From Prevotella sp. (GTDB taxonomy: Bacteria; Bacteroidota; Bacteroidia; Bacteroidales; Bacteroidaceae), in NCBI GenBank assembly GCA_017474925.1, contig JAFVGN010000002.1:1-41661 (forward strand): a stretch of 41,661 nt of DNA. Direction: 5' to 3'. The notes beneath the pieces were generated by a model. The model did not search any database and was not told where the DNA came from. It saw only the letters and a program-made list of their open reading frames with translations. Of the stretch, positions 1-41,661 are shown piece after piece. The first letter of the stretch is position 1; each line of letters begins with the position of its first letter. Position numbers and translations under genes: made by a program.

Positions 1-2
1 CC

Positions 3-314
3 GTCCTGCTCGACGACTATTTTGCCCGAGGCCTAGCCGCACGTCAGGGAGTGCCCACCGTGAGCTACTTCGCAGACGCGCTGAACCTCTCGGCCAACTA
101 CTTCGGCGACCTCGTAAAAGCCCAGACGGGCAATAGTCCGCAGCAGCTCATCCAGCAGCACCTCATCGCTCAGGCCCGCCACCGCCTCACCACGACCAAC
201 GACACCGTCAGCCAGATAGCCTACGCCCTCGGCTTCGAGTACCCCCAGTACTTCTCCCGCCTGTTCAAAAAGCAGACCGGCCAGACCCCGCAGGAGTTCA
301 GGGCTCAGGCGTAA
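3..314 (+). CDS. AraC-family transcriptional regulator, C-terminal part
   Basis: The reading frame is open from the left edge, so only the last 103 residues are visible and the true start lies outside the window. What remains is the typical AraC/XylS DNA-binding domain with two helix-turn-helix units: a first one around LNLSANYFGDLVK and a second one with the family signature QIAYALGFEYPQYFSRLFKK, ending in GQTPQEFR, the usual last helix. The sensing domain is not visible, so the ligand and targets are unknown. The coding sequence is clearly more GC-rich than the intergenic DNA that follows. It is read in the same direction as the Hsp20 gene but separated by 236 bases with their own promoter-like signals, so the two are probably not one operon. 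Confidence 0.9.
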   Translation, partial: VLLDDYFARGLAARQGVPTVSYFADALNLSANYFGDLVKAQTGNSPQQLIQQHLIAQARHRLTTTNDTVSQIAYALGFEYPQYFSRLFKKQTGQTPQEFRAQA

Positions 315-410
315 TGGTGGAATTAAATCGACAGAAATCTACTGTTGTGACAGCCAATGTTTAATGACGTTTAAATAATTGTCAGCATCAATTAATCGAG
401 TTTAAAATCG

Positions 411-445
411 GTGCCATCCTGACCGAATCCGAGTGCCATTTTGAC
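411..445 (+). repeat. Two direct repeats GTGCCATyyTGAC upstream of hsp20
   Basis: GTGCCATCCTGAC at 411-423 and GTGCCATTTTGAC at 433-445 are spaced 22 bases apart, about two helical turns, so a protein binding both would sit on one face of the DNA. They lie directly upstream of the sigma-54-like site at 448-464. This could be a regulator site for hsp20. That is inference: sigma-54 activators usually bind farther upstream. Confidence 0.45.
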
Positions 446-447
446 AA

Positions 448-464
448 TCGGCATGCAAGTTGCT
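448..464 (+). promoter_or_regulatory. Possible sigma-54 promoter of hsp20
   Basis: TCGGCATGCAAGTTGCT compared with the consensus YTGGCACGRNNNTTGCW keeps GG and GC exactly ten bases apart and the full TTGCT; it differs at the first T of TGG, at C (T here, a common variant) and at R. No TAnnTTTG element is visible between here and the start at 551. The transcript would have a leader of about 75 bases. Weaker than the htpG site. Confidence 0.4.
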
Positions 465-536
465 TTTAGGTGAGTGAAAGCCGACGCTAAATAGGCCGAG
501 GCAATCAACAACATACGTTAAACTAAAAGTATAATT

Positions 537-543
537 AGGAGGT
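537..543 (+). promoter_or_regulatory. Strong Shine-Dalgarno site of hsp20
   Basis: AGGAGGT ends 7 bases before the ATG at 551. This is a near-perfect Shine-Dalgarno sequence, unusual in Bacteroidota, where most genes (and most core genes in this window) lack one. It fixes the start codon. Confidence 0.7.
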
Positions 544-550
544 AAGAATT

Positions 551-976
551 ATGTTGAACGGATTAATGAAAAGCAATGGTTGGTTCCCAACAATGTTTGA
601 TGATTTCTTTAACACTGATTTCATGCCTCGTGCCAACAGTACAGCACCCGCAGTCAATGTCAAGGAGAGTGAGAAGGCCTACACGATGGAACTTGCAGCT
701 CCAGGCATCAAGAAAGAATATTGCCGCGTAGCCATCAATGACGAGGGCAACCTCACCATCGCCATTGAGAACAAACAGGAACACAAGCATGAGGACAGTC
801 ACCATCACTATCTGCGCCGTGAGTTCAGCTACTCTAACTACGAGCAGAACTACGTGCTGCCAGACGATGTAGTGAAAGACCAGATTTCTGCCAAGGTTGA
901 GGACGGCATCCTGACCATCACCATGCCGAAGACCGCACCGAAGGAGAAAGTTACCAAGGCCATTGAGGTCTCATAA
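551..976 (+). CDS. Small heat shock protein, Hsp20/alpha-crystallin family
   Basis: This 141-residue protein is a holdase that binds unfolding proteins in the cytoplasm and keeps them refoldable. The alpha-crystallin domain runs from about residue 32 (PAVNVKESEKAYTMELAAPG) to about 130, with the expected strands, the A-x-x-x-x-G-I-L motif (AKVEDGILTITMPK) near residues 116-129, and a short C-terminal tail. A His-rich loop (residues 77-86) stands in the middle of the domain. Length and layout are normal for bacterial Hsp20. The start is set by the AGGAGGT site. It seems to be monocistronic, with a terminator 31 bases after the stop. No ordinary Bacteroidota promoter is visible; a sigma-54-like site is the best candidate. 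Confidence 0.93.
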   Translation: MLNGLMKSNGWFPTMFDDFFNTDFMPRANSTAPAVNVKESEKAYTMELAAPGIKKEYCRVAINDEGNLTIAIENKQEHKHEDSHHHYLRREFSYSNYEQNYVLPDDVVKDQISAKVEDGILTITMPKTAPKEKVTKAIEVS

Positions 977-1006
977 GCTAAAGATGGTTCAAAACATTAA
1001 TAAAAG

Positions 1007-1038
1007 CCCGACTTGCAGATTACAAGCCGGGATTTTTT
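1007..1038 (+). terminator. Rho-independent terminator of hsp20
   Basis: The arms CCCGACTTG and CAAGCCGGG pair with one mismatch around a short loop and are followed by ATTTTTTAT. It lies 31 bases after the hsp20 stop. Confidence 0.8.
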
Positions 1039-1070
1039 ATGCTTGACATTCGACATTGAGACCTTCTTAA

Positions 1071-1100
1071 TGTGGCAAAGTGGCATTGTGGCAAAGTGGC
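1071..1100. repeat. Tandem pair TGTGGCAAAGTGGC
   Basis: The 14-base word occurs at 1071-1084 and again at 1087-1100 (16-base period). It lies in the non-coding stretch between the hsp20 terminator and the left inverted repeat. No function can be assigned. Confidence 0.6.
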
Positions 1101-1115
1101 GATTAAACGAGAACA

Positions 1116-1145
1116 GAGCTCGCTTGTGCTATGCCGAGCGTGAGT
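1116..1145. repeat. Left arm of a 30-bp inverted repeat flanking HU/smalltalk
   Basis: The reverse complement of 1116-1145 closely matches 2152-2181: both begin ACTCACGCTCGGCA and end AAGCGAGCT, with differences mainly in the middle. The pair encloses the smalltalk and HU genes. It may be a mobile-element end, a processing or terminator-like element, or a protein site. Confidence 0.7.
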
Positions 1146-1176
1146 CAATTCGACGATGTCAGAGTGGCACTTTCTA

Positions 1177-1216
1177 AGAAAGAGAAATCCGCAACCTCTT
1201 GCGTGGAGATTGCGGA
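1177..1216 (-). terminator. Terminator of the HU-smalltalk transcript
   Basis: Read on the minus strand, TCCGCAATCTC (complement of 1206-1216) pairs with GAGGTTGCGGA (complement of 1188-1198) with one mismatch, then TTTCTCTTTCTT follows. It lies 28 bases after the smalltalk stop. Confidence 0.7.
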
Positions 1217-1243
1217 CGTGGAGAGATTAGATGTTTTCTGTGT

Positions 1244-1357
1244 TCAGAATGCTATTGGGCCGTGGCCCATGCACGAGGTCGTTCCGAGGGCGGTCAGAGC
1301 CGCCGTGAGCACGCTGATAACGACCTGAATAATGGTCTTCCAAGTGTTGTTCTTCAT
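1244..1357 (-). CDS. Smalltalk protein (37-residue membrane peptide)
   Basis: The peptide starts MKNNTWKTIIQVVISVLTA and continues through a hydrophobic stretch to TTSCMGHGPIAF. I recognise it as the short family annotated as smalltalk protein in Bacteroides and Prevotella, which often follows an HU-family gene as here. It has a short basic N-terminus, one hydrophobic span (residues 9-27) and a Cys at residue 29 that resembles a lipobox Cys. Its function is unknown. It is the second gene after HU, 194 bases downstream on the same strand, and is followed by a terminator. No Shine-Dalgarno site is visible. A longer frame on the same strand (1227-1487) overlaps it but has no family resemblance and I consider it spurious. 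Confidence 0.85.
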   Translation of the reverse strand: MKNNTWKTIIQVVISVLTAALTALGTTSCMGHGPIAF

Positions 1358-1389
1358 AATGTTTGAGTTTTGAGTTTTTGAGTTTTTTA

Positions 1390-1439
1390 GTTGGTTGAGA
1401 GAGTTGGTTGAGAGAGTTGGTGAGAGAGATGGTGAGAGA
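1390..1439. repeat. Four tandem copies of GTTGGTTGAGAGA
   Basis: Copies at 1390-1402 and 1403-1415 are identical (13 bases); those at 1416-1427 and 1428-1439 have lost one T and the last begins GATGG. They lie in the gap between HU and smalltalk and so are probably transcribed. No function is evident. Confidence 0.75.
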
Positions 1440-1508
1440 GTTGGGTGAACAGGAGGACTGGCATCCGCCGGCTGACACCAGCCCCACCTGATCTCACAAG
1501 CTAATCAT

Positions 1509-1548
1509 AATTCCTAATTTCTAATTCCTAATTCCTAATTTCTAATTT
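1509..1548. repeat. Low-complexity AATTCCTA/ATTTCTA repeat after HU
   Basis: About five units with a 7-8-base period made of TTCCTAA or TTTCTAA run up to the HU stop codon. Simple AT-rich repeat, with no further signal visible. Confidence 0.7.
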
Positions 1549-1551
1549 AGC

Positions 1552-2115
1552 TTAGCCTTCTGCTCCGCCGCCACCGCCGGGCAGTCCGCCATCTCCGGGC
1601 AGGGTACCACCTCCATTGTCATCGGTGTTGTCGCCAGTGCCGGTGCCGCTGTTGTCGCCAGTAGAGCCGTTTCCGTTCTCGCTCTCGTCGCCCTTCAGGA
1701 GCTGCTCGATGTTGACGAACTCGGCCTTCTTCAGGAACTCGCGGCTGGAGATGTTCTCCTCCGTAGCCTGCTCGGGTAGGAATCGGATGTGGAGAGCCTT
1801 CAGGTGCTTGTTCACGTTGAAATCCTCCTTCTTCAGGGCCCCGTTCTTCTGGTTCTCGAGGGTGCAGTAGAAGGTGCCGAGCCCCTCAATCTTTACCTTC
1901 TTCGACTCCAGTAGCATCTCAACCAGACAGCTGCGGAACTTCTCCAGCACGCCGTAAACGACGTCGGGGGTGTAAATAGAGCCGTGCTCAGAGATGTGGT
2001 TAGCCAACTTGCGCGTGTTCAGCGTCTCAAGGGTTTTGATCTGTGCGTACCACTTGCCGAAGGCCGCAGAGTGCGAGTTCTGGTTTCTCTTTACTTCATA
2101 CAAAATCTTTGCCAT
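1552..2115 (-). CDS. HU-family (DNABII) DNA-binding protein with Gly-rich tail
   Basis: This 187-residue protein belongs to the Bacteroidales HU-like family. I start it at the ATG at 2115 (MAKILYEVKRNQNSHSAAFGKWYA) because that is the usual N-terminus; a start 14 codons upstream is possible but unlikely. Residues 1-120 form the HU-like domain, with the DNABII core seen in VKIEGLGTFYCTLE and the strands after it. Residues 150-187 are a low-complexity tail of Gly, Asn, Asp and Thr ending in a run of glycines. Expected role: DNA bending or bridging. It is the first gene of a two-gene unit with smalltalk, has a perfect Bacteroidota promoter and a leader of about 165 bases with a strong hairpin. 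Confidence 0.88.
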   Translation of the reverse strand: MAKILYEVKRNQNSHSAAFGKWYAQIKTLETLNTRKLANHISEHGSIYTPDVVYGVLEKFRSCLVEMLLESKKVKIEGLGTFYCTLENQKNGALKKEDFNVNKHLKALHIRFLPEQATEENISSREFLKKAEFVNIEQLLKGDESENGNGSTGDNSGTGTGDNTDDNGGGTLPGDGGLPGGGGGAEG

Positions 2116-2151
2116 AGTGTTTAAATGTGTTTTTGTTTTACCAACGAAAAC

Positions 2152-2196
2152 ACTCACGCTCGGCAGACTTCAAGCGAGCTTGGTCTGCTCTCGCTT
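2152..2196 (-). promoter_or_regulatory. Right inverted-repeat arm and hairpin in the HU leader
   Basis: 2152-2181 is the right arm of the inverted repeat that pairs with 1116-1145. Overlapping it, GCAGAC (2163-2168) pairs with GTCTGC (2183-2188), and inside it CAAG (2171-2174) pairs with CTTG (2179-2182) around CGAG, with a two-base bulge. A competing pairing joins AAGCGAG (2172-2178) to CTCGCTT (2190-2196). Two exclusive stems within a transcribed leader could act as a switch; this is inference. Confidence 0.5.
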
Positions 2197-2285
2197 AATC
2201 GTGTTTTTCATGGTATTAGAATCGTTGCGACCAACTACATCGGGTGGCCGACATCCCGCTTTTGTCATTAGATCTTTTGACAATG

Positions 2286-2317
2286 CAAAGGTACGACATT
2301 TTTCATTTGCTTCCAAA
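2286..2317 (-). promoter_or_regulatory. Promoter of HU-smalltalk
   Basis: On the minus strand TTTG (2314-2317), 20 bases, TACCTTTG (2286-2293): a perfect match to the Bacteroidota -33/-7 consensus. Transcription would start near 2279. Confidence 0.85.
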
Positions 2318-2437
2318 TTTTGCCCCTCGATTTGGGGCGATTTTCAGCACGAATTTGACGAATTTGAACGAACCGTAATTTCGAGGCCTCGAAGCCGTAA
2401 TTTTCGAGTCTCGAAGATTACGTTTCGTCGATAGCGG

Positions 2438-2500
2438 GCAGGGTGGGCGATTATTGGCTATTCATGGATGACAGATGACAAATGACAGTTATTGAAAATC
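2438..2500 (+). pseudogene. Relic resembling the 3' end of the primase-like gene
   Basis: Bases 2443-2500 align with about 10284-10340, the end of the primase-like gene: GTGGG, seven bases, TGGCTA, then GATGACAGATGAC and AGTT..T..GAAAATC in the same order. The gaps are three bases (one codon) and one extra 7-base repeat. In the matching frame the relic reads W-x-x-x-GY-x-x-MTDD-K-stop against W-x-x-x-GY-x-x-x-MTDD in the intact gene. Either this is the remains of a second copy, or both carry the same DNA element. The similarity is short, so confidence is moderate. Confidence 0.4.
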
Positions 2501-2601
2501 GGTGAAGGTATCAGATTAGTATTATATATATTATAATATATATTTACTAATGTCTCTTTTTCTCTCAAATTCAGAAAACTGTCATCTGTCATTACTGTCA
2601 T
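2468..2601. repeat. Palindromic array: three ATGACAG-type repeats, AT core, three CTGTCAT repeats
   Basis: On the left are ATGACAG, ATGACAA and ATGACAG (2468-2488); on the right CTGTCAT three times (2579-2585, 2586-2592, 2595-2601). The 13-base words at 2468-2480 and 2580-2592 are perfect inverted copies. Inside, ATTAGTA (2515-2521) mirrors TACTAAT (2545-2551) around an alternating A/T core. It ends 122 bases before the methyltransferase gene. Apart from this array, the relic, the HU promoter at 2286-2317 and the methyltransferase promoter at 2694-2701, I see nothing else in the gap 2200-2723. Confidence 0.75.
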
Positions 2602-2693
2602 TTTCTTGTGTCTTTAATGAGACAGGTTGAGTAGTTCTTTATTAATAATGTGTAAAATTGTGCTTGATTGTAAATAATCTCAGAAAATATTTG

Positions 2694-2701
2694 TACCTTT
2701 G
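2694..2701 (+). promoter_or_regulatory. Promoter (-7 element) of the methyltransferase gene
   Basis: TACCTTTG matches the -7 consensus exactly. A TTG at 2668-2670 is the nearest -33 candidate, with a spacer of 23, slightly long. Transcription would start about 15 bases before the ATG at 2724. Confidence 0.65.
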
Positions 2702-2723
2702 CCACAAATATGATTTGAATTGA

Positions 2724-3758
2724 ATGACAGAGTTTAGTTATAATATAGATGAATGGCTCATGCCGGACATCAAGGAAGAAGCTGTGGTGCTCGATTTGTT
2801 TGCGGGCTGTGGCGGTCTATCCTTGGGTTTCGAAGCGGCAGGTTTCCGTACCATTGGTTATGAAATGGTGGACGCAGCCGTTGACACCTACAACAAGAAT
2901 CTGAAAGGCACATGCTATAACCAGTTCTTGGAAGTAGGCTTCGACTATCCTGAGTCAGATAAAATAGACATTATCATTGGTGGGCCTCCCTGCCAACCAT
3001 TCAGCCGTTTTGGCAATCAAAAGGGTATTGAGGATGCTCGCGATGGATTCCCTGTTTTTATTGATGCCGTGAAGCGTATCAAACCTCGCGTGTTCATGTT
3101 TGAAAATGTGGCAAATATCCTTGGGCGTCATAAGTGGTATCTTGAGTTGGTTGTAGCAGAACTTCGCAAGTTGGGCTATGTTGTAGATTATAGGATTGTG
3201 AATGCCGTCGATTATGGTGTACCTCAGAACCGTGAACGCCTTATCTGTGTCGGGCATAGATCTTCATTCCGATTCCCCAGAAAAGAGCAGAAAAAGGTAA
3301 CGGTGGAGGAAGCAATCGGCGACTTGATTACTAAGTATGATGATAATAGTAAGTTTCTGACGCCTGAACAAGAACGCTATATTGCCGTATATGAGGAAAA
3401 GTCGCATTGCATCAATCCTCGTGACCTACATCCAGATAAACCTGCCCGCACCATTACATGCCGTAACTTGGCAGGAGCTACCAGCGACATGCAACGTGTG
3501 AAGTTGCCTGATGGGCGTCGCCGTCGCATTGAGGTGAGAGAGGCTGCACGCCTACAGAGTTTCCCTGATTGGTTTGAGTTTTGCGGTACAGAGACACGTC
3601 AATTCTACCAGATAGGAAATGCCGTCCCCCCACTGTTGGCTTATAAACTGGCATTGGCATTGAAAGAGACTTATCATACGACTCCGAAAAAAGAAGCAGA
3701 AATCAGAGAGATTAATGTGTTTCAAGAACAAACTTTATTTGATACTGTATGCTTATAA
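2724..3758 (+). CDS. DNA (cytosine-5-)-methyltransferase of a type II restriction-modification system
   Basis: This 344-residue enzyme would transfer a methyl group from S-adenosylmethionine to C5 of cytosine in the site cut by its partner nuclease. All main motifs are present: motif I DLFAGCGG (24-31) for cofactor binding, motif IV PPCQPFS (88-94) with catalytic Cys90, motif VI FENV (126-129), motif VIII QNRERL (168-173), a target-recognition stretch around residues 200-270 with PARTITCRNL, and motif X QIGNAVPPLLAYKLA (296-310). Length is normal for the family. The last 10 bases overlap the start of the nuclease gene, so the two are translationally coupled. The recognition sequence cannot be read from the protein. 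No Shine-Dalgarno site is visible. Confidence 0.95.
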   Translation: MTEFSYNIDEWLMPDIKEEAVVLDLFAGCGGLSLGFEAAGFRTIGYEMVDAAVDTYNKNLKGTCYNQFLEVGFDYPESDKIDIIIGGPPCQPFSRFGNQKGIEDARDGFPVFIDAVKRIKPRVFMFENVANILGRHKWYLELVVAELRKLGYVVDYRIVNAVDYGVPQNRERLICVGHRSSFRFPRKEQKKVTVEEAIGDLITKYDDNSKFLTPEQERYIAVYEEKSHCINPRDLHPDKPARTITCRNLAGATSDMQRVKLPDGRRRRIEVREAARLQSFPDWFEFCGTETRQFYQIGNAVPPLLAYKLALALKETYHTTPKKEAEIREINVFQEQTLFDTVCL

Positions 3759-4753
3759 AATTCACAGACGGGAAAAGTGAGCATGTTCAGAAATTATATT
3801 CTGATATGCTTGACATATTAGTGGCAGTTGGAATACCCGTAGAAGGACTTGCTTCTGACCGTGGACGAGAAAAAATGGCTGGCGCATGCCTGGCAGCGGG
3901 TCAGATTGTAGAAAGCTTCAAGGAGGCTAAGTCGGTAATGAATGGTTATTTTCCTACGACTCGCGAAATTATCAAGTTTGAGAACAGTCACTATGGTGAG
4001 CACATCTCGTCAGGTTCTTATGATGACATACGTCGTAAAGATTTGAAGCCACTTATTGACGAAGGCTTGGTAGTGAATTCGTCGGTATTAGACCAGGCAG
4101 CCACCAACAATCCCAAACGTGGCTATACGCTAAGCGCACCTTTTGCGAATCTTATAAAAGTGTATGGCACTAGCAAATGGGAGAAGCAACTTGCCTATTT
4201 CATTGATGTTCATCAGAAGGCCAAAGAGGAACTTGCACGTAAACGGGCTATGGAACGCATTCCTGTGACTTTGCCATCAGGAGTGACATTAGAATTGTCA
4301 ACTGGCGAACATAATCTGTTGCAAAAGAAAATAGTTGAGGAATTCCTGTCTTTGTTTGGTATGGGGGCTGAGGTTCTTTATATTGGAGATTCTACGGATA
4401 AGTATCTTCATCGTGACACCGAGGCTTTGCAGCAACTTCATATTACTCTGGAGCATGGAACGCTACCAGATATTGTAGCCTATAGTCGTGAAAAGAATCT
4501 GTTGTTTCTTATTGAAGCCTATCATTCTTCTAACCCTATGAACGGTGAGCGTGTCAGTACGCTGAAACAACTTGTAGTTGATAGTGGCGCAAATGTTGTG
4601 TTTGTTACCGCATTCCTGAATAAACTGGAAGGACTAAAGCACTTGAAAGAAATTGCTTGGGAAACTGAAGTCTGGTTTGCTAATGAACCAGAACACATGA
4701 TTCATTTAAATGGCTGTAAGTTCCTTAAAGTATACAACTCGGAAGAGTCATAA
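3749..4753 (+). CDS. BsuBI/PstI-family type II restriction endonuclease
   Basis: This 334-residue protein looks like the BsuBI/PstI family. Residues 1-165 resemble the N-terminal helical/winged-helix region; residues 166-334 carry the nuclease core. Seen there are the family stretch GDSTDKYLHRD (213-223), the acidic pair LPDIV (239-243) and the strand LLFLIEAYHSSNP (251-263) with Glu256, matching the PD...E-A pattern of the family. The gene overlaps the methyltransferase by 10 bases. Family members I know cut CTGCAG and are protected by adenine methyltransferases, whereas here the partner is a cytosine-C5 enzyme, so the site may differ. A terminator follows 84 bases after the stop. Confidence 0.85.
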   Translation: MLIKFTDGKSEHVQKLYSDMLDILVAVGIPVEGLASDRGREKMAGACLAAGQIVESFKEAKSVMNGYFPTTREIIKFENSHYGEHISSGSYDDIRRKDLKPLIDEGLVVNSSVLDQAATNNPKRGYTLSAPFANLIKVYGTSKWEKQLAYFIDVHQKAKEELARKRAMERIPVTLPSGVTLELSTGEHNLLQKKIVEEFLSLFGMGAEVLYIGDSTDKYLHRDTEALQQLHITLEHGTLPDIVAYSREKNLLFLIEAYHSSNPMNGERVSTLKQLVVDSGANVVFVTAFLNKLEGLKHLKEIAWETEVWFANEPEHMIHLNGCKFLKVYNSEES

Positions 4754-4836
4754 TGCTAGCTAACAAGTAAGTTGCGCGTAATTCTTCATTTGGCTTAGCG
4801 AAATTACTAAAAATAGTTTGAAATATCATCTTTTCT

Positions 4837-4866
4837 CCCATACCTGCAAAAAGGTGTGGGATTTTT
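4837..4866 (+). terminator. Terminator of the restriction-modification operon
   Basis: CCCATACCT (4837-4845) pairs with AGGTGTGGG (4852-4860) through one T-G pair, followed by ATTTTT. It ends three bases before the -7 element of the next gene. Confidence 0.8.
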
Positions 4867-4868
4867 CG

Positions 4869-4876
4869 TATCTTTG
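4869..4876 (+). promoter_or_regulatory. Promoter (-7 element) of the peptidase-fusion gene
   Basis: TATCTTTG fits TAnnTTTG exactly. The -33 position would fall inside the terminator hairpin, where no TTTG is seen, so the promoter may be weak or helped by an activator. Confidence 0.6.
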
Positions 4877-4914
4877 CACATCAAAAATTTAATTCAAAAG
4901 AACAGTACGATTAT

Positions 4915-6549
4915 ATGGATACAGACAACATACAGTTAACTACAGAACAAGCAAGTTGCTTTGCCCAGCCTGCAGAGGTTCCCTATTGGATTTTTGTAAT
5001 AGAAAACCGGATAGGCCCCTGGATAAAAGACAAAGGCAACAAAGCATTGTGGGATATTGTATTGTTTGCAAGCCAACGCGAAGGAATCGTCAAGAAGCCA
5101 TTAAGCCGATTAAAGTTTGCGGAGTTGTTGGTTGCTTTATGCCCTAAAGCCTTAGAGGCCAGCGATACTGCTTCAAGTATCAAAGCAAGTATGGAGAAAA
5201 GTGCATTTACAAAAAAACAAATGAATGATTTTGACCTTTTGCCCGATACACACGCTTTGAGGTTGTTGGTATCTGAAATAGAGGATTTATTTTTCTCTGA
5301 GGATGGTTATGAGACCCCTACGGAGCCAGAGTTCACCCTAAAGAATAGGTTGGAAGATTATTTGAAGGACACCGTAGACAAACAAACGGAGAAGATGCCT
5401 TGTTCGGTAATAGTAGAGCATCCAGTCTATGGTAATATAACGCCAACACTATCTATTGAGACTTTCCAAACTACAAAGTTCAAGGAGGCCAAGACTCCCT
5501 CGCATATTGTAGCATACGAATGTTTTGACGGGATTGTGGACCGTGATAAGATTTATTCCTTGATAGGCCAGTACAACAGAATGCAAGGCGTTAAGTTGTG
5601 GGTAGTCTCAACCAGTGGATTCAAAAATGATGTTGTCTGTGTGGCGAGGGATAATTTCATTGGGTTAATGCGTATAGATCTTAGCACTGGCGTAAACGCA
5701 GATTCTTTTATATTACCACGTTCTGTTGAAGACCATGTTAGGCAGCAGCAGGGTGTTGAAACGATGATGGGAAAGAGATACATGGAGTATCCTTTGCTGT
5801 CATGGAGAGATAATATGGTGACATCATCTATGGCAGAGATATTAGCCGCTGACGGTGTTAGGATAAAAGAAGGCTTATTGCTTAAGTCACCTATTATGTC
5901 TAATGAAGAGATAGAAGAATTGGCTGATGAACTAACGGATTCTCTTCCCAGTTGGGACTTGCTACCAGTAAATCTGGAACGCATAATAAGTTCTTGCGAA
6001 CTGTCATGGCAATGGGGAGATTTGCCAGCAGAGCAACTTGGAATCATTGCACTAAACAAAGATTTAGTGACGATTAACTATTCACTTCGGTATGACGAAC
6101 ACCGAAAGCGCTTTACCTTAGCCCACGAGTTAGGACATCATCTTCTGCATAAGGATTTGCTTGAAAGTAACAAACTGACATCATTTGGCGAAACAAAGTC
6201 GACATTAGCCAATACAACACCAGTATCAGGCGACGAACTCAGTTGGTTGGAACACCATGCAAATCACTTTGCTGCTTGTATTCTTATGCCTCGAAAGATT
6301 GTTATAGAGCAGTATAAGAAATACTTCGATTTCTATCTTACTGCTACCTATGGCGATCGCTTGGCTCCCTTATATTGGGATGAAAACAATCACTATGCCA
6401 TGCAGAATTGCTTAAGGGTACTTGGCCCACTCAGTAGAAGATTTGGTGTCTCTGTTGAAGCAATGAAGTGGAGGCTAAAGAGCCTTGAATGGCTTCGAAT
6501 TGGCAAGAGCACACCATATAGCGAATCACGTCATCGCCGTTATTTTTAA
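4915..6549 (+). CDS. ImmA/IrrE-type metallopeptidase fused to a possible Mrr-like domain
   Basis: This 544-residue protein has three visible parts. Residues 1-140 are helical and unrecognised. Residues 160-256 resemble the C-terminal half of Mrr-type restriction nucleases: HIVAYECFDG (197-206), then an I-x-Q stretch, then WVVSTSGFKNDVVCVARDN, the place where Mrr proteins carry a TSGF-like motif. The usual catalytic E-x-K or Q-x-K is not intact (Glu202 is followed by Cys-Phe), so this domain may be inactive or only bind DNA. Residues 370-460 are an IrrE/ImmA zinc peptidase with HELGH (404-408) and the downstream Glu446-His-His-Ala-Asn-His-Phe-Ala-Ala-x-x-Leu-Met-Pro pattern. Such peptidases usually cleave repressors. 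It follows the restriction genes but has its own promoter. Confidence 0.75.
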   Translation: MDTDNIQLTTEQASCFAQPAEVPYWIFVIENRIGPWIKDKGNKALWDIVLFASQREGIVKKPLSRLKFAELLVALCPKALEASDTASSIKASMEKSAFTKKQMNDFDLLPDTHALRLLVSEIEDLFFSEDGYETPTEPEFTLKNRLEDYLKDTVDKQTEKMPCSVIVEHPVYGNITPTLSIETFQTTKFKEAKTPSHIVAYECFDGIVDRDKIYSLIGQYNRMQGVKLWVVSTSGFKNDVVCVARDNFIGLMRIDLSTGVNADSFILPRSVEDHVRQQQGVETMMGKRYMEYPLLSWRDNMVTSSMAEILAADGVRIKEGLLLKSPIMSNEEIEELADELTDSLPSWDLLPVNLERIISSCELSWQWGDLPAEQLGIIALNKDLVTINYSLRYDEHRKRFTLAHELGHHLLHKDLLESNKLTSFGETKSTLANTTPVSGDELSWLEHHANHFAACILMPRKIVIEQYKKYFDFYLTATYGDRLAPLYWDENNHYAMQNCLRVLGPLSRRFGVSVEAMKWRLKSLEWLRIGKSTPYSESRHRRYF

Positions 6550-6637
6550 TCTATTTCATGGCTTTTTCTGCCATAATCTTCCTATATTTCTTTCTGAATT
6601 AAAAACAGAATAGCAAAGCTTATTCTGAATCGTTTTA

Positions 6638-6673
6638 GGCACTTTGTCATCTTGACGAAGTGCCCTATCTTTG
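6638..6673 (+). promoter_or_regulatory. Promoter of the primase-like operon overlapped by a palindromic operator
   Basis: TTTG (6643-6646), 19 bases, TATCTTTG (6666-6673): a perfect promoter. The -33 box and spacer lie inside an inverted repeat: GGCACTTTGTCA (6638-6649) and TGACGAAGTGCC (6653-6664), differing at one position, with a 3-base loop. A dimeric repressor bound there would block RNA polymerase. It is not a good terminator because no T-run follows. Confidence 0.75.
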
Positions 6674-6765
6674 CATCGTGAACAAGAAACCACGGGCTCT
6701 ATAAACCCCGTTCGGATGAGTTCCAAGAAGTAACATTAGTATTAACAAAAAAAAGGAAAGTAAAG

Positions 6766-7119
6766 ATGAAAGATTCAGTTTTCCAAAAGCGCTTCGAGCG
6801 CAAGCAGCAGAACCGTCAGGTTCATGGTCAACAACTCACAGTGTTCTATCGCGACATGGTGTCAGATTTTCCCGCCAGTAGCCTCGCTATGCTGATGCTG
6901 CGTCGATGTGAAGGCAGTGTCAGCCCGGGGCTCTATCGCCAGATGGCCAATAGTCTGGTTGGGTTTGAAGAGGCCTTGCAGGTAGAAATGGCCGACTGCC
7001 TTACAGAGTGTGTGCTGGGTGTTGCGATCTACACGACAGGCATCAAGCACGTTGACAGGATTTTGTGGCCTCTGTACCACAAGATTCAGAGAGAGTTAGC
7101 TAAAGGAGTAAACAACTAA
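6766..7119 (+). CDS. Hypothetical protein, first gene of the primase-like operon
   Basis: I do not recognise this 117-residue protein. It is predicted to be soluble and mostly helical, with a basic N-terminus (FQKRFERKQQNRQ) and two Cys residues. There is no signal peptide or membrane span. It follows a perfect promoter by about 90 bases, has AAAAGGAAAG ahead of its ATG, and lies 20 bases before the OB-fold gene on the same strand, so it belongs to the same transcription unit. The context (OB-fold protein, primase-like P-loop protein) suggests a small DNA-transaction or regulatory protein, but nothing in the sequence shows this directly. Confidence 0.7.
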   Translation: MKDSVFQKRFERKQQNRQVHGQQLTVFYRDMVSDFPASSLAMLMLRRCEGSVSPGLYRQMANSLVGFEEALQVEMADCLTECVLGVAIYTTGIKHVDRILWPLYHKIQRELAKGVNN

Positions 7120-7139
7120 ACGGAAAGGAGGTAAACATT

Positions 7140-7421
7140 ATGCAAGCAAACATCATGAAAGTGAAGAGCTGCAGCGAGCAGTTCTACGTGAAGAGTGAGA
7201 AGGCCGACAACGGACAGATGGCCAAGCGAAACCTGGTACTTCAGGAGATTGGCGGCAAGTTCGAAAACTCTTACCTTGTGGCAGTCCTTGGCAACCTTGC
7301 CGGATGCCAGTTCTACGAAGGCGATGTGGTCATCACGACCCTTCGGTTCTCTACCCGTGAATACAACGGTCAAGTTTTTCAAGACATCGTAGCCACGGAC
7401 ATTATTAAAGTAAACAGATAA
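7140..7421 (+). CDS. Small OB-fold protein, DUF3127-like
   Basis: This 93-residue protein resembles the DUF3127 group of single-stranded-DNA-binding-like OB folds: residues 25-50 AKRNLVLQEIG..ENSYLVAVLGN, then FYEGDVVITTLRFSTREYNGQVFQDIVATDIIKV, which matches the family pattern of G-D-x-V followed by a Arg-Glu-[Tyr/Trp]-Asn-Gly-x-x-[Phe]-x-Asp-Ile turn. It probably binds single-stranded nucleic acid. A strong Shine-Dalgarno site (AAAGGAGGT) lies 7 bases ahead of the ATG. It is 20 bases after the first gene and upstream of the primase-like gene, which fits a role with that enzyme. The family call is from motif memory only. Confidence 0.65.
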   Translation: MQANIMKVKSCSEQFYVKSEKADNGQMAKRNLVLQEIGGKFENSYLVAVLGNLAGCQFYEGDVVITTLRFSTREYNGQVFQDIVATDIIKVNR

Positions 7422-7428
7422 GTAAACT

Positions 7429-7578
7429 TTGAGTTGAAGTGAGGAGGATGTTCCCGGGTAAATGCGCAAAGAGTCCAACCTTCTTCTCGCAAACAACCTT
7501 TTCGATAAGCCAAATGACCAAAGTCAAACTTGTTTGAACTTTGGCATGGCGAGAAAAGGTCGATTAAAGTCAACTCAA
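7429..7578 (+). ncRNA. Nested stem-loop leader before the third operon gene
   Basis: Three pairings are nested in 150 bases: outer TTGAGTTGA (7429-7437) with TCAACTCAA (7570-7578); middle CCTT-C-TTCTCGC (7479-7490) with GCGAGAAAAGG (7549-7559); inner CCAAAGTCAAAC (7518-7529) with GTTTGAACTTTGG (7532-7544), one bulge. The start codon of the next gene comes 4 bases after the outer stem. GAGGAGG at 7441-7447 lies within the loop. This looks like a structured regulatory RNA; no known riboswitch class is recognised. Confidence 0.5.
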
Positions 7579-7581
7579 AAC

Positions 7582-8016
7582 ATGAAAACAGTAAACAACA
7601 GTTACAAGCAGCAGATTCTGCACGACGTCCAGATGGACACACAGACTACATTCATGAACAACGGCGACATCAACATCTTCCCATGTGTGTGGGAGCAGGA
7701 TAAAGCACCAGTGACAGCTGATGGCAAGGGGCTGGTTCGCTATCGTGCTGGGGTGATGGTGGAAGAAGACGGAAGGACTCGCATGAAGCGTTACCACGAC
7801 GGACTGAACGGTCCTAAGTATGAGACGCTCTTCCAGACAGCCCACGCTGATGTGAAGCGTACTCGCGAGATGAACCACGGACAGCGCGGATGTCTGAAGG
7901 TGGAGTTCAGATTTCCCCGCCGCTATCCGCTCTCGTTGATGAAGAGCCTCTTCTATCAGGAGTCCGAGGAGATCATAGCCTATTTTAACTCAAGAAAGGA
8001 GGAAACAGTATGGTAA
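7582..8016 (+). CDS. Hypothetical protein, third gene of the primase-like operon
   Basis: The 144-residue protein (MKTVNNSYKQQILHDVQ...) is not recognised. It has no membrane span or signal peptide; it is basic and contains a stretch rich in Arg and aromatic residues (CLKVEFRFPRRYPLSLMKSL) near residues 112-131. I chose the ATG at 7582, directly after the structured leader. An in-frame ATG at 7462 would add 40 residues but these would be encoded by the hairpin itself, so I prefer the shorter form. The gene ends 7 bases inside the next one, pointing to coupled translation with the primase-like protein, and possibly to a joint function. Confidence 0.6.
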   Translation: MKTVNNSYKQQILHDVQMDTQTTFMNNGDINIFPCVWEQDKAPVTADGKGLVRYRAGVMVEEDGRTRMKRYHDGLNGPKYETLFQTAHADVKRTREMNHGQRGCLKVEFRFPRRYPLSLMKSLFYQESEEIIAYFNSRKEETVW

Positions 8017-10355
8017 ATCGACTGATAGCACTGAACACCAAGCATTTCTCTGACAAACAGAAGAATAATCGGGGGTATGCAGAGACCCAAACTGGGGAGC
8101 AGCTTGACGAGCTGCTCCGCCAGGAGTGGCTCCGCCGCGATGTCACAGATATTCGTGCCGGTAAGGAAGAAAAAAAGGACTGGTTGCCATTCATCTGCCC
8201 TCACTACACAGCCTTCAAGGACAACCATCGGTCGCAGGACAGCATCATCCCCGAGGCTTTCACCTTTATGACATGTGTGGATATCGACAATCCCAAACTG
8301 GTGCGTCAGGCCTTCGAGAAAGCCTTGGAAGTGAACAAGGACGAGATGTCGGAGTGGTACGATATGGTGCTGCGTGAGGCTTATTCGGCTCGTGGCAAAG
8401 GCCACATCTATATACGCATTCCAAAAGGCATGACCATAGAAGAAGCCCAGCGTGCTTTCTGCGAGGAGTTAGGATTCGATGCCGACGAGTTGCTTGATGC
8501 ATCATGCTTCACACCCGAAAGGTATATCTATGTAACGGGTATCGATCAGGAAGTTTTCCGCTCTGAGCATTGGCTGGAACCCATTGAGGGCGAAGAGTTG
8601 GAGGAGCGCCGAGAGGCCTATCTGCAAAAAGGGCTTGATGTGGATGGAAGGCCGTTAGTAAAACCCGAAACTACCGCTACCCCAACAGTTGCCGTGAGTA
8701 TTTCAGAAGATGTCATTGATGCTGATGCGCGTACTTTATATATCTTTGATGCTTGCATGAAGGAGACGGAGTTGACACCCGATGTGCTCATCGTGGAAGG
8801 TCATCGGCACGAGGCGCTGAAAAGTATTCTCTCTGTGGGGGCTACCCAGTTGTTGAAGAAGTCGGAGTTGTTGGGGGTATTGCAGGTACGCATGGCGCAG
8901 AACTGGCAAGACAAGAATATCCAGCAGTTGGTGGATGATTTCTATTCGAAATACTATGACCCTAATCAGAAGATGTCACAGTTTCAGCGCAAGGTGTTGG
9001 CCAAGTCGCTGAAGATGATTAAAGCAGAGCCAGCAGACAATCAAGTGGCAACAAATGGTCATTCAACATCTATGACCACTGAGCCCGCCTTGCCACCAGA
9101 GATGCCGAAGAAACTGCCGAAAGTGGTACAGCTGCTAGTTTCAAGAACCCCCGATGTCTATAAGCCTGCTGTGGCTCACGCTATCTTTCCGTCGCTGGGT
9201 GCTCATCTGTGGAAGGTTCGTTTTCCGTATATCGACAATGTGATGCATGAAGCCACGTTTATGAACGTGCTGATGGCTGGAACGGGAGCAGGTAAGGACT
9301 GCATCTCGCAACCCATCAACCACATCATGGCCGACATCCGCAAGCGCGATGCCGAGAACCTGAAACGAGAGGCCGACTGGAAGAAAGAGGTGAACTCGAA
9401 AGGCTCAAACAAGGATAAGCGCCAGCGTCCTGAAGGGCTTGTCATCCAGGAGGTTGACCCAGACATGACCAATCCTGCTTTCGTGATGCGTATGGCTGAG
9501 GCTGACGAGCATTTCCTCTATACGAAGATGAACGAGATCGACCAGTTTGATGCCCTTCGCGGTTCGGCTCGAGGTTCGCAGCAGTTTCAGATTATGTGCC
9601 TGGCCTTCGACCCAGACAACCGTTACGGTCAGACGCGTGTAGGTACGCAATCGGTCACGGAAAAAGTGTGCATCCGATTCAATTGGAATGCAGCAACGAC
9701 CATCCAAAAGGGACAGAAATATTTCGCACGAGTTTTGACCGATGGCCCCATCAGCCGCATCAACTTCTGCACCATCCCTGAGCGTGAAATAGGAGCAGAC
9801 ATGCCCGTCTATGGCACATATGATTCAAGCTTCGACGAAGAACTGAGGCCTTTCATTGACCGCCTTTGTCGAGCTGCTGGGGTGATAGACTGTCCGCAGG
9901 CATTCCGTCTGGCTAAGCGCCTGAAAGATGAATGTGCCGAGTTTGCCCGTCTCTCGCAGTCGAGAGTGTATGAGAACCTCTCATTCAGAGCCAACGTGAT
10001 AGCTTATCTGAAGGCTTGTGTGCTCTACATCTGCAACGACTACAAATGGTCGAAGGAGATTGAAGAATTTGTCCGTTGGAGCCTGCTATATGACATGCAT
10101 TGTAAAATGACATTCTTTGGCGAGGCTATCGAGAATGCTAACCGTAGTGCCGACGAGCAGACAGGCCGTCGTGGTCCTCGCAACCTGCTAAAACTGCTGC
10201 CCGACGAGTTTACAGTACATGATGCAGACCTTATCCGACAGGCCAATGGCATGGACACTCGCGGTACCCGCAACATGCTCTCGCAGTGGGTTCATCGTGG
10301 CTACCTCTTACAGATGACAGATGACAGTTTTTCGAAAATCAAAAAGCAGAAATAA
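8010..10355 (+). CDS. Primase/helicase-like protein: BT4734/VirE-N-type domain plus DUF3987-like P-loop ATPase
   Basis: This 781-residue protein combines two parts. Residues 60-185 look like the archaeo-eukaryotic-primase-related domain found in BT4734/VirE N-terminal proteins: acidic pair VDID (90-93), S-A-R-G-K-G-H (126-132) and D-A-S-C-F-T-P-E-R-Y (163-172). Residues 370-700 look like a DUF3987-type ATPase: Walker A AGTGAGKD (423-430, Asp in the usual Ser/Thr place), then an acidic strand FLYTKMNEIDQF as a likely Walker B. A role in replication or in controlling a mobile element is likely, by family context. AAGGAGG precedes the ATG. It overlaps the upstream gene by 7 bases. Its last codons carry two ATGACAG repeats that recur at 2468-2488. 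Confidence 0.75.
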   Translation: MVNRLIALNTKHFSDKQKNNRGYAETQTGEQLDELLRQEWLRRDVTDIRAGKEEKKDWLPFICPHYTAFKDNHRSQDSIIPEAFTFMTCVDIDNPKLVRQAFEKALEVNKDEMSEWYDMVLREAYSARGKGHIYIRIPKGMTIEEAQRAFCEELGFDADELLDASCFTPERYIYVTGIDQEVFRSEHWLEPIEGEELEERREAYLQKGLDVDGRPLVKPETTATPTVAVSISEDVIDADARTLYIFDACMKETELTPDVLIVEGHRHEALKSILSVGATQLLKKSELLGVLQVRMAQNWQDKNIQQLVDDFYSKYYDPNQKMSQFQRKVLAKSLKMIKAEPADNQVATNGHSTSMTTEPALPPEMPKKLPKVVQLLVSRTPDVYKPAVAHAIFPSLGAHLWKVRFPYIDNVMHEATFMNVLMAGTGAGKDCISQPINHIMADIRKRDAENLKREADWKKEVNSKGSNKDKRQRPEGLVIQEVDPDMTNPAFVMRMAEADEHFLYTKMNEIDQFDALRGSARGSQQFQIMCLAFDPDNRYGQTRVGTQSVTEKVCIRFNWNAATTIQKGQKYFARVLTDGPISRINFCTIPEREIGADMPVYGTYDSSFDEELRPFIDRLCRAAGVIDCPQAFRLAKRLKDECAEFARLSQSRVYENLSFRANVIAYLKACVLYICNDYKWSKEIEEFVRWSLLYDMHCKMTFFGEAIENANRSADEQTGRRGPRNLLKLLPDEFTVHDADLIRQANGMDTRGTRNMLSQWVHRGYLLQMTDDSFSKIKKQK

Positions 10356-10356
10356 C

Positions 10357-10803
10357 ATGGAACTGATATTGGAACGTATAGCTAAACGCAAGACCTACAC
10401 CATTGGTAGGCTCTACATTCAGAAACGAGTAGATGACGAGTTTCTGGCAGGAACGGAGAACCAGTATCTCTGCGACACCCTCGAACCCACTTGGCGCGAC
10501 TACGAGCACGGGGCGTATAAAGTGAAAGGTCGCTCGGCCATCCCCGAAGGCCGTTATGCTGTTGTAATCTCGTGGAGTCCGAAGTTCAAGCAGTGGCTTC
10601 CCATCCTGCTCGGCGTGCCGAAGTTCGATGGCGTCCGCATCCATGCCGGCAACTGCCCGGAAGACACCGAAGGCTGCATCCTCGTAGGCAAGAACCGCGA
10701 AGTCGGCAAAGTGCTCGACAGCCGCATCTGGGTTCACCGCCTGAAGCAGAAAATCGTCGAGGCCAAAGAAAAAGGTGAAGCTGTCTGGATCACCATTAAG
10801 TAA
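10357..10803 (+). CDS. DUF5675-family protein
   Basis: The 148-residue protein starts at the ATG at 10357, one base after the primase-like stop. It matches the DUF5675 pattern as I know it: CDTLEP (residues 33-38), IPEGRYAVVISWSPKF (60-75), VRIHAGN (91-97) and DTEGCILVG (101-109). The H...C arrangement (His94, Cys105) resembles that of L,D-transpeptidase-like folds, and the family is common in phage and mobile-element settings, so a cell-wall role is plausible but not shown. It has no signal peptide. It is the last gene of the operon. In related cassettes the corresponding place is often taken by an amidase next to smalltalk. Confidence 0.75.
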   Translation: MELILERIAKRKTYTIGRLYIQKRVDDEFLAGTENQYLCDTLEPTWRDYEHGAYKVKGRSAIPEGRYAVVISWSPKFKQWLPILLGVPKFDGVRIHAGNCPEDTEGCILVGKNREVGKVLDSRIWVHRLKQKIVEAKEKGEAVWITIK

Positions 10804-10848
10804 ACAATTCTTGCCAGATTCTCAAAATCTGGTATTGAATCTTGCAAA

Positions 10849-10942
10849 TTTTTGCGTCGATTTTTGCGTCGATTTTGCGTCGATTTTGCGTCGATTTTGC
10901 GTCGATTTTCGATTTTTGCGTCGATTTTGCGTCGATTTTCGA
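10849..10942. repeat. Tandem repeat of TTTTGCGTCGA
   Basis: Seven copies of an 11-12-base unit TTTT(T)GCGTCGA and two shortened copies TTTTCGA (10906-10912 and 10936-10942) stand head to tail just after the DUF5675 gene. There are no spacers, so it is not CRISPR. An open frame across it (10842-11102) is only a translation of the repeat. It could be an iteron-like protein-binding array or slippage-prone non-functional DNA. Confidence 0.85.
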
Positions 10943-10951
10943 CCCTAAAAG

Positions 10952-10966
10952 TTGGTCTCAGACCAA
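10952..10966. repeat. Perfect 15-base palindrome
   Basis: TTGGTCT-C-AGACCAA is a perfect inverted repeat with a one-base centre, set in the direct repeat AAAAGTTGG (10947-10955 and 10966-10974). It lies between the tandem repeat and the tRNA terminator and may be a protein site. Confidence 0.55.
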
Positions 10967-10996
10967 AAAGTTGGAACTCGTCCTCTTTAAATTGAA

Positions 10997-11035
10997 ATTC
11001 CGAGAACCCCTTTATTTACTGGGATTCTCGGAAAT
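10997..11035 (-). terminator. Terminator downstream of tRNA-His
   Basis: ATTCCGAGAA (10997-11006) pairs with TTCTCGGAAAT (11025-11035), and CCC/GGG extend the stem. Minus-strand flanks are moderately T-rich. It may also stop transcription arriving from the primase-like operon, since the plus-strand flank is ATTTCC. Confidence 0.65.
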
Positions 11036-11055
11036 TTCCTTTGTTTTCTTGCTTG

Positions 11056-11130
11056 GGTGCCCGGACGGACTCGAACCGTCGACATTCAGAACCACAATCT
11101 GACGCTCTAACCAACTGAACTACGGGCACC
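11056..11130 (-). tRNA. tRNA-His (GTG anticodon)
   Basis: On the minus strand the acceptor arms GTGCCCG (complement of 11123-11129) and CGGGCAC (complement of 11057-11063) pair perfectly. The anticodon arm TCAGA / TCTGA holds the loop TTGTGGT with anticodon GTG, the T arm contains GGTTCGAGTCC, and the D arm has AGTTGGTTAGAGC. The discriminator base is C, and a G at position -1 is encoded (complement of 11130), both hallmarks of histidine tRNA. Its 3' end faces the accessory region, a common arrangement at integration sites, but I find no integrase and no second copy of the 3' end in the window. Confidence 0.97.
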
Positions 11131-11147
11131 ATCTGGTTTTGCGGATG

Positions 11148-11179
11148 CAAAGGTAGCTATTTTCTCCCGAATCACCAAA
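11148..11179 (-). promoter_or_regulatory. Promoter of tRNA-His
   Basis: Minus strand TTTG (11176-11179), 20 bases, TACCTTTG (11148-11155): perfect consensus, about 18 bases before the tRNA. Confidence 0.85.
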
Positions 11180-11242
11180 CATTTAAGCGTTTTTTTTAGC
11201 GAAAAAGTTTATTTGTAGGGCAATTTCGGCATTTCTTGTCTG

Positions 11243-12115
11243 TCACAAATTTCCAAGATAGACGAGCTTGATACCTTCGTCATAGGCTATTTGCCGGGCG
11301 TCTATCAGTGTTTGGACTGGCGTTGGTTGAATGTCCTGCATCTTGTAGCGGGGAAAGAAACGGCTAAAGTGGAGTGGGGTCCCGTCGAGACGGTTTGATG
11401 ATAGCCAGCGGCACATCTGACGGATCATTTGTGGGTTGTCGTTCACGCCGGGAATAATGAGGTTAGTGAGTTCTATCCAAATGCTTGCATCGCGCATGGC
11501 GAGGATCGTGTCGAGTACGGGTTGTAGATGGCCGCCACTGACACGACGGTAGATGGAGTCGCTGAAAGATTTCAGGTCGATGTTGGCTGCATCGAGGTGG
11601 GGGAGCAGGTCGGCCAGGGGCTTCTGGCATATGTAGCCTGCTGTTACAAGGATATTCCAGAGGCCTGCTTTGTGAGCAAGCTCTGCTATTTCAGTGATGT
11701 ATTCGATATAGGTGAGTGGTTCGGTATAAGTATAGGCTATGCCTGGACAATGGTGTTTCAGACATAGCCAAACGACTTCCTCGGGTGATAGGCTGTAGTG
11801 CTCAGTTTGATCTGGTGAAGTTTGTGAAATGTCGTGATTCTGACAGTTCAGGCAGCGGAAATTGCAGCCTGTGCAGGCAATGGAAAGACACGTTGTGCCA
11901 GGATGGAAATGGTAAAGAGGCTTTTTTTCTATGGGGTCGATGGCCAGCGCACAGGGTTTTGCATATACTTCGCTAATGAGTCTGCCGCTATGGTTGCGAC
12001 GGCTACGGCAGATTCCTGCTTTGCCGTCTGCTATACGGCAGTGGTGTGGACAGAGTTGGCACTCAACGGCACCATCGTCCAAACGTTGGTAATAGCGGCA
12101 TTCGTATTCTTTCAT
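11243..12115 (-). CDS. amrS: AmmeMemoRadiSam system radical SAM enzyme
   Basis: The 290-residue protein is a radical S-adenosylmethionine enzyme of the pyruvate-formate-lyase-activase-like type. The cluster motif is Cys84-x3-Cys88-x2-Cys91 (C-N-F-R-C-L-N-C). The N-terminal ECQLCPHHCRIADGKAGICRSR (19-40) adds conserved cysteines typical of the AmrS group. It begins right at the stop codon of the Memo/AMMECR1 gene (no gap), so the two are coupled. The three parts Memo, AMMECR1 and radical SAM are known to occur together across bacteria and archaea; the substrate is unknown. Predicted to be cytoplasmic. Confidence 0.92.
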   Translation of the reverse strand: MKEYECRYYQRLDDGAVECQLCPHHCRIADGKAGICRSRRNHSGRLISEVYAKPCALAIDPIEKKPLYHFHPGTTCLSIACTGCNFRCLNCQNHDISQTSPDQTEHYSLSPEEVVWLCLKHHCPGIAYTYTEPLTYIEYITEIAELAHKAGLWNILVTAGYICQKPLADLLPHLDAANIDLKSFSDSIYRRVSGGHLQPVLDTILAMRDASIWIELTNLIIPGVNDNPQMIRQMCRWLSSNRLDGTPLHFSRFFPRYKMQDIQPTPVQTLIDARQIAYDEGIKLVYLGNL

Positions 12116-13612
12116 TCAAAACACGATAGCTTCGTAGACATACAGTTCGGCATCACGCCAACCATCCCATCCAAGACCGGCCTTGTCCTGCGAGCAATGG
12201 CCAACAAATTCTTCTTTCGTCCAGTTTACCTCATCGGCCACCTGGGGCAGGAATGTGCCGCTACGATAGCCTCGCCTGATATAAATGCCGTGACGGTGTA
12301 ACTGGAACTCGTCGAGGCTGTGAATGCGGCGCATGGGCGTAAGAACGGAGATTTCGATGTCGATGTCATCCAATTCTTCCCGACGCAATGGTATGAACCG
12401 CGGATCCTCGAAAGCTGCGGAACGGGCCATTTCTGCAACAATTGCATAAAGGGGGTGGTCTTCACCGAAATGACCTATACACCCACGCAGTTGGCCGTGC
12501 TTGTGCAATGACACAAAAGCCCCGCACTTTTGGCGAAGTGAGGAGTCTGTAGTGAAAAGTGATGTGTCGGGTTTTGCAATGGGTTTCCCGTCGAGAGAGT
12601 CTTTGATGCTCTGGAGGGCTATTCCTTTCAGTAGCTTTTTGTCGGAATCGCTAAGCTTGAAACTGTTTTCCGTCTTCTTGCGGAGGATGGCAAACGAATG
12701 GTATCCAACTACACGGCTATGGTCGCGGTCGCCGATATCGCCTGAGTTCTGGTACATGAGGTGTCTTATATCGTAATTTCCATCAAGCATCATCAGCAAG
12801 GTGATGATAGGGAACTCGCCGCAGGCACTCGTGGCCAGGTTGCGCTTGCTGCTGCGGGCATTGGCCTCGCAGGCGGCAATGAACTGATTTGTATCGCCCG
12901 TTTCAATGGCCTTGCCCGTCAGAGCATCTGCCTGGCACGCATCATCATACGAGGGATAATGGGAGAAGTCGCTGCTAACGATAAAGAGGTTCTCGTCCGT
13001 GAAAAATGGTTTCAGAGCCTCTGCCATTCGCATCAGCTTCTGGTAGTCGTTGGTGGAGATGATAATGGGTATGATGGGTGGGACTTCGTTAGTCTCTTGT
13101 GAGGAGTGAAGGGCAAAATAACGCTGGAGGAATGGCAGTTGAACCTCCAAGCAATGTTCGCGGTCGTGAGCTTCCGGCCGATAGGAGAACACACTGTCTG
13201 TCTCTGTCAGTCGCTGTGCAGTTTCGCGGTCGACCTTGATGTTGCCCAATGGGGTGGCGTAATAGTCGGCTTCGCAGTTGACAGATGCTCCGTTGAGCCA
13301 TTCATGATGACTTGGCCCCAGTAGGAATATCCGCTTATAAGGCTGTTTGGGATTGAGTGCCATGTAGGCTGATGCTGCAACATTTCCTGAGTAATAATAA
13401 CCGGCGTGTGGAACGATAAGTGCAGCTACATGTTGACTGGTGCTACTGTTCACATGAAGTGACAGAAAACTGTCGACTTCCTGACGCAGTTCCTGAGGAT
13501 TGCCCGAGTAGAAACGGTTTGCTTGAGTAGCAGGTCTCACCACAGGCTCTACGGTATGGCTGTTACACGAATTCATCATCATGATAATTGTTATGAGGAT
13601 ACTTAGAAACAT
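12116..13612 (-). CDS. AmmeMemoRadiSam Memo-AMMECR1 fusion with lipoprotein-like N-terminus
   Basis: The 498-residue protein joins two domains that are separate genes in many organisms. Residues 28-310 are the Memo domain (related to class III extradiol dioxygenases): VPHAGYYYSG with His69, LGPSHHEW (98-105), HDREHCLEVQLPF (149-161) and SSDFSHY (213-219). Residues 320-498 are AMMECR1, with LRGCIGHF (375-382) and AFEDPRF. The first 16 residues (MFLSILITIIMMMNSC) form a short hydrophobic stretch ending in a possible lipobox Cys16. This would export the protein, while its partner AmrS is cytoplasmic. A -7 element only 5 bases ahead of the ATG raises the chance that translation starts at the internal MMM. 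Confidence 0.9.
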   Translation of the reverse strand: MFLSILITIIMMMNSCNSHTVEPVVRPATQANRFYSGNPQELRQEVDSFLSLHVNSSTSQHVAALIVPHAGYYYSGNVAASAYMALNPKQPYKRIFLLGPSHHEWLNGASVNCEADYYATPLGNIKVDRETAQRLTETDSVFSYRPEAHDREHCLEVQLPFLQRYFALHSSQETNEVPPIIPIIISTNDYQKLMRMAEALKPFFTDENLFIVSSDFSHYPSYDDACQADALTGKAIETGDTNQFIAACEANARSSKRNLATSACGEFPIITLLMMLDGNYDIRHLMYQNSGDIGDRDHSRVVGYHSFAILRKKTENSFKLSDSDKKLLKGIALQSIKDSLDGKPIAKPDTSLFTTDSSLRQKCGAFVSLHKHGQLRGCIGHFGEDHPLYAIVAEMARSAAFEDPRFIPLRREELDDIDIEISVLTPMRRIHSLDEFQLHRHGIYIRRGYRSGTFLPQVADEVNWTKEEFVGHCSQDKAGLGWDGWRDAELYVYEAIVF

Positions 13613-13616
13613 GGCA

Positions 13617-13624
13617 CAAATATA
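13617..13624 (-). promoter_or_regulatory. Promoter (-7 element) of the AmmeMemoRadiSam pair
   Basis: TATATTTG on the minus strand fits TAnnTTTG but ends 5 bases before the ATG at 13612. No clear -33 TTTG is seen at 19-21 bases. If used, the transcript has almost no leader. Confidence 0.45.
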
Positions 13625-13658
13625 CTGATTATTTTTGTAAACGCGGAGTGGTTAAACA

Positions 13659-13717
13659 TTTTTTTTCAAAAAAAAAGAATCCCCGTCGGTATATTTATAA
13701 ACCTGCAGGGATTCTTT
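13659..13717 (-). terminator. Terminator of secG
   Basis: AAAGAATCCC (13674-13683) and GGGATTCTTT (13708-13717) are perfect 10-base arms. On the minus strand the stem is followed by a run of nine T (complement of 13668-13676) and further T. It lies 24 bases after the secG stop. Confidence 0.85.
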
Positions 13718-13741
13718 AATAGATGTCAATGTTAGCGAGCC

Positions 13742-14167
13742 TTACTTGGCAGGAGCAGCAGGAGCCTCTTTGGCAGGTTCCTGTGTGGCAGCACCTTCAG
13801 CAGCGGGTGCAGTGGCATCCTTGGCAGCGCCTTCAGCAGCAGGCGCAGCGGCATCTTTCTGCTGGCTAGCTCCAAAACCTGGCAAATTGTTGGGGTTGGT
13901 GACAGGATTCTCAATGTTTTCCATCACAGACTGGTCAGCAGTAGCAGTGGGAGCTACCCAAGCGCAGATAACGCTGATAATGACCATAGCGGCAGCAAGG
14001 CCCCAAGTGGCTTTCTCGATGAAATCAGTGGTCTTGCGGACACCGGCTACTTGGTTATACCCTGCGAAGCTTGATGACAGACCGCCACCCTTCGACTCTT
14101 GAATCAGCACGATACCGATCATCAGTATGGCTGCAATCACGATAAGAATTACAAATAATGTGTACAT
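13742..14167 (-). CDS. secG: Preprotein translocase subunit SecG
   Basis: The 141-residue protein has the two membrane spans of SecG (residues 2-22 and about 52-72) with the conserved loop between them (VLIQESKGGGLSSSFAGYNQVAGVRKTTDFIEKATWGLA). SecG assists SecYE in moving preproteins across the inner membrane. The C-terminal tail (from about residue 75) is long for the family: it is rich in Ala, Pro, Glu and Lys, and carries an imperfect duplication AAPAAEGAAKD/TAPAAEGAATQ, typical of Bacteroidales versions. It is the last gene of a minus-strand operon after the TPR gene, 15 bases downstream, and is followed by a strong terminator. Confidence 0.95.
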   Translation of the reverse strand: MYTLFVILIVIAAILMIGIVLIQESKGGGLSSSFAGYNQVAGVRKTTDFIEKATWGLAAAMVIISVICAWVAPTATADQSVMENIENPVTNPNNLPGFGASQQKDAAAPAAEGAAKDATAPAAEGAATQEPAKEAPAAPAK

Positions 14168-14182
14168 AATTTTTTTTGATGA

Positions 14183-14944
14183 TTATTTTTTGTTACTGTT
14201 TATTATTAATTTCTCTAAAAAACGCATTTGGTCGGCAAAATAGGCATTCTTGTGAGGGAATTGCTGGTTGAGCCTTCCTATGATATCAAGGGCTTTCTGA
14301 TAGCGTCCCTGACGGATGTATATACGGGCAAGTGTCTCGGTAAAGTATTCTTCTTCGTTGTTACTTTCTTCCTTGCTTTCTTCTGGAACAGGCTCTACCT
14401 CAATGTCCTCAGGTTTGGTGGGAAGCTCGTTGAGGAGAATACGTCCTTGCTCCTGTTCGAGGAAATTGTCGATGAGGTCTTGTCCTTTCATTTGCGGGGT
14501 GGGAGAAGGTTCCTTTTCCCGTATGTTCTCGCTCTCAATCAGATAGGCCACGTAGTCAATGGCCGCATCAGCAGGTGTAGGACGTCGCTTGGGCTGGCTA
14601 TCTTGTTCTTCGGCAGGAATGGAGTCGAGGAATGTGTCGATAAGTGTCACCGTGCGCGACCCGTTTGTGCTGTGTCCCTTATGTTCCGTGTTTGTCGCTG
14701 GTGCCTGTAGTTGGTAGTGGGCAGCCTCTATCATCTGGAAGATGGTCTTGCGGTCAGTGATGTAAAGTGCCGCGCGCCGCAATTCTTCGTCGAATGTAGT
14801 ATCGTGGAGAATATAGAGGTTCTGGAGCATCAGCAGACGTGCAGGCTGATGGTAAGGATGCAATGCCAGCGTAGAACGCAACTCGTAGAGCGTGTCGCGA
14901 TTCATCAGCTGTGGCCTTTGTATCAGTTCCGTTAGTTCCATCAT
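14183..14944 (-). CDS. Tetratricopeptide-repeat protein between lptE and secG
   Basis: This 253-residue cytoplasmic-looking protein has no signal peptide. The N-terminal part (ELIQRPQLMNRDTLYELRSTLALHPYHQPARLLMLQNLY) and the C-terminal part (ETLARIYIRQGRYQKALDIIGRLNQQFPHKNAYFADQMRFLEKLI, about 203-248) are helical; the latter is a TPR unit. Between them is a low-complexity acidic linker (about 160-200, rich in Glu, Pro and Ser). Genes of this kind sit regularly between lptE and secG in Bacteroidales. The role is unknown; TPR units usually hold protein partners. The start may be either of the two Met codons at 14944/14941. Confidence 0.75.
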   Translation of the reverse strand: MMELTELIQRPQLMNRDTLYELRSTLALHPYHQPARLLMLQNLYILHDTTFDEELRRAALYITDRKTIFQMIEAAHYQLQAPATNTEHKGHSTNGSRTVTLIDTFLDSIPAEEQDSQPKRRPTPADAAIDYVAYLIESENIREKEPSPTPQMKGQDLIDNFLEQEQGRILLNELPTKPEDIEVEPVPEESKEESNNEEEYFTETLARIYIRQGRYQKALDIIGRLNQQFPHKNAYFADQMRFLEKLIINSNKK

Positions 14945-14981
14945 CTCTTTTTATTCGTTATTCAATCGTTACCGTCAGTCT

Positions 14982-15500
14982 TTACCAATTTGCTACTGCT
15001 GCATTGAAAATCTGTTCGCAGATTTCCTTAACCATTTGCGATACAAGGTCTTCCTGAACAGAAGTAAGCGACTGTGTGTTTTCATAGGAGCGGCTGGCAG
15101 TGAAATCTCGCTCGAAATCTTCTGAGTGGTTGGTGTTATTTGTAAAGCGCACCTTGACCGTCATGGATAGTTCAGTTTGTGCCGAATAGCCATCAGCTGC
15201 GACCGACCTGTTGCGTTGCTCGTAGCTTGTGATTTCACCTTCGAGCTTCAAATCACCGTTACGCCGTACCTGTTGCAGTTTGGTATGGCTTGAAAATTCG
15301 TTCTTTATCTCGTTGTTGAACATCACTCCCATAGGTGCCCAAACGTAGTTGGAACGGATAGGGAACTCTGCAATCTGGATAGACTTGACTTTCGTGTAGT
15401 CGATACTGGCACCGTTGAACTTATAGCTTACGGAGCAACTTGACAGCATCATGATGATGGTCAGGCAGAGTGTGATGTAGAGTTTACTTGTCCAGTCCAT
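14982..15500 (-). CDS. lptE: LPS assembly lipoprotein LptE
   Basis: The 172-residue protein begins with a lipoprotein signal peptide (LYITLCLTIIMMLSSC), with Cys22 as the likely lipid-bearing residue. The mature part has the LptE fold pattern of Bacteroidetes: YKFNGASIDYTKVKSIQIAEF, NEIKNEFSSHTKLQQVRRNGDLKLEGEITSYEQRN, and a C-terminal helix QEDLVSQMVKEICEQIFNAAVANW. LptE plugs the LptD barrel that inserts lipopolysaccharide into the outer membrane. Its first 17 bases overlap the end of the sigma-54 activator gene, so the two are coupled. Confidence 0.88.
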   Translation of the reverse strand: MDWTSKLYITLCLTIIMMLSSCSVSYKFNGASIDYTKVKSIQIAEFPIRSNYVWAPMGVMFNNEIKNEFSSHTKLQQVRRNGDLKLEGEITSYEQRNRSVAADGYSAQTELSMTVKVRFTNNTNHSEDFERDFTASRSYENTQSLTSVQEDLVSQMVKEICEQIFNAAVANW

Positions 15501-16719
15501 ATTGTTTCAATCTGCGATATAGCGTACGATCACTGATCCCAAGTTCCTGTGCGGCTTTCTTCCGATTGCCGCCATTGCGGAGAAGGGCTTTTTCGAGAGC
15601 CTGACGACTCCAAGCGTTAACGTTGAGGTTTTCGAATTCTGGTGTCGGCTCAATGTATTCTTCAGCCACTGCGTCTTCCATAGTAGGGCTGAGAGGCTGT
15701 ATTGGCTGAAGGGGTTGTAAGGGCGGTAGCTGTGTTGCCGGCTTTGCGCTACCTTCTATCTGTACATCCTCGATTCTCCTCTTCAAATTGCTCATCTCGC
15801 GTCGCATGTCATTGACATTGGAACGCAGTTCGAAAAGAATCTTGTAGAGTATCTCACGTTCGTTCTCAAAGCTATGGTCGCCGTCATTGCGAATAGTTGC
15901 CAGCTGTGTTGTCTCTTGGTCTTGTGGAATGAAGCGTGAAAGGACGTCTGCCGTAATCAGTCGTTCGGTAGAGAGGATGGATATTTGTTCTGTGATATTT
16001 TTCAGTTGTCGGACATTGCCTGGCCACTTGTAACGCATGAGTAGTTGCTTGGCCTCGTCGGTCAGGACTACTTTCTCCATATGGTATTTTTCAGCCATTT
16101 GCATCGCGAATAAGCGGAACAGGAGTACGATATCCTCACCACGCTCACGCAGGGGTGGCATTTGAATGGGAATGGAGTTCAGACGATAGTAGAGGTCTTC
16201 GCGAAAACGCCCCTCGCTAATGGCAAGACGGATGTTGACATTTGTAGCAGCTACAATGCGGACGTCGGTTTTTCGTACCTCTGTAGCACCTACGGGGATA
16301 TATTCTCCCGTCTCCAGTACACGTAACAATCTGGCTTGGGTCGCCAGTGGAAGTTCACCCACCTCGTCAAGGAAGAGCGTACCTTTGTTGGCAACGCCAA
16401 AGTATCCTGGCGAGTCGTTGATGGCACCTGTAAAAGAGCCCTTGACGTGCCCGAAAAGTTCAGAGTCGATAGTTCCTTCAGGAATGGAACCACAGTTGAT
16501 GGCGAAATACTTCTCGCGTCGGCGTGGAGAATTGTCGTGTATGATGCGTGGAATAATCTCCTTGCCTACACCGCTTTCTCCAGCAATAAGCACAGAAAGG
16601 TCGGTAGGCGCTACCTGCAAGGCAACGTCCAACACGTGGTTCAATGTTTCACAATTGCCCACGATGTTATATCGCATTTTGATGTTCTGTAGCTCTGAAC
16701 TCTTCATTTTTGCGGGCAA
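15484..16719 (-). CDS. Sigma-54-dependent transcriptional activator (no receiver domain)
   Basis: The 411-residue protein is an AAA+ enhancer-binding protein. The ATPase domain spans about 20-265: Walker A GESGVGKE (47-54), loop GSFTGA (94-99, a Ser variant of GAFTGA that contacts sigma-54), Walker B GTLFLDEVGEL (113-123), and VRQLKNI after WPGN. A coiled-coil stretch (about 285-320, REILYKILFELRS..MRREMSNLKRRIEDV) and a Pro/Gln-rich linker lead to a Fis-type helix-turn-helix at 369-411 (NRKKAAQELGISDRTLYRRLKQYGL). No phosphorylation or ligand domain precedes the ATPase, so the input signal is unclear. It shares an operon with lptE and secG. The sigma-54-type sites before htpG and hsp20 are possible targets. 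A start at Met5 (16707) is also possible. Confidence 0.93.
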   Translation of the reverse strand: MPAKMKSSELQNIKMRYNIVGNCETLNHVLDVALQVAPTDLSVLIAGESGVGKEIIPRIIHDNSPRRREKYFAINCGSIPEGTIDSELFGHVKGSFTGAINDSPGYFGVANKGTLFLDEVGELPLATQARLLRVLETGEYIPVGATEVRKTDVRIVAATNVNIRLAISEGRFREDLYYRLNSIPIQMPPLRERGEDIVLLFRLFAMQMAEKYHMEKVVLTDEAKQLLMRYKWPGNVRQLKNITEQISILSTERLITADVLSRFIPQDQETTQLATIRNDGDHSFENEREILYKILFELRSNVNDMRREMSNLKRRIEDVQIEGSAKPATQLPPLQPLQPIQPLSPTMEDAVAEEYIEPTPEFENLNVNAWSRQALEKALLRNGGNRKKAAQELGISDRTLYRRLKQYGLDK

Positions 16720-16793
16720 AGCAGTGCTTGTGCAGGTGCAAATAGAACGATGTTCTTATTGCCTGAGTTTGCGAAGCTTTGCATTATGGGTTG

Positions 16794-16801
16794 CAAAGGT
16801 A
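16794..16801 (-). promoter_or_regulatory. Internal promoter (-7 element) for the activator-lptE-TPR-secG genes
   Basis: TACCTTTG on the minus strand, about 75 bases ahead of the activator gene. No matching -33 TTTG is seen, so it may be weak. Its presence suggests these genes can be transcribed apart from rlmN-pdxA. Confidence 0.5.
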
Positions 16802-16840
16802 CAAAGAAAATCTGACATAATGGCATAGTTTGTCAGAAAT

Positions 16841-17956
16841 TTAACTTTGCTCCTCTGTTTTCTTGTTGGGCTTAAACACATTGAAGCGTGCTTTGTCACC
16901 GTCTTCTCGCTTCTCGTGGAAAAGCTTTGGCAGGGGATTCTGCAGTGGCTCATCGTAGTTTTGGCGGTTGCGGAAGACATCGATGGCAGTATAGATAGCT
17001 TGTCGCATCGAGTTTTCTTCGGCTTTGTTTTGCCCGGCAATGTCGAAAGCTGTTCCGTGGTCGGGCGATGTACGTATAATAGGTAGACCGGCGGTGTAGT
17101 TGACTCCTGTGTCGAGGGCAATGGTCTTAAATGGTGCCAGTCCCTGGTCGTGATACATGGCAAGAACGCCGTCGAAATGGTTGTATGTAGCTGTGCCGAA
17201 AAATCCGTCGGCGGGGTAAGGACCAAAGGCCTGAATGCCCTTTTCGGACAGTTCGTCAATAGCGGGCTTGATGATTTCTTTTTCTTCAGATCCCAAGACT
17301 CCGTCATCGCCAGCATGTGGGTTCAGTGATAATACGGCAATACGAGGGTTAGAGATGCGGAAGTCGCGTTTCAGGCTTAGGTGGAAAATGATAGCTTTCT
17401 CAATAATGGCTTCCTTTGTGATGGCTCGTGCTACGTCCTTGATGGGCAGGTGGGTGGTGACAAGTGCCACACGTAGATTTTCGTTCATCAATATCATGAG
17501 GGCCTTCTGGCCATCACCAACACTGGTTTCAATGTATTCCGTATGTCCAGGGAATTGGAATCCCGGACTTTGAATTGTAGCTTTGTTGATGGGTGCGGTT
17601 ACCAACACATCATAGAGACCTTTGCGGAAGTCGGCCATCGCACGGTCAAGGGCTTTAAGAGCTGCTTGTCCAGCCTCCTTGGAAGGTTGCCCCAGTTCCA
17701 CCTTGACGTCGTCATCGAAACAGGCGAGCATGTTCAGTCGTCCCTCGCGAGCTTCATCCATATTATTGATGATGCTGAAGTTAGTATCTAGATTGAGTGC
17801 CTTTCGATGGTAGGCAGCAATCTTTGGTGATCCATATATCACGGGAGTGCATAGTTCAAACATCGCAGGGTCGGCAAAGGCCTTGAGAATGACTTCGTAA
17901 CCAACACCATTAGTGTCTCCGTGCGTGATGGCCACGCGAATTTTTCTTTCTTCCAT
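16841..17956 (-). CDS. pdxA: 4-hydroxythreonine-4-phosphate dehydrogenase PdxA
   Basis: The 371-residue enzyme oxidises 4-phosphohydroxy-L-threonine with NAD in the DXP-dependent route to pyridoxal phosphate. The start is typical (IRVAITHGDTNGVGYEVILKAF), and family stretches follow: TAPINKATI, FPGHTEYIE with a metal-binding His, LSLNPHAGDDGVLGSEE, YPADGFF and the metal-site MYHDQGLAPFKT, then TSPDHGTAFDIAG. The C-terminus is about 30-40 residues longer than many homologues and ends in a Lys/Glu-rich tail. The gene follows rlmN by 5 bases. Cytoplasmic. Confidence 0.95.
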   Translation of the reverse strand: MEERKIRVAITHGDTNGVGYEVILKAFADPAMFELCTPVIYGSPKIAAYHRKALNLDTNFSIINNMDEAREGRLNMLACFDDDVKVELGQPSKEAGQAALKALDRAMADFRKGLYDVLVTAPINKATIQSPGFQFPGHTEYIETSVGDGQKALMILMNENLRVALVTTHLPIKDVARAITKEAIIEKAIIFHLSLKRDFRISNPRIAVLSLNPHAGDDGVLGSEEKEIIKPAIDELSEKGIQAFGPYPADGFFGTATYNHFDGVLAMYHDQGLAPFKTIALDTGVNYTAGLPIIRTSPDHGTAFDIAGQNKAEENSMRQAIYTAIDVFRNRQNYDEPLQNPLPKLFHEKREDGDKARFNVFKPNKKTEEQS

Positions 17957-17961
17957 ATTTA

Positions 17962-19062
17962 TTATTTTATTGATGCAGCGTTATGAGATGTCGCAGAAGA
18001 GTGCGACTGGCGTTCTGTTGTGAGAAGACCGCAAGCGGCAAAGATATCTTGCCCACGGCTTGCTCTGATTGTAGTGAAAACCCCATGGGCAGTAAGGTAG
18101 TCACGCAACGACTCCATGCGCTTTTCGTCGGATGCAGGGAGGTTGACGCTTGGTATCTCGTGAAATCGGATAAGGTTTACACGGCACTCAAGTCCCTCCA
18201 GCAGACGTACGATTTCACGTCCATAGACAGGTGTGTCATTGAGTCCGTTGAAGCAGATGTATTCAAAAGAGCAACGGCGTTGGTGTGTAAAATCATATTG
18301 CTGAAGCAGTTCAATGGTATCTTGCAGGGGCATAGCCTTTTCGGCAGGCATTAGCTGCAGACGTTGTTCGTGTAGGGGCGAGTGCATGGAAATGGCTATG
18401 TGGCACTCGCTCTCGTCGAGAAACCGTTTCAGCTTGCCGCGAATGCCTACGGTGCTGACAGTGATGCGCTTAGGACTCCATGCAAAGCCCCAGGCAGCTG
18501 TCAGGACCTCAATGGAACGCAGTACGGCATCGAGGTTGTCCATAGGTTCGCCTTGCCCCATGAATACAATGTTAGTCAAACTGTCGCGTTCGGGTAAGGC
18601 CAGAATCTGGTTCAAGATGTCAGCTGCTGCCAGATTGCCCTGCCAACCTTGTTTGCCCGTCTGACAAAATAAACAGTTCATCTTGCACCCCACCTGACAG
18701 GAAACACAAAGCGTGGCACGATCATGGTCTGGAATATAGACAGTCTCGACGAACTTCTCAGGAAACGAACTTTCAGGTTGATAATCTGAGTCTTCATAGC
18801 ATCTTACAGGGAAAAGATACTTGACTGTACCATCTTTGGACCGCTGGCAGTCGATGGGGGGCAAGAGTCCCACTTCGTACTCCTGTTCCAATCGTTCACG
18901 ATTGTTCTTTGAGATATTGGTCATCTCACAGATACTTCCGACATGTTTCCCATAGAGCCATTCTGCCAACTGCTTGCCGGTAAAGGCAGGCATGCCAAGT
19001 GCTCCAACCGCACTTTTCAGCTCAGTCAGAGTGAGTCCTATGAGTCGTTTCTTCGCAATCAC
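17962..19062 (-). CDS. rlmN: 23S rRNA (adenine2503-C2)-methyltransferase RlmN
   Basis: The 366-residue radical SAM enzyme methylates A2503 of 23S rRNA and A37 of some tRNAs. Visible are the N-terminal GLTLTELKSAVGALGMPAFTGKQLAEWLY, the cluster motif Cys126-x3-Cys130-x2-Cys133, FMGQGEPMDN, SMHSP, and the acceptor Cys344 in DIFAACGLL. The start codon is GTG at 19062; no upstream in-frame ATG is available and the conserved N-terminus begins within 8 residues. The -7 element of its promoter ends 4 bases before this GTG, so the message would be leaderless or nearly so. A Ser/Thr-rich tail of about 18 residues follows the acceptor region. Confidence 0.95.
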   Translation of the reverse strand: MIAKKRLIGLTLTELKSAVGALGMPAFTGKQLAEWLYGKHVGSICEMTNISKNNRERLEQEYEVGLLPPIDCQRSKDGTVKYLFPVRCYEDSDYQPESSFPEKFVETVYIPDHDRATLCVSCQVGCKMNCLFCQTGKQGWQGNLAAADILNQILALPERDSLTNIVFMGQGEPMDNLDAVLRSIEVLTAAWGFAWSPKRITVSTVGIRGKLKRFLDESECHIAISMHSPLHEQRLQLMPAEKAMPLQDTIELLQQYDFTHQRRCSFEYICFNGLNDTPVYGREIVRLLEGLECRVNLIRFHEIPSVNLPASDEKRMESLRDYLTAHGVFTTIRASRGQDIFAACGLLTTERQSHSSATSHNAASIK

Positions 19063-19066
19063 GCTG

Positions 19067-19098
19067 CAAAGGTAGTGTAAAGCGAACGAAAAACCAAA
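19067..19098 (-). promoter_or_regulatory. Promoter of rlmN-pdxA
   Basis: Minus strand TTTG (19095-19098), 20 bases, TACCTTTG (19067-19074): perfect. It lies back to back with the promoter of the fusion gene at 19104-19135. Confidence 0.85.
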
Positions 19099-19103
19099 TT
19101 TTA

Positions 19104-19135
19104 TTTGGATTTTTGCTTACATAGTCGTACCTTTG
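19104..19135 (+). promoter_or_regulatory. Promoter of the glycosyltransferase/SpoIID fusion gene
   Basis: TTTG (19104-19107), 20 bases, TACCTTTG (19128-19135): perfect. The start codon is 28 bases further on. The two divergent promoters are 5 bases apart. Confidence 0.85.
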
Positions 19136-19162
19136 TACCCAATTTATAGTTAAAATGCAAAG

Positions 19163-22100
19163 ATGAAACAGAAAATAGATTGCTTTGTGGCCTGTCATGA
19201 GGCCAGCGAAGTTACACATACTGTCAGTCAACTGGAATCTTGCGTAGCTGTCAGAGGTATTTATTTGTTGGATGATATGCCTCTGCAGAGCAGTAAAATG
19301 ATAATGCGTGTGGCTGAGCTTGCAACGGCCCCCTATATACTTCTGGTGCTGAAACCAGTGCCGCTGACGCTTGGGAAAGGTGCTCTTGAACGAATGCTAT
19401 TGGTGGCAGACGACACACGGGCGGCAATGGTTTATGCAGACCGTTACACCATGGAGAGTGGAAAACGAAAGGCGCATCCTGTGATAGATTACCAGGAGGG
19501 TTCATTGCGTGACGATTTTGATTTTGGGGCTTTGTGGCTCGTTCGTACCTCTTTGCTACAAGAGTATGTTACGAACGACTCAGAGCATGACTATCAGTAT
19601 GCTGGTATTTACGACCTACGCTTGTTCTTGAGCCGAAATGGAAGTTTGCTGCATCTCAATGAGTATCTTTATACAGAAGAAGAACAGGATTTGCGTGTCT
19701 CAGGCGAGAAACAGTTCGACTACGTGAACCCAGCTAATCGTGCCGTCCAAATAGAAATGGAGCAGGTCTGTACAGCCCATCTGCGCAAGGTTGGTGCATT
19801 GGTGAATGTGACACAGTACCAAGAGGTTGATTTCCAGGAACAAGAGTTCGACGTAGAGGCAACTGTGGTTATTCCTGTTTTCAATCGTTCGAAAACCATT
19901 AGGGATGCTGTTGAGAGTGCGCTGGCGCAGAAGACAAATTTCCTGTTTAATGTCATTGTGGTAGACAACCATTCTTCCGACGGAACAGGAGAAATACTGA
20001 AAGAGTTGGCACGAGAGAATGGCGACAAGTTGGTGGTCATCGTGCCAGACAGGTTAGATTTAGGCATTGGCGGATGTTGGAACGAGGCTGTGTATAGTTC
20101 CAGGTGTGGACGTTTTGCGGTTCAGTTGGATTCTGACGACCTCTATTCATCGTCCCAGACGCTACAGATGATCGTAGATGCTTTCTACCAACAGAAAGCA
20201 GCAATGGTGATAGGTTCTTACCGTATGTGTGACTTCGAACTGAATACCCTGCCTCCCGGCCTTATAGATCATAAGGAATGGACAGAGGAGAACGGTCCTA
20301 ACAATGCATTGCGTATTAACGGTCTTGGGGCTCCACGTGCTTTCTTCACCCCGTTGTTGCGAAGTGTAGGGTTTCCTAACACATCGTATGGCGAGGACTA
20401 TGCCTTGGGACTGATGTTTTCACGCCGTTACCGCATTGGGCGTATCTTTACGGAGCTTTATTTGTGCCGTCGTTGGGGAGGAAACTCGGATGCAAATCTT
20501 TCTGTTGAGAAAGTCAATGCCAACAACCTCTATAAGGATAGGCTGCGTACGATAGAGTTGAAAGCCCGTCAACGGATGGTACAGGGTGGAGATGATGTTT
20601 TGAGTAGCTCTTCGTTGATACGCTTTTTCAATCGGCAACTGCAAACATGGGACGAGGTACGTCAGCGTTATCGAGACTTGGAGCGTGTCGAAACGCGTGA
20701 GTTGCTTACGGATGGCTTTACACTGAAAGTGCAGTGGAATCCAGCCCGTATTCGTTCTACGGGTGCTAAGATTGATGTTCAATCTATTGCAGAGCGTCCT
20801 TGTTTCCTGTGTCGGAAGAATCGACCTCAGCAGCAGATGCGTCGCGTGGTGGATGATTGTTACGAACTGTTGGTTAATCCGTTCCCCATATTGCCTGTAC
20901 ACTTTACGTTGCCCATAGTGAAGCACCAACCTCAGCGCATTTTACCCATGTATGGCGAAATAATGAGACTGATAGAGCGTAATGCTGACATTACCTTGTT
21001 ATATAATGGTCCCTCATGTGGTGCCTCTGCTCCAGACCATGCCCATTTACAGGCGGTAAGTAGTGGCTTCTTGCCCTTGCAGGCTGCATGGCAACGCCTC
21101 TCGCGTAATCTGGTGGAAGTTGTTGGTCAGGACGATGAAGGTATTTGGCATGTACCCGACTATCCTGTTGCAGCTTTTGTCGTCAAGAGCAATAACGGTG
21201 CTAGAAATGAACGACTTTTCAAACGTTTGTACAATTGTCTGCCGTTGTTGGAAAATCAGTCGGAACCTATGATGAACATTATAGCATGGCGTCAAGGCGA
21301 GGAATTGCTGAGTATCGTATTGCCTCGCAGGAAACATCGTCCCAGCTGCTATGAGCAGTGCATGGTTAGTCCAGGAGCCGTTGACATGGGTGGACTGTTG
21401 ATAACACCTCGCGAAGAAGATTTCCGTTGTATGACTCCAGAGCAGGCATTAGACATTCTGCATGAGGTTTCTTTGAGTCCGGACCAGATGGAACAGGTTA
21501 TAGAGCGTTTGCAGGATAAGTTGCCTGCTTCTCATTCTTCAAATCTAAATTTTAACCATCAACAGCCTAACGTCAACGTTGGTATTGTCAGTGCTCAGAA
21601 AATACGTTTCACCCTGAATGGAGCCTATACGGCTAAGGGTGAAACCATAGAAGGCGAGCAAGTTGTAGAGTTTTCCGAAGGTGGTATCTTATGGAATGGG
21701 AATCAGTATCGTGAACTGACTTTTTCCCCTCAGGGTCAGGACGTCTCGTTCTCGTTGTCAGACGTTACGATAGGTGTCAACTTCCACTGGGAGCGAAAGG
21801 AAACACAAACTTTTTTGGGTACGCTTCGTCTGGTTGTTGAGGCTGACCGTATTACTGCAATAAACGAGTTGCCTGTGGAGCAATATCTTGCTAGTGTTAT
21901 TTCCAGCGAGATGAAGGCGACGGCTGGGGTGGAGTTGTTGAAGGCCCATGCTGTCATTTCTCGTTCGTGGCTGTTGGCTCAGATGAAACGCAGGGAAGAC
22001 AATAAGGAGCAGAAGAACAATTTCTTTTCTTTCATCAAGAAAGACGATGAAATCATCCGTTGGTACGATCGCGAGGATCACACCATCTTTGACGTATGTG

Positions 22101-22774
22101 CTGATGACCATTGCCAACGTTATCAGGGTATTACTAAACAGACAAGCAAGAATGTGGAGCTGGCTTTGAAGGTCACTCGTGGACAAATACTCTGTTACGG
22201 TGATGAAATTTGCGATGCCCGCTTCTCAAAATGCTGTGGCGGTGTAACGGAGGAGTTTCAGTATTGTTGGGAAGACATCCCCAAGCCCTATCTGACGAGT
22301 GTGGAGGACCCATTCTGCAACACAAACGACAAAGAAGTGCTTTCGCAGGTGCTGAACGACTATGATCAGGAAACTAACGATTTCTACCGCTGGACGGTGG
22401 AATATACGTTTGACGAGCTTACGAAGATTATCAATGAAAGACTGAAGGAAGACCTTGGTGACATTATTGACTTGATTCCTTTGGAACGAGGCAAGAGCGG
22501 TCGTATCTGGAAACTGAAACTGGTTGGTACCAAGAAATCATTAATTATAGGTAAGGAACTGGAGATACGACGTACACTGAGTCAAAGTCACTTGTATAGC
22601 TCCGCTTTTGATGTGGAGAAGACTGCCACAAGCTTCATTCTGCATGGTAAGGGATGGGGGCATGGTGTAGGGCTTTGTCAGATAGGTGCTGCTGTCATGG
22701 GCCAGCAAGGATATAGTTACAAGCAAATACTGTTGCACTATTACCGTGGAGCAGAAATCAAGCAGATTTATTAA
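19163..22774 (+). CDS. Three-part fusion: GT2 glycosyltransferase, DUF4922 GalT-like domain, SpoIID/LytB domain
   Basis: In this 1203-residue protein, residues 1-200 look like a worn glycosyltransferase-A fold. Residues 230-440 are a GT2 domain ([34 protein letters not shown]-type motif DSDD at 323-326, GEDYALG). Residues 515-790 match DUF4922, related to galactose-1-phosphate uridylyltransferase: CFLC (547-550) and the catalytic H-x-H-x-Q as HAHLQ (626-630). Residues 800-1203 are SpoIID/LytB: Glu916 in SSEM at the catalytic position, zinc-type Cys979/Cys984 with HCQ, and [15 protein letters not shown] near the end. SpoIID enzymes cut peptidoglycan glycan strands lacking stem peptides. No signal peptide or membrane span is visible, which conflicts with an extracellular role. 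It is followed 46 bases later by an AmpG-like gene. Confidence 0.85.
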
Positions 22775-22820
22775 TCATACGGATTGAAATAACAAGTTCA
22801 AAGATAATTGTTTAAAGAAA

Positions 22821-24110
22821 ATGCATAAACATCGAAATCCCTGGTCGTGGATACCGACCCTCTACATAGCAGAAGGACTGCCTAACGTGGTAGTAATGAC
22901 TGTGGCTGTAGTGATGTACATGCAGATGGGACTGACTGATACAGACATCGCCCTTTATACAGGCTGGCTGGGGCTTCCGTGGGTTATTAAACCCCTATGG
23001 AGTCCCTTTGTAGACCTTTATCGTACTAAGCGGTGGTGGGTGTTGTCCATGCAGCTCCTACTGGGCTCGTCGCTTGCCGGTGTGGCTTTTACGTTGAATA
23101 CGCCGTTTTGGTTTCAGGGAACGATGGCCTGTTTCTTTTTGATGGCATTCTCCAGTGCAACACACGACATCGCAGCAGACGGCTATTACATGCTTGAACT
23201 TGACGACCACCAGCAGGTGTGGTTTGTGGGCATACGAAACACCTTTTACCGGTTGGCGGTCATCTTTGGTAATGGTGTACTTATCCCTGTAGCGGGTGTT
23301 CTCCAGGTGATGTTTCGTCATCGAATGGCCTACACATGGTGTTTGGTGTTCTATGGGCTGGCAGCTCTCTTCATTGCCATCTGGCTTTATCATACCTATA
23401 TTATGCCTCATGCAGATGCAGACAAACCCCATGAGACCAATGCCAGTGAAGTCCTCAACGGTGTGGTGATAGCCTTCAAGACTTTTTTCCAGAAACTACC
23501 TCCCCGCGAGATGATTTATGCGATGCTGTTCCTGTTGTTCTATCGTTTCCCAGAAGCCCTTTTGACCAAGATGAGCGTGACATTCCTGATGCGTCCACAC
23601 TCGGCAGGTGGATTAGGTCTTTCACCTCAGGAATTTGGACTGGCAAGTGGTACGGTGGGGGTTATCGGATTGACTTTGGGTGGCATTCTGGGTGGTATGC
23701 TGGCAGGACGCGATGGCTTTAAACGTTGGCTATGGCCTATGGTTTGCGCTATTACGCTACCTGACATCGTTTATGTCTACATGAGCTACGCTATGCCTGA
23801 AAACTTGTTCGTAATCAGCAGCTGTCTTTTTGTTGAACAGTTTGGCTATGGAGTCGGATTTACTGCCCTGACACTTTATATGCTGTATTTTAGCAAAGGC
23901 AACTTCCAAACGTCGCATTATGCGTTCTGTACGGCAATATCATATTTAGGACTGATGTTGCCAGGCATGTTGTCAGGATGGATGAAAGATGCGCTGGGAT
24001 ACCGTTCTTTCTTCATTATCGTTATGGTGCTGTGTACTATTACTTTTGTCGTGACAGCATTCATCAAGGTGGATCCGGAGTTTGGCAAGAAGAAGGAAGA
24101 AGACCAGTGA
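22821..24110 (+). CDS. AmpG-like MFS transporter
   Basis: The 429-residue protein has about 12 hydrophobic spans and the AmpG-type N-terminus: YIAEGLPNVVVMTVAVVMYMQMGLTDTDIALYTGWLGLPWVIKPLWSPFVDLY, followed by WWVLSMQLLLG and the central SSATHDIAADGYYM. AmpG proteins import muropeptides (anhydro-muramyl compounds) for peptidoglycan recycling. The gene shares a strand with the SpoIID fusion at 46 bases and ends at a strong shared terminator, so both probably serve cell-wall turnover. The substrate is inferred from the family and could be another sugar or peptide compound. Confidence 0.82.
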   Translation: MHKHRNPWSWIPTLYIAEGLPNVVVMTVAVVMYMQMGLTDTDIALYTGWLGLPWVIKPLWSPFVDLYRTKRWWVLSMQLLLGSSLAGVAFTLNTPFWFQGTMACFFLMAFSSATHDIAADGYYMLELDDHQQVWFVGIRNTFYRLAVIFGNGVLIPVAGVLQVMFRHRMAYTWCLVFYGLAALFIAIWLYHTYIMPHADADKPHETNASEVLNGVVIAFKTFFQKLPPREMIYAMLFLLFYRFPEALLTKMSVTFLMRPHSAGGLGLSPQEFGLASGTVGVIGLTLGGILGGMLAGRDGFKRWLWPMVCAITLPDIVYVYMSYAMPENLFVISSCLFVEQFGYGVGFTALTLYMLYFSKGNFQTSHYAFCTAISYLGLMLPGMLSGWMKDALGYRSFFIIVMVLCTITFVVTAFIKVDPEFGKKKEEDQ

Positions 24111-24139
24111 TAGTCTGAATCCATGTTCCTAAGAATGAC

Positions 24140-24178
24140 GAATCCCCCTTGCTCAGTCAGCAAGAGGGATTCTTTTTT
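24140..24178. terminator. Shared two-way terminator of the AmpG-like gene and htpG
   Basis: GAATCCCCCTTGCT and AGCAAGAGGGATTC form a 14-base stem with one mismatch. TCTTTTTTT follows on the plus strand. The two convergent genes end 30 and 18 bases away. Confidence 0.8.
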
Positions 24179-24195
24179 TGTGATTCGATGTCGTT

Positions 24196-26256
24196 CTATT
24201 TTATCAATTCTACGCTACGCTTTAGGAACTTGTCTAAAGCCTCACCTTTTAGCATGCCGTTCTGAAGCAGCGCCAAATCAATGAGCTGGTGTACGATGTC
24301 GTTCTTTGCCGCATAGTCGCTCAGCACTCCTTGCTTCTTCTGCTTCTGTTCCTCAATGGCTTTCTCTGTTTCAACTTTCATGTCCTTGTCGTCCTGAGTC
24401 AGCTCCTCTGGCTTCTTTTTGTCTTGCTGCTGACGGATGGCTGCCAGTCGGGCTTCCTGTCCCTTCAGTTCTGCCTCGATGGGTTTCAATGTTTCTGCGG
24501 TAGTCTCCTTACAGTCGTTTAATACGCGCTTAACCAAGGGATGATCAGCATTCAGCACCAAATTCAAAGAGTCGGGCATCTGGGCATAGAAGTTCATGCC
24601 TTGTTGGAAGCGGCTCATCTCCTTCATACGGCGCATCCATTCGTTTTGGGTAATAACTACAGGGCGCTGGCTCTCTCCTAATGACTGTACCTCAACCATG
24701 AATTCAGTTTTTTCCAGTTTAGGCATTTGTGAACGGAAAACCTGTGACAAATTGGCAGACTCATCCTCTGTCAGATTGTTCTTGGGAGCGTCCTCTTTTA
24801 CAATAAGTCGGTCGATGATGTCGGAATCGACACGGGTGAAACGGCTCTTCTCGAACTTTTGCTCAAGCATTTGGATGGCAGGAACGTCAAGCTGTCCATC
24901 GAGCAATAGTACGCTGTAGCCCTTGTCCTTAGCGGCCTGGATGTAGGAGTACTGCTCTTCCTTGTCGGTGGCATAGAGGTAGATGAGGTTGCCGTCCTTG
25001 TCTTTCTGGGCACCCTCAATGAGTGTCTTGTATTCATCGAAGGTGAAGAACTTGCCTTCGGTGTCCTTCATCAACGAGAACTCCTTGGCTCGGTCGTAGA
25101 ACGACTCCTCAGACAGCATGCCGTAGTTAATAAAGAGCTTCAGGTCATCCCACTTCTCTTCGTACTGTTTGCGGTCTTCCTTGAAGATGCTCAGCAAACG
25201 GTCGGCTACTTTCTTAGTAATATAGGTTGAAATCTTCTTCACCTCGCGGTCACTCTGCAGATAGCTACGAGAGACGTTCAGGGGGATGTCAGGAGAATCG
25301 ATGACACCATGCAATAAAGTAAGGAACTCTGGTACAATGCCTTCCACCTGATCAGTGACGAACACCTGGTTGCAGTAGAGCTGAATCTTGTTGCGCTGCA
25401 GGTCGATATTCGACTTGATGCGTGGAAAGTATAGAATGCCCGTCAGGTTGAAGGGGTAGTCGACGTTCAGGTGAATCCAGAACATTGGCTCATCGCTCAT
25501 GGGGTATAAGGTGCGATAGAACGATTGGTAGTCCTCGTCCTTCAACGATGATGGTGCTTTCGTCCACAAGGGGTCTACATTATTAATAATATTATCCTCC
25601 TGGGTGTCCACCATCTTTTTCTCGTCGCTTGACCACTCTTGCTTCTTGCCGAAAGCTATGGGAACAGCCATAAACTTGCAGTACTTGCCTAGTAACTGCT
25701 GGATGCGCTCTTTCTCAAGGAATTCCTTACAATCATCGTCGATATATAGGATGATATCAGAACCGCGATCCTCACGCTCAGCCTCGTCAATCTCGTAGGC
25801 AGGACTGCCGTCGCAGCTCCACTTCACGGCCTTCGATCCTTCCTTATAGGAACGGGTGATAATTTCGACTTTTTTCGACACCATAAACGAGCTGTAGAAT
25901 CCAAGCCCAAAGTGCCCAATGATATTGTTGGCATTGTCTTTGTACTTCTCCAGGAAATCGTTGACACCTGAGAAAGCAATCTGGTTAATGTACTTGTCGA
26001 TTTCATCCTCAGTCATGCCAATACCACGGTCTGAGATGGTGATCGTTCCCTTGTCAGCATCCAGCGAAATACGAACGGTCAAGTCGCCAAGTTCGTCTTT
26101 GAATTCGCCTTGCTGGGCCAGTGTCTTCAGCTTCTGCGTAGCGTCTACGGCGTTCGACACCATTTCGCGTAGGAAAATCTCGTGGTCTGAGTAAAGAAAC
26201 TTTTTGATGACGGGGAAGATGTTCTCAGTCGTAACCCCGATATTACCTTTTTGCAT
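24196..26256 (-). CDS. htpG: Molecular chaperone HtpG (bacterial Hsp90)
   Basis: The 686-residue protein is a complete Hsp90: N-terminal GHKL ATPase (FLREMVSNAVDATQKL with the catalytic Glu, DRGIGMT, NNIIGHFGLGFYSSFMV), middle domain (WIHLNVDYPFNLTGILYFPRIK, LQRNKIQLYCNQVFVTD, DIPLNVSRSYLQSDREVKKIS) and a C-terminal dimer domain. A Lys/Gln-rich helical stretch (about 610-645) is inserted near the C-terminal domain, as in other Bacteroidetes. The start MQKGNIGVTTENIFPVIKKFLYSD is the usual one. No TAnnTTTG promoter is seen; a perfect sigma-54 consensus lies 41-57 bases upstream. No Shine-Dalgarno site is visible. Confidence 0.97.
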   Translation of the reverse strand: MQKGNIGVTTENIFPVIKKFLYSDHEIFLREMVSNAVDATQKLKTLAQQGEFKDELGDLTVRISLDADKGTITISDRGIGMTEDEIDKYINQIAFSGVNDFLEKYKDNANNIIGHFGLGFYSSFMVSKKVEIITRSYKEGSKAVKWSCDGSPAYEIDEAEREDRGSDIILYIDDDCKEFLEKERIQQLLGKYCKFMAVPIAFGKKQEWSSDEKKMVDTQEDNIINNVDPLWTKAPSSLKDEDYQSFYRTLYPMSDEPMFWIHLNVDYPFNLTGILYFPRIKSNIDLQRNKIQLYCNQVFVTDQVEGIVPEFLTLLHGVIDSPDIPLNVSRSYLQSDREVKKISTYITKKVADRLLSIFKEDRKQYEEKWDDLKLFINYGMLSEESFYDRAKEFSLMKDTEGKFFTFDEYKTLIEGAQKDKDGNLIYLYATDKEEQYSYIQAAKDKGYSVLLLDGQLDVPAIQMLEQKFEKSRFTRVDSDIIDRLIVKEDAPKNNLTEDESANLSQVFRSQMPKLEKTEFMVEVQSLGESQRPVVITQNEWMRRMKEMSRFQQGMNFYAQMPDSLNLVLNADHPLVKRVLNDCKETTAETLKPIEAELKGQEARLAAIRQQQDKKKPEELTQDDKDMKVETEKAIEEQKQKKQGVLSDYAAKNDIVHQLIDLALLQNGMLKGEALDKFLKRSVELIK

Positions 26257-26296
26257 ACTTTAATATTTTTTGTATAGTTGTTTTTGTCATATGCTA

Positions 26297-26313
26297 TGCA
26301 AATTTCGTGCCAA
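26297..26313 (-). promoter_or_regulatory. Sigma-54 (-24/-12) promoter consensus upstream of htpG
   Basis: On the minus strand TTGGCACGAAATTTGCA matches YTGGCACGRNNNTTGCW at every defined position. The -12 GC lies about 42 bases before the start codon, giving a leader of about 30 bases. Such a full match by chance at the right place and strand is unlikely. Activity is not shown. Confidence 0.7.
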
Positions 26314-26421
26314 AAGAAAAATCTGATGACAAATGTGGGTTTTCGTTTGCTTTAATCCACTTTCTCGTGATTAAGACTGCAAATATATTTGTTTTCTCTT
26401 CGCTTAATGGATTTTTTCTGC

Positions 26422-26429
26422 TACCTTTG
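26422..26429 (+). promoter_or_regulatory. Promoter (-7 element) of map
   Basis: TACCTTTG, 19 bases before the ATG at 26449. The nearest TTTG upstream (26388-26391) is too far (30 bases). Its position inside a longer open frame argues for the downstream start. Confidence 0.6.
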
Positions 26430-26448
26430 CACCCAAAAACAAAACAAT

Positions 26449-27321
26449 ATGATAAAGAGAAGATGGCATTGTAAGCCTGGCCAACAGCCTACAGAGCTGG
26501 ACAAGCACATCATGTATCTGGAAAACAAGGGTGCTTTGGTGCCAACACCAGACTTGGTCAAGACCTCAGAGCAAATTGAGGGAATCCGTCGTGCTGGAGT
26601 AGTGAATACAGGTGTACTCGATGCAGTGGGAGAGGCCATTCATGCAGGAATGTCGACGCTGGAGATAGACCAAATATGCCGTGATTACTGCAATCAACAT
26701 GGCGCAATTCCTGCCTGTTTGAACTATGGCGGTGATGAGGAAACTGCTCCCTTCCCGATGTCTGTTTGTACAAGTATCAATGAAGTGGTCTGTCATGGTA
26801 TTCCCAAGGCTGACGATGTCCTGCAAGAAGGCGACATCATCAACGTTGACTTTACCACTATTCTGGATGGTTATTATGCTGATGCTTCGCGTATGTATAT
26901 AATAGGTAGGACTAGTCCAGAGAAGGAGCAACTGGTACGCGTCACCAAGGAATGTCTGGAAATCGGTATGGAGGCCGCAAAACCCTGGGGTTTCGTCAAC
27001 GACATCGGCAAGGCAATCGAGAAACATGCCAGAAAATACCATTATGGCGTTGTGCGTGATCTTTGCGGGCATGGGGTGGGCTGCGCTTTCCATGAAGAAC
27101 CAGAGGTTGCGCATTTTGCCCAGAGAGGTAATGGCATGCTGTTGGTGCCAGGTATGGTGTTTACGATTGAGCCGATGATAAACATGGGGACGTGGAAGGT
27201 GTTTGTCGATGCAGACGATCCGTATGGCTGGGAAGTTATCTCTGAAGACGAACAGCCTTCGGCCCAATGGGAACATACGCTTCTGATGACAGAGCACGGT
27301 GTTGAAATACTGACATATTAA
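26449..27321 (+). CDS. map: Type I methionine aminopeptidase
   Basis: The 290-residue enzyme removes the initiator Met from new proteins. I start it at the ATG at 26449 because the promoter lies just upstream; an in-frame ATG at 26389 would add 20 residues before the transcription start. The five metal ligands are present: Asp134, Asp145, His208, Glu241 and Glu275. The N-terminal 40 residues (MIKRRWHCKPGQQPTELDK...) are an extension common in Bacteroidetes. This is not the map copy of the ribosomal secY cluster; it stands alone between htpG and a DUF4923 gene. Cytoplasmic. Confidence 0.93.
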   Translation: MIKRRWHCKPGQQPTELDKHIMYLENKGALVPTPDLVKTSEQIEGIRRAGVVNTGVLDAVGEAIHAGMSTLEIDQICRDYCNQHGAIPACLNYGGDEETAPFPMSVCTSINEVVCHGIPKADDVLQEGDIINVDFTTILDGYYADASRMYIIGRTSPEKEQLVRVTKECLEIGMEAAKPWGFVNDIGKAIEKHARKYHYGVVRDLCGHGVGCAFHEEPEVAHFAQRGNGMLLVPGMVFTIEPMINMGTWKVFVDADDPYGWEVISEDEQPSAQWEHTLLMTEHGVEILTY

Positions 27322-27420
27322 TCAGTCACACTGTCTGTTTGTGAATATGCGGGATGTTTTAGCTGCTTATGAAGTATATGAGATGTGGTTTTCATAATTT
27401 GAACAATTGACACATAAACT

Positions 27421-28065
27421 ATGTATAAGAAAATTATTTGTATCATTTTATTCTTTTTGGCGGTTCTGACTGTTGAGGCTCAAACTGTTAGTGAGATTAC
27501 TGACAGCGTAAAAGCCGGTTTGAAAGCAGGTAGTGTCAAAGAAGCCGTTTCTGTTATGAAAGGCGCTTTTAAAAAGAAGGCAGCTGAGGCTACAGAGATG
27601 GTGGGAACGTGGACTTATGTGGAGCCAGCCGTACTTGTTACCAGTGGCAACTTGGTGGCCAAGGCAGCAGGAAACTTAGTCGACGACAAGCTGGAGCGTT
27701 TGCTGAACGATTATTTCCAACGAGCCAATGTGACACCACAGAACACCACTATTACCTTCCGTCAGAACAGTACTTTCAGCCGTTCTGTGGCAGGACGTAA
27801 AAAACAGGGCGTGTGGATGGTAGATGGTAACAGAATACTGTTAGGTGTCGATAATGTCCATACCGCAGCCTTGACAACTCATTTGGAGAAGGACACGCTG
27901 ATCCTTGTTATTGAAGCTGCGCGCATCATGTCGGCACTTCAGGCACTTGGTGCACTCTCGGATAGTAAAACCAACAATGCCCTTATCAAACTCTCCAAGA
28001 ATCTCAAGGGTATCGAGGGCGGTTTTGTGCTGGCTCGAAAAAAAGTACGAAAAAATAATTTCTAG
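27421..28065 (+). CDS. DUF4923 family protein (exported, lipocalin-like)
   Basis: The 214-residue protein has a clear signal peptide (KKIICIILFFLAVLTVEAQ) with cleavage after AQ, so it is probably periplasmic. The mature part matches the Bacteroidales DUF4923 group as I know it: MVGTWTYVEPAVLVTSGNLVAKAAGNLVDDKLERLLNDYF, then TITFRQNSTFSRSVAGRKKQGVWMVDGN, resembling a calycin-like barrel. Function unknown. It ends 6 bases before tsaD on the same strand and may be cotranscribed with it. Confidence 0.75.
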   Translation: MYKKIICIILFFLAVLTVEAQTVSEITDSVKAGLKAGSVKEAVSVMKGAFKKKAAEATEMVGTWTYVEPAVLVTSGNLVAKAAGNLVDDKLERLLNDYFQRANVTPQNTTITFRQNSTFSRSVAGRKKQGVWMVDGNRILLGVDNVHTAALTTHLEKDTLILVIEAARIMSALQALGALSDSKTNNALIKLSKNLKGIEGGFVLARKKVRKNNF

Positions 28066-28071
28066 TGCCTT

Positions 28072-29118
28072 ATGGAACAGCCACAACAAAGACATATATA
28101 TATATTAGGTATAGAGTCGTCGTGTGACGACACATCAGCTGCGGTGTTGAAAGACGGTGTGCTGCTGTCGAATGTCACGGCATCGCAGGCTGTCCATGAA
28201 TCATATGGCGGCGTGGTTCCGGAATTGGCTTCACGAGCCCATCAACAAAATGTCGTACCTGTAGTTCATGAGGCCATCAAGCGTGCAGGCATTACCAAAG
28301 AACAACTGACGGCAGTGGCTTTTACACGCGGCCCTGGACTGATGGGATCGCTGTTGGTGGGTGTTAATTTCGCTAAAGGGCTTGCTCGTTCTATGGGCAT
28401 ACCTCTTATTGATGTCAATCATTTACAGGGTCACGTCATGGCCCACTTCATCAAAGAGTCAGATGATGACCAGTCGCAGCCTCCTCTGCCGTTCCTTTGT
28501 CTTCTTGTTAGTGGTGGTAACTCTCAGATTGTCAGGGTTAATGCTTTCAACAACATGGAGGTGTTGGGGCAGACCATAGACGATGCTGCAGGCGAAGCTA
28601 TTGATAAGTGTTCAAAGGTAATGGGGCTGGGTTATCCTGGTGGCCCTATTATTGACCGTCTAGCACGTCAGGGGAATCCTAAGGTTTTCCAGTTTGCAGA
28701 GCCCCATATTCCAGGGCTTGATTATAGTTTCTCTGGTCTGAAGACCTCTTTCCTTTATAATCTACGCAAGTGGGTGGAAGATGATGCAGATTTCATAGAA
28801 CACCATAAGGAAGATTTGGCAGCGTCGTTGGAGTGGACCATTGTGGATATTCTGATGAAGAAATTGAAACTGGCAGTCAAGCAAACAGGCATTAAGCATG
28901 TGGCCGTTGCAGGCGGGGTGAGTGCGAATAACGGACTTCGTAATGCTTTTCATGACTATGCTCAGCGTTATGGCTGGACTATCTATATCCCCAAGTTTAG
29001 CTATACGACAGACAATGCTGCCATGATAGGTATTGTAGGCTATTACAAGTATCTGCATGGTGACTTCTGTTCAATTGATGCGCCTGCTTTTTCGAAAGTG
29101 TCTTTGGGGGAAGAATGA
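28072..29118 (+). CDS. tsaD: tRNA N6-adenosine threonylcarbamoyltransferase TsaD
   Basis: The 348-residue enzyme attaches the threonylcarbamoyl group to A37 of tRNAs that read ANN codons. Motifs: GIESSCDDTSAA (13-24), the iron-binding His117-x3-His121 in NHLQGH, LLVSGGNSQI, and AVAGGVSANNGLR near the end with FSYTTDNAAMIG. Length is normal. The stop overlaps the pncC start by 4 bases (ATGA), which indicates coupled translation. Confidence 0.96.
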   Translation: MEQPQQRHIYILGIESSCDDTSAAVLKDGVLLSNVTASQAVHESYGGVVPELASRAHQQNVVPVVHEAIKRAGITKEQLTAVAFTRGPGLMGSLLVGVNFAKGLARSMGIPLIDVNHLQGHVMAHFIKESDDDQSQPPLPFLCLLVSGGNSQIVRVNAFNNMEVLGQTIDDAAGEAIDKCSKVMGLGYPGGPIIDRLARQGNPKVFQFAEPHIPGLDYSFSGLKTSFLYNLRKWVEDDADFIEHHKEDLAASLEWTIVDILMKKLKLAVKQTGIKHVAVAGGVSANNGLRNAFHDYAQRYGWTIYIPKFSYTTDNAAMIGIVGYYKYLHGDFCSIDAPAFSKVSLGEE

Positions 29119-29654
29119 AAGTAATACAAGTAAAAAAAGAACAAGATATGGATTTTGAAAGTAAGATTATCAGTAGGGAAGTTAGTCAGCTTCTCTGGGA
29201 AATGGACAAGACTGTCTCGACGGCAGAGAGTTGTACGGGTGGGCGTATAGCAGAAGCTATTATTGCCGTACCAGGTGCTTCAAAGTATTTCAAGGGAGGC
29301 ATCATCTCGTATGTCGATGAAGTGAAGCAACAACTGTTGGGTATTAGTTCGAAAGTCCTGGAAGAGAAGACTGCCGTATGCGAGGAGGTCGCTAAGATGA
29401 TGGTGGCTGGGGCCTGCAAGACACTGAATACTGACTATGCAATCTCGGCAACTGGTATTGCTGGGCCTGGTGGAGGAACGAAGGACAACCCCGTTGGAAC
29501 GATTTGGCTGGCTTGTGGAACCCCAGAACGACAAATAGCAATGAAGGTAGAGGAAGATCACGGACGTGACATTAATTTGGCCATCGCTACCAATCATGCT
29601 ATGGAATTGTTCCTCGATTTTTTGAAGTCAGAAAGCCAATCAGAACAGATTTAA
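29115..29654 (+). CDS. pncC: CinA C-terminal domain protein (nicotinamide-nucleotide amidase PncC type)
   Basis: The 179-residue protein consists of the CinA C-terminal domain only: TAESCTGGRIAEAI (with the catalytic Ser), GASKYFKGGIISYVDEVKQQLLGI, and ATGIAGPGGGTKDNPVGTIWLA. This domain deamidates nicotinamide mononucleotide. I keep the start at 29115 because it overlaps the tsaD stop as ATGA; an ATG at 29148 gives a closer fit to usual N-termini and is a good alternative. Confidence 0.88.
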   Translation: MKVIQVKKEQDMDFESKIISREVSQLLWEMDKTVSTAESCTGGRIAEAIIAVPGASKYFKGGIISYVDEVKQQLLGISSKVLEEKTAVCEEVAKMMVAGACKTLNTDYAISATGIAGPGGGTKDNPVGTIWLACGTPERQIAMKVEEDHGRDINLAIATNHAMELFLDFLKSESQSEQI

Positions 29655-29719
29655 GGTTAAAAAATATTAAGAGTAGGTTATTTCTACAAACTTTGAACTT
29701 TAAACTCTAAACTTTTTCG

Positions 29720-29727
29720 TACCTTTG
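29720..29727 (+). promoter_or_regulatory. Promoter (-7 element) of the L28-L33-DUF4295 operon
   Basis: TACCTTTG, 52 bases before the rpmB start. A TTTG at 29692-29695 gives a spacer of 24, longer than usual. Confidence 0.65.
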
Positions 29728-29779
29728 CACCCTGTTTGGAATAAGTTATAATTTAGGAACACAAAAAAAGTAGATAGAG

Positions 29780-30043
29780 ATGTCGAAAATTTGTCAGATT
29801 ACAGGAAAGAAGGCACAGATTGGGAACAATGTGTCTCACTCAAAGCACCGTACTAAGCGTAGCTTTGATGTAAACCTGTTCAGCAAGAAATTCTACTATG
29901 TAGAAGAGGACTGCTGGATTCAGTTGAAGATCAGCGCAGCTGGTCTGCGTATGATTAATAAGGTAGGTCTGGACGCTGCCCTGAAGCAGGCTGTTGCCAA
30001 GGGTTATGTTGACTGGAAGGATATTAAAGTAATAGGAGACTAA
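29780..30043 (+). CDS. rpmB: 50S ribosomal protein L28
   Basis: The 87-residue protein has the standard L28 start ([32 protein letters not shown]) and length. First of three small ribosomal genes, 5 bases before rpmG. Large-subunit component. Confidence 0.97.
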
Positions 30044-30048
30044 CAACT

Positions 30049-30240
30049 ATGGCAGGTAAGAAAGCTAAGGGTAACCGTGTTCAGGTGATCCTGGAGTGCA
30101 CTGAGATGAAAGAGAGTGGACTGCCCGGAACAAGTCGTTATATCACGACCAAGAACCGTAAGAACACTCCTGAGAGAATGGAACTCAAGAAGTATAACCC
30201 TATCCTGAAGCGCATGACTGTGCATAAGGAGATTAAGTAA
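30049..30240 (+). CDS. rpmG: 50S ribosomal protein L33
   Basis: The 63-residue protein reads [19 protein letters not shown]-type L33 (here MAGKKAKG...), with [25 protein letters not shown] and MTVHKEIK. The zinc-binding cysteines of some L33 forms are missing (only one Cys), so this is the zinc-free type. Large-subunit component; 12 bases before the DUF4295 gene. Confidence 0.96.
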
Positions 30241-30252
30241 TCTATTTAAAGC

Positions 30253-30411
30253 ATGGCAAAGAAAACCGTCGCAACCCTCCATGAAGGCTCAAAGGATGGT
30301 CGCGCTTACACAAAGGTTATCAAGATGGTGAAGAGCCCCAAGACTGGTGCTTACATCTTCGACGAGCAGATGGTTCCTAACGAGGCCGTAAAGGATTTCT
30401 TTAAGAACTAA
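30253..30411 (+). CDS. DUF4295 family protein, small basic protein of the L28-L33 operon
   Basis: The 52-residue protein starts MAKKTVATLHEGSKDGRAYT and ends FDEQMVPNEAVKDFFKN. It is basic in its first half. DUF4295 is known from Bacteroidota and follows rpmG. From memory, a Bacteroidota-specific ribosomal protein was described in the Flavobacterium ribosome structure and this may be that protein; I am not certain of the link. The operon position supports a ribosomal role. A terminator follows within 22 bases. Confidence 0.88.
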   Translation: MAKKTVATLHEGSKDGRAYTKVIKMVKSPKTGAYIFDEQMVPNEAVKDFFKN

Positions 30412-30432
30412 GCGAATATTATTTAGGAAAAT

Positions 30433-30466
30433 TAAGGCTGCGACATAACTTGCAGCCTTATTTTTT
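30433..30466 (+). terminator. Terminator of the L28-L33-DUF4295 operon
   Basis: TAAGGCTGC (30433-30441) and GCAGCCTTA (30452-30460) are perfect arms followed by TTTTTT. Confidence 0.88.
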
Positions 30467-30528
30467 ATGTCTTTACTTGAATCAAGTCAACTTTCGCTCG
30501 TGCAAAAGAAAATTAAAACGTGTTTTAT

Positions 30529-30559
30529 TTTGTTTTGTGCTCACTTATTTGTAACTTTG
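30529..30559 (+). promoter_or_regulatory. Promoter of the ftsY operon
   Basis: TTTG (30529-30532), 19 bases, TAACTTTG (30552-30559): perfect consensus, 18 bases before the ftsY start. Confidence 0.85.
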
Positions 30560-30577
30560 CGGTGAAATTGAGAAGAT

Positions 30578-31531
30578 ATGGGTATTTTTGGATTTTTTAA
30601 CAAGGATAAGAAAAAAACGCTAGATAAAGGCTTGGAAAAGACCAAGACTAGTGTGTTCGACAAATTGGCACGTGCAGTAGCTGGTAAGTCGAAAGTAGAT
30701 GACGATGTGCTTGACAATTTGGAGGAAGTGCTGATTACTTCCGATGTAGGTGTTGAGACAACGCTGAAGATTATCGATCGTATAGAGCAACGTGTGGCTC
30801 GTGACAAGTATGTGTCAACCAGTGAATTGAATGACATTCTGCGTGACGAGATAGCTTCGCTGCTTGCAGAGAATAATTCGGAAGACAATGACAATTGGGA
30901 TTTGCCTGGCGACCACAAACCCTATGTCATCCTTGTGGTGGGTGTCAATGGAGTAGGTAAGACAACCACTATAGGCAAGCTGGCTTGGCAGTTCAAACAG
31001 GCAGGTAAGAAGGTTTATTTAGGTGCTGCCGATACATTCCGTGCCGCTGCTGTCGAGCAGTTGTGTATCTGGGGCGAAAGGGTTGGCGTGCCTGTTGTCA
31101 AGCAGCAGATGGGGTCAGATCCTGCTTCTGTGGCTTTTGATACGCTTCAGAGTGCCAAGGCCAATGGAGCAGATGTGGTACTCATAGATACTGCAGGTCG
31201 TTTGCATAACAAGGTGAACTTGATGAATGAGCTGAAGAAAATCAAGGAAGTGATGAAGAAGGTTCTTCCTGAGGCGCCAGACGAGGTGATGCTTGTGCTC
31301 GACGGTTCGACAGGACAGAATGCTTTTGAACAGGCCAAGCAGTTCTCTGCCGTTACCCAGATTACATCACTGGCCATTACCAAGCTTGATGGTACGGCCA
31401 AGGGTGGAGTCGTAGTAGGTATCAGTGACCAGCTGAAGGTTCCTGTGAAATACATTGGCCTTGGTGAGGGCATGCAGGACTTGCAACTCTTCAACAAGGT
31501 GCAGTTCGTTGATTCGCTGTTTAAGAAATAA
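30578..31531 (+). CDS. ftsY: Signal recognition particle receptor FtsY
   Basis: The 317-residue protein is the SRP receptor GTPase that delivers ribosomes making membrane proteins to SecYEG. The acidic A domain is nearly absent; a short basic N-terminus leads into the N domain (about 20-100). The G domain shows GVNGVGKT (122-129), DTFRAAAVEQL, DTAGRLHNK, TKLDGTAKGG and the final GLGEGMQDLQLFN. It is the first gene of an operon that continues with a 27-residue peptide, rimO and two HU-family genes. Confidence 0.97.
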   Translation: MGIFGFFNKDKKKTLDKGLEKTKTSVFDKLARAVAGKSKVDDDVLDNLEEVLITSDVGVETTLKIIDRIEQRVARDKYVSTSELNDILRDEIASLLAENNSEDNDNWDLPGDHKPYVILVVGVNGVGKTTTIGKLAWQFKQAGKKVYLGAADTFRAAAVEQLCIWGERVGVPVVKQQMGSDPASVAFDTLQSAKANGADVVLIDTAGRLHNKVNLMNELKKIKEVMKKVLPEAPDEVMLVLDGSTGQNAFEQAKQFSAVTQITSLAITKLDGTAKGGVVVGISDQLKVPVKYIGLGEGMQDLQLFNKVQFVDSLFKK

Positions 31532-31537
31532 AGGTAT

Positions 31538-31621
31538 ATGAAAAAAAAGACATTTATTGAAGGTTTAGTATTGGGATTGGCGTGTGGCGCTTTTGCTGCA
31601 TGTTTGTTCTATTTGTTGTAA
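31538..31621 (+). CDS. 27-residue single-span membrane peptide between ftsY and rimO
   Basis: A short frame starting MKKKTFIEGLVLGLACGA and ending in CLFYLL: three lysines, then one hydrophobic span of about 20 residues with small residues (Gly, Ala) on one face and two Cys. It starts 6 bases after the ftsY stop and ends 18 bases before rimO, filling the gap in an otherwise tight operon. The AAGG ahead of the ATG (31531-31534) could be a weak ribosome-binding site. I recognise no family. It looks like a real small membrane protein but could also be chance. Confidence 0.55.
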   Translation: MKKKTFIEGLVLGLACGAFAACLFYLL

Positions 31622-31639
31622 GAAACAACACGCAGGATT

Positions 31640-32935
31640 TTGAAAACAATAGATTTTATATCGCTTGGATGTTCGAAGAATCTCGTTGACAGCGAGATGC
31701 TAATGGGACTGATGGAGGCTAACGGCTATCAGTGTACGCACGATAGCGATGCCACCCATGGCGAAATTGTTGTTATCAATACCTGCGGCTTCATCAACGA
31801 TGCCAAGGAAGAAAGCATCAATACCATCCTGGAGTTTGCGCAGGCAAAGACAGAGGGACGCATTGAGGGACTCTACGTCATGGGGTGTCTTTCAGAGCGT
31901 TATCTGGCAGAATTGGAACAAGAGATTCCTGAGGTGGACGGATGGTATGGGAAGTTCAACTATAAGCAACTGTTGAACGACCTCAAAGGAGAGAATTATC
32001 AGGCTTGTGAAGGTAAGCGCCACATCACTACGCCACGTCATTATGCCTACTTGAAAATCAGCGAGGGCTGCGACCGGCATTGTGCCTATTGTGCTATCCC
32101 TCTAATTACTGGTAGGCATCAAAGTCGTCCGATGGATGAAATTCTTGACGAAGTACGTCAGCTTGTCAAGGGTGGCACCAAGGAGTTTCAGGTCATTGCC
32201 CAGGAACTGACCTATTATGGTATAGATATTGACGGCAAGCAGCATATTGCCGAACTGATAGAGCAGATGGCCGATATCGAAGGTGTCGAGTGGATACGCC
32301 TCCACTATGCCTATCCGACCCATTTCCCTTGGGAACTGCTTCGCGTGATGCGTGAGAAGAATAATGTGTGTAACTATCTTGACATCGCCTTGCAGCACAT
32401 CTCTGACCGCATGCTTGCCCGCATGCAGCGTCATGTGACAAGAGAGGAAACATACGAGCTGATTCGTCGTTTACGCGATGAGGTACCAGGAATCCATCTC
32501 CGCACCACCTTGATGGTTGGTTTCCCAGGTGAGACGGAAGAAGACTTCAGGGAGTTGCTTGAGTTCACCAAGTGGGCCCGATTTGAACGCATGGGCGCTT
32601 TTGCCTATTCAAACGAAGAGGGTACTTATTCTGCCTCGCACTATGTGGACGATGTGCCTTCAGAGGTGAAACAGCAGCGACTTGACAAGTTGATGCGTGT
32701 CCAGCAGAATATTTCTGCTGAGATAGAGGCAGGAAAAATAGGGGAAATCCTCCGTGTGATAATAGACCGTCAGGAGGGTGACTGGTATGTTGGCCGTACA
32801 GAGTTCTGCTCACCAGAGGTCGATCCAGAGGTGCTGATACCTGTGACTGATGCCAATCTGACAATAGGCGAGTTCTATGATGCCTGCATAACGGATGCCG
32901 AAGAGTTTGACTTATATGCGACGACAAGACTATGA
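31640..32935 (+). CDS. rimO: Ribosomal protein S12 methylthiotransferase RimO
   Basis: The 431-residue radical SAM enzyme adds a methylthio group to an Asp of ribosomal protein S12. The N-terminal cluster is held by Cys11, Cys49 and Cys83; the radical SAM cluster by Cys144-x3-Cys148-x2-Cys151 (CDRHCAYC); a TRAM domain closes the protein. The start is a TTG at 31640: the family N-terminus (KTIDFISLGCSKNLVDSE) begins right there and no ATG fits; AGGA at 31634-31637 may help. Its stop overlaps the next HU gene by 4 bases (ATGA). Confidence 0.95.
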   Translation: MKTIDFISLGCSKNLVDSEMLMGLMEANGYQCTHDSDATHGEIVVINTCGFINDAKEESINTILEFAQAKTEGRIEGLYVMGCLSERYLAELEQEIPEVDGWYGKFNYKQLLNDLKGENYQACEGKRHITTPRHYAYLKISEGCDRHCAYCAIPLITGRHQSRPMDEILDEVRQLVKGGTKEFQVIAQELTYYGIDIDGKQHIAELIEQMADIEGVEWIRLHYAYPTHFPWELLRVMREKNNVCNYLDIALQHISDRMLARMQRHVTREETYELIRRLRDEVPGIHLRTTLMVGFPGETEEDFRELLEFTKWARFERMGAFAYSNEEGTYSASHYVDDVPSEVKQQRLDKLMRVQQNISAEIEAGKIGEILRVIIDRQEGDWYVGRTEFCSPEVDPEVLIPVTDANLTIGEFYDACITDAEEFDLYATTRL

Positions 32936-33216
32936 ATAACAAGGAATTTATTGCCGAACTAGCTGAGCGGACAGGTTATAGTCTGAAGGATACCCAAAAG
33001 CTGGTGAATAATATCATCAATGCTATGGGTGATGCCTTTCAGGAAGACAATAGTGTTCAGGTGCCTAATTTTGGAACCTTTGAGGCGAAGAAGAAGATGG
33101 AACGTATCATCGTCAATCCCTCTTCTGGGCAGCGTATGCTTGTTCCACCCAAATTGGTGCTGAACTTCAAACCCAATCAGAACTGGAAAGATAAACTGAA
33201 GGGAGGACAGGTGTGA
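32932..33216 (+). CDS. HU-family DNA-binding protein, short form
   Basis: The 94-residue protein is a plain DNABII protein: N-terminal helices (NKEFIAELAERTGYSLKDTQKLVNNIINAMGDAF), then the saddle VQVPNFGTFEAKKKMERIIVNPSSGQRMLVPPKLVLNFKPNQ. Residues around Asn-Pro form the DNA-bending arm. It overlaps rimO by 4 bases and the next gene by 4 bases, so three proteins are translationally coupled. It may form a heterodimer with the HU domain of the following membrane-bound protein. Confidence 0.93.
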   Translation: MNNKEFIAELAERTGYSLKDTQKLVNNIINAMGDAFQEDNSVQVPNFGTFEAKKKMERIIVNPSSGQRMLVPPKLVLNFKPNQNWKDKLKGGQV

Positions 33217-34544
33217 TGGGAAAGCTGACTATTCAGGAGATTGCTGCCGTTCTGGTGACGAAGAATGGCTTGGAGAAACGCGAAGCCAATCAGTTTGCTT
33301 CTGTTATGTTTGCCCTTATTCAGGAACGGCTGGAAATTGATCAGTTGGTAAAGGTGAAAGGGCTTGGTACGTTTAAGATTATCGATGTTGAAGCGCGCGA
33401 GAGTGTCAGTGTGCGTACAGGTGAGCGTGTTACCATCAGCGGACATGCCAAGGTGTCCTTTATTCCTGATGCTACTATGAAGGAACTGGTAAACAAGCCC
33501 TTTTCACAATTCGAGACCGTTGTGCTCAATGACGGGGTGGAATTCTCAGACATGAAAATGCAGAGCAGCGATAATGACGAAGAGGATATTCTGGAGGAAA
33601 CGAATACAATCCCAGAATCGCTTTCTGAGGAAGCTGTAAACGAAGAGCCTGTAGAAGAACCTGCCCCTGTAGCGGCGGAAGTCGTGGAGGAAGCAACTGC
33701 CTCTGTTGTGGCGGAAGTCGTGGAGGAAGCAGCAGCCCCTGTAGCGGAAACGGAGGTGGAAGAGCCTGTTGCTCTCATGGAAGTTCAAGAGGAGCAACCA
33801 GCCCTTGTCGTGGAAACTGAGGTGGAAGAGCCTGCATCCATTGCAGAGGAAGAACAAGAAGACGAACAAATAGCTGATGAGGAGGATAAAGAGGAGGAAA
33901 AACTGATGGAAGAACCAAAATCTGCGCTTGTCTCAGAAACAGTCGAGGAGCGTGCTGAAGAATCTTATTCTGACGAAGAAGATGGTTCCCAATGTTCAGG
34001 AGGTCATAGAATCCTGGTTGTACTGGGCGTCTTGGCGCTGATGGCAGCCTCTGCGGTGGGAGGTTATTATTTGGGCAGACAGAATAGTCCTGCTGTTAAG
34101 ATAGTTCCTGACACGGTGGTTGTTCACGATACCATTACGGCTCCCCAGACAATCCCGTCACATGACGCGAAGGACGTACCAGATGCAGAACCTGTTAAAC
34201 TGGTTCCTGCCAAAGAGGCAGAGAAAGTAGAGCCGATTTCAGGACTTTCAAGAAGAGAACCAGCCGAACTGGCGTCCTCAAAGTCAGAAACTGCCACAGA
34301 GTCTGTCGACAAGTATTCCCAGAAGGATGCTCGCGTACGCCTGGGAGCTTATCGTATTGTGGGGCTCGATCATGAGGTGAAGGTGCAAGCTGGTCAAACT
34401 TTCTATGGTATCTGTAGGGCAAATCTTGGGCCTGACATGGAGTGTTATGTTGAAGTGTATAATGATTTGCCAAGCAATCCGACGATTAAGGAGGGCCAGA
34501 TTATCAAAATTCCCAAATTGCAGCTTAAGAAGAAACGCAAGTAA
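33213..34544 (+). CDS. Membrane-spanning HU-LysM fusion protein
   Basis: The 443-residue protein has four parts. Residues 1-95 are an HU/DNABII domain (VKVKGLGTFKIIDVEARESVSVRTGERV, FIPDATMKELVN). Residues 120-258 are an acidic, Val/Glu/Pro/Ala-rich linker with imperfect repeats of VVEE and VEEP. Residues 267-288 form a single membrane span (ILVVLGVLALMAASAVGGYY). Residues 389-436 are a LysM domain (VKVQAGQTFYGICRANLG, then NPTIKEGQIIKIP), which binds peptidoglycan. With the HU part in the cytoplasm and LysM in the periplasm, the protein could tie DNA to the wall. The topology is inferred from the single span. It is the last gene of the ftsY operon; a terminator follows. Confidence 0.9.
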   Translation: MMGKLTIQEIAAVLVTKNGLEKREANQFASVMFALIQERLEIDQLVKVKGLGTFKIIDVEARESVSVRTGERVTISGHAKVSFIPDATMKELVNKPFSQFETVVLNDGVEFSDMKMQSSDNDEEDILEETNTIPESLSEEAVNEEPVEEPAPVAAEVVEEATASVVAEVVEEAAAPVAETEVEEPVALMEVQEEQPALVVETEVEEPASIAEEEQEDEQIADEEDKEEEKLMEEPKSALVSETVEERAEESYSDEEDGSQCSGGHRILVVLGVLALMAASAVGGYYLGRQNSPAVKIVPDTVVVHDTITAPQTIPSHDAKDVPDAEPVKLVPAKEAEKVEPISGLSRREPAELASSKSETATESVDKYSQKDARVRLGAYRIVGLDHEVKVQAGQTFYGICRANLGPDMECYVEVYNDLPSNPTIKEGQIIKIPKLQLKKKRK

Positions 34545-34560
34545 AATAGTAAGAATATGA

Positions 34561-34595
34561 AAGTTTCCTAAAATAAAGTTTTGGGAAACTTTTTT
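34561..34595 (+). terminator. Terminator of the ftsY operon
   Basis: AAGTTTCC (34561-34568) pairs with GGAAACTT (34584-34591), followed by a T-run to 34595. Confidence 0.8.
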
Positions 34596-34641
34596 AATAT
34601 TATTTAGGCATGAAAACGTGCGTAATAAGAGAGGAAATGAG

Positions 34642-34649
34642 TACTTTTG
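34642..34649 (+). promoter_or_regulatory. Promoter (-7 element) of the Bat operon
   Basis: TACTTTTG fits TAnnTTTG, 46 bases before the moxR-type gene. No clear -33 TTTG is seen at the usual distance. Confidence 0.55.
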
Positions 34650-34695
34650 CAGCCAATTAAGAGTAAAAAAGCTAAAAGGTAAATAATAAAGAATT

Positions 34696-35691
34696 ATGGC
34701 AGAAGCTATTGACATCCGTGAGTTGAACATCCGGATAGAACAACAGAGTGGATTCGTGACCAATTTGGTGACGGGAATGGATCAGGTAATCGTAGGACAA
34801 AAACATTTGGTAGACTCTCTTCTGATAGGACTGCTGAGTGATGGAAATATCCTTTTGGAAGGAGTCCCTGGCCTGGCAAAGACCCTGGCCATCAAGACTT
34901 TGTCGCAGCTGATAGATGCTACGTACAGCCGCATTCAGTTCACTCCTGACCTGTTGCCAGCTGACGTGACAGGTACTATGATTTATTCGCAGAAGGAAGA
35001 GAAGTTCCAGGTGAAACGAGGCCCCGTGTTTGCCAATTTCGTGTTGGCTGATGAAATAAACCGTGCTCCCGCTAAGGTACAGAGTGCATTATTGGAGGCT
35101 ATGCAGGAAAAACAGGTGACCATTGGCAGCGACACCTTCGATTTGCCGAATCCCTTCTTGGTGATGGCAACCCAGAACCCCATTGAGCAGGAGGGTACTT
35201 ATCCGCTCCCTGAGGCTCAGATGGACCGTTTCATGCTGAAGGTAGTTATTGGCTATCCCACTATTGACGAGGAGAAGAAGATTATCCGCGAGAATATTGC
35301 TGGCGGACTGCCCAAGGTAACGCCAGTCACCAGTGCAGCCGAGATTGTGAAGGCGCGTTCCGTCGTGCGTGAGGTCTATTTGGACGAGAAGATTGAGCAA
35401 TACATTGCCGACATCGTTTTTGCCACACGTTATCCTGATCGCTATGGTTTGAAGGATATGAAGGAAATGATTTCCTTTGGTGGTTCTCCCCGTGCCTCCA
35501 TCAATCTGGCCAAGGCAGCCCGTGCCTACGCCTTCATCAAGCGCCGTGGCTATGTGGTGCCTGAGGATGTGCGTGCCGTGGCCCATGACGTGCTTCGCCA
35601 CCGCATAGGCTTGACCTATGAGGCTGAAGCCAGCAATGTGACCAGTGAGGAAATTGTCAGCAAGATTATCAATAAGGTTGAAGTTCCTTAA
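34696..35691 (+). CDS. MoxR-family AAA+ ATPase of the Bat operon
   Basis: The 331-residue protein is a MoxR chaperone ATPase: Walker A GVPGLAKT (56-63), Walker B FVLADEINRAP, sensor MATQNPIEQEGTYPLPEAQMDRFM, and a C-terminal helical lid. MoxR proteins work with VWA-domain proteins, which are encoded downstream. Its stop TAA overlaps the next ATG by one base (TAATG). Cytoplasmic. Confidence 0.93.
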   Translation: MAEAIDIRELNIRIEQQSGFVTNLVTGMDQVIVGQKHLVDSLLIGLLSDGNILLEGVPGLAKTLAIKTLSQLIDATYSRIQFTPDLLPADVTGTMIYSQKEEKFQVKRGPVFANFVLADEINRAPAKVQSALLEAMQEKQVTIGSDTFDLPNPFLVMATQNPIEQEGTYPLPEAQMDRFMLKVVIGYPTIDEEKKIIRENIAGGLPKVTPVTSAAEIVKARSVVREVYLDEKIEQYIADIVFATRYPDRYGLKDMKEMISFGGSPRASINLAKAARAYAFIKRRGYVVPEDVRAVAHDVLRHRIGLTYEAEASNVTSEEIVSKIINKVEVP

Positions 35692-36560
35692 TGGAAACAT
35701 CTGAGATCATAAAGAAAGTACGGAAGATAGAGATTAAGGCTCGAGGCCTCAGCTCCAATGTCTTTGCTGGGCAATACCATTCTGCCTTCAAGGGTAGGGG
35801 TATGGCTTTCAGCGAAGTGCGTGAGTATCAGTATGGTGACGATGTCCGCGACATCGACTGGAATGTGACAGCCCGTTTTCACCGTCCCTACGTCAAGGTC
35901 TTTGAGGAAGAGCGTGAGTTGACCGTCATGTTGCTTATCGATGTCAGCGGCTCGCTGGACTTTGGCACCCAGCGTCAGATGAAGCGCGACATGGTGACGG
36001 AAATAGCAGCGACACTTGCATTCTCTGCTATCCAGAACAACGACAAGATAGGCGTGGTGTTCTTTTCTGACCGCATCGAGAAGTACATTCCTCCCAAGAA
36101 AGGCCGCAAGCACATACTTTATATTATCCGTGAGATGCTAGACTTCAAGCCTGAGTCCAAGCGGACTGACATCAAGCAGGCCCTGGAGTTCCTAACCAGC
36201 GTGTCGAAGCGCCGCTGCACCGCTTTTGTGCTGAGCGACTTCTACGACCGTCAGGACTTCCTGCAGCCCCTTCAGATAGCCAATCGCAAGCACGATGTGG
36301 TGGCTTTGCAGGTGTACGATATCAGGGCTCGTGAATTGCCTGATATTGGACTGATGCGCGTCGTGGACGCAGAGACTGGTTTTGAGCAGTACATTGACAC
36401 GTCGAGCAGACGCTTGCGAGAGGCGCACGAGAAGTATTGGCGCCAATGCCAGGGCCAGTTGCGCGAGACGATGAATAAGAGTAATGTCGACTTGGTCAGC
36501 ATCGCGACCAACGAAGATTACGTGAAAGCACTGCTAATGCTCTTTAAACAACGAAGCTGA
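35691..36560 (+). CDS. DUF58 domain protein of the Bat operon
   Basis: The 289-residue protein has the DUF58 signature GRGMAFSEVREYQYGDDVRDIDWNVTARFHRPYVKVFEEERE (about 36-76), followed by a VWA-like fold with the DxSxS metal site DVSGS (84-88). No membrane span. In this operon type DUF58 proteins are thought to be MoxR partners. Both ends overlap neighbours by one base, so translation is coupled. Confidence 0.92.
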   Translation: METSEIIKKVRKIEIKARGLSSNVFAGQYHSAFKGRGMAFSEVREYQYGDDVRDIDWNVTARFHRPYVKVFEEERELTVMLLIDVSGSLDFGTQRQMKRDMVTEIAATLAFSAIQNNDKIGVVFFSDRIEKYIPPKKGRKHILYIIREMLDFKPESKRTDIKQALEFLTSVSKRRCTAFVLSDFYDRQDFLQPLQIANRKHDVVALQVYDIRARELPDIGLMRVVDAETGFEQYIDTSSRRLREAHEKYWRQCQGQLRETMNKSNVDLVSIATNEDYVKALLMLFKQRS

Positions 36561-37615
36561 TGAAGAGAATAATGATTCTTGTGGTCTTGGCGGCTCATAC
36601 GCTGTTAGGTCTTGCCCAGTCGGGCATAGAGGCCAAGATAGACCCTATAGAGATGATGATTGGCGAGCAGGCTACGGTTACGCTGACTGTGCAGGCTGGT
36701 GAGGATGCAAAGGTGGAATGGCCACAGTTGAAGTCTCGTCAGCTGCTGGTTCCTGGTGTCGAGGTGATAGCCACAAAGAAAGGCCCCGATAGTGGAACAA
36801 CCCAGACCATGACCGTTGTGCTGACATCCTTTGACGGTAATCTCTACCACCTGCCTCCCTTCGAGGTGAAGGTCAATGGCAAGGAGCTGAAAAGTGCAGA
36901 CCTGGCCTTGAAAGTCATTGAGATGGAGGTGGATACCACGCAGCTTGACAAGTTCTTTGGTCCTAAGGATGTCCAGGACAACCCGTTCCAGTGGAGCGAC
37001 TGGGCACCGTCATTCTGGCTCAGCCTGCTGATGCTGGTGCTGATAGCCCTGGTCTATTACCTCTATCTGCGCTTGCGCGACAATAAGCCCGTCATCGCTC
37101 ACATCAAGATTGTGAAGCGGCTGTTGCCCCATCAGAAAGCCATGAAGGAGATTGAGCAGATCAAGGCCGACAAGATGGTCTCTGCTGAGAATCCCAAGGA
37201 GTATTACACCAAACTGACTGACACGCTGCGCAAGTATATTGAAGAGCGCTATGGCTTCTCGGCAATGGAGATGACCAGTACGGAAATTATTGACCGTCTG
37301 ATGTCAACAGACGACAAGCAGAGTCTGGATGAGTTGCGCCAGCTGTTTATGACTGCAGACCTTGTGAAATTTGCCAAGTACTCGACGATGATAAACGAGA
37401 ACGACGCCAACCTGGTGAACGCCATCGACTTCATCAACCAGACCAAGCTCGAGAATCAGCCTGTCGAGGAAATACAGAAGCCCCAGTTGTCAGAGACTGA
37501 CCAGCGTTCGCAGAGGGAGCGCCGTGTGCTGAAGATTGTCATTTGGAGCATTTTCACGCTGATTGTCGTGCTCTTCTGCTACATCGTCTACAGCGTATTC
37601 CAGTTGCTGATATAG
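36560..37615 (+). CDS. Membrane protein of the Bat operon, unnamed
   Basis: The 351-residue protein starts with a signal peptide (KRIMILVVLAAHTLLGLAQ). Residues 20-140 are a periplasmic beta-rich part (IEMMIGEQATVTLTVQ..., similar in style to BatD). A membrane span lies at about 153-171 (FWLSLLMLVLIALVYYLYL). A cytoplasmic helical part follows (residues 175-325, including EYYTKLTDTLRKYIEERYGFSAMEMTSTEIIDRL), and a second span near the C-terminus (IWSIFTLIVVLFCYIVYSVFQLLI). Such proteins occur between DUF58 and batA in Bacteroidetes. The exact role is unknown; the layout suggests a link between periplasmic and cytoplasmic Bat components. Confidence 0.8.
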   Translation: MKRIMILVVLAAHTLLGLAQSGIEAKIDPIEMMIGEQATVTLTVQAGEDAKVEWPQLKSRQLLVPGVEVIATKKGPDSGTTQTMTVVLTSFDGNLYHLPPFEVKVNGKELKSADLALKVIEMEVDTTQLDKFFGPKDVQDNPFQWSDWAPSFWLSLLMLVLIALVYYLYLRLRDNKPVIAHIKIVKRLLPHQKAMKEIEQIKADKMVSAENPKEYYTKLTDTLRKYIEERYGFSAMEMTSTEIIDRLMSTDDKQSLDELRQLFMTADLVKFAKYSTMINENDANLVNAIDFINQTKLENQPVEEIQKPQLSETDQRSQRERRVLKIVIWSIFTLIVVLFCYIVYSVFQLLI

Positions 37616-37660
37616 TCATCGTCAAGTTCAAAACTCAACGCTCAACGTTCAAGAAAGAAT

Positions 37661-38662
37661 ATGGAATTTGCCAATAAAGAATATCTGTTGCTGTTGTTCT
37701 TGCTGATACCCTATATCGTATGGTATCTGATGTACAGGAAGAAGAGCGAACCCACCATGAGGATGAGCGATACCAACGTCTATCGCTTTGCTCCCCGTTC
37801 GTGGAAGGTGACGCTGATGCCCCTGCAGCCCCTGCTTCGCATGGCCGTCTTCGTGCTGGTGGTGTTGGTGCTGGCCCGTCCGCAGACCCAGAACTCGTGG
37901 AAAAAGCAGACGGTAGAAGGTATTGACATCATGTTGGCGATGGATGTGTCGACCTCCATGCTGGCAGAAGACTTGAAGCCCAACCGCATAGAGGCTGCCA
38001 AGCTGGTGGCTGCCGAGTTCATCACAGGACGTCCTAACGACAATATAGGCCTGACCATTTTCGCTGGCGAGGCTTTTACGCAGTGTCCCATGACTACCGA
38101 TCATGCCTCACTGTTGAATCTGTTGCAGAGTGTGCGTACTGACATCGCAGCCCGCGGACTGATAGAAGACGGTACTGCCATTGGTATGGGTCTGGCTAAC
38201 GCCGTTTCCCGTCTCAAGGATTCGAAGGCCAAGAGCCGTGTGGTCATCTTGCTGACTGATGGCTCCAACAACCGTGGCGACCTGTCGCCAATGACGGCTG
38301 CCGAGATTGCCAAGAGCCTGGGCATCCGTGTCTATACCATTGGCGTTGGTACCAACAAGGTCGCTCCATACCCCATGCAGGTGGCTGGTGGCGTACAGTA
38401 TGTCAACATCCCTGTCGAGATAGATTCCAAGACCTTGAGGGAGATAGCCGAGGCTACGGATGGCGACTTCTACCGTGCTACCAACAACCGCGAGCTTCAG
38501 AACATCTACAAGGAAATCGACAAATTGGAGAAGTCGAAGCTGAATGTCAAGAAGTTCAGCAAGCGCTACGAGGCCTATCAGCCCTTTGCCATTGCTGCTG
38601 TCCTGCTGCTGTTGCTGGAAATCCTGCTGCGCATTACCATATTTAGAAAACTACCGTCATAG
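37661..38662 (+). CDS. batA: BatA, VWA-domain membrane protein
   Basis: The 333-residue protein has an N-terminal span (YLLLLFLLIPYIVWYLMY), a second span (LRMAVFVLVVLVLARP), a VWA domain with the metal site DVSTS (94-98) and LLTDGSNNRGDL, and a C-terminal span (AIAAVLLLLLEILLRITIF). Its close resemblance to the next protein (both with the SMLAED stretch after DxSxS) shows an old duplication. Bat proteins were named for a role in aerotolerance in Bacteroides; the mechanism is unknown. Confidence 0.92.
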   Translation: MEFANKEYLLLLFLLIPYIVWYLMYRKKSEPTMRMSDTNVYRFAPRSWKVTLMPLQPLLRMAVFVLVVLVLARPQTQNSWKKQTVEGIDIMLAMDVSTSMLAEDLKPNRIEAAKLVAAEFITGRPNDNIGLTIFAGEAFTQCPMTTDHASLLNLLQSVRTDIAARGLIEDGTAIGMGLANAVSRLKDSKAKSRVVILLTDGSNNRGDLSPMTAAEIAKSLGIRVYTIGVGTNKVAPYPMQVAGGVQYVNIPVEIDSKTLREIAEATDGDFYRATNNRELQNIYKEIDKLEKSKLNVKKFSKRYEAYQPFAIAAVLLLLLEILLRITIFRKLPS

Positions 38663-38675
38663 ACTGAAGAAAACT

Positions 38676-40418
38676 ATGTTTCGATTCGAAGACCCCATAT
38701 ATCTCTACCTGTTGGCAGTTGTTCCGCTGCTGTTCGTCATCCGCTGGTTGATGGTCCGCCAGCAGAAGAAACGCCTGCGTAAGTTTGGTGACCCAGCGCT
38801 GGTGCGCCAGTTGATGCCCGATGTGTCGCGTTTCCGTCCGGCAGTCAAGTTCTGGCTTCTGCTCGTTGCGTTGGCATTGCTCATTGTCATGGTGGCCCGT
38901 CCCCAGATGGGAACCAAGATCAGCCATGAGAAGCGGACGGGCATTGAAACCATCATCTGTATGGACATCAGCAATTCGATGCTGGCCGAAGATGTGGCTC
39001 CCAGTCGCCTGGATCGTGCCAAGATGATGGTAGAGAATCTGGTTGACCATTTCCATAATGACAAGATAGGCCTGATTGTCTTTGCTGGCGATGCTTTCGT
39101 CCAGCTGCCCATTACCAGCGACTATGTCTCAGCCAAGATGTTCCTGTCGAGTATCAGTCCTGCCATGATTGCTACACAGGGTACTGACATCGCTGCTGCC
39201 GTCAATATGGCCAGCCATAGTTTTACCCAGCAGGAAGGTGTGGGCAAGGCCATCATTGTCATCACCGATGGCGAGGACCATGAGGGTGGGGCCTTGGAGG
39301 CTGCTGCCGATGCGAAGGAGAACGGCATGCGAACCTATGTCCTTGGTGTCGGCTCGCCCGATGGAGCGCCTATTCCCACTGGCGATGGTGACTATATGAA
39401 GGACAATACTGGCCAGACGGTCATGACAGGACTCAACGAGGAAATGTGCCGTCAGCTGGCAGATGCAGGCGGCGGTGCCTACATCCATGTAGGAAACAAC
39501 ACCAACGCCCAGGAGCAGCTCGACCACGAGCTCGACAAGCTTGCCAAGAAGGAAATATCGTCAACCATCTATAGCGACTATGACGAACAGTTCCAGGCAG
39601 TGGGCATCATCGTGTTGCTGCTGCTTGTCATCGAGGTGTGTATCCTTGAAATCAAGAACCCTGTGCTGCGTCGTATCTCGCTGTTTGGCAAGACTGGGAA
39701 ACAGGCTGGCGCTGAGGCACGTACGGTGTCTCCGCGCATCGTGCTGCTGGTGGTGCTGCTTGCCTCCAACCTCTCGTTCCTCGTCTGTCATGCCCAAAAC
39801 GACCGCCAGCTGGTGCGCCAGGGCAACAAGCAGTACCGTCTGGGCAATGCCGGCGATGCTGAGGTGTCGTATCGTAAGGCTGTGGAGCGCAACCAGCGCA
39901 ACCCGCAGGCCAACTACAATCTGGGCAACGCCCTGATGCAACAGCGCAAGGACTCGCTGGCCACCATACAGTTCGAGAAGGCAGCCAAGCTGGAAACCAA
40001 TCCTCTGCGTCGTGCACAAGCTTACCATAACATTGGTGTCGTCTGCCAGCAGCACAAGCTCTATGCTGAGGCTATCGAGGCCTACAAAGAGTCACTGCGC
40101 AACAATCCTGCAGACCATGAGTCGCGCTACAATCTGGAGCTGTGCAAGCGCCAGCAGAAACAGCAGCAGAACCAGGATCAGCAGAACCAAGACCAGAAAA
40201 ATAAGGACAAGGATAAGCAGGACCAGCAGAATCAGGACCAGCAGAAGAAGGACGAACAAAAGCAGAACCAGGAGAAGCAGCAGGACAAGCAGCAGATGAG
40301 CAAGGAGAATGCCGAGCAGCTGCTGAATGCTGCCATACAGGAAGAAAAGAATACCCAGGAGCGTATGAAGAAGGCTCAGCAACAGCCTCACCGTCGCAGT
40401 CTTGAGAAGAACTGGTGA
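38676..40418 (+). CDS. Fused BatB-BatC: VWA domain plus TPR domain
   Basis: I start this 580-residue protein at the ATG at 38676 (MFRFEDPIYLYLLAVVPLLF), which gives the normal BatB N-terminus; an in-frame start 132 bases upstream would lie inside batA. Residues 1-326 are BatB: two N-terminal spans, VWA domain with DISNS (97-101), then a span at 307-326. A short cytoplasmic linker leads to a further span (353-373, VSPRIVLLVVLLASNLSFLVCHAQ), which looks like the former BatC signal peptide, then TPR units (376-490) and a Gln/Asn/Lys/Asp-rich low-complexity tail. BatB and BatC are separate genes in many Bacteroidetes. Confidence 0.88.
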   Translation: MFRFEDPIYLYLLAVVPLLFVIRWLMVRQQKKRLRKFGDPALVRQLMPDVSRFRPAVKFWLLLVALALLIVMVARPQMGTKISHEKRTGIETIICMDISNSMLAEDVAPSRLDRAKMMVENLVDHFHNDKIGLIVFAGDAFVQLPITSDYVSAKMFLSSISPAMIATQGTDIAAAVNMASHSFTQQEGVGKAIIVITDGEDHEGGALEAAADAKENGMRTYVLGVGSPDGAPIPTGDGDYMKDNTGQTVMTGLNEEMCRQLADAGGGAYIHVGNNTNAQEQLDHELDKLAKKEISSTIYSDYDEQFQAVGIIVLLLLVIEVCILEIKNPVLRRISLFGKTGKQAGAEARTVSPRIVLLVVLLASNLSFLVCHAQNDRQLVRQGNKQYRLGNAGDAEVSYRKAVERNQRNPQANYNLGNALMQQRKDSLATIQFEKAAKLETNPLRRAQAYHNIGVVCQQHKLYAEAIEAYKESLRNNPADHESRYNLELCKRQQKQQQNQDQQNQDQKNKDKDKQDQQNQDQQKKDEQKQNQEKQQDKQQMSKENAEQLLNAAIQEEKNTQERMKKAQQQPHRRSLEKNW

Positions 40419-40472
40419 TTTTTTTAATTTTGCTACCACATTTATTCGATGATGATAACGACATATAATAAT

Positions 40473-41661
40473 ATGAATAAGGTGAAGTCAGCGTGGCTGA
40501 TGCGCGTACTGCTTGTACTGCTCGTCCTCCACGCTTCCGTTGTCACGCTCTGCGCCCAGACGTTGACAGGCCGTGCGCCTGGTCAGGTGGCTGTTGGTGA
40601 GCAGTTCCGTCTCAGTTATACGGTTAGCACGGACGAGGCAAGGGAATTCCGCGTAGGCAATATCCCTGATGCCTTCGATGTGCTCATGGGACCAAGCACA
40701 TCCACGCAGTCGAGCTTCCAGATGGTCAATGGCCACATGTCCAGTTCGGCATCCATTACCTATACCTATATCCTTTCTGCCAATAAGCAGGGCACGTTCA
40801 CCATTCCTGCAGCCCATGTCAATGTGGACGGTAAAACGGTGAATTCCAACGAGTTGCGCATCAAGGTGACTGGTGAGCACAAGGGTGGGCAAGGTGGCCG
40901 CAAGCAGAGCCAGCAGAGTGGCAACGGCGAGGTGCGTGCGGCAGGATCGGCCATATCTGGCAGCGACCTGTTCATCAAGGTGACAGCATCCAAGCAGCAT
41001 GTCCGCGAGCAGGAACCCATCCTCCTGACCTATAAGGTATATACCCTGGTAGGACTGACACAGCTGAATGGTAAGATGGCCGACCTGAAGAGTTTCTACA
41101 CCCGCGAGGTGCCGCTGCCTCAGGAGAAGCAGTTCAAGGTAGAGATGCTCAACGGCAAACCCTATCGTACCGTCACCTGGCAGCAGTATGTCATGTTCCC
41201 ACAGGTCACAGGCAAGCTCGAGGTTCCAAGCCTGACCTACGAGGGTATCGTCGTCCAGCAGAACAGAAGTGTCGACCCCTTTGAGGCGTTCTTCAACGGC
41301 GGTTCAGGCTATATCGAGGTCAAGAAGGAAATCAAGGCCCCAGGCATCACCATTCAGGTGGATCCGTTGCCTGAGCGTCCTGCAGGTTTCTCTGGCGGTG
41401 TTGGAAAGTTCACCATATCAGCAACCCTTGACAAGACGGAAGTCTCGGCCAACGATCCTGTCAACCTGCGTGTCGTGGTGAGCGGTTCTGGTAACATGAA
41501 GCTGCTGAAGCAGCCTGAGGTCAAGTTCCCCAAGGACTTCGACCATTACGATGCCAAGGTTACTGACAAGACCCAGCTGACAACCAACGGACTGGAGGGC
41601 AGCATCGTCTACGACTTCCTGGCCGTTCCCCGCCATCAGGGGTCCTACGAGATTCCTGCCA
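40473..41661 (+). CDS. batD: BatD, N-terminal part (cut by the window end)
   Basis: The frame stays open to the right edge, giving 396 visible residues. MNKVKSAWLMRVLLVLLVLHASVVTLCAQ is a clear signal peptide; an ATG at 40449 in the same frame would add eight polar residues and is a possible start. The mature part begins TLTGRAPGQVAVGEQFRLSYTVST, then AFDVLMGPSTSTQSSFQMVNG, typical of BatD (oxygen-tolerance family) with Ig-like beta domains; repeated modules begin with ...FIKVTASKQHVREQEPILLTYKVY and ...FTISATLDKTEVSANDPVNLRV. The missing part should hold a membrane span. It follows batB-batC by 54 bases. Confidence 0.88.
   Translation, partial: MNKVKSAWLMRVLLVLLVLHASVVTLCAQTLTGRAPGQVAVGEQFRLSYTVSTDEAREFRVGNIPDAFDVLMGPSTSTQSSFQMVNGHMSSSASITYTYILSANKQGTFTIPAAHVNVDGKTVNSNELRIKVTGEHKGGQGGRKQSQQSGNGEVRAAGSAISGSDLFIKVTASKQHVREQEPILLTYKVYTLVGLTQLNGKMADLKSFYTREVPLPQEKQFKVEMLNGKPYRTVTWQQYVMFPQVTGKLEVPSLTYEGIVVQQNRSVDPFEAFFNGGSGYIEVKKEIKAPGITIQVDPLPERPAGFSGGVGKFTISATLDKTEVSANDPVNLRVVVSGSGNMKLLKQPEVKFPKDFDHYDAKVTDKTQLTTNGLEGSIVYDFLAVPRHQGSYEIPA

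Follow-up and report, generated by a model that had tools for sequence, protein, structure and literature searches.

We found that a two-gene locus in Prevotella sp. encodes a plain HU protein and, directly behind it, a second HU-domain protein whose chain continues through a long acidic linker and a single transmembrane span to a LysM-like C-terminal domain. The locus lies in the window, by which we mean the whole 41,661-nucleotide stretch of contig JAFVGN010000002.1 that was analyzed. The pairing of the two genes is fixed at every locus analyzed, and the two kinds of HU protein each form a single clade that spans two classes of the phylum. We infer that the two proteins may form a heterodimer of HU subunits, one of them anchored in the membrane, which would tether the nucleoid to the envelope via LysM, a reading whose chances we put close to evenly balanced. 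The fuller proposal, that parts of the phylum carry a two-gene system in which an obligate HU heterodimer would use its membrane-fixed subunit to bolt the nucleoid directly to peptidoglycan, its subunits splitting the DNA-binding duties differently in each class, is offered tentatively, with our doubt somewhat outweighing our belief.

The plain HU partner gene (32932 to 33216, forward strand; 94 amino acids) matches PF00216 with an E-value of 6.7e-24 and keeps the arm-tip NP. In the sequence, its ATG overlaps the stop codon of rimO, and its own stop overlaps, as TGATG, the ATG at 33216 that opens the membrane-spanning HU-LysM gene (33216 to 34544, forward strand; 442 amino acids). The open frame from 33213 to 34544 on the forward strand is real, with its stop ending at 34544; the GTG at 33213, from which the gene had first been read, would give 443 amino acids, and the ATG at 33216 is the likelier start. 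A terminator-like hairpin, detected by a consensus scan only, lies 3' of the gene (34559 to 34593, forward strand).

Within the genus of the window, 50 of 60 genomes (its own included) and 32 of 32 good-quality ones carried a match, which here means that part of the protein was hit at E ≤ 1e-6. At the family level, the C-terminal model matched at E ≤ 0.01 in 107 of 149 good-quality genomes, with the architecture checked in some only. Using a wider HU profile (A4) on a sample of the order, we detected long HU proteins in 22 of 148 genomes from 14 families, all scoring at least 94 bits in frames of more than 300 amino acids; the next match scored 75.6 bits in a 95-amino-acid frame, a clean split from plain HU. 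The same profile applied to a sample of the phylum gave 33 of 296 genomes at 103 bits or more, 30 of them in a single family of another class (f131, which we guess to be Balneolaceae) and three in the family of the window, its own genome among these, followed by a match of 84.5 bits in a 94-amino-acid frame. Among the genomes listed, three further f131 genomes had weak A4 matches only. Given this patchy spread across both samples, the HU-LysM pair is not a general requirement. One family of the order is represented by a lone, lower-scoring member (L193, 94 bits), the other sampled genome of that family being without one; this member was perhaps acquired by transfer.

A plain HU gene adjoins the long gene with a regularity that makes the two a single unit. 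By profile, an HU gene lies directly upstream of the long-HU gene in all 166 analyzed loci (L084-L097 were excluded); these reduce to 131 distinct loci, all of which have the plain HU gene directly upstream, at a gap of -11 to +33 nucleotides. A profile of the upstream HUs (A6) reached 90 bits or more in 22 of the 148 order genomes, precisely those that carry the long HU protein, and its other matches reached 84.0 bits in pair-carrying genomes and 80.9 bits in the 126 genomes without the pair. Since A6 was built from such pairs, many of them from the same genomes, the co-occurrence is partly built in, although the absence from the other 126 genomes is not. In a tree of 187 thinned rows, made up of 89 long, 81 upstream and 17 plain HUs, the first two kinds each formed a clade of their own that spans both classes (support 0.968 for the long HUs and 0.977 for the upstream ones), and all 17 plain HUs, a small sample from one order only, fell outside both. 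The fixed adjacency, the co-occurrence and the two clades together indicate that the pair is one unit that is either old or has been transferred whole. The initial annotation had suggested that the upstream HU could pair with the long protein; this gains support from the adjacency of the genes at every distinct locus and their presence in the same genomes, and their products may form a heterodimer.

The neighborhood beyond the pair is less constant. All 50 named Prevotella-group loci (L003-L052) have genes for FtsY and RimO ahead of the pair, and a RimO gene is found there in some other-family loci too (L114-L116, for example). Elsewhere, ten flanking frames at eight other-family loci comprised two without a match and the rest unrelated to FtsY or RimO, some of them on the opposite strand: an aconitase, a PEP-utilizing enzyme, an asparaginase, a chorismate-binding enzyme, a polyphosphate kinase, HemN twice and a secretion-tail protein. 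The upstream HU is the sole neighbor present at every locus, bearing in mind that flanks outside the named loci are short (about 1.5 kb). A housekeeping role had been proposed from the coupling to ftsY and rimO, but this argument is weak, as the linkage is specific to a lineage and the HU pair persists elsewhere; we therefore rejected any function read from ftsY and rimO, other families and the other class having other upstream genes while the HU pair stays. On the 3' side, the pair is followed in the window by a gene for a MoxR-type ATPase (34696 to 35691). Many loci of the order share this arrangement, which might go beyond chance.

The HU domain of the long protein (33228 to 33494, forward strand) matches PF00216 over residues 6-94 with an E-value of 2.9e-16 (59.9 bits versus a cut-off of 22.4). 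The alignments took in 58 of 70 sequences (identity below 72%; of 72 loci, L002 and L053 yielded no frame) and, separately, 34 of 49 sequences with eight Prevotella-group rows, and PF00216 matched at E ≤ 0.01 in 58 of 58 and 42 of 42 aligned long-HU members. A conserved post-HU motif, VNKPFSQFETVVLNDGVEF (33489 to 33545, forward strand), forms a signature of the family in the alignment: N93, P95, F96, F99 and T101 are invariant in the 58 aligned members, and the N is also invariant across the 42 diverse members. By comparison of the arms, the tip reads S-V-R-T-G in place of N-P-x-T-G, so that the membrane HU of the window has Val where Pro would be expected. The arm-tip Pro is the intercalating residue in HU and IHF structures, and its absence marks this protein as a derived HU-domain protein by profile rather than a typical HU. 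Both members of the pair thus belong to the same domain family as plain HU and IHF (PF00216), from which the membrane subunit differs by the conserved motif behind the HU domain and by the rest of its chain.

With arm and basic positions numbered on a plain HU of the same genome, the two classes show different divisions of residues between the subunits. The upstream HU has the arm-tip Pro in 131 of 131 loci; the long HU has it in 2 of 103 in the order of the window versus 28 of 28 in the other class. Position 82, basic in all 18 plain HUs compared, is basic in the order of the window in 99 of 103 upstream HUs and 1 of 103 long HUs, and in the other class in 15 of 28 long HUs and 2 of 28 upstream HUs, the basic residue being missing from both subunits in 12 of these 28 pairs. 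At position 60, both subunits keep the basic residue in the order of the window (101 and 102 of 103); among pairs of the other class, it is found in 28 of 28 long HUs and 8 of 28 upstream HUs. None of the 131 pairs lacks the arm-tip Pro in both subunits, and 130 of them have a basic position 60 in at least one subunit. The median net charges of the HU parts are +2 for the membrane subunit and +4 for its partner in the order of the window, and -1 and 0, respectively, in the other class. That different subunits have been worn down in the two classes would fit a heterodimer that needs only one good half; the 12 pairs with position 82 basic in neither subunit and the low net charges speak against it.

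Behind the HU domain, the linker (33549 to 34010, forward strand) contains 57 Asp or Glu and 6 Lys or Arg across 157 residues, and its best 150-residue stretch has a net charge of -52, the runner-up among the 29 frames of at least 200 amino acids in the window having -20. Degenerate 36-nucleotide repeats within it (33654 to 33950) encode acidic units of about 12 residues, reminiscent of the acidic repeats of HubP. Across the 131 distinct loci, the linker is 34 to 360 residues long (median 120) and net acidic in 128, with a sequence that is poorly conserved in the alignments. The window's protein has one span (34011 to 34067, forward strand; residues ~267-285) with a mean hydropathy of 2.23, a value that falls below 1.6 in 5 of 131 loci. 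It is followed by a spacer of about 80 residues with low conservation in the alignment (34068 to 34307, forward strand); the whole tail C-terminal to the span measures 106 to 223 residues in the distinct loci, by estimate long enough to reach the wall.

Lys and Arg residues flanking the span total 351 on the HU side versus 174 on the LysM side over the 131 loci, which are related and so not independent; locus by locus, the HU side is richer in 93, the LysM side in 19, and 19 are tied. An N-terminal hydrophobic segment (mean hydropathy of at least 1.6) was found in none of the 131. Based on the positive-inside counts and the lack of such a segment, the HU part is predicted to be cytoplasmic and the LysM part outside, in agreement with the initial annotation, which had placed them on opposite sides of the membrane. 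The reverse arrangement, with HU outside and LysM inside, could draw on the Lys/Arg-rich C-terminus of the window's protein and on the 19 loci with a more basic LysM side, but it runs against both the totals and the uniformly missing N-terminal segment; we find it scarcely credible and rejected it.

The conserved C-terminal domain (34308 to 34541, forward strand) consists of a KDxRVRxGAYRIVG lead-in, a LysM-like core and a Lys/Arg-rich tail. Pfam LysM was not found in the full-length protein of the window at E ≤ 1, and the C-terminal fragment alone matched PF01476 with an E-value of 0.005 (17.2 bits, short of the 20.9 that the cut-off demands). In a set of 58 C-termini from the family, including that of the window, 54 matched LysM at E ≤ 1, the best at 6.9e-8, and 20 of 58 full-length proteins did so at E ≤ 0.01. 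The best match of the Prevotella family profile among solved structures was a LysM cell-wall-binding endopeptidase (E-value 7.6e-5). We also assembled a wider set of 47 farther C-termini that remained after thinning, together with the window's; L113, L149 (which repeats the locus of the window) and L179 (where the gene runs off the end of the locus) were omitted, and the upstream HU set likewise numbered 47 after thinning. Singly, 12 of these 48, but not the sequence from the window, matched LysM at E ≤ 0.01. The joint profile of the set matched Kbp best among solved proteins (2.7e-14), then Ecp6 (5.6e-11), TsaP (1.5e-10) and other LysM proteins, with wall hydrolases such as LytE (1.1e-6) behind Kbp.

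Given the LysM matches of the relatives and the profile matches, a LysM fold is well supported for the family, and the C-terminal domain of the window's protein can be assigned a LysM-like fold through these relatives, with wall binding a possible consequence. The domain order first proposed for the protein (HU, acidic linker, span, LysM) accordingly stands, the HU domain by Pfam, the linker by composition, the span by hydropathy and LysM by way of relatives. The Prevotella LysM model is narrow: at E ≤ 1e-8 it matched, among 198 genomes of the order, the window's own only, and it did not reach the f131 members or most farther families, so that the LysM assignment in f131 rests on the joint profile. 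By profile the domain is like the LysM of Kbp, Ecp6, TsaP and wall hydrolases, to which Prevotella-group members add the conserved lead-in (GAYRIVG) and an invariant Cys. This Cys, encoded at 34443 to 34445 in the LysM part, is present in 58 of 58 Prevotella-group sequences, and by eye its place is often taken by Trp in other families. In the f131 members (L128-L147), LysM is followed by an extra tail that looks helical by eye.

In the mechanism that we favor, the two genes would yield an HU heterodimer with one subunit free and the other fixed in the inner membrane, and the HU part of the pair would bind the DNA of the chromosome on the cytoplasmic side. The linker, being long and acidic, would form an extended spacer and repel both DNA and membrane, the single span would cross the membrane, and the LysM part would grip peptidoglycan or a wall-bound partner. 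The HU pair would in this way hold the nucleoid at the envelope and serve to place or segregate the chromosome. Such a DNA-to-wall tether is plausible and better supported than it seemed at first sight, with both binding activities predicted from sequence. It is weakened by the loss of the arm-tip Pro and of one Lys of plain HUs from the membrane HU of the window's own order, and by the LysM profile of farther members, which is nearest to Kbp and not to the wall hydrolases. HU domains of the CCDC81 type in eukaryotes have been proposed to act in protein contacts, and here too the HU fold might have been reused for protein contacts rather than DNA, as a membrane scaffold whose HU part would draw in its partner HU or further proteins, at sites such as those of division or envelope growth. 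A membrane subunit of low positive charge without the arm Pro and Lys would suit such a role, which we nevertheless consider unlikely, given that the partner has the arm-tip Pro in every pair and other basic positions in the order of the window, and that the membrane subunit of the other class has the Pro in all 28 cases.

The rank of Kbp ahead of LytE, along with a LysM score under the Pfam cut-off in the window's own protein, bears on a different possibility: the protein could anchor DNA to the membrane while its LysM binds some other envelope component, or only dimerizes, instead of binding peptidoglycan. Ecp6 and TsaP bind chitin and wall, and their place in the joint profile's matches, like the cell-wall-binding endopeptidase at the head of the Prevotella profile's, speaks against this idea, which we consider decidedly unlikely. 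The layout is also that of a one-pass sensor, in which the state of LysM outside could alter the action of HU on local DNA or transcription inside. We regard a wall-sensing regulator of this kind as very improbable, because a linker that varies from 34 to 360 residues and is poorly conserved is more in keeping with a spacer than with a route for signals.

The closest functional parallel to the HU-LysM pair, by analogy, is HubP of the FimV/HubP type. HubP of Vibrio cholerae has a periplasmic LysM, one span and a large acidic cytosolic part with Asp/Glu-rich repeats, and affects the position of the chromosome origin through ParA1, according to the part of the published account used here (PMC8789113). 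As far as that part goes, HubP/FimV and the HU-LysM protein share an outside LysM, a single span and an acidic cytosolic region, with the topology of the latter predicted and its LysM assigned through relatives. HubP has LysM at the N-terminus and TPR at the cytosolic end, and the order here is reversed, with HU first and LysM last; no TPR match was found in the window's HU-LysM protein at E ≤ 1. HubP acts on DNA through ParA1, with no HU mentioned in the same part of the account, whereas the HU-LysM protein has an HU of its own. The excerpted gene table of a further study has HU and LysM in separate rows (PMC10434189).

The genus itself also holds CCDC81-like HU-SPOR proteins (PF18174, PF18175, PF05036), which likewise combine HU, a hydrophobic segment and a wall-binding-type domain in one protein. 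PF18174 matched in 29 of 30 genus genomes, the miss being the window's own genome, which is 64% complete. In three of three such proteins scanned, the best 19-residue hydropathy was 1.72 to 2.1 and SPOR was matched, once just below the cut-off. They have two CCDC81-type HU domains and SPOR, unlike the window's protein with its one PF00216 HU, its partner gene and LysM. We rejected membership of the HU-LysM protein in this family, as at E ≤ 1 the window's protein matched none of PF18174, PF18175 and SPOR, and its C-terminus is LysM-like instead. Among long-HU members, PF18175 matched at E ≤ 0.01 in 17 of 58 and 21 of 42, and PF18174 in 1 of 42; we take these as cross-matches of the single HU. 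Burroughs and others reportedly predicted a chromosome-partition role for CCDC81-type HU proteins in 2017. With these HU-SPOR proteins in the genus, the joining of HU through the membrane to a wall-binding-type domain was already known, and the HU pair with LysM is distinct from it. Our search of the literature, which covered mainly open-access papers, found no publication that describes a membrane protein of the HU-LysM type.

Most of the DNA-envelope links known from other bacteria run through adaptor proteins, and to our knowledge little is known of chromosome placement relative to the envelope in Bacteroidota. If the tether is real, the HU pair with its span and LysM would give abundant gut bacteria a direct DNA-envelope link that can be tested, and as a fixed set of two genes it offers a clean target for deletion. 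The window also contains a second unusual HU protein, of 201 amino acids (1552 to 2157, reverse strand), which is of the HU-HIG type (PF18291, 60.5 bits) and ends in a Gly/Asp-rich tail.
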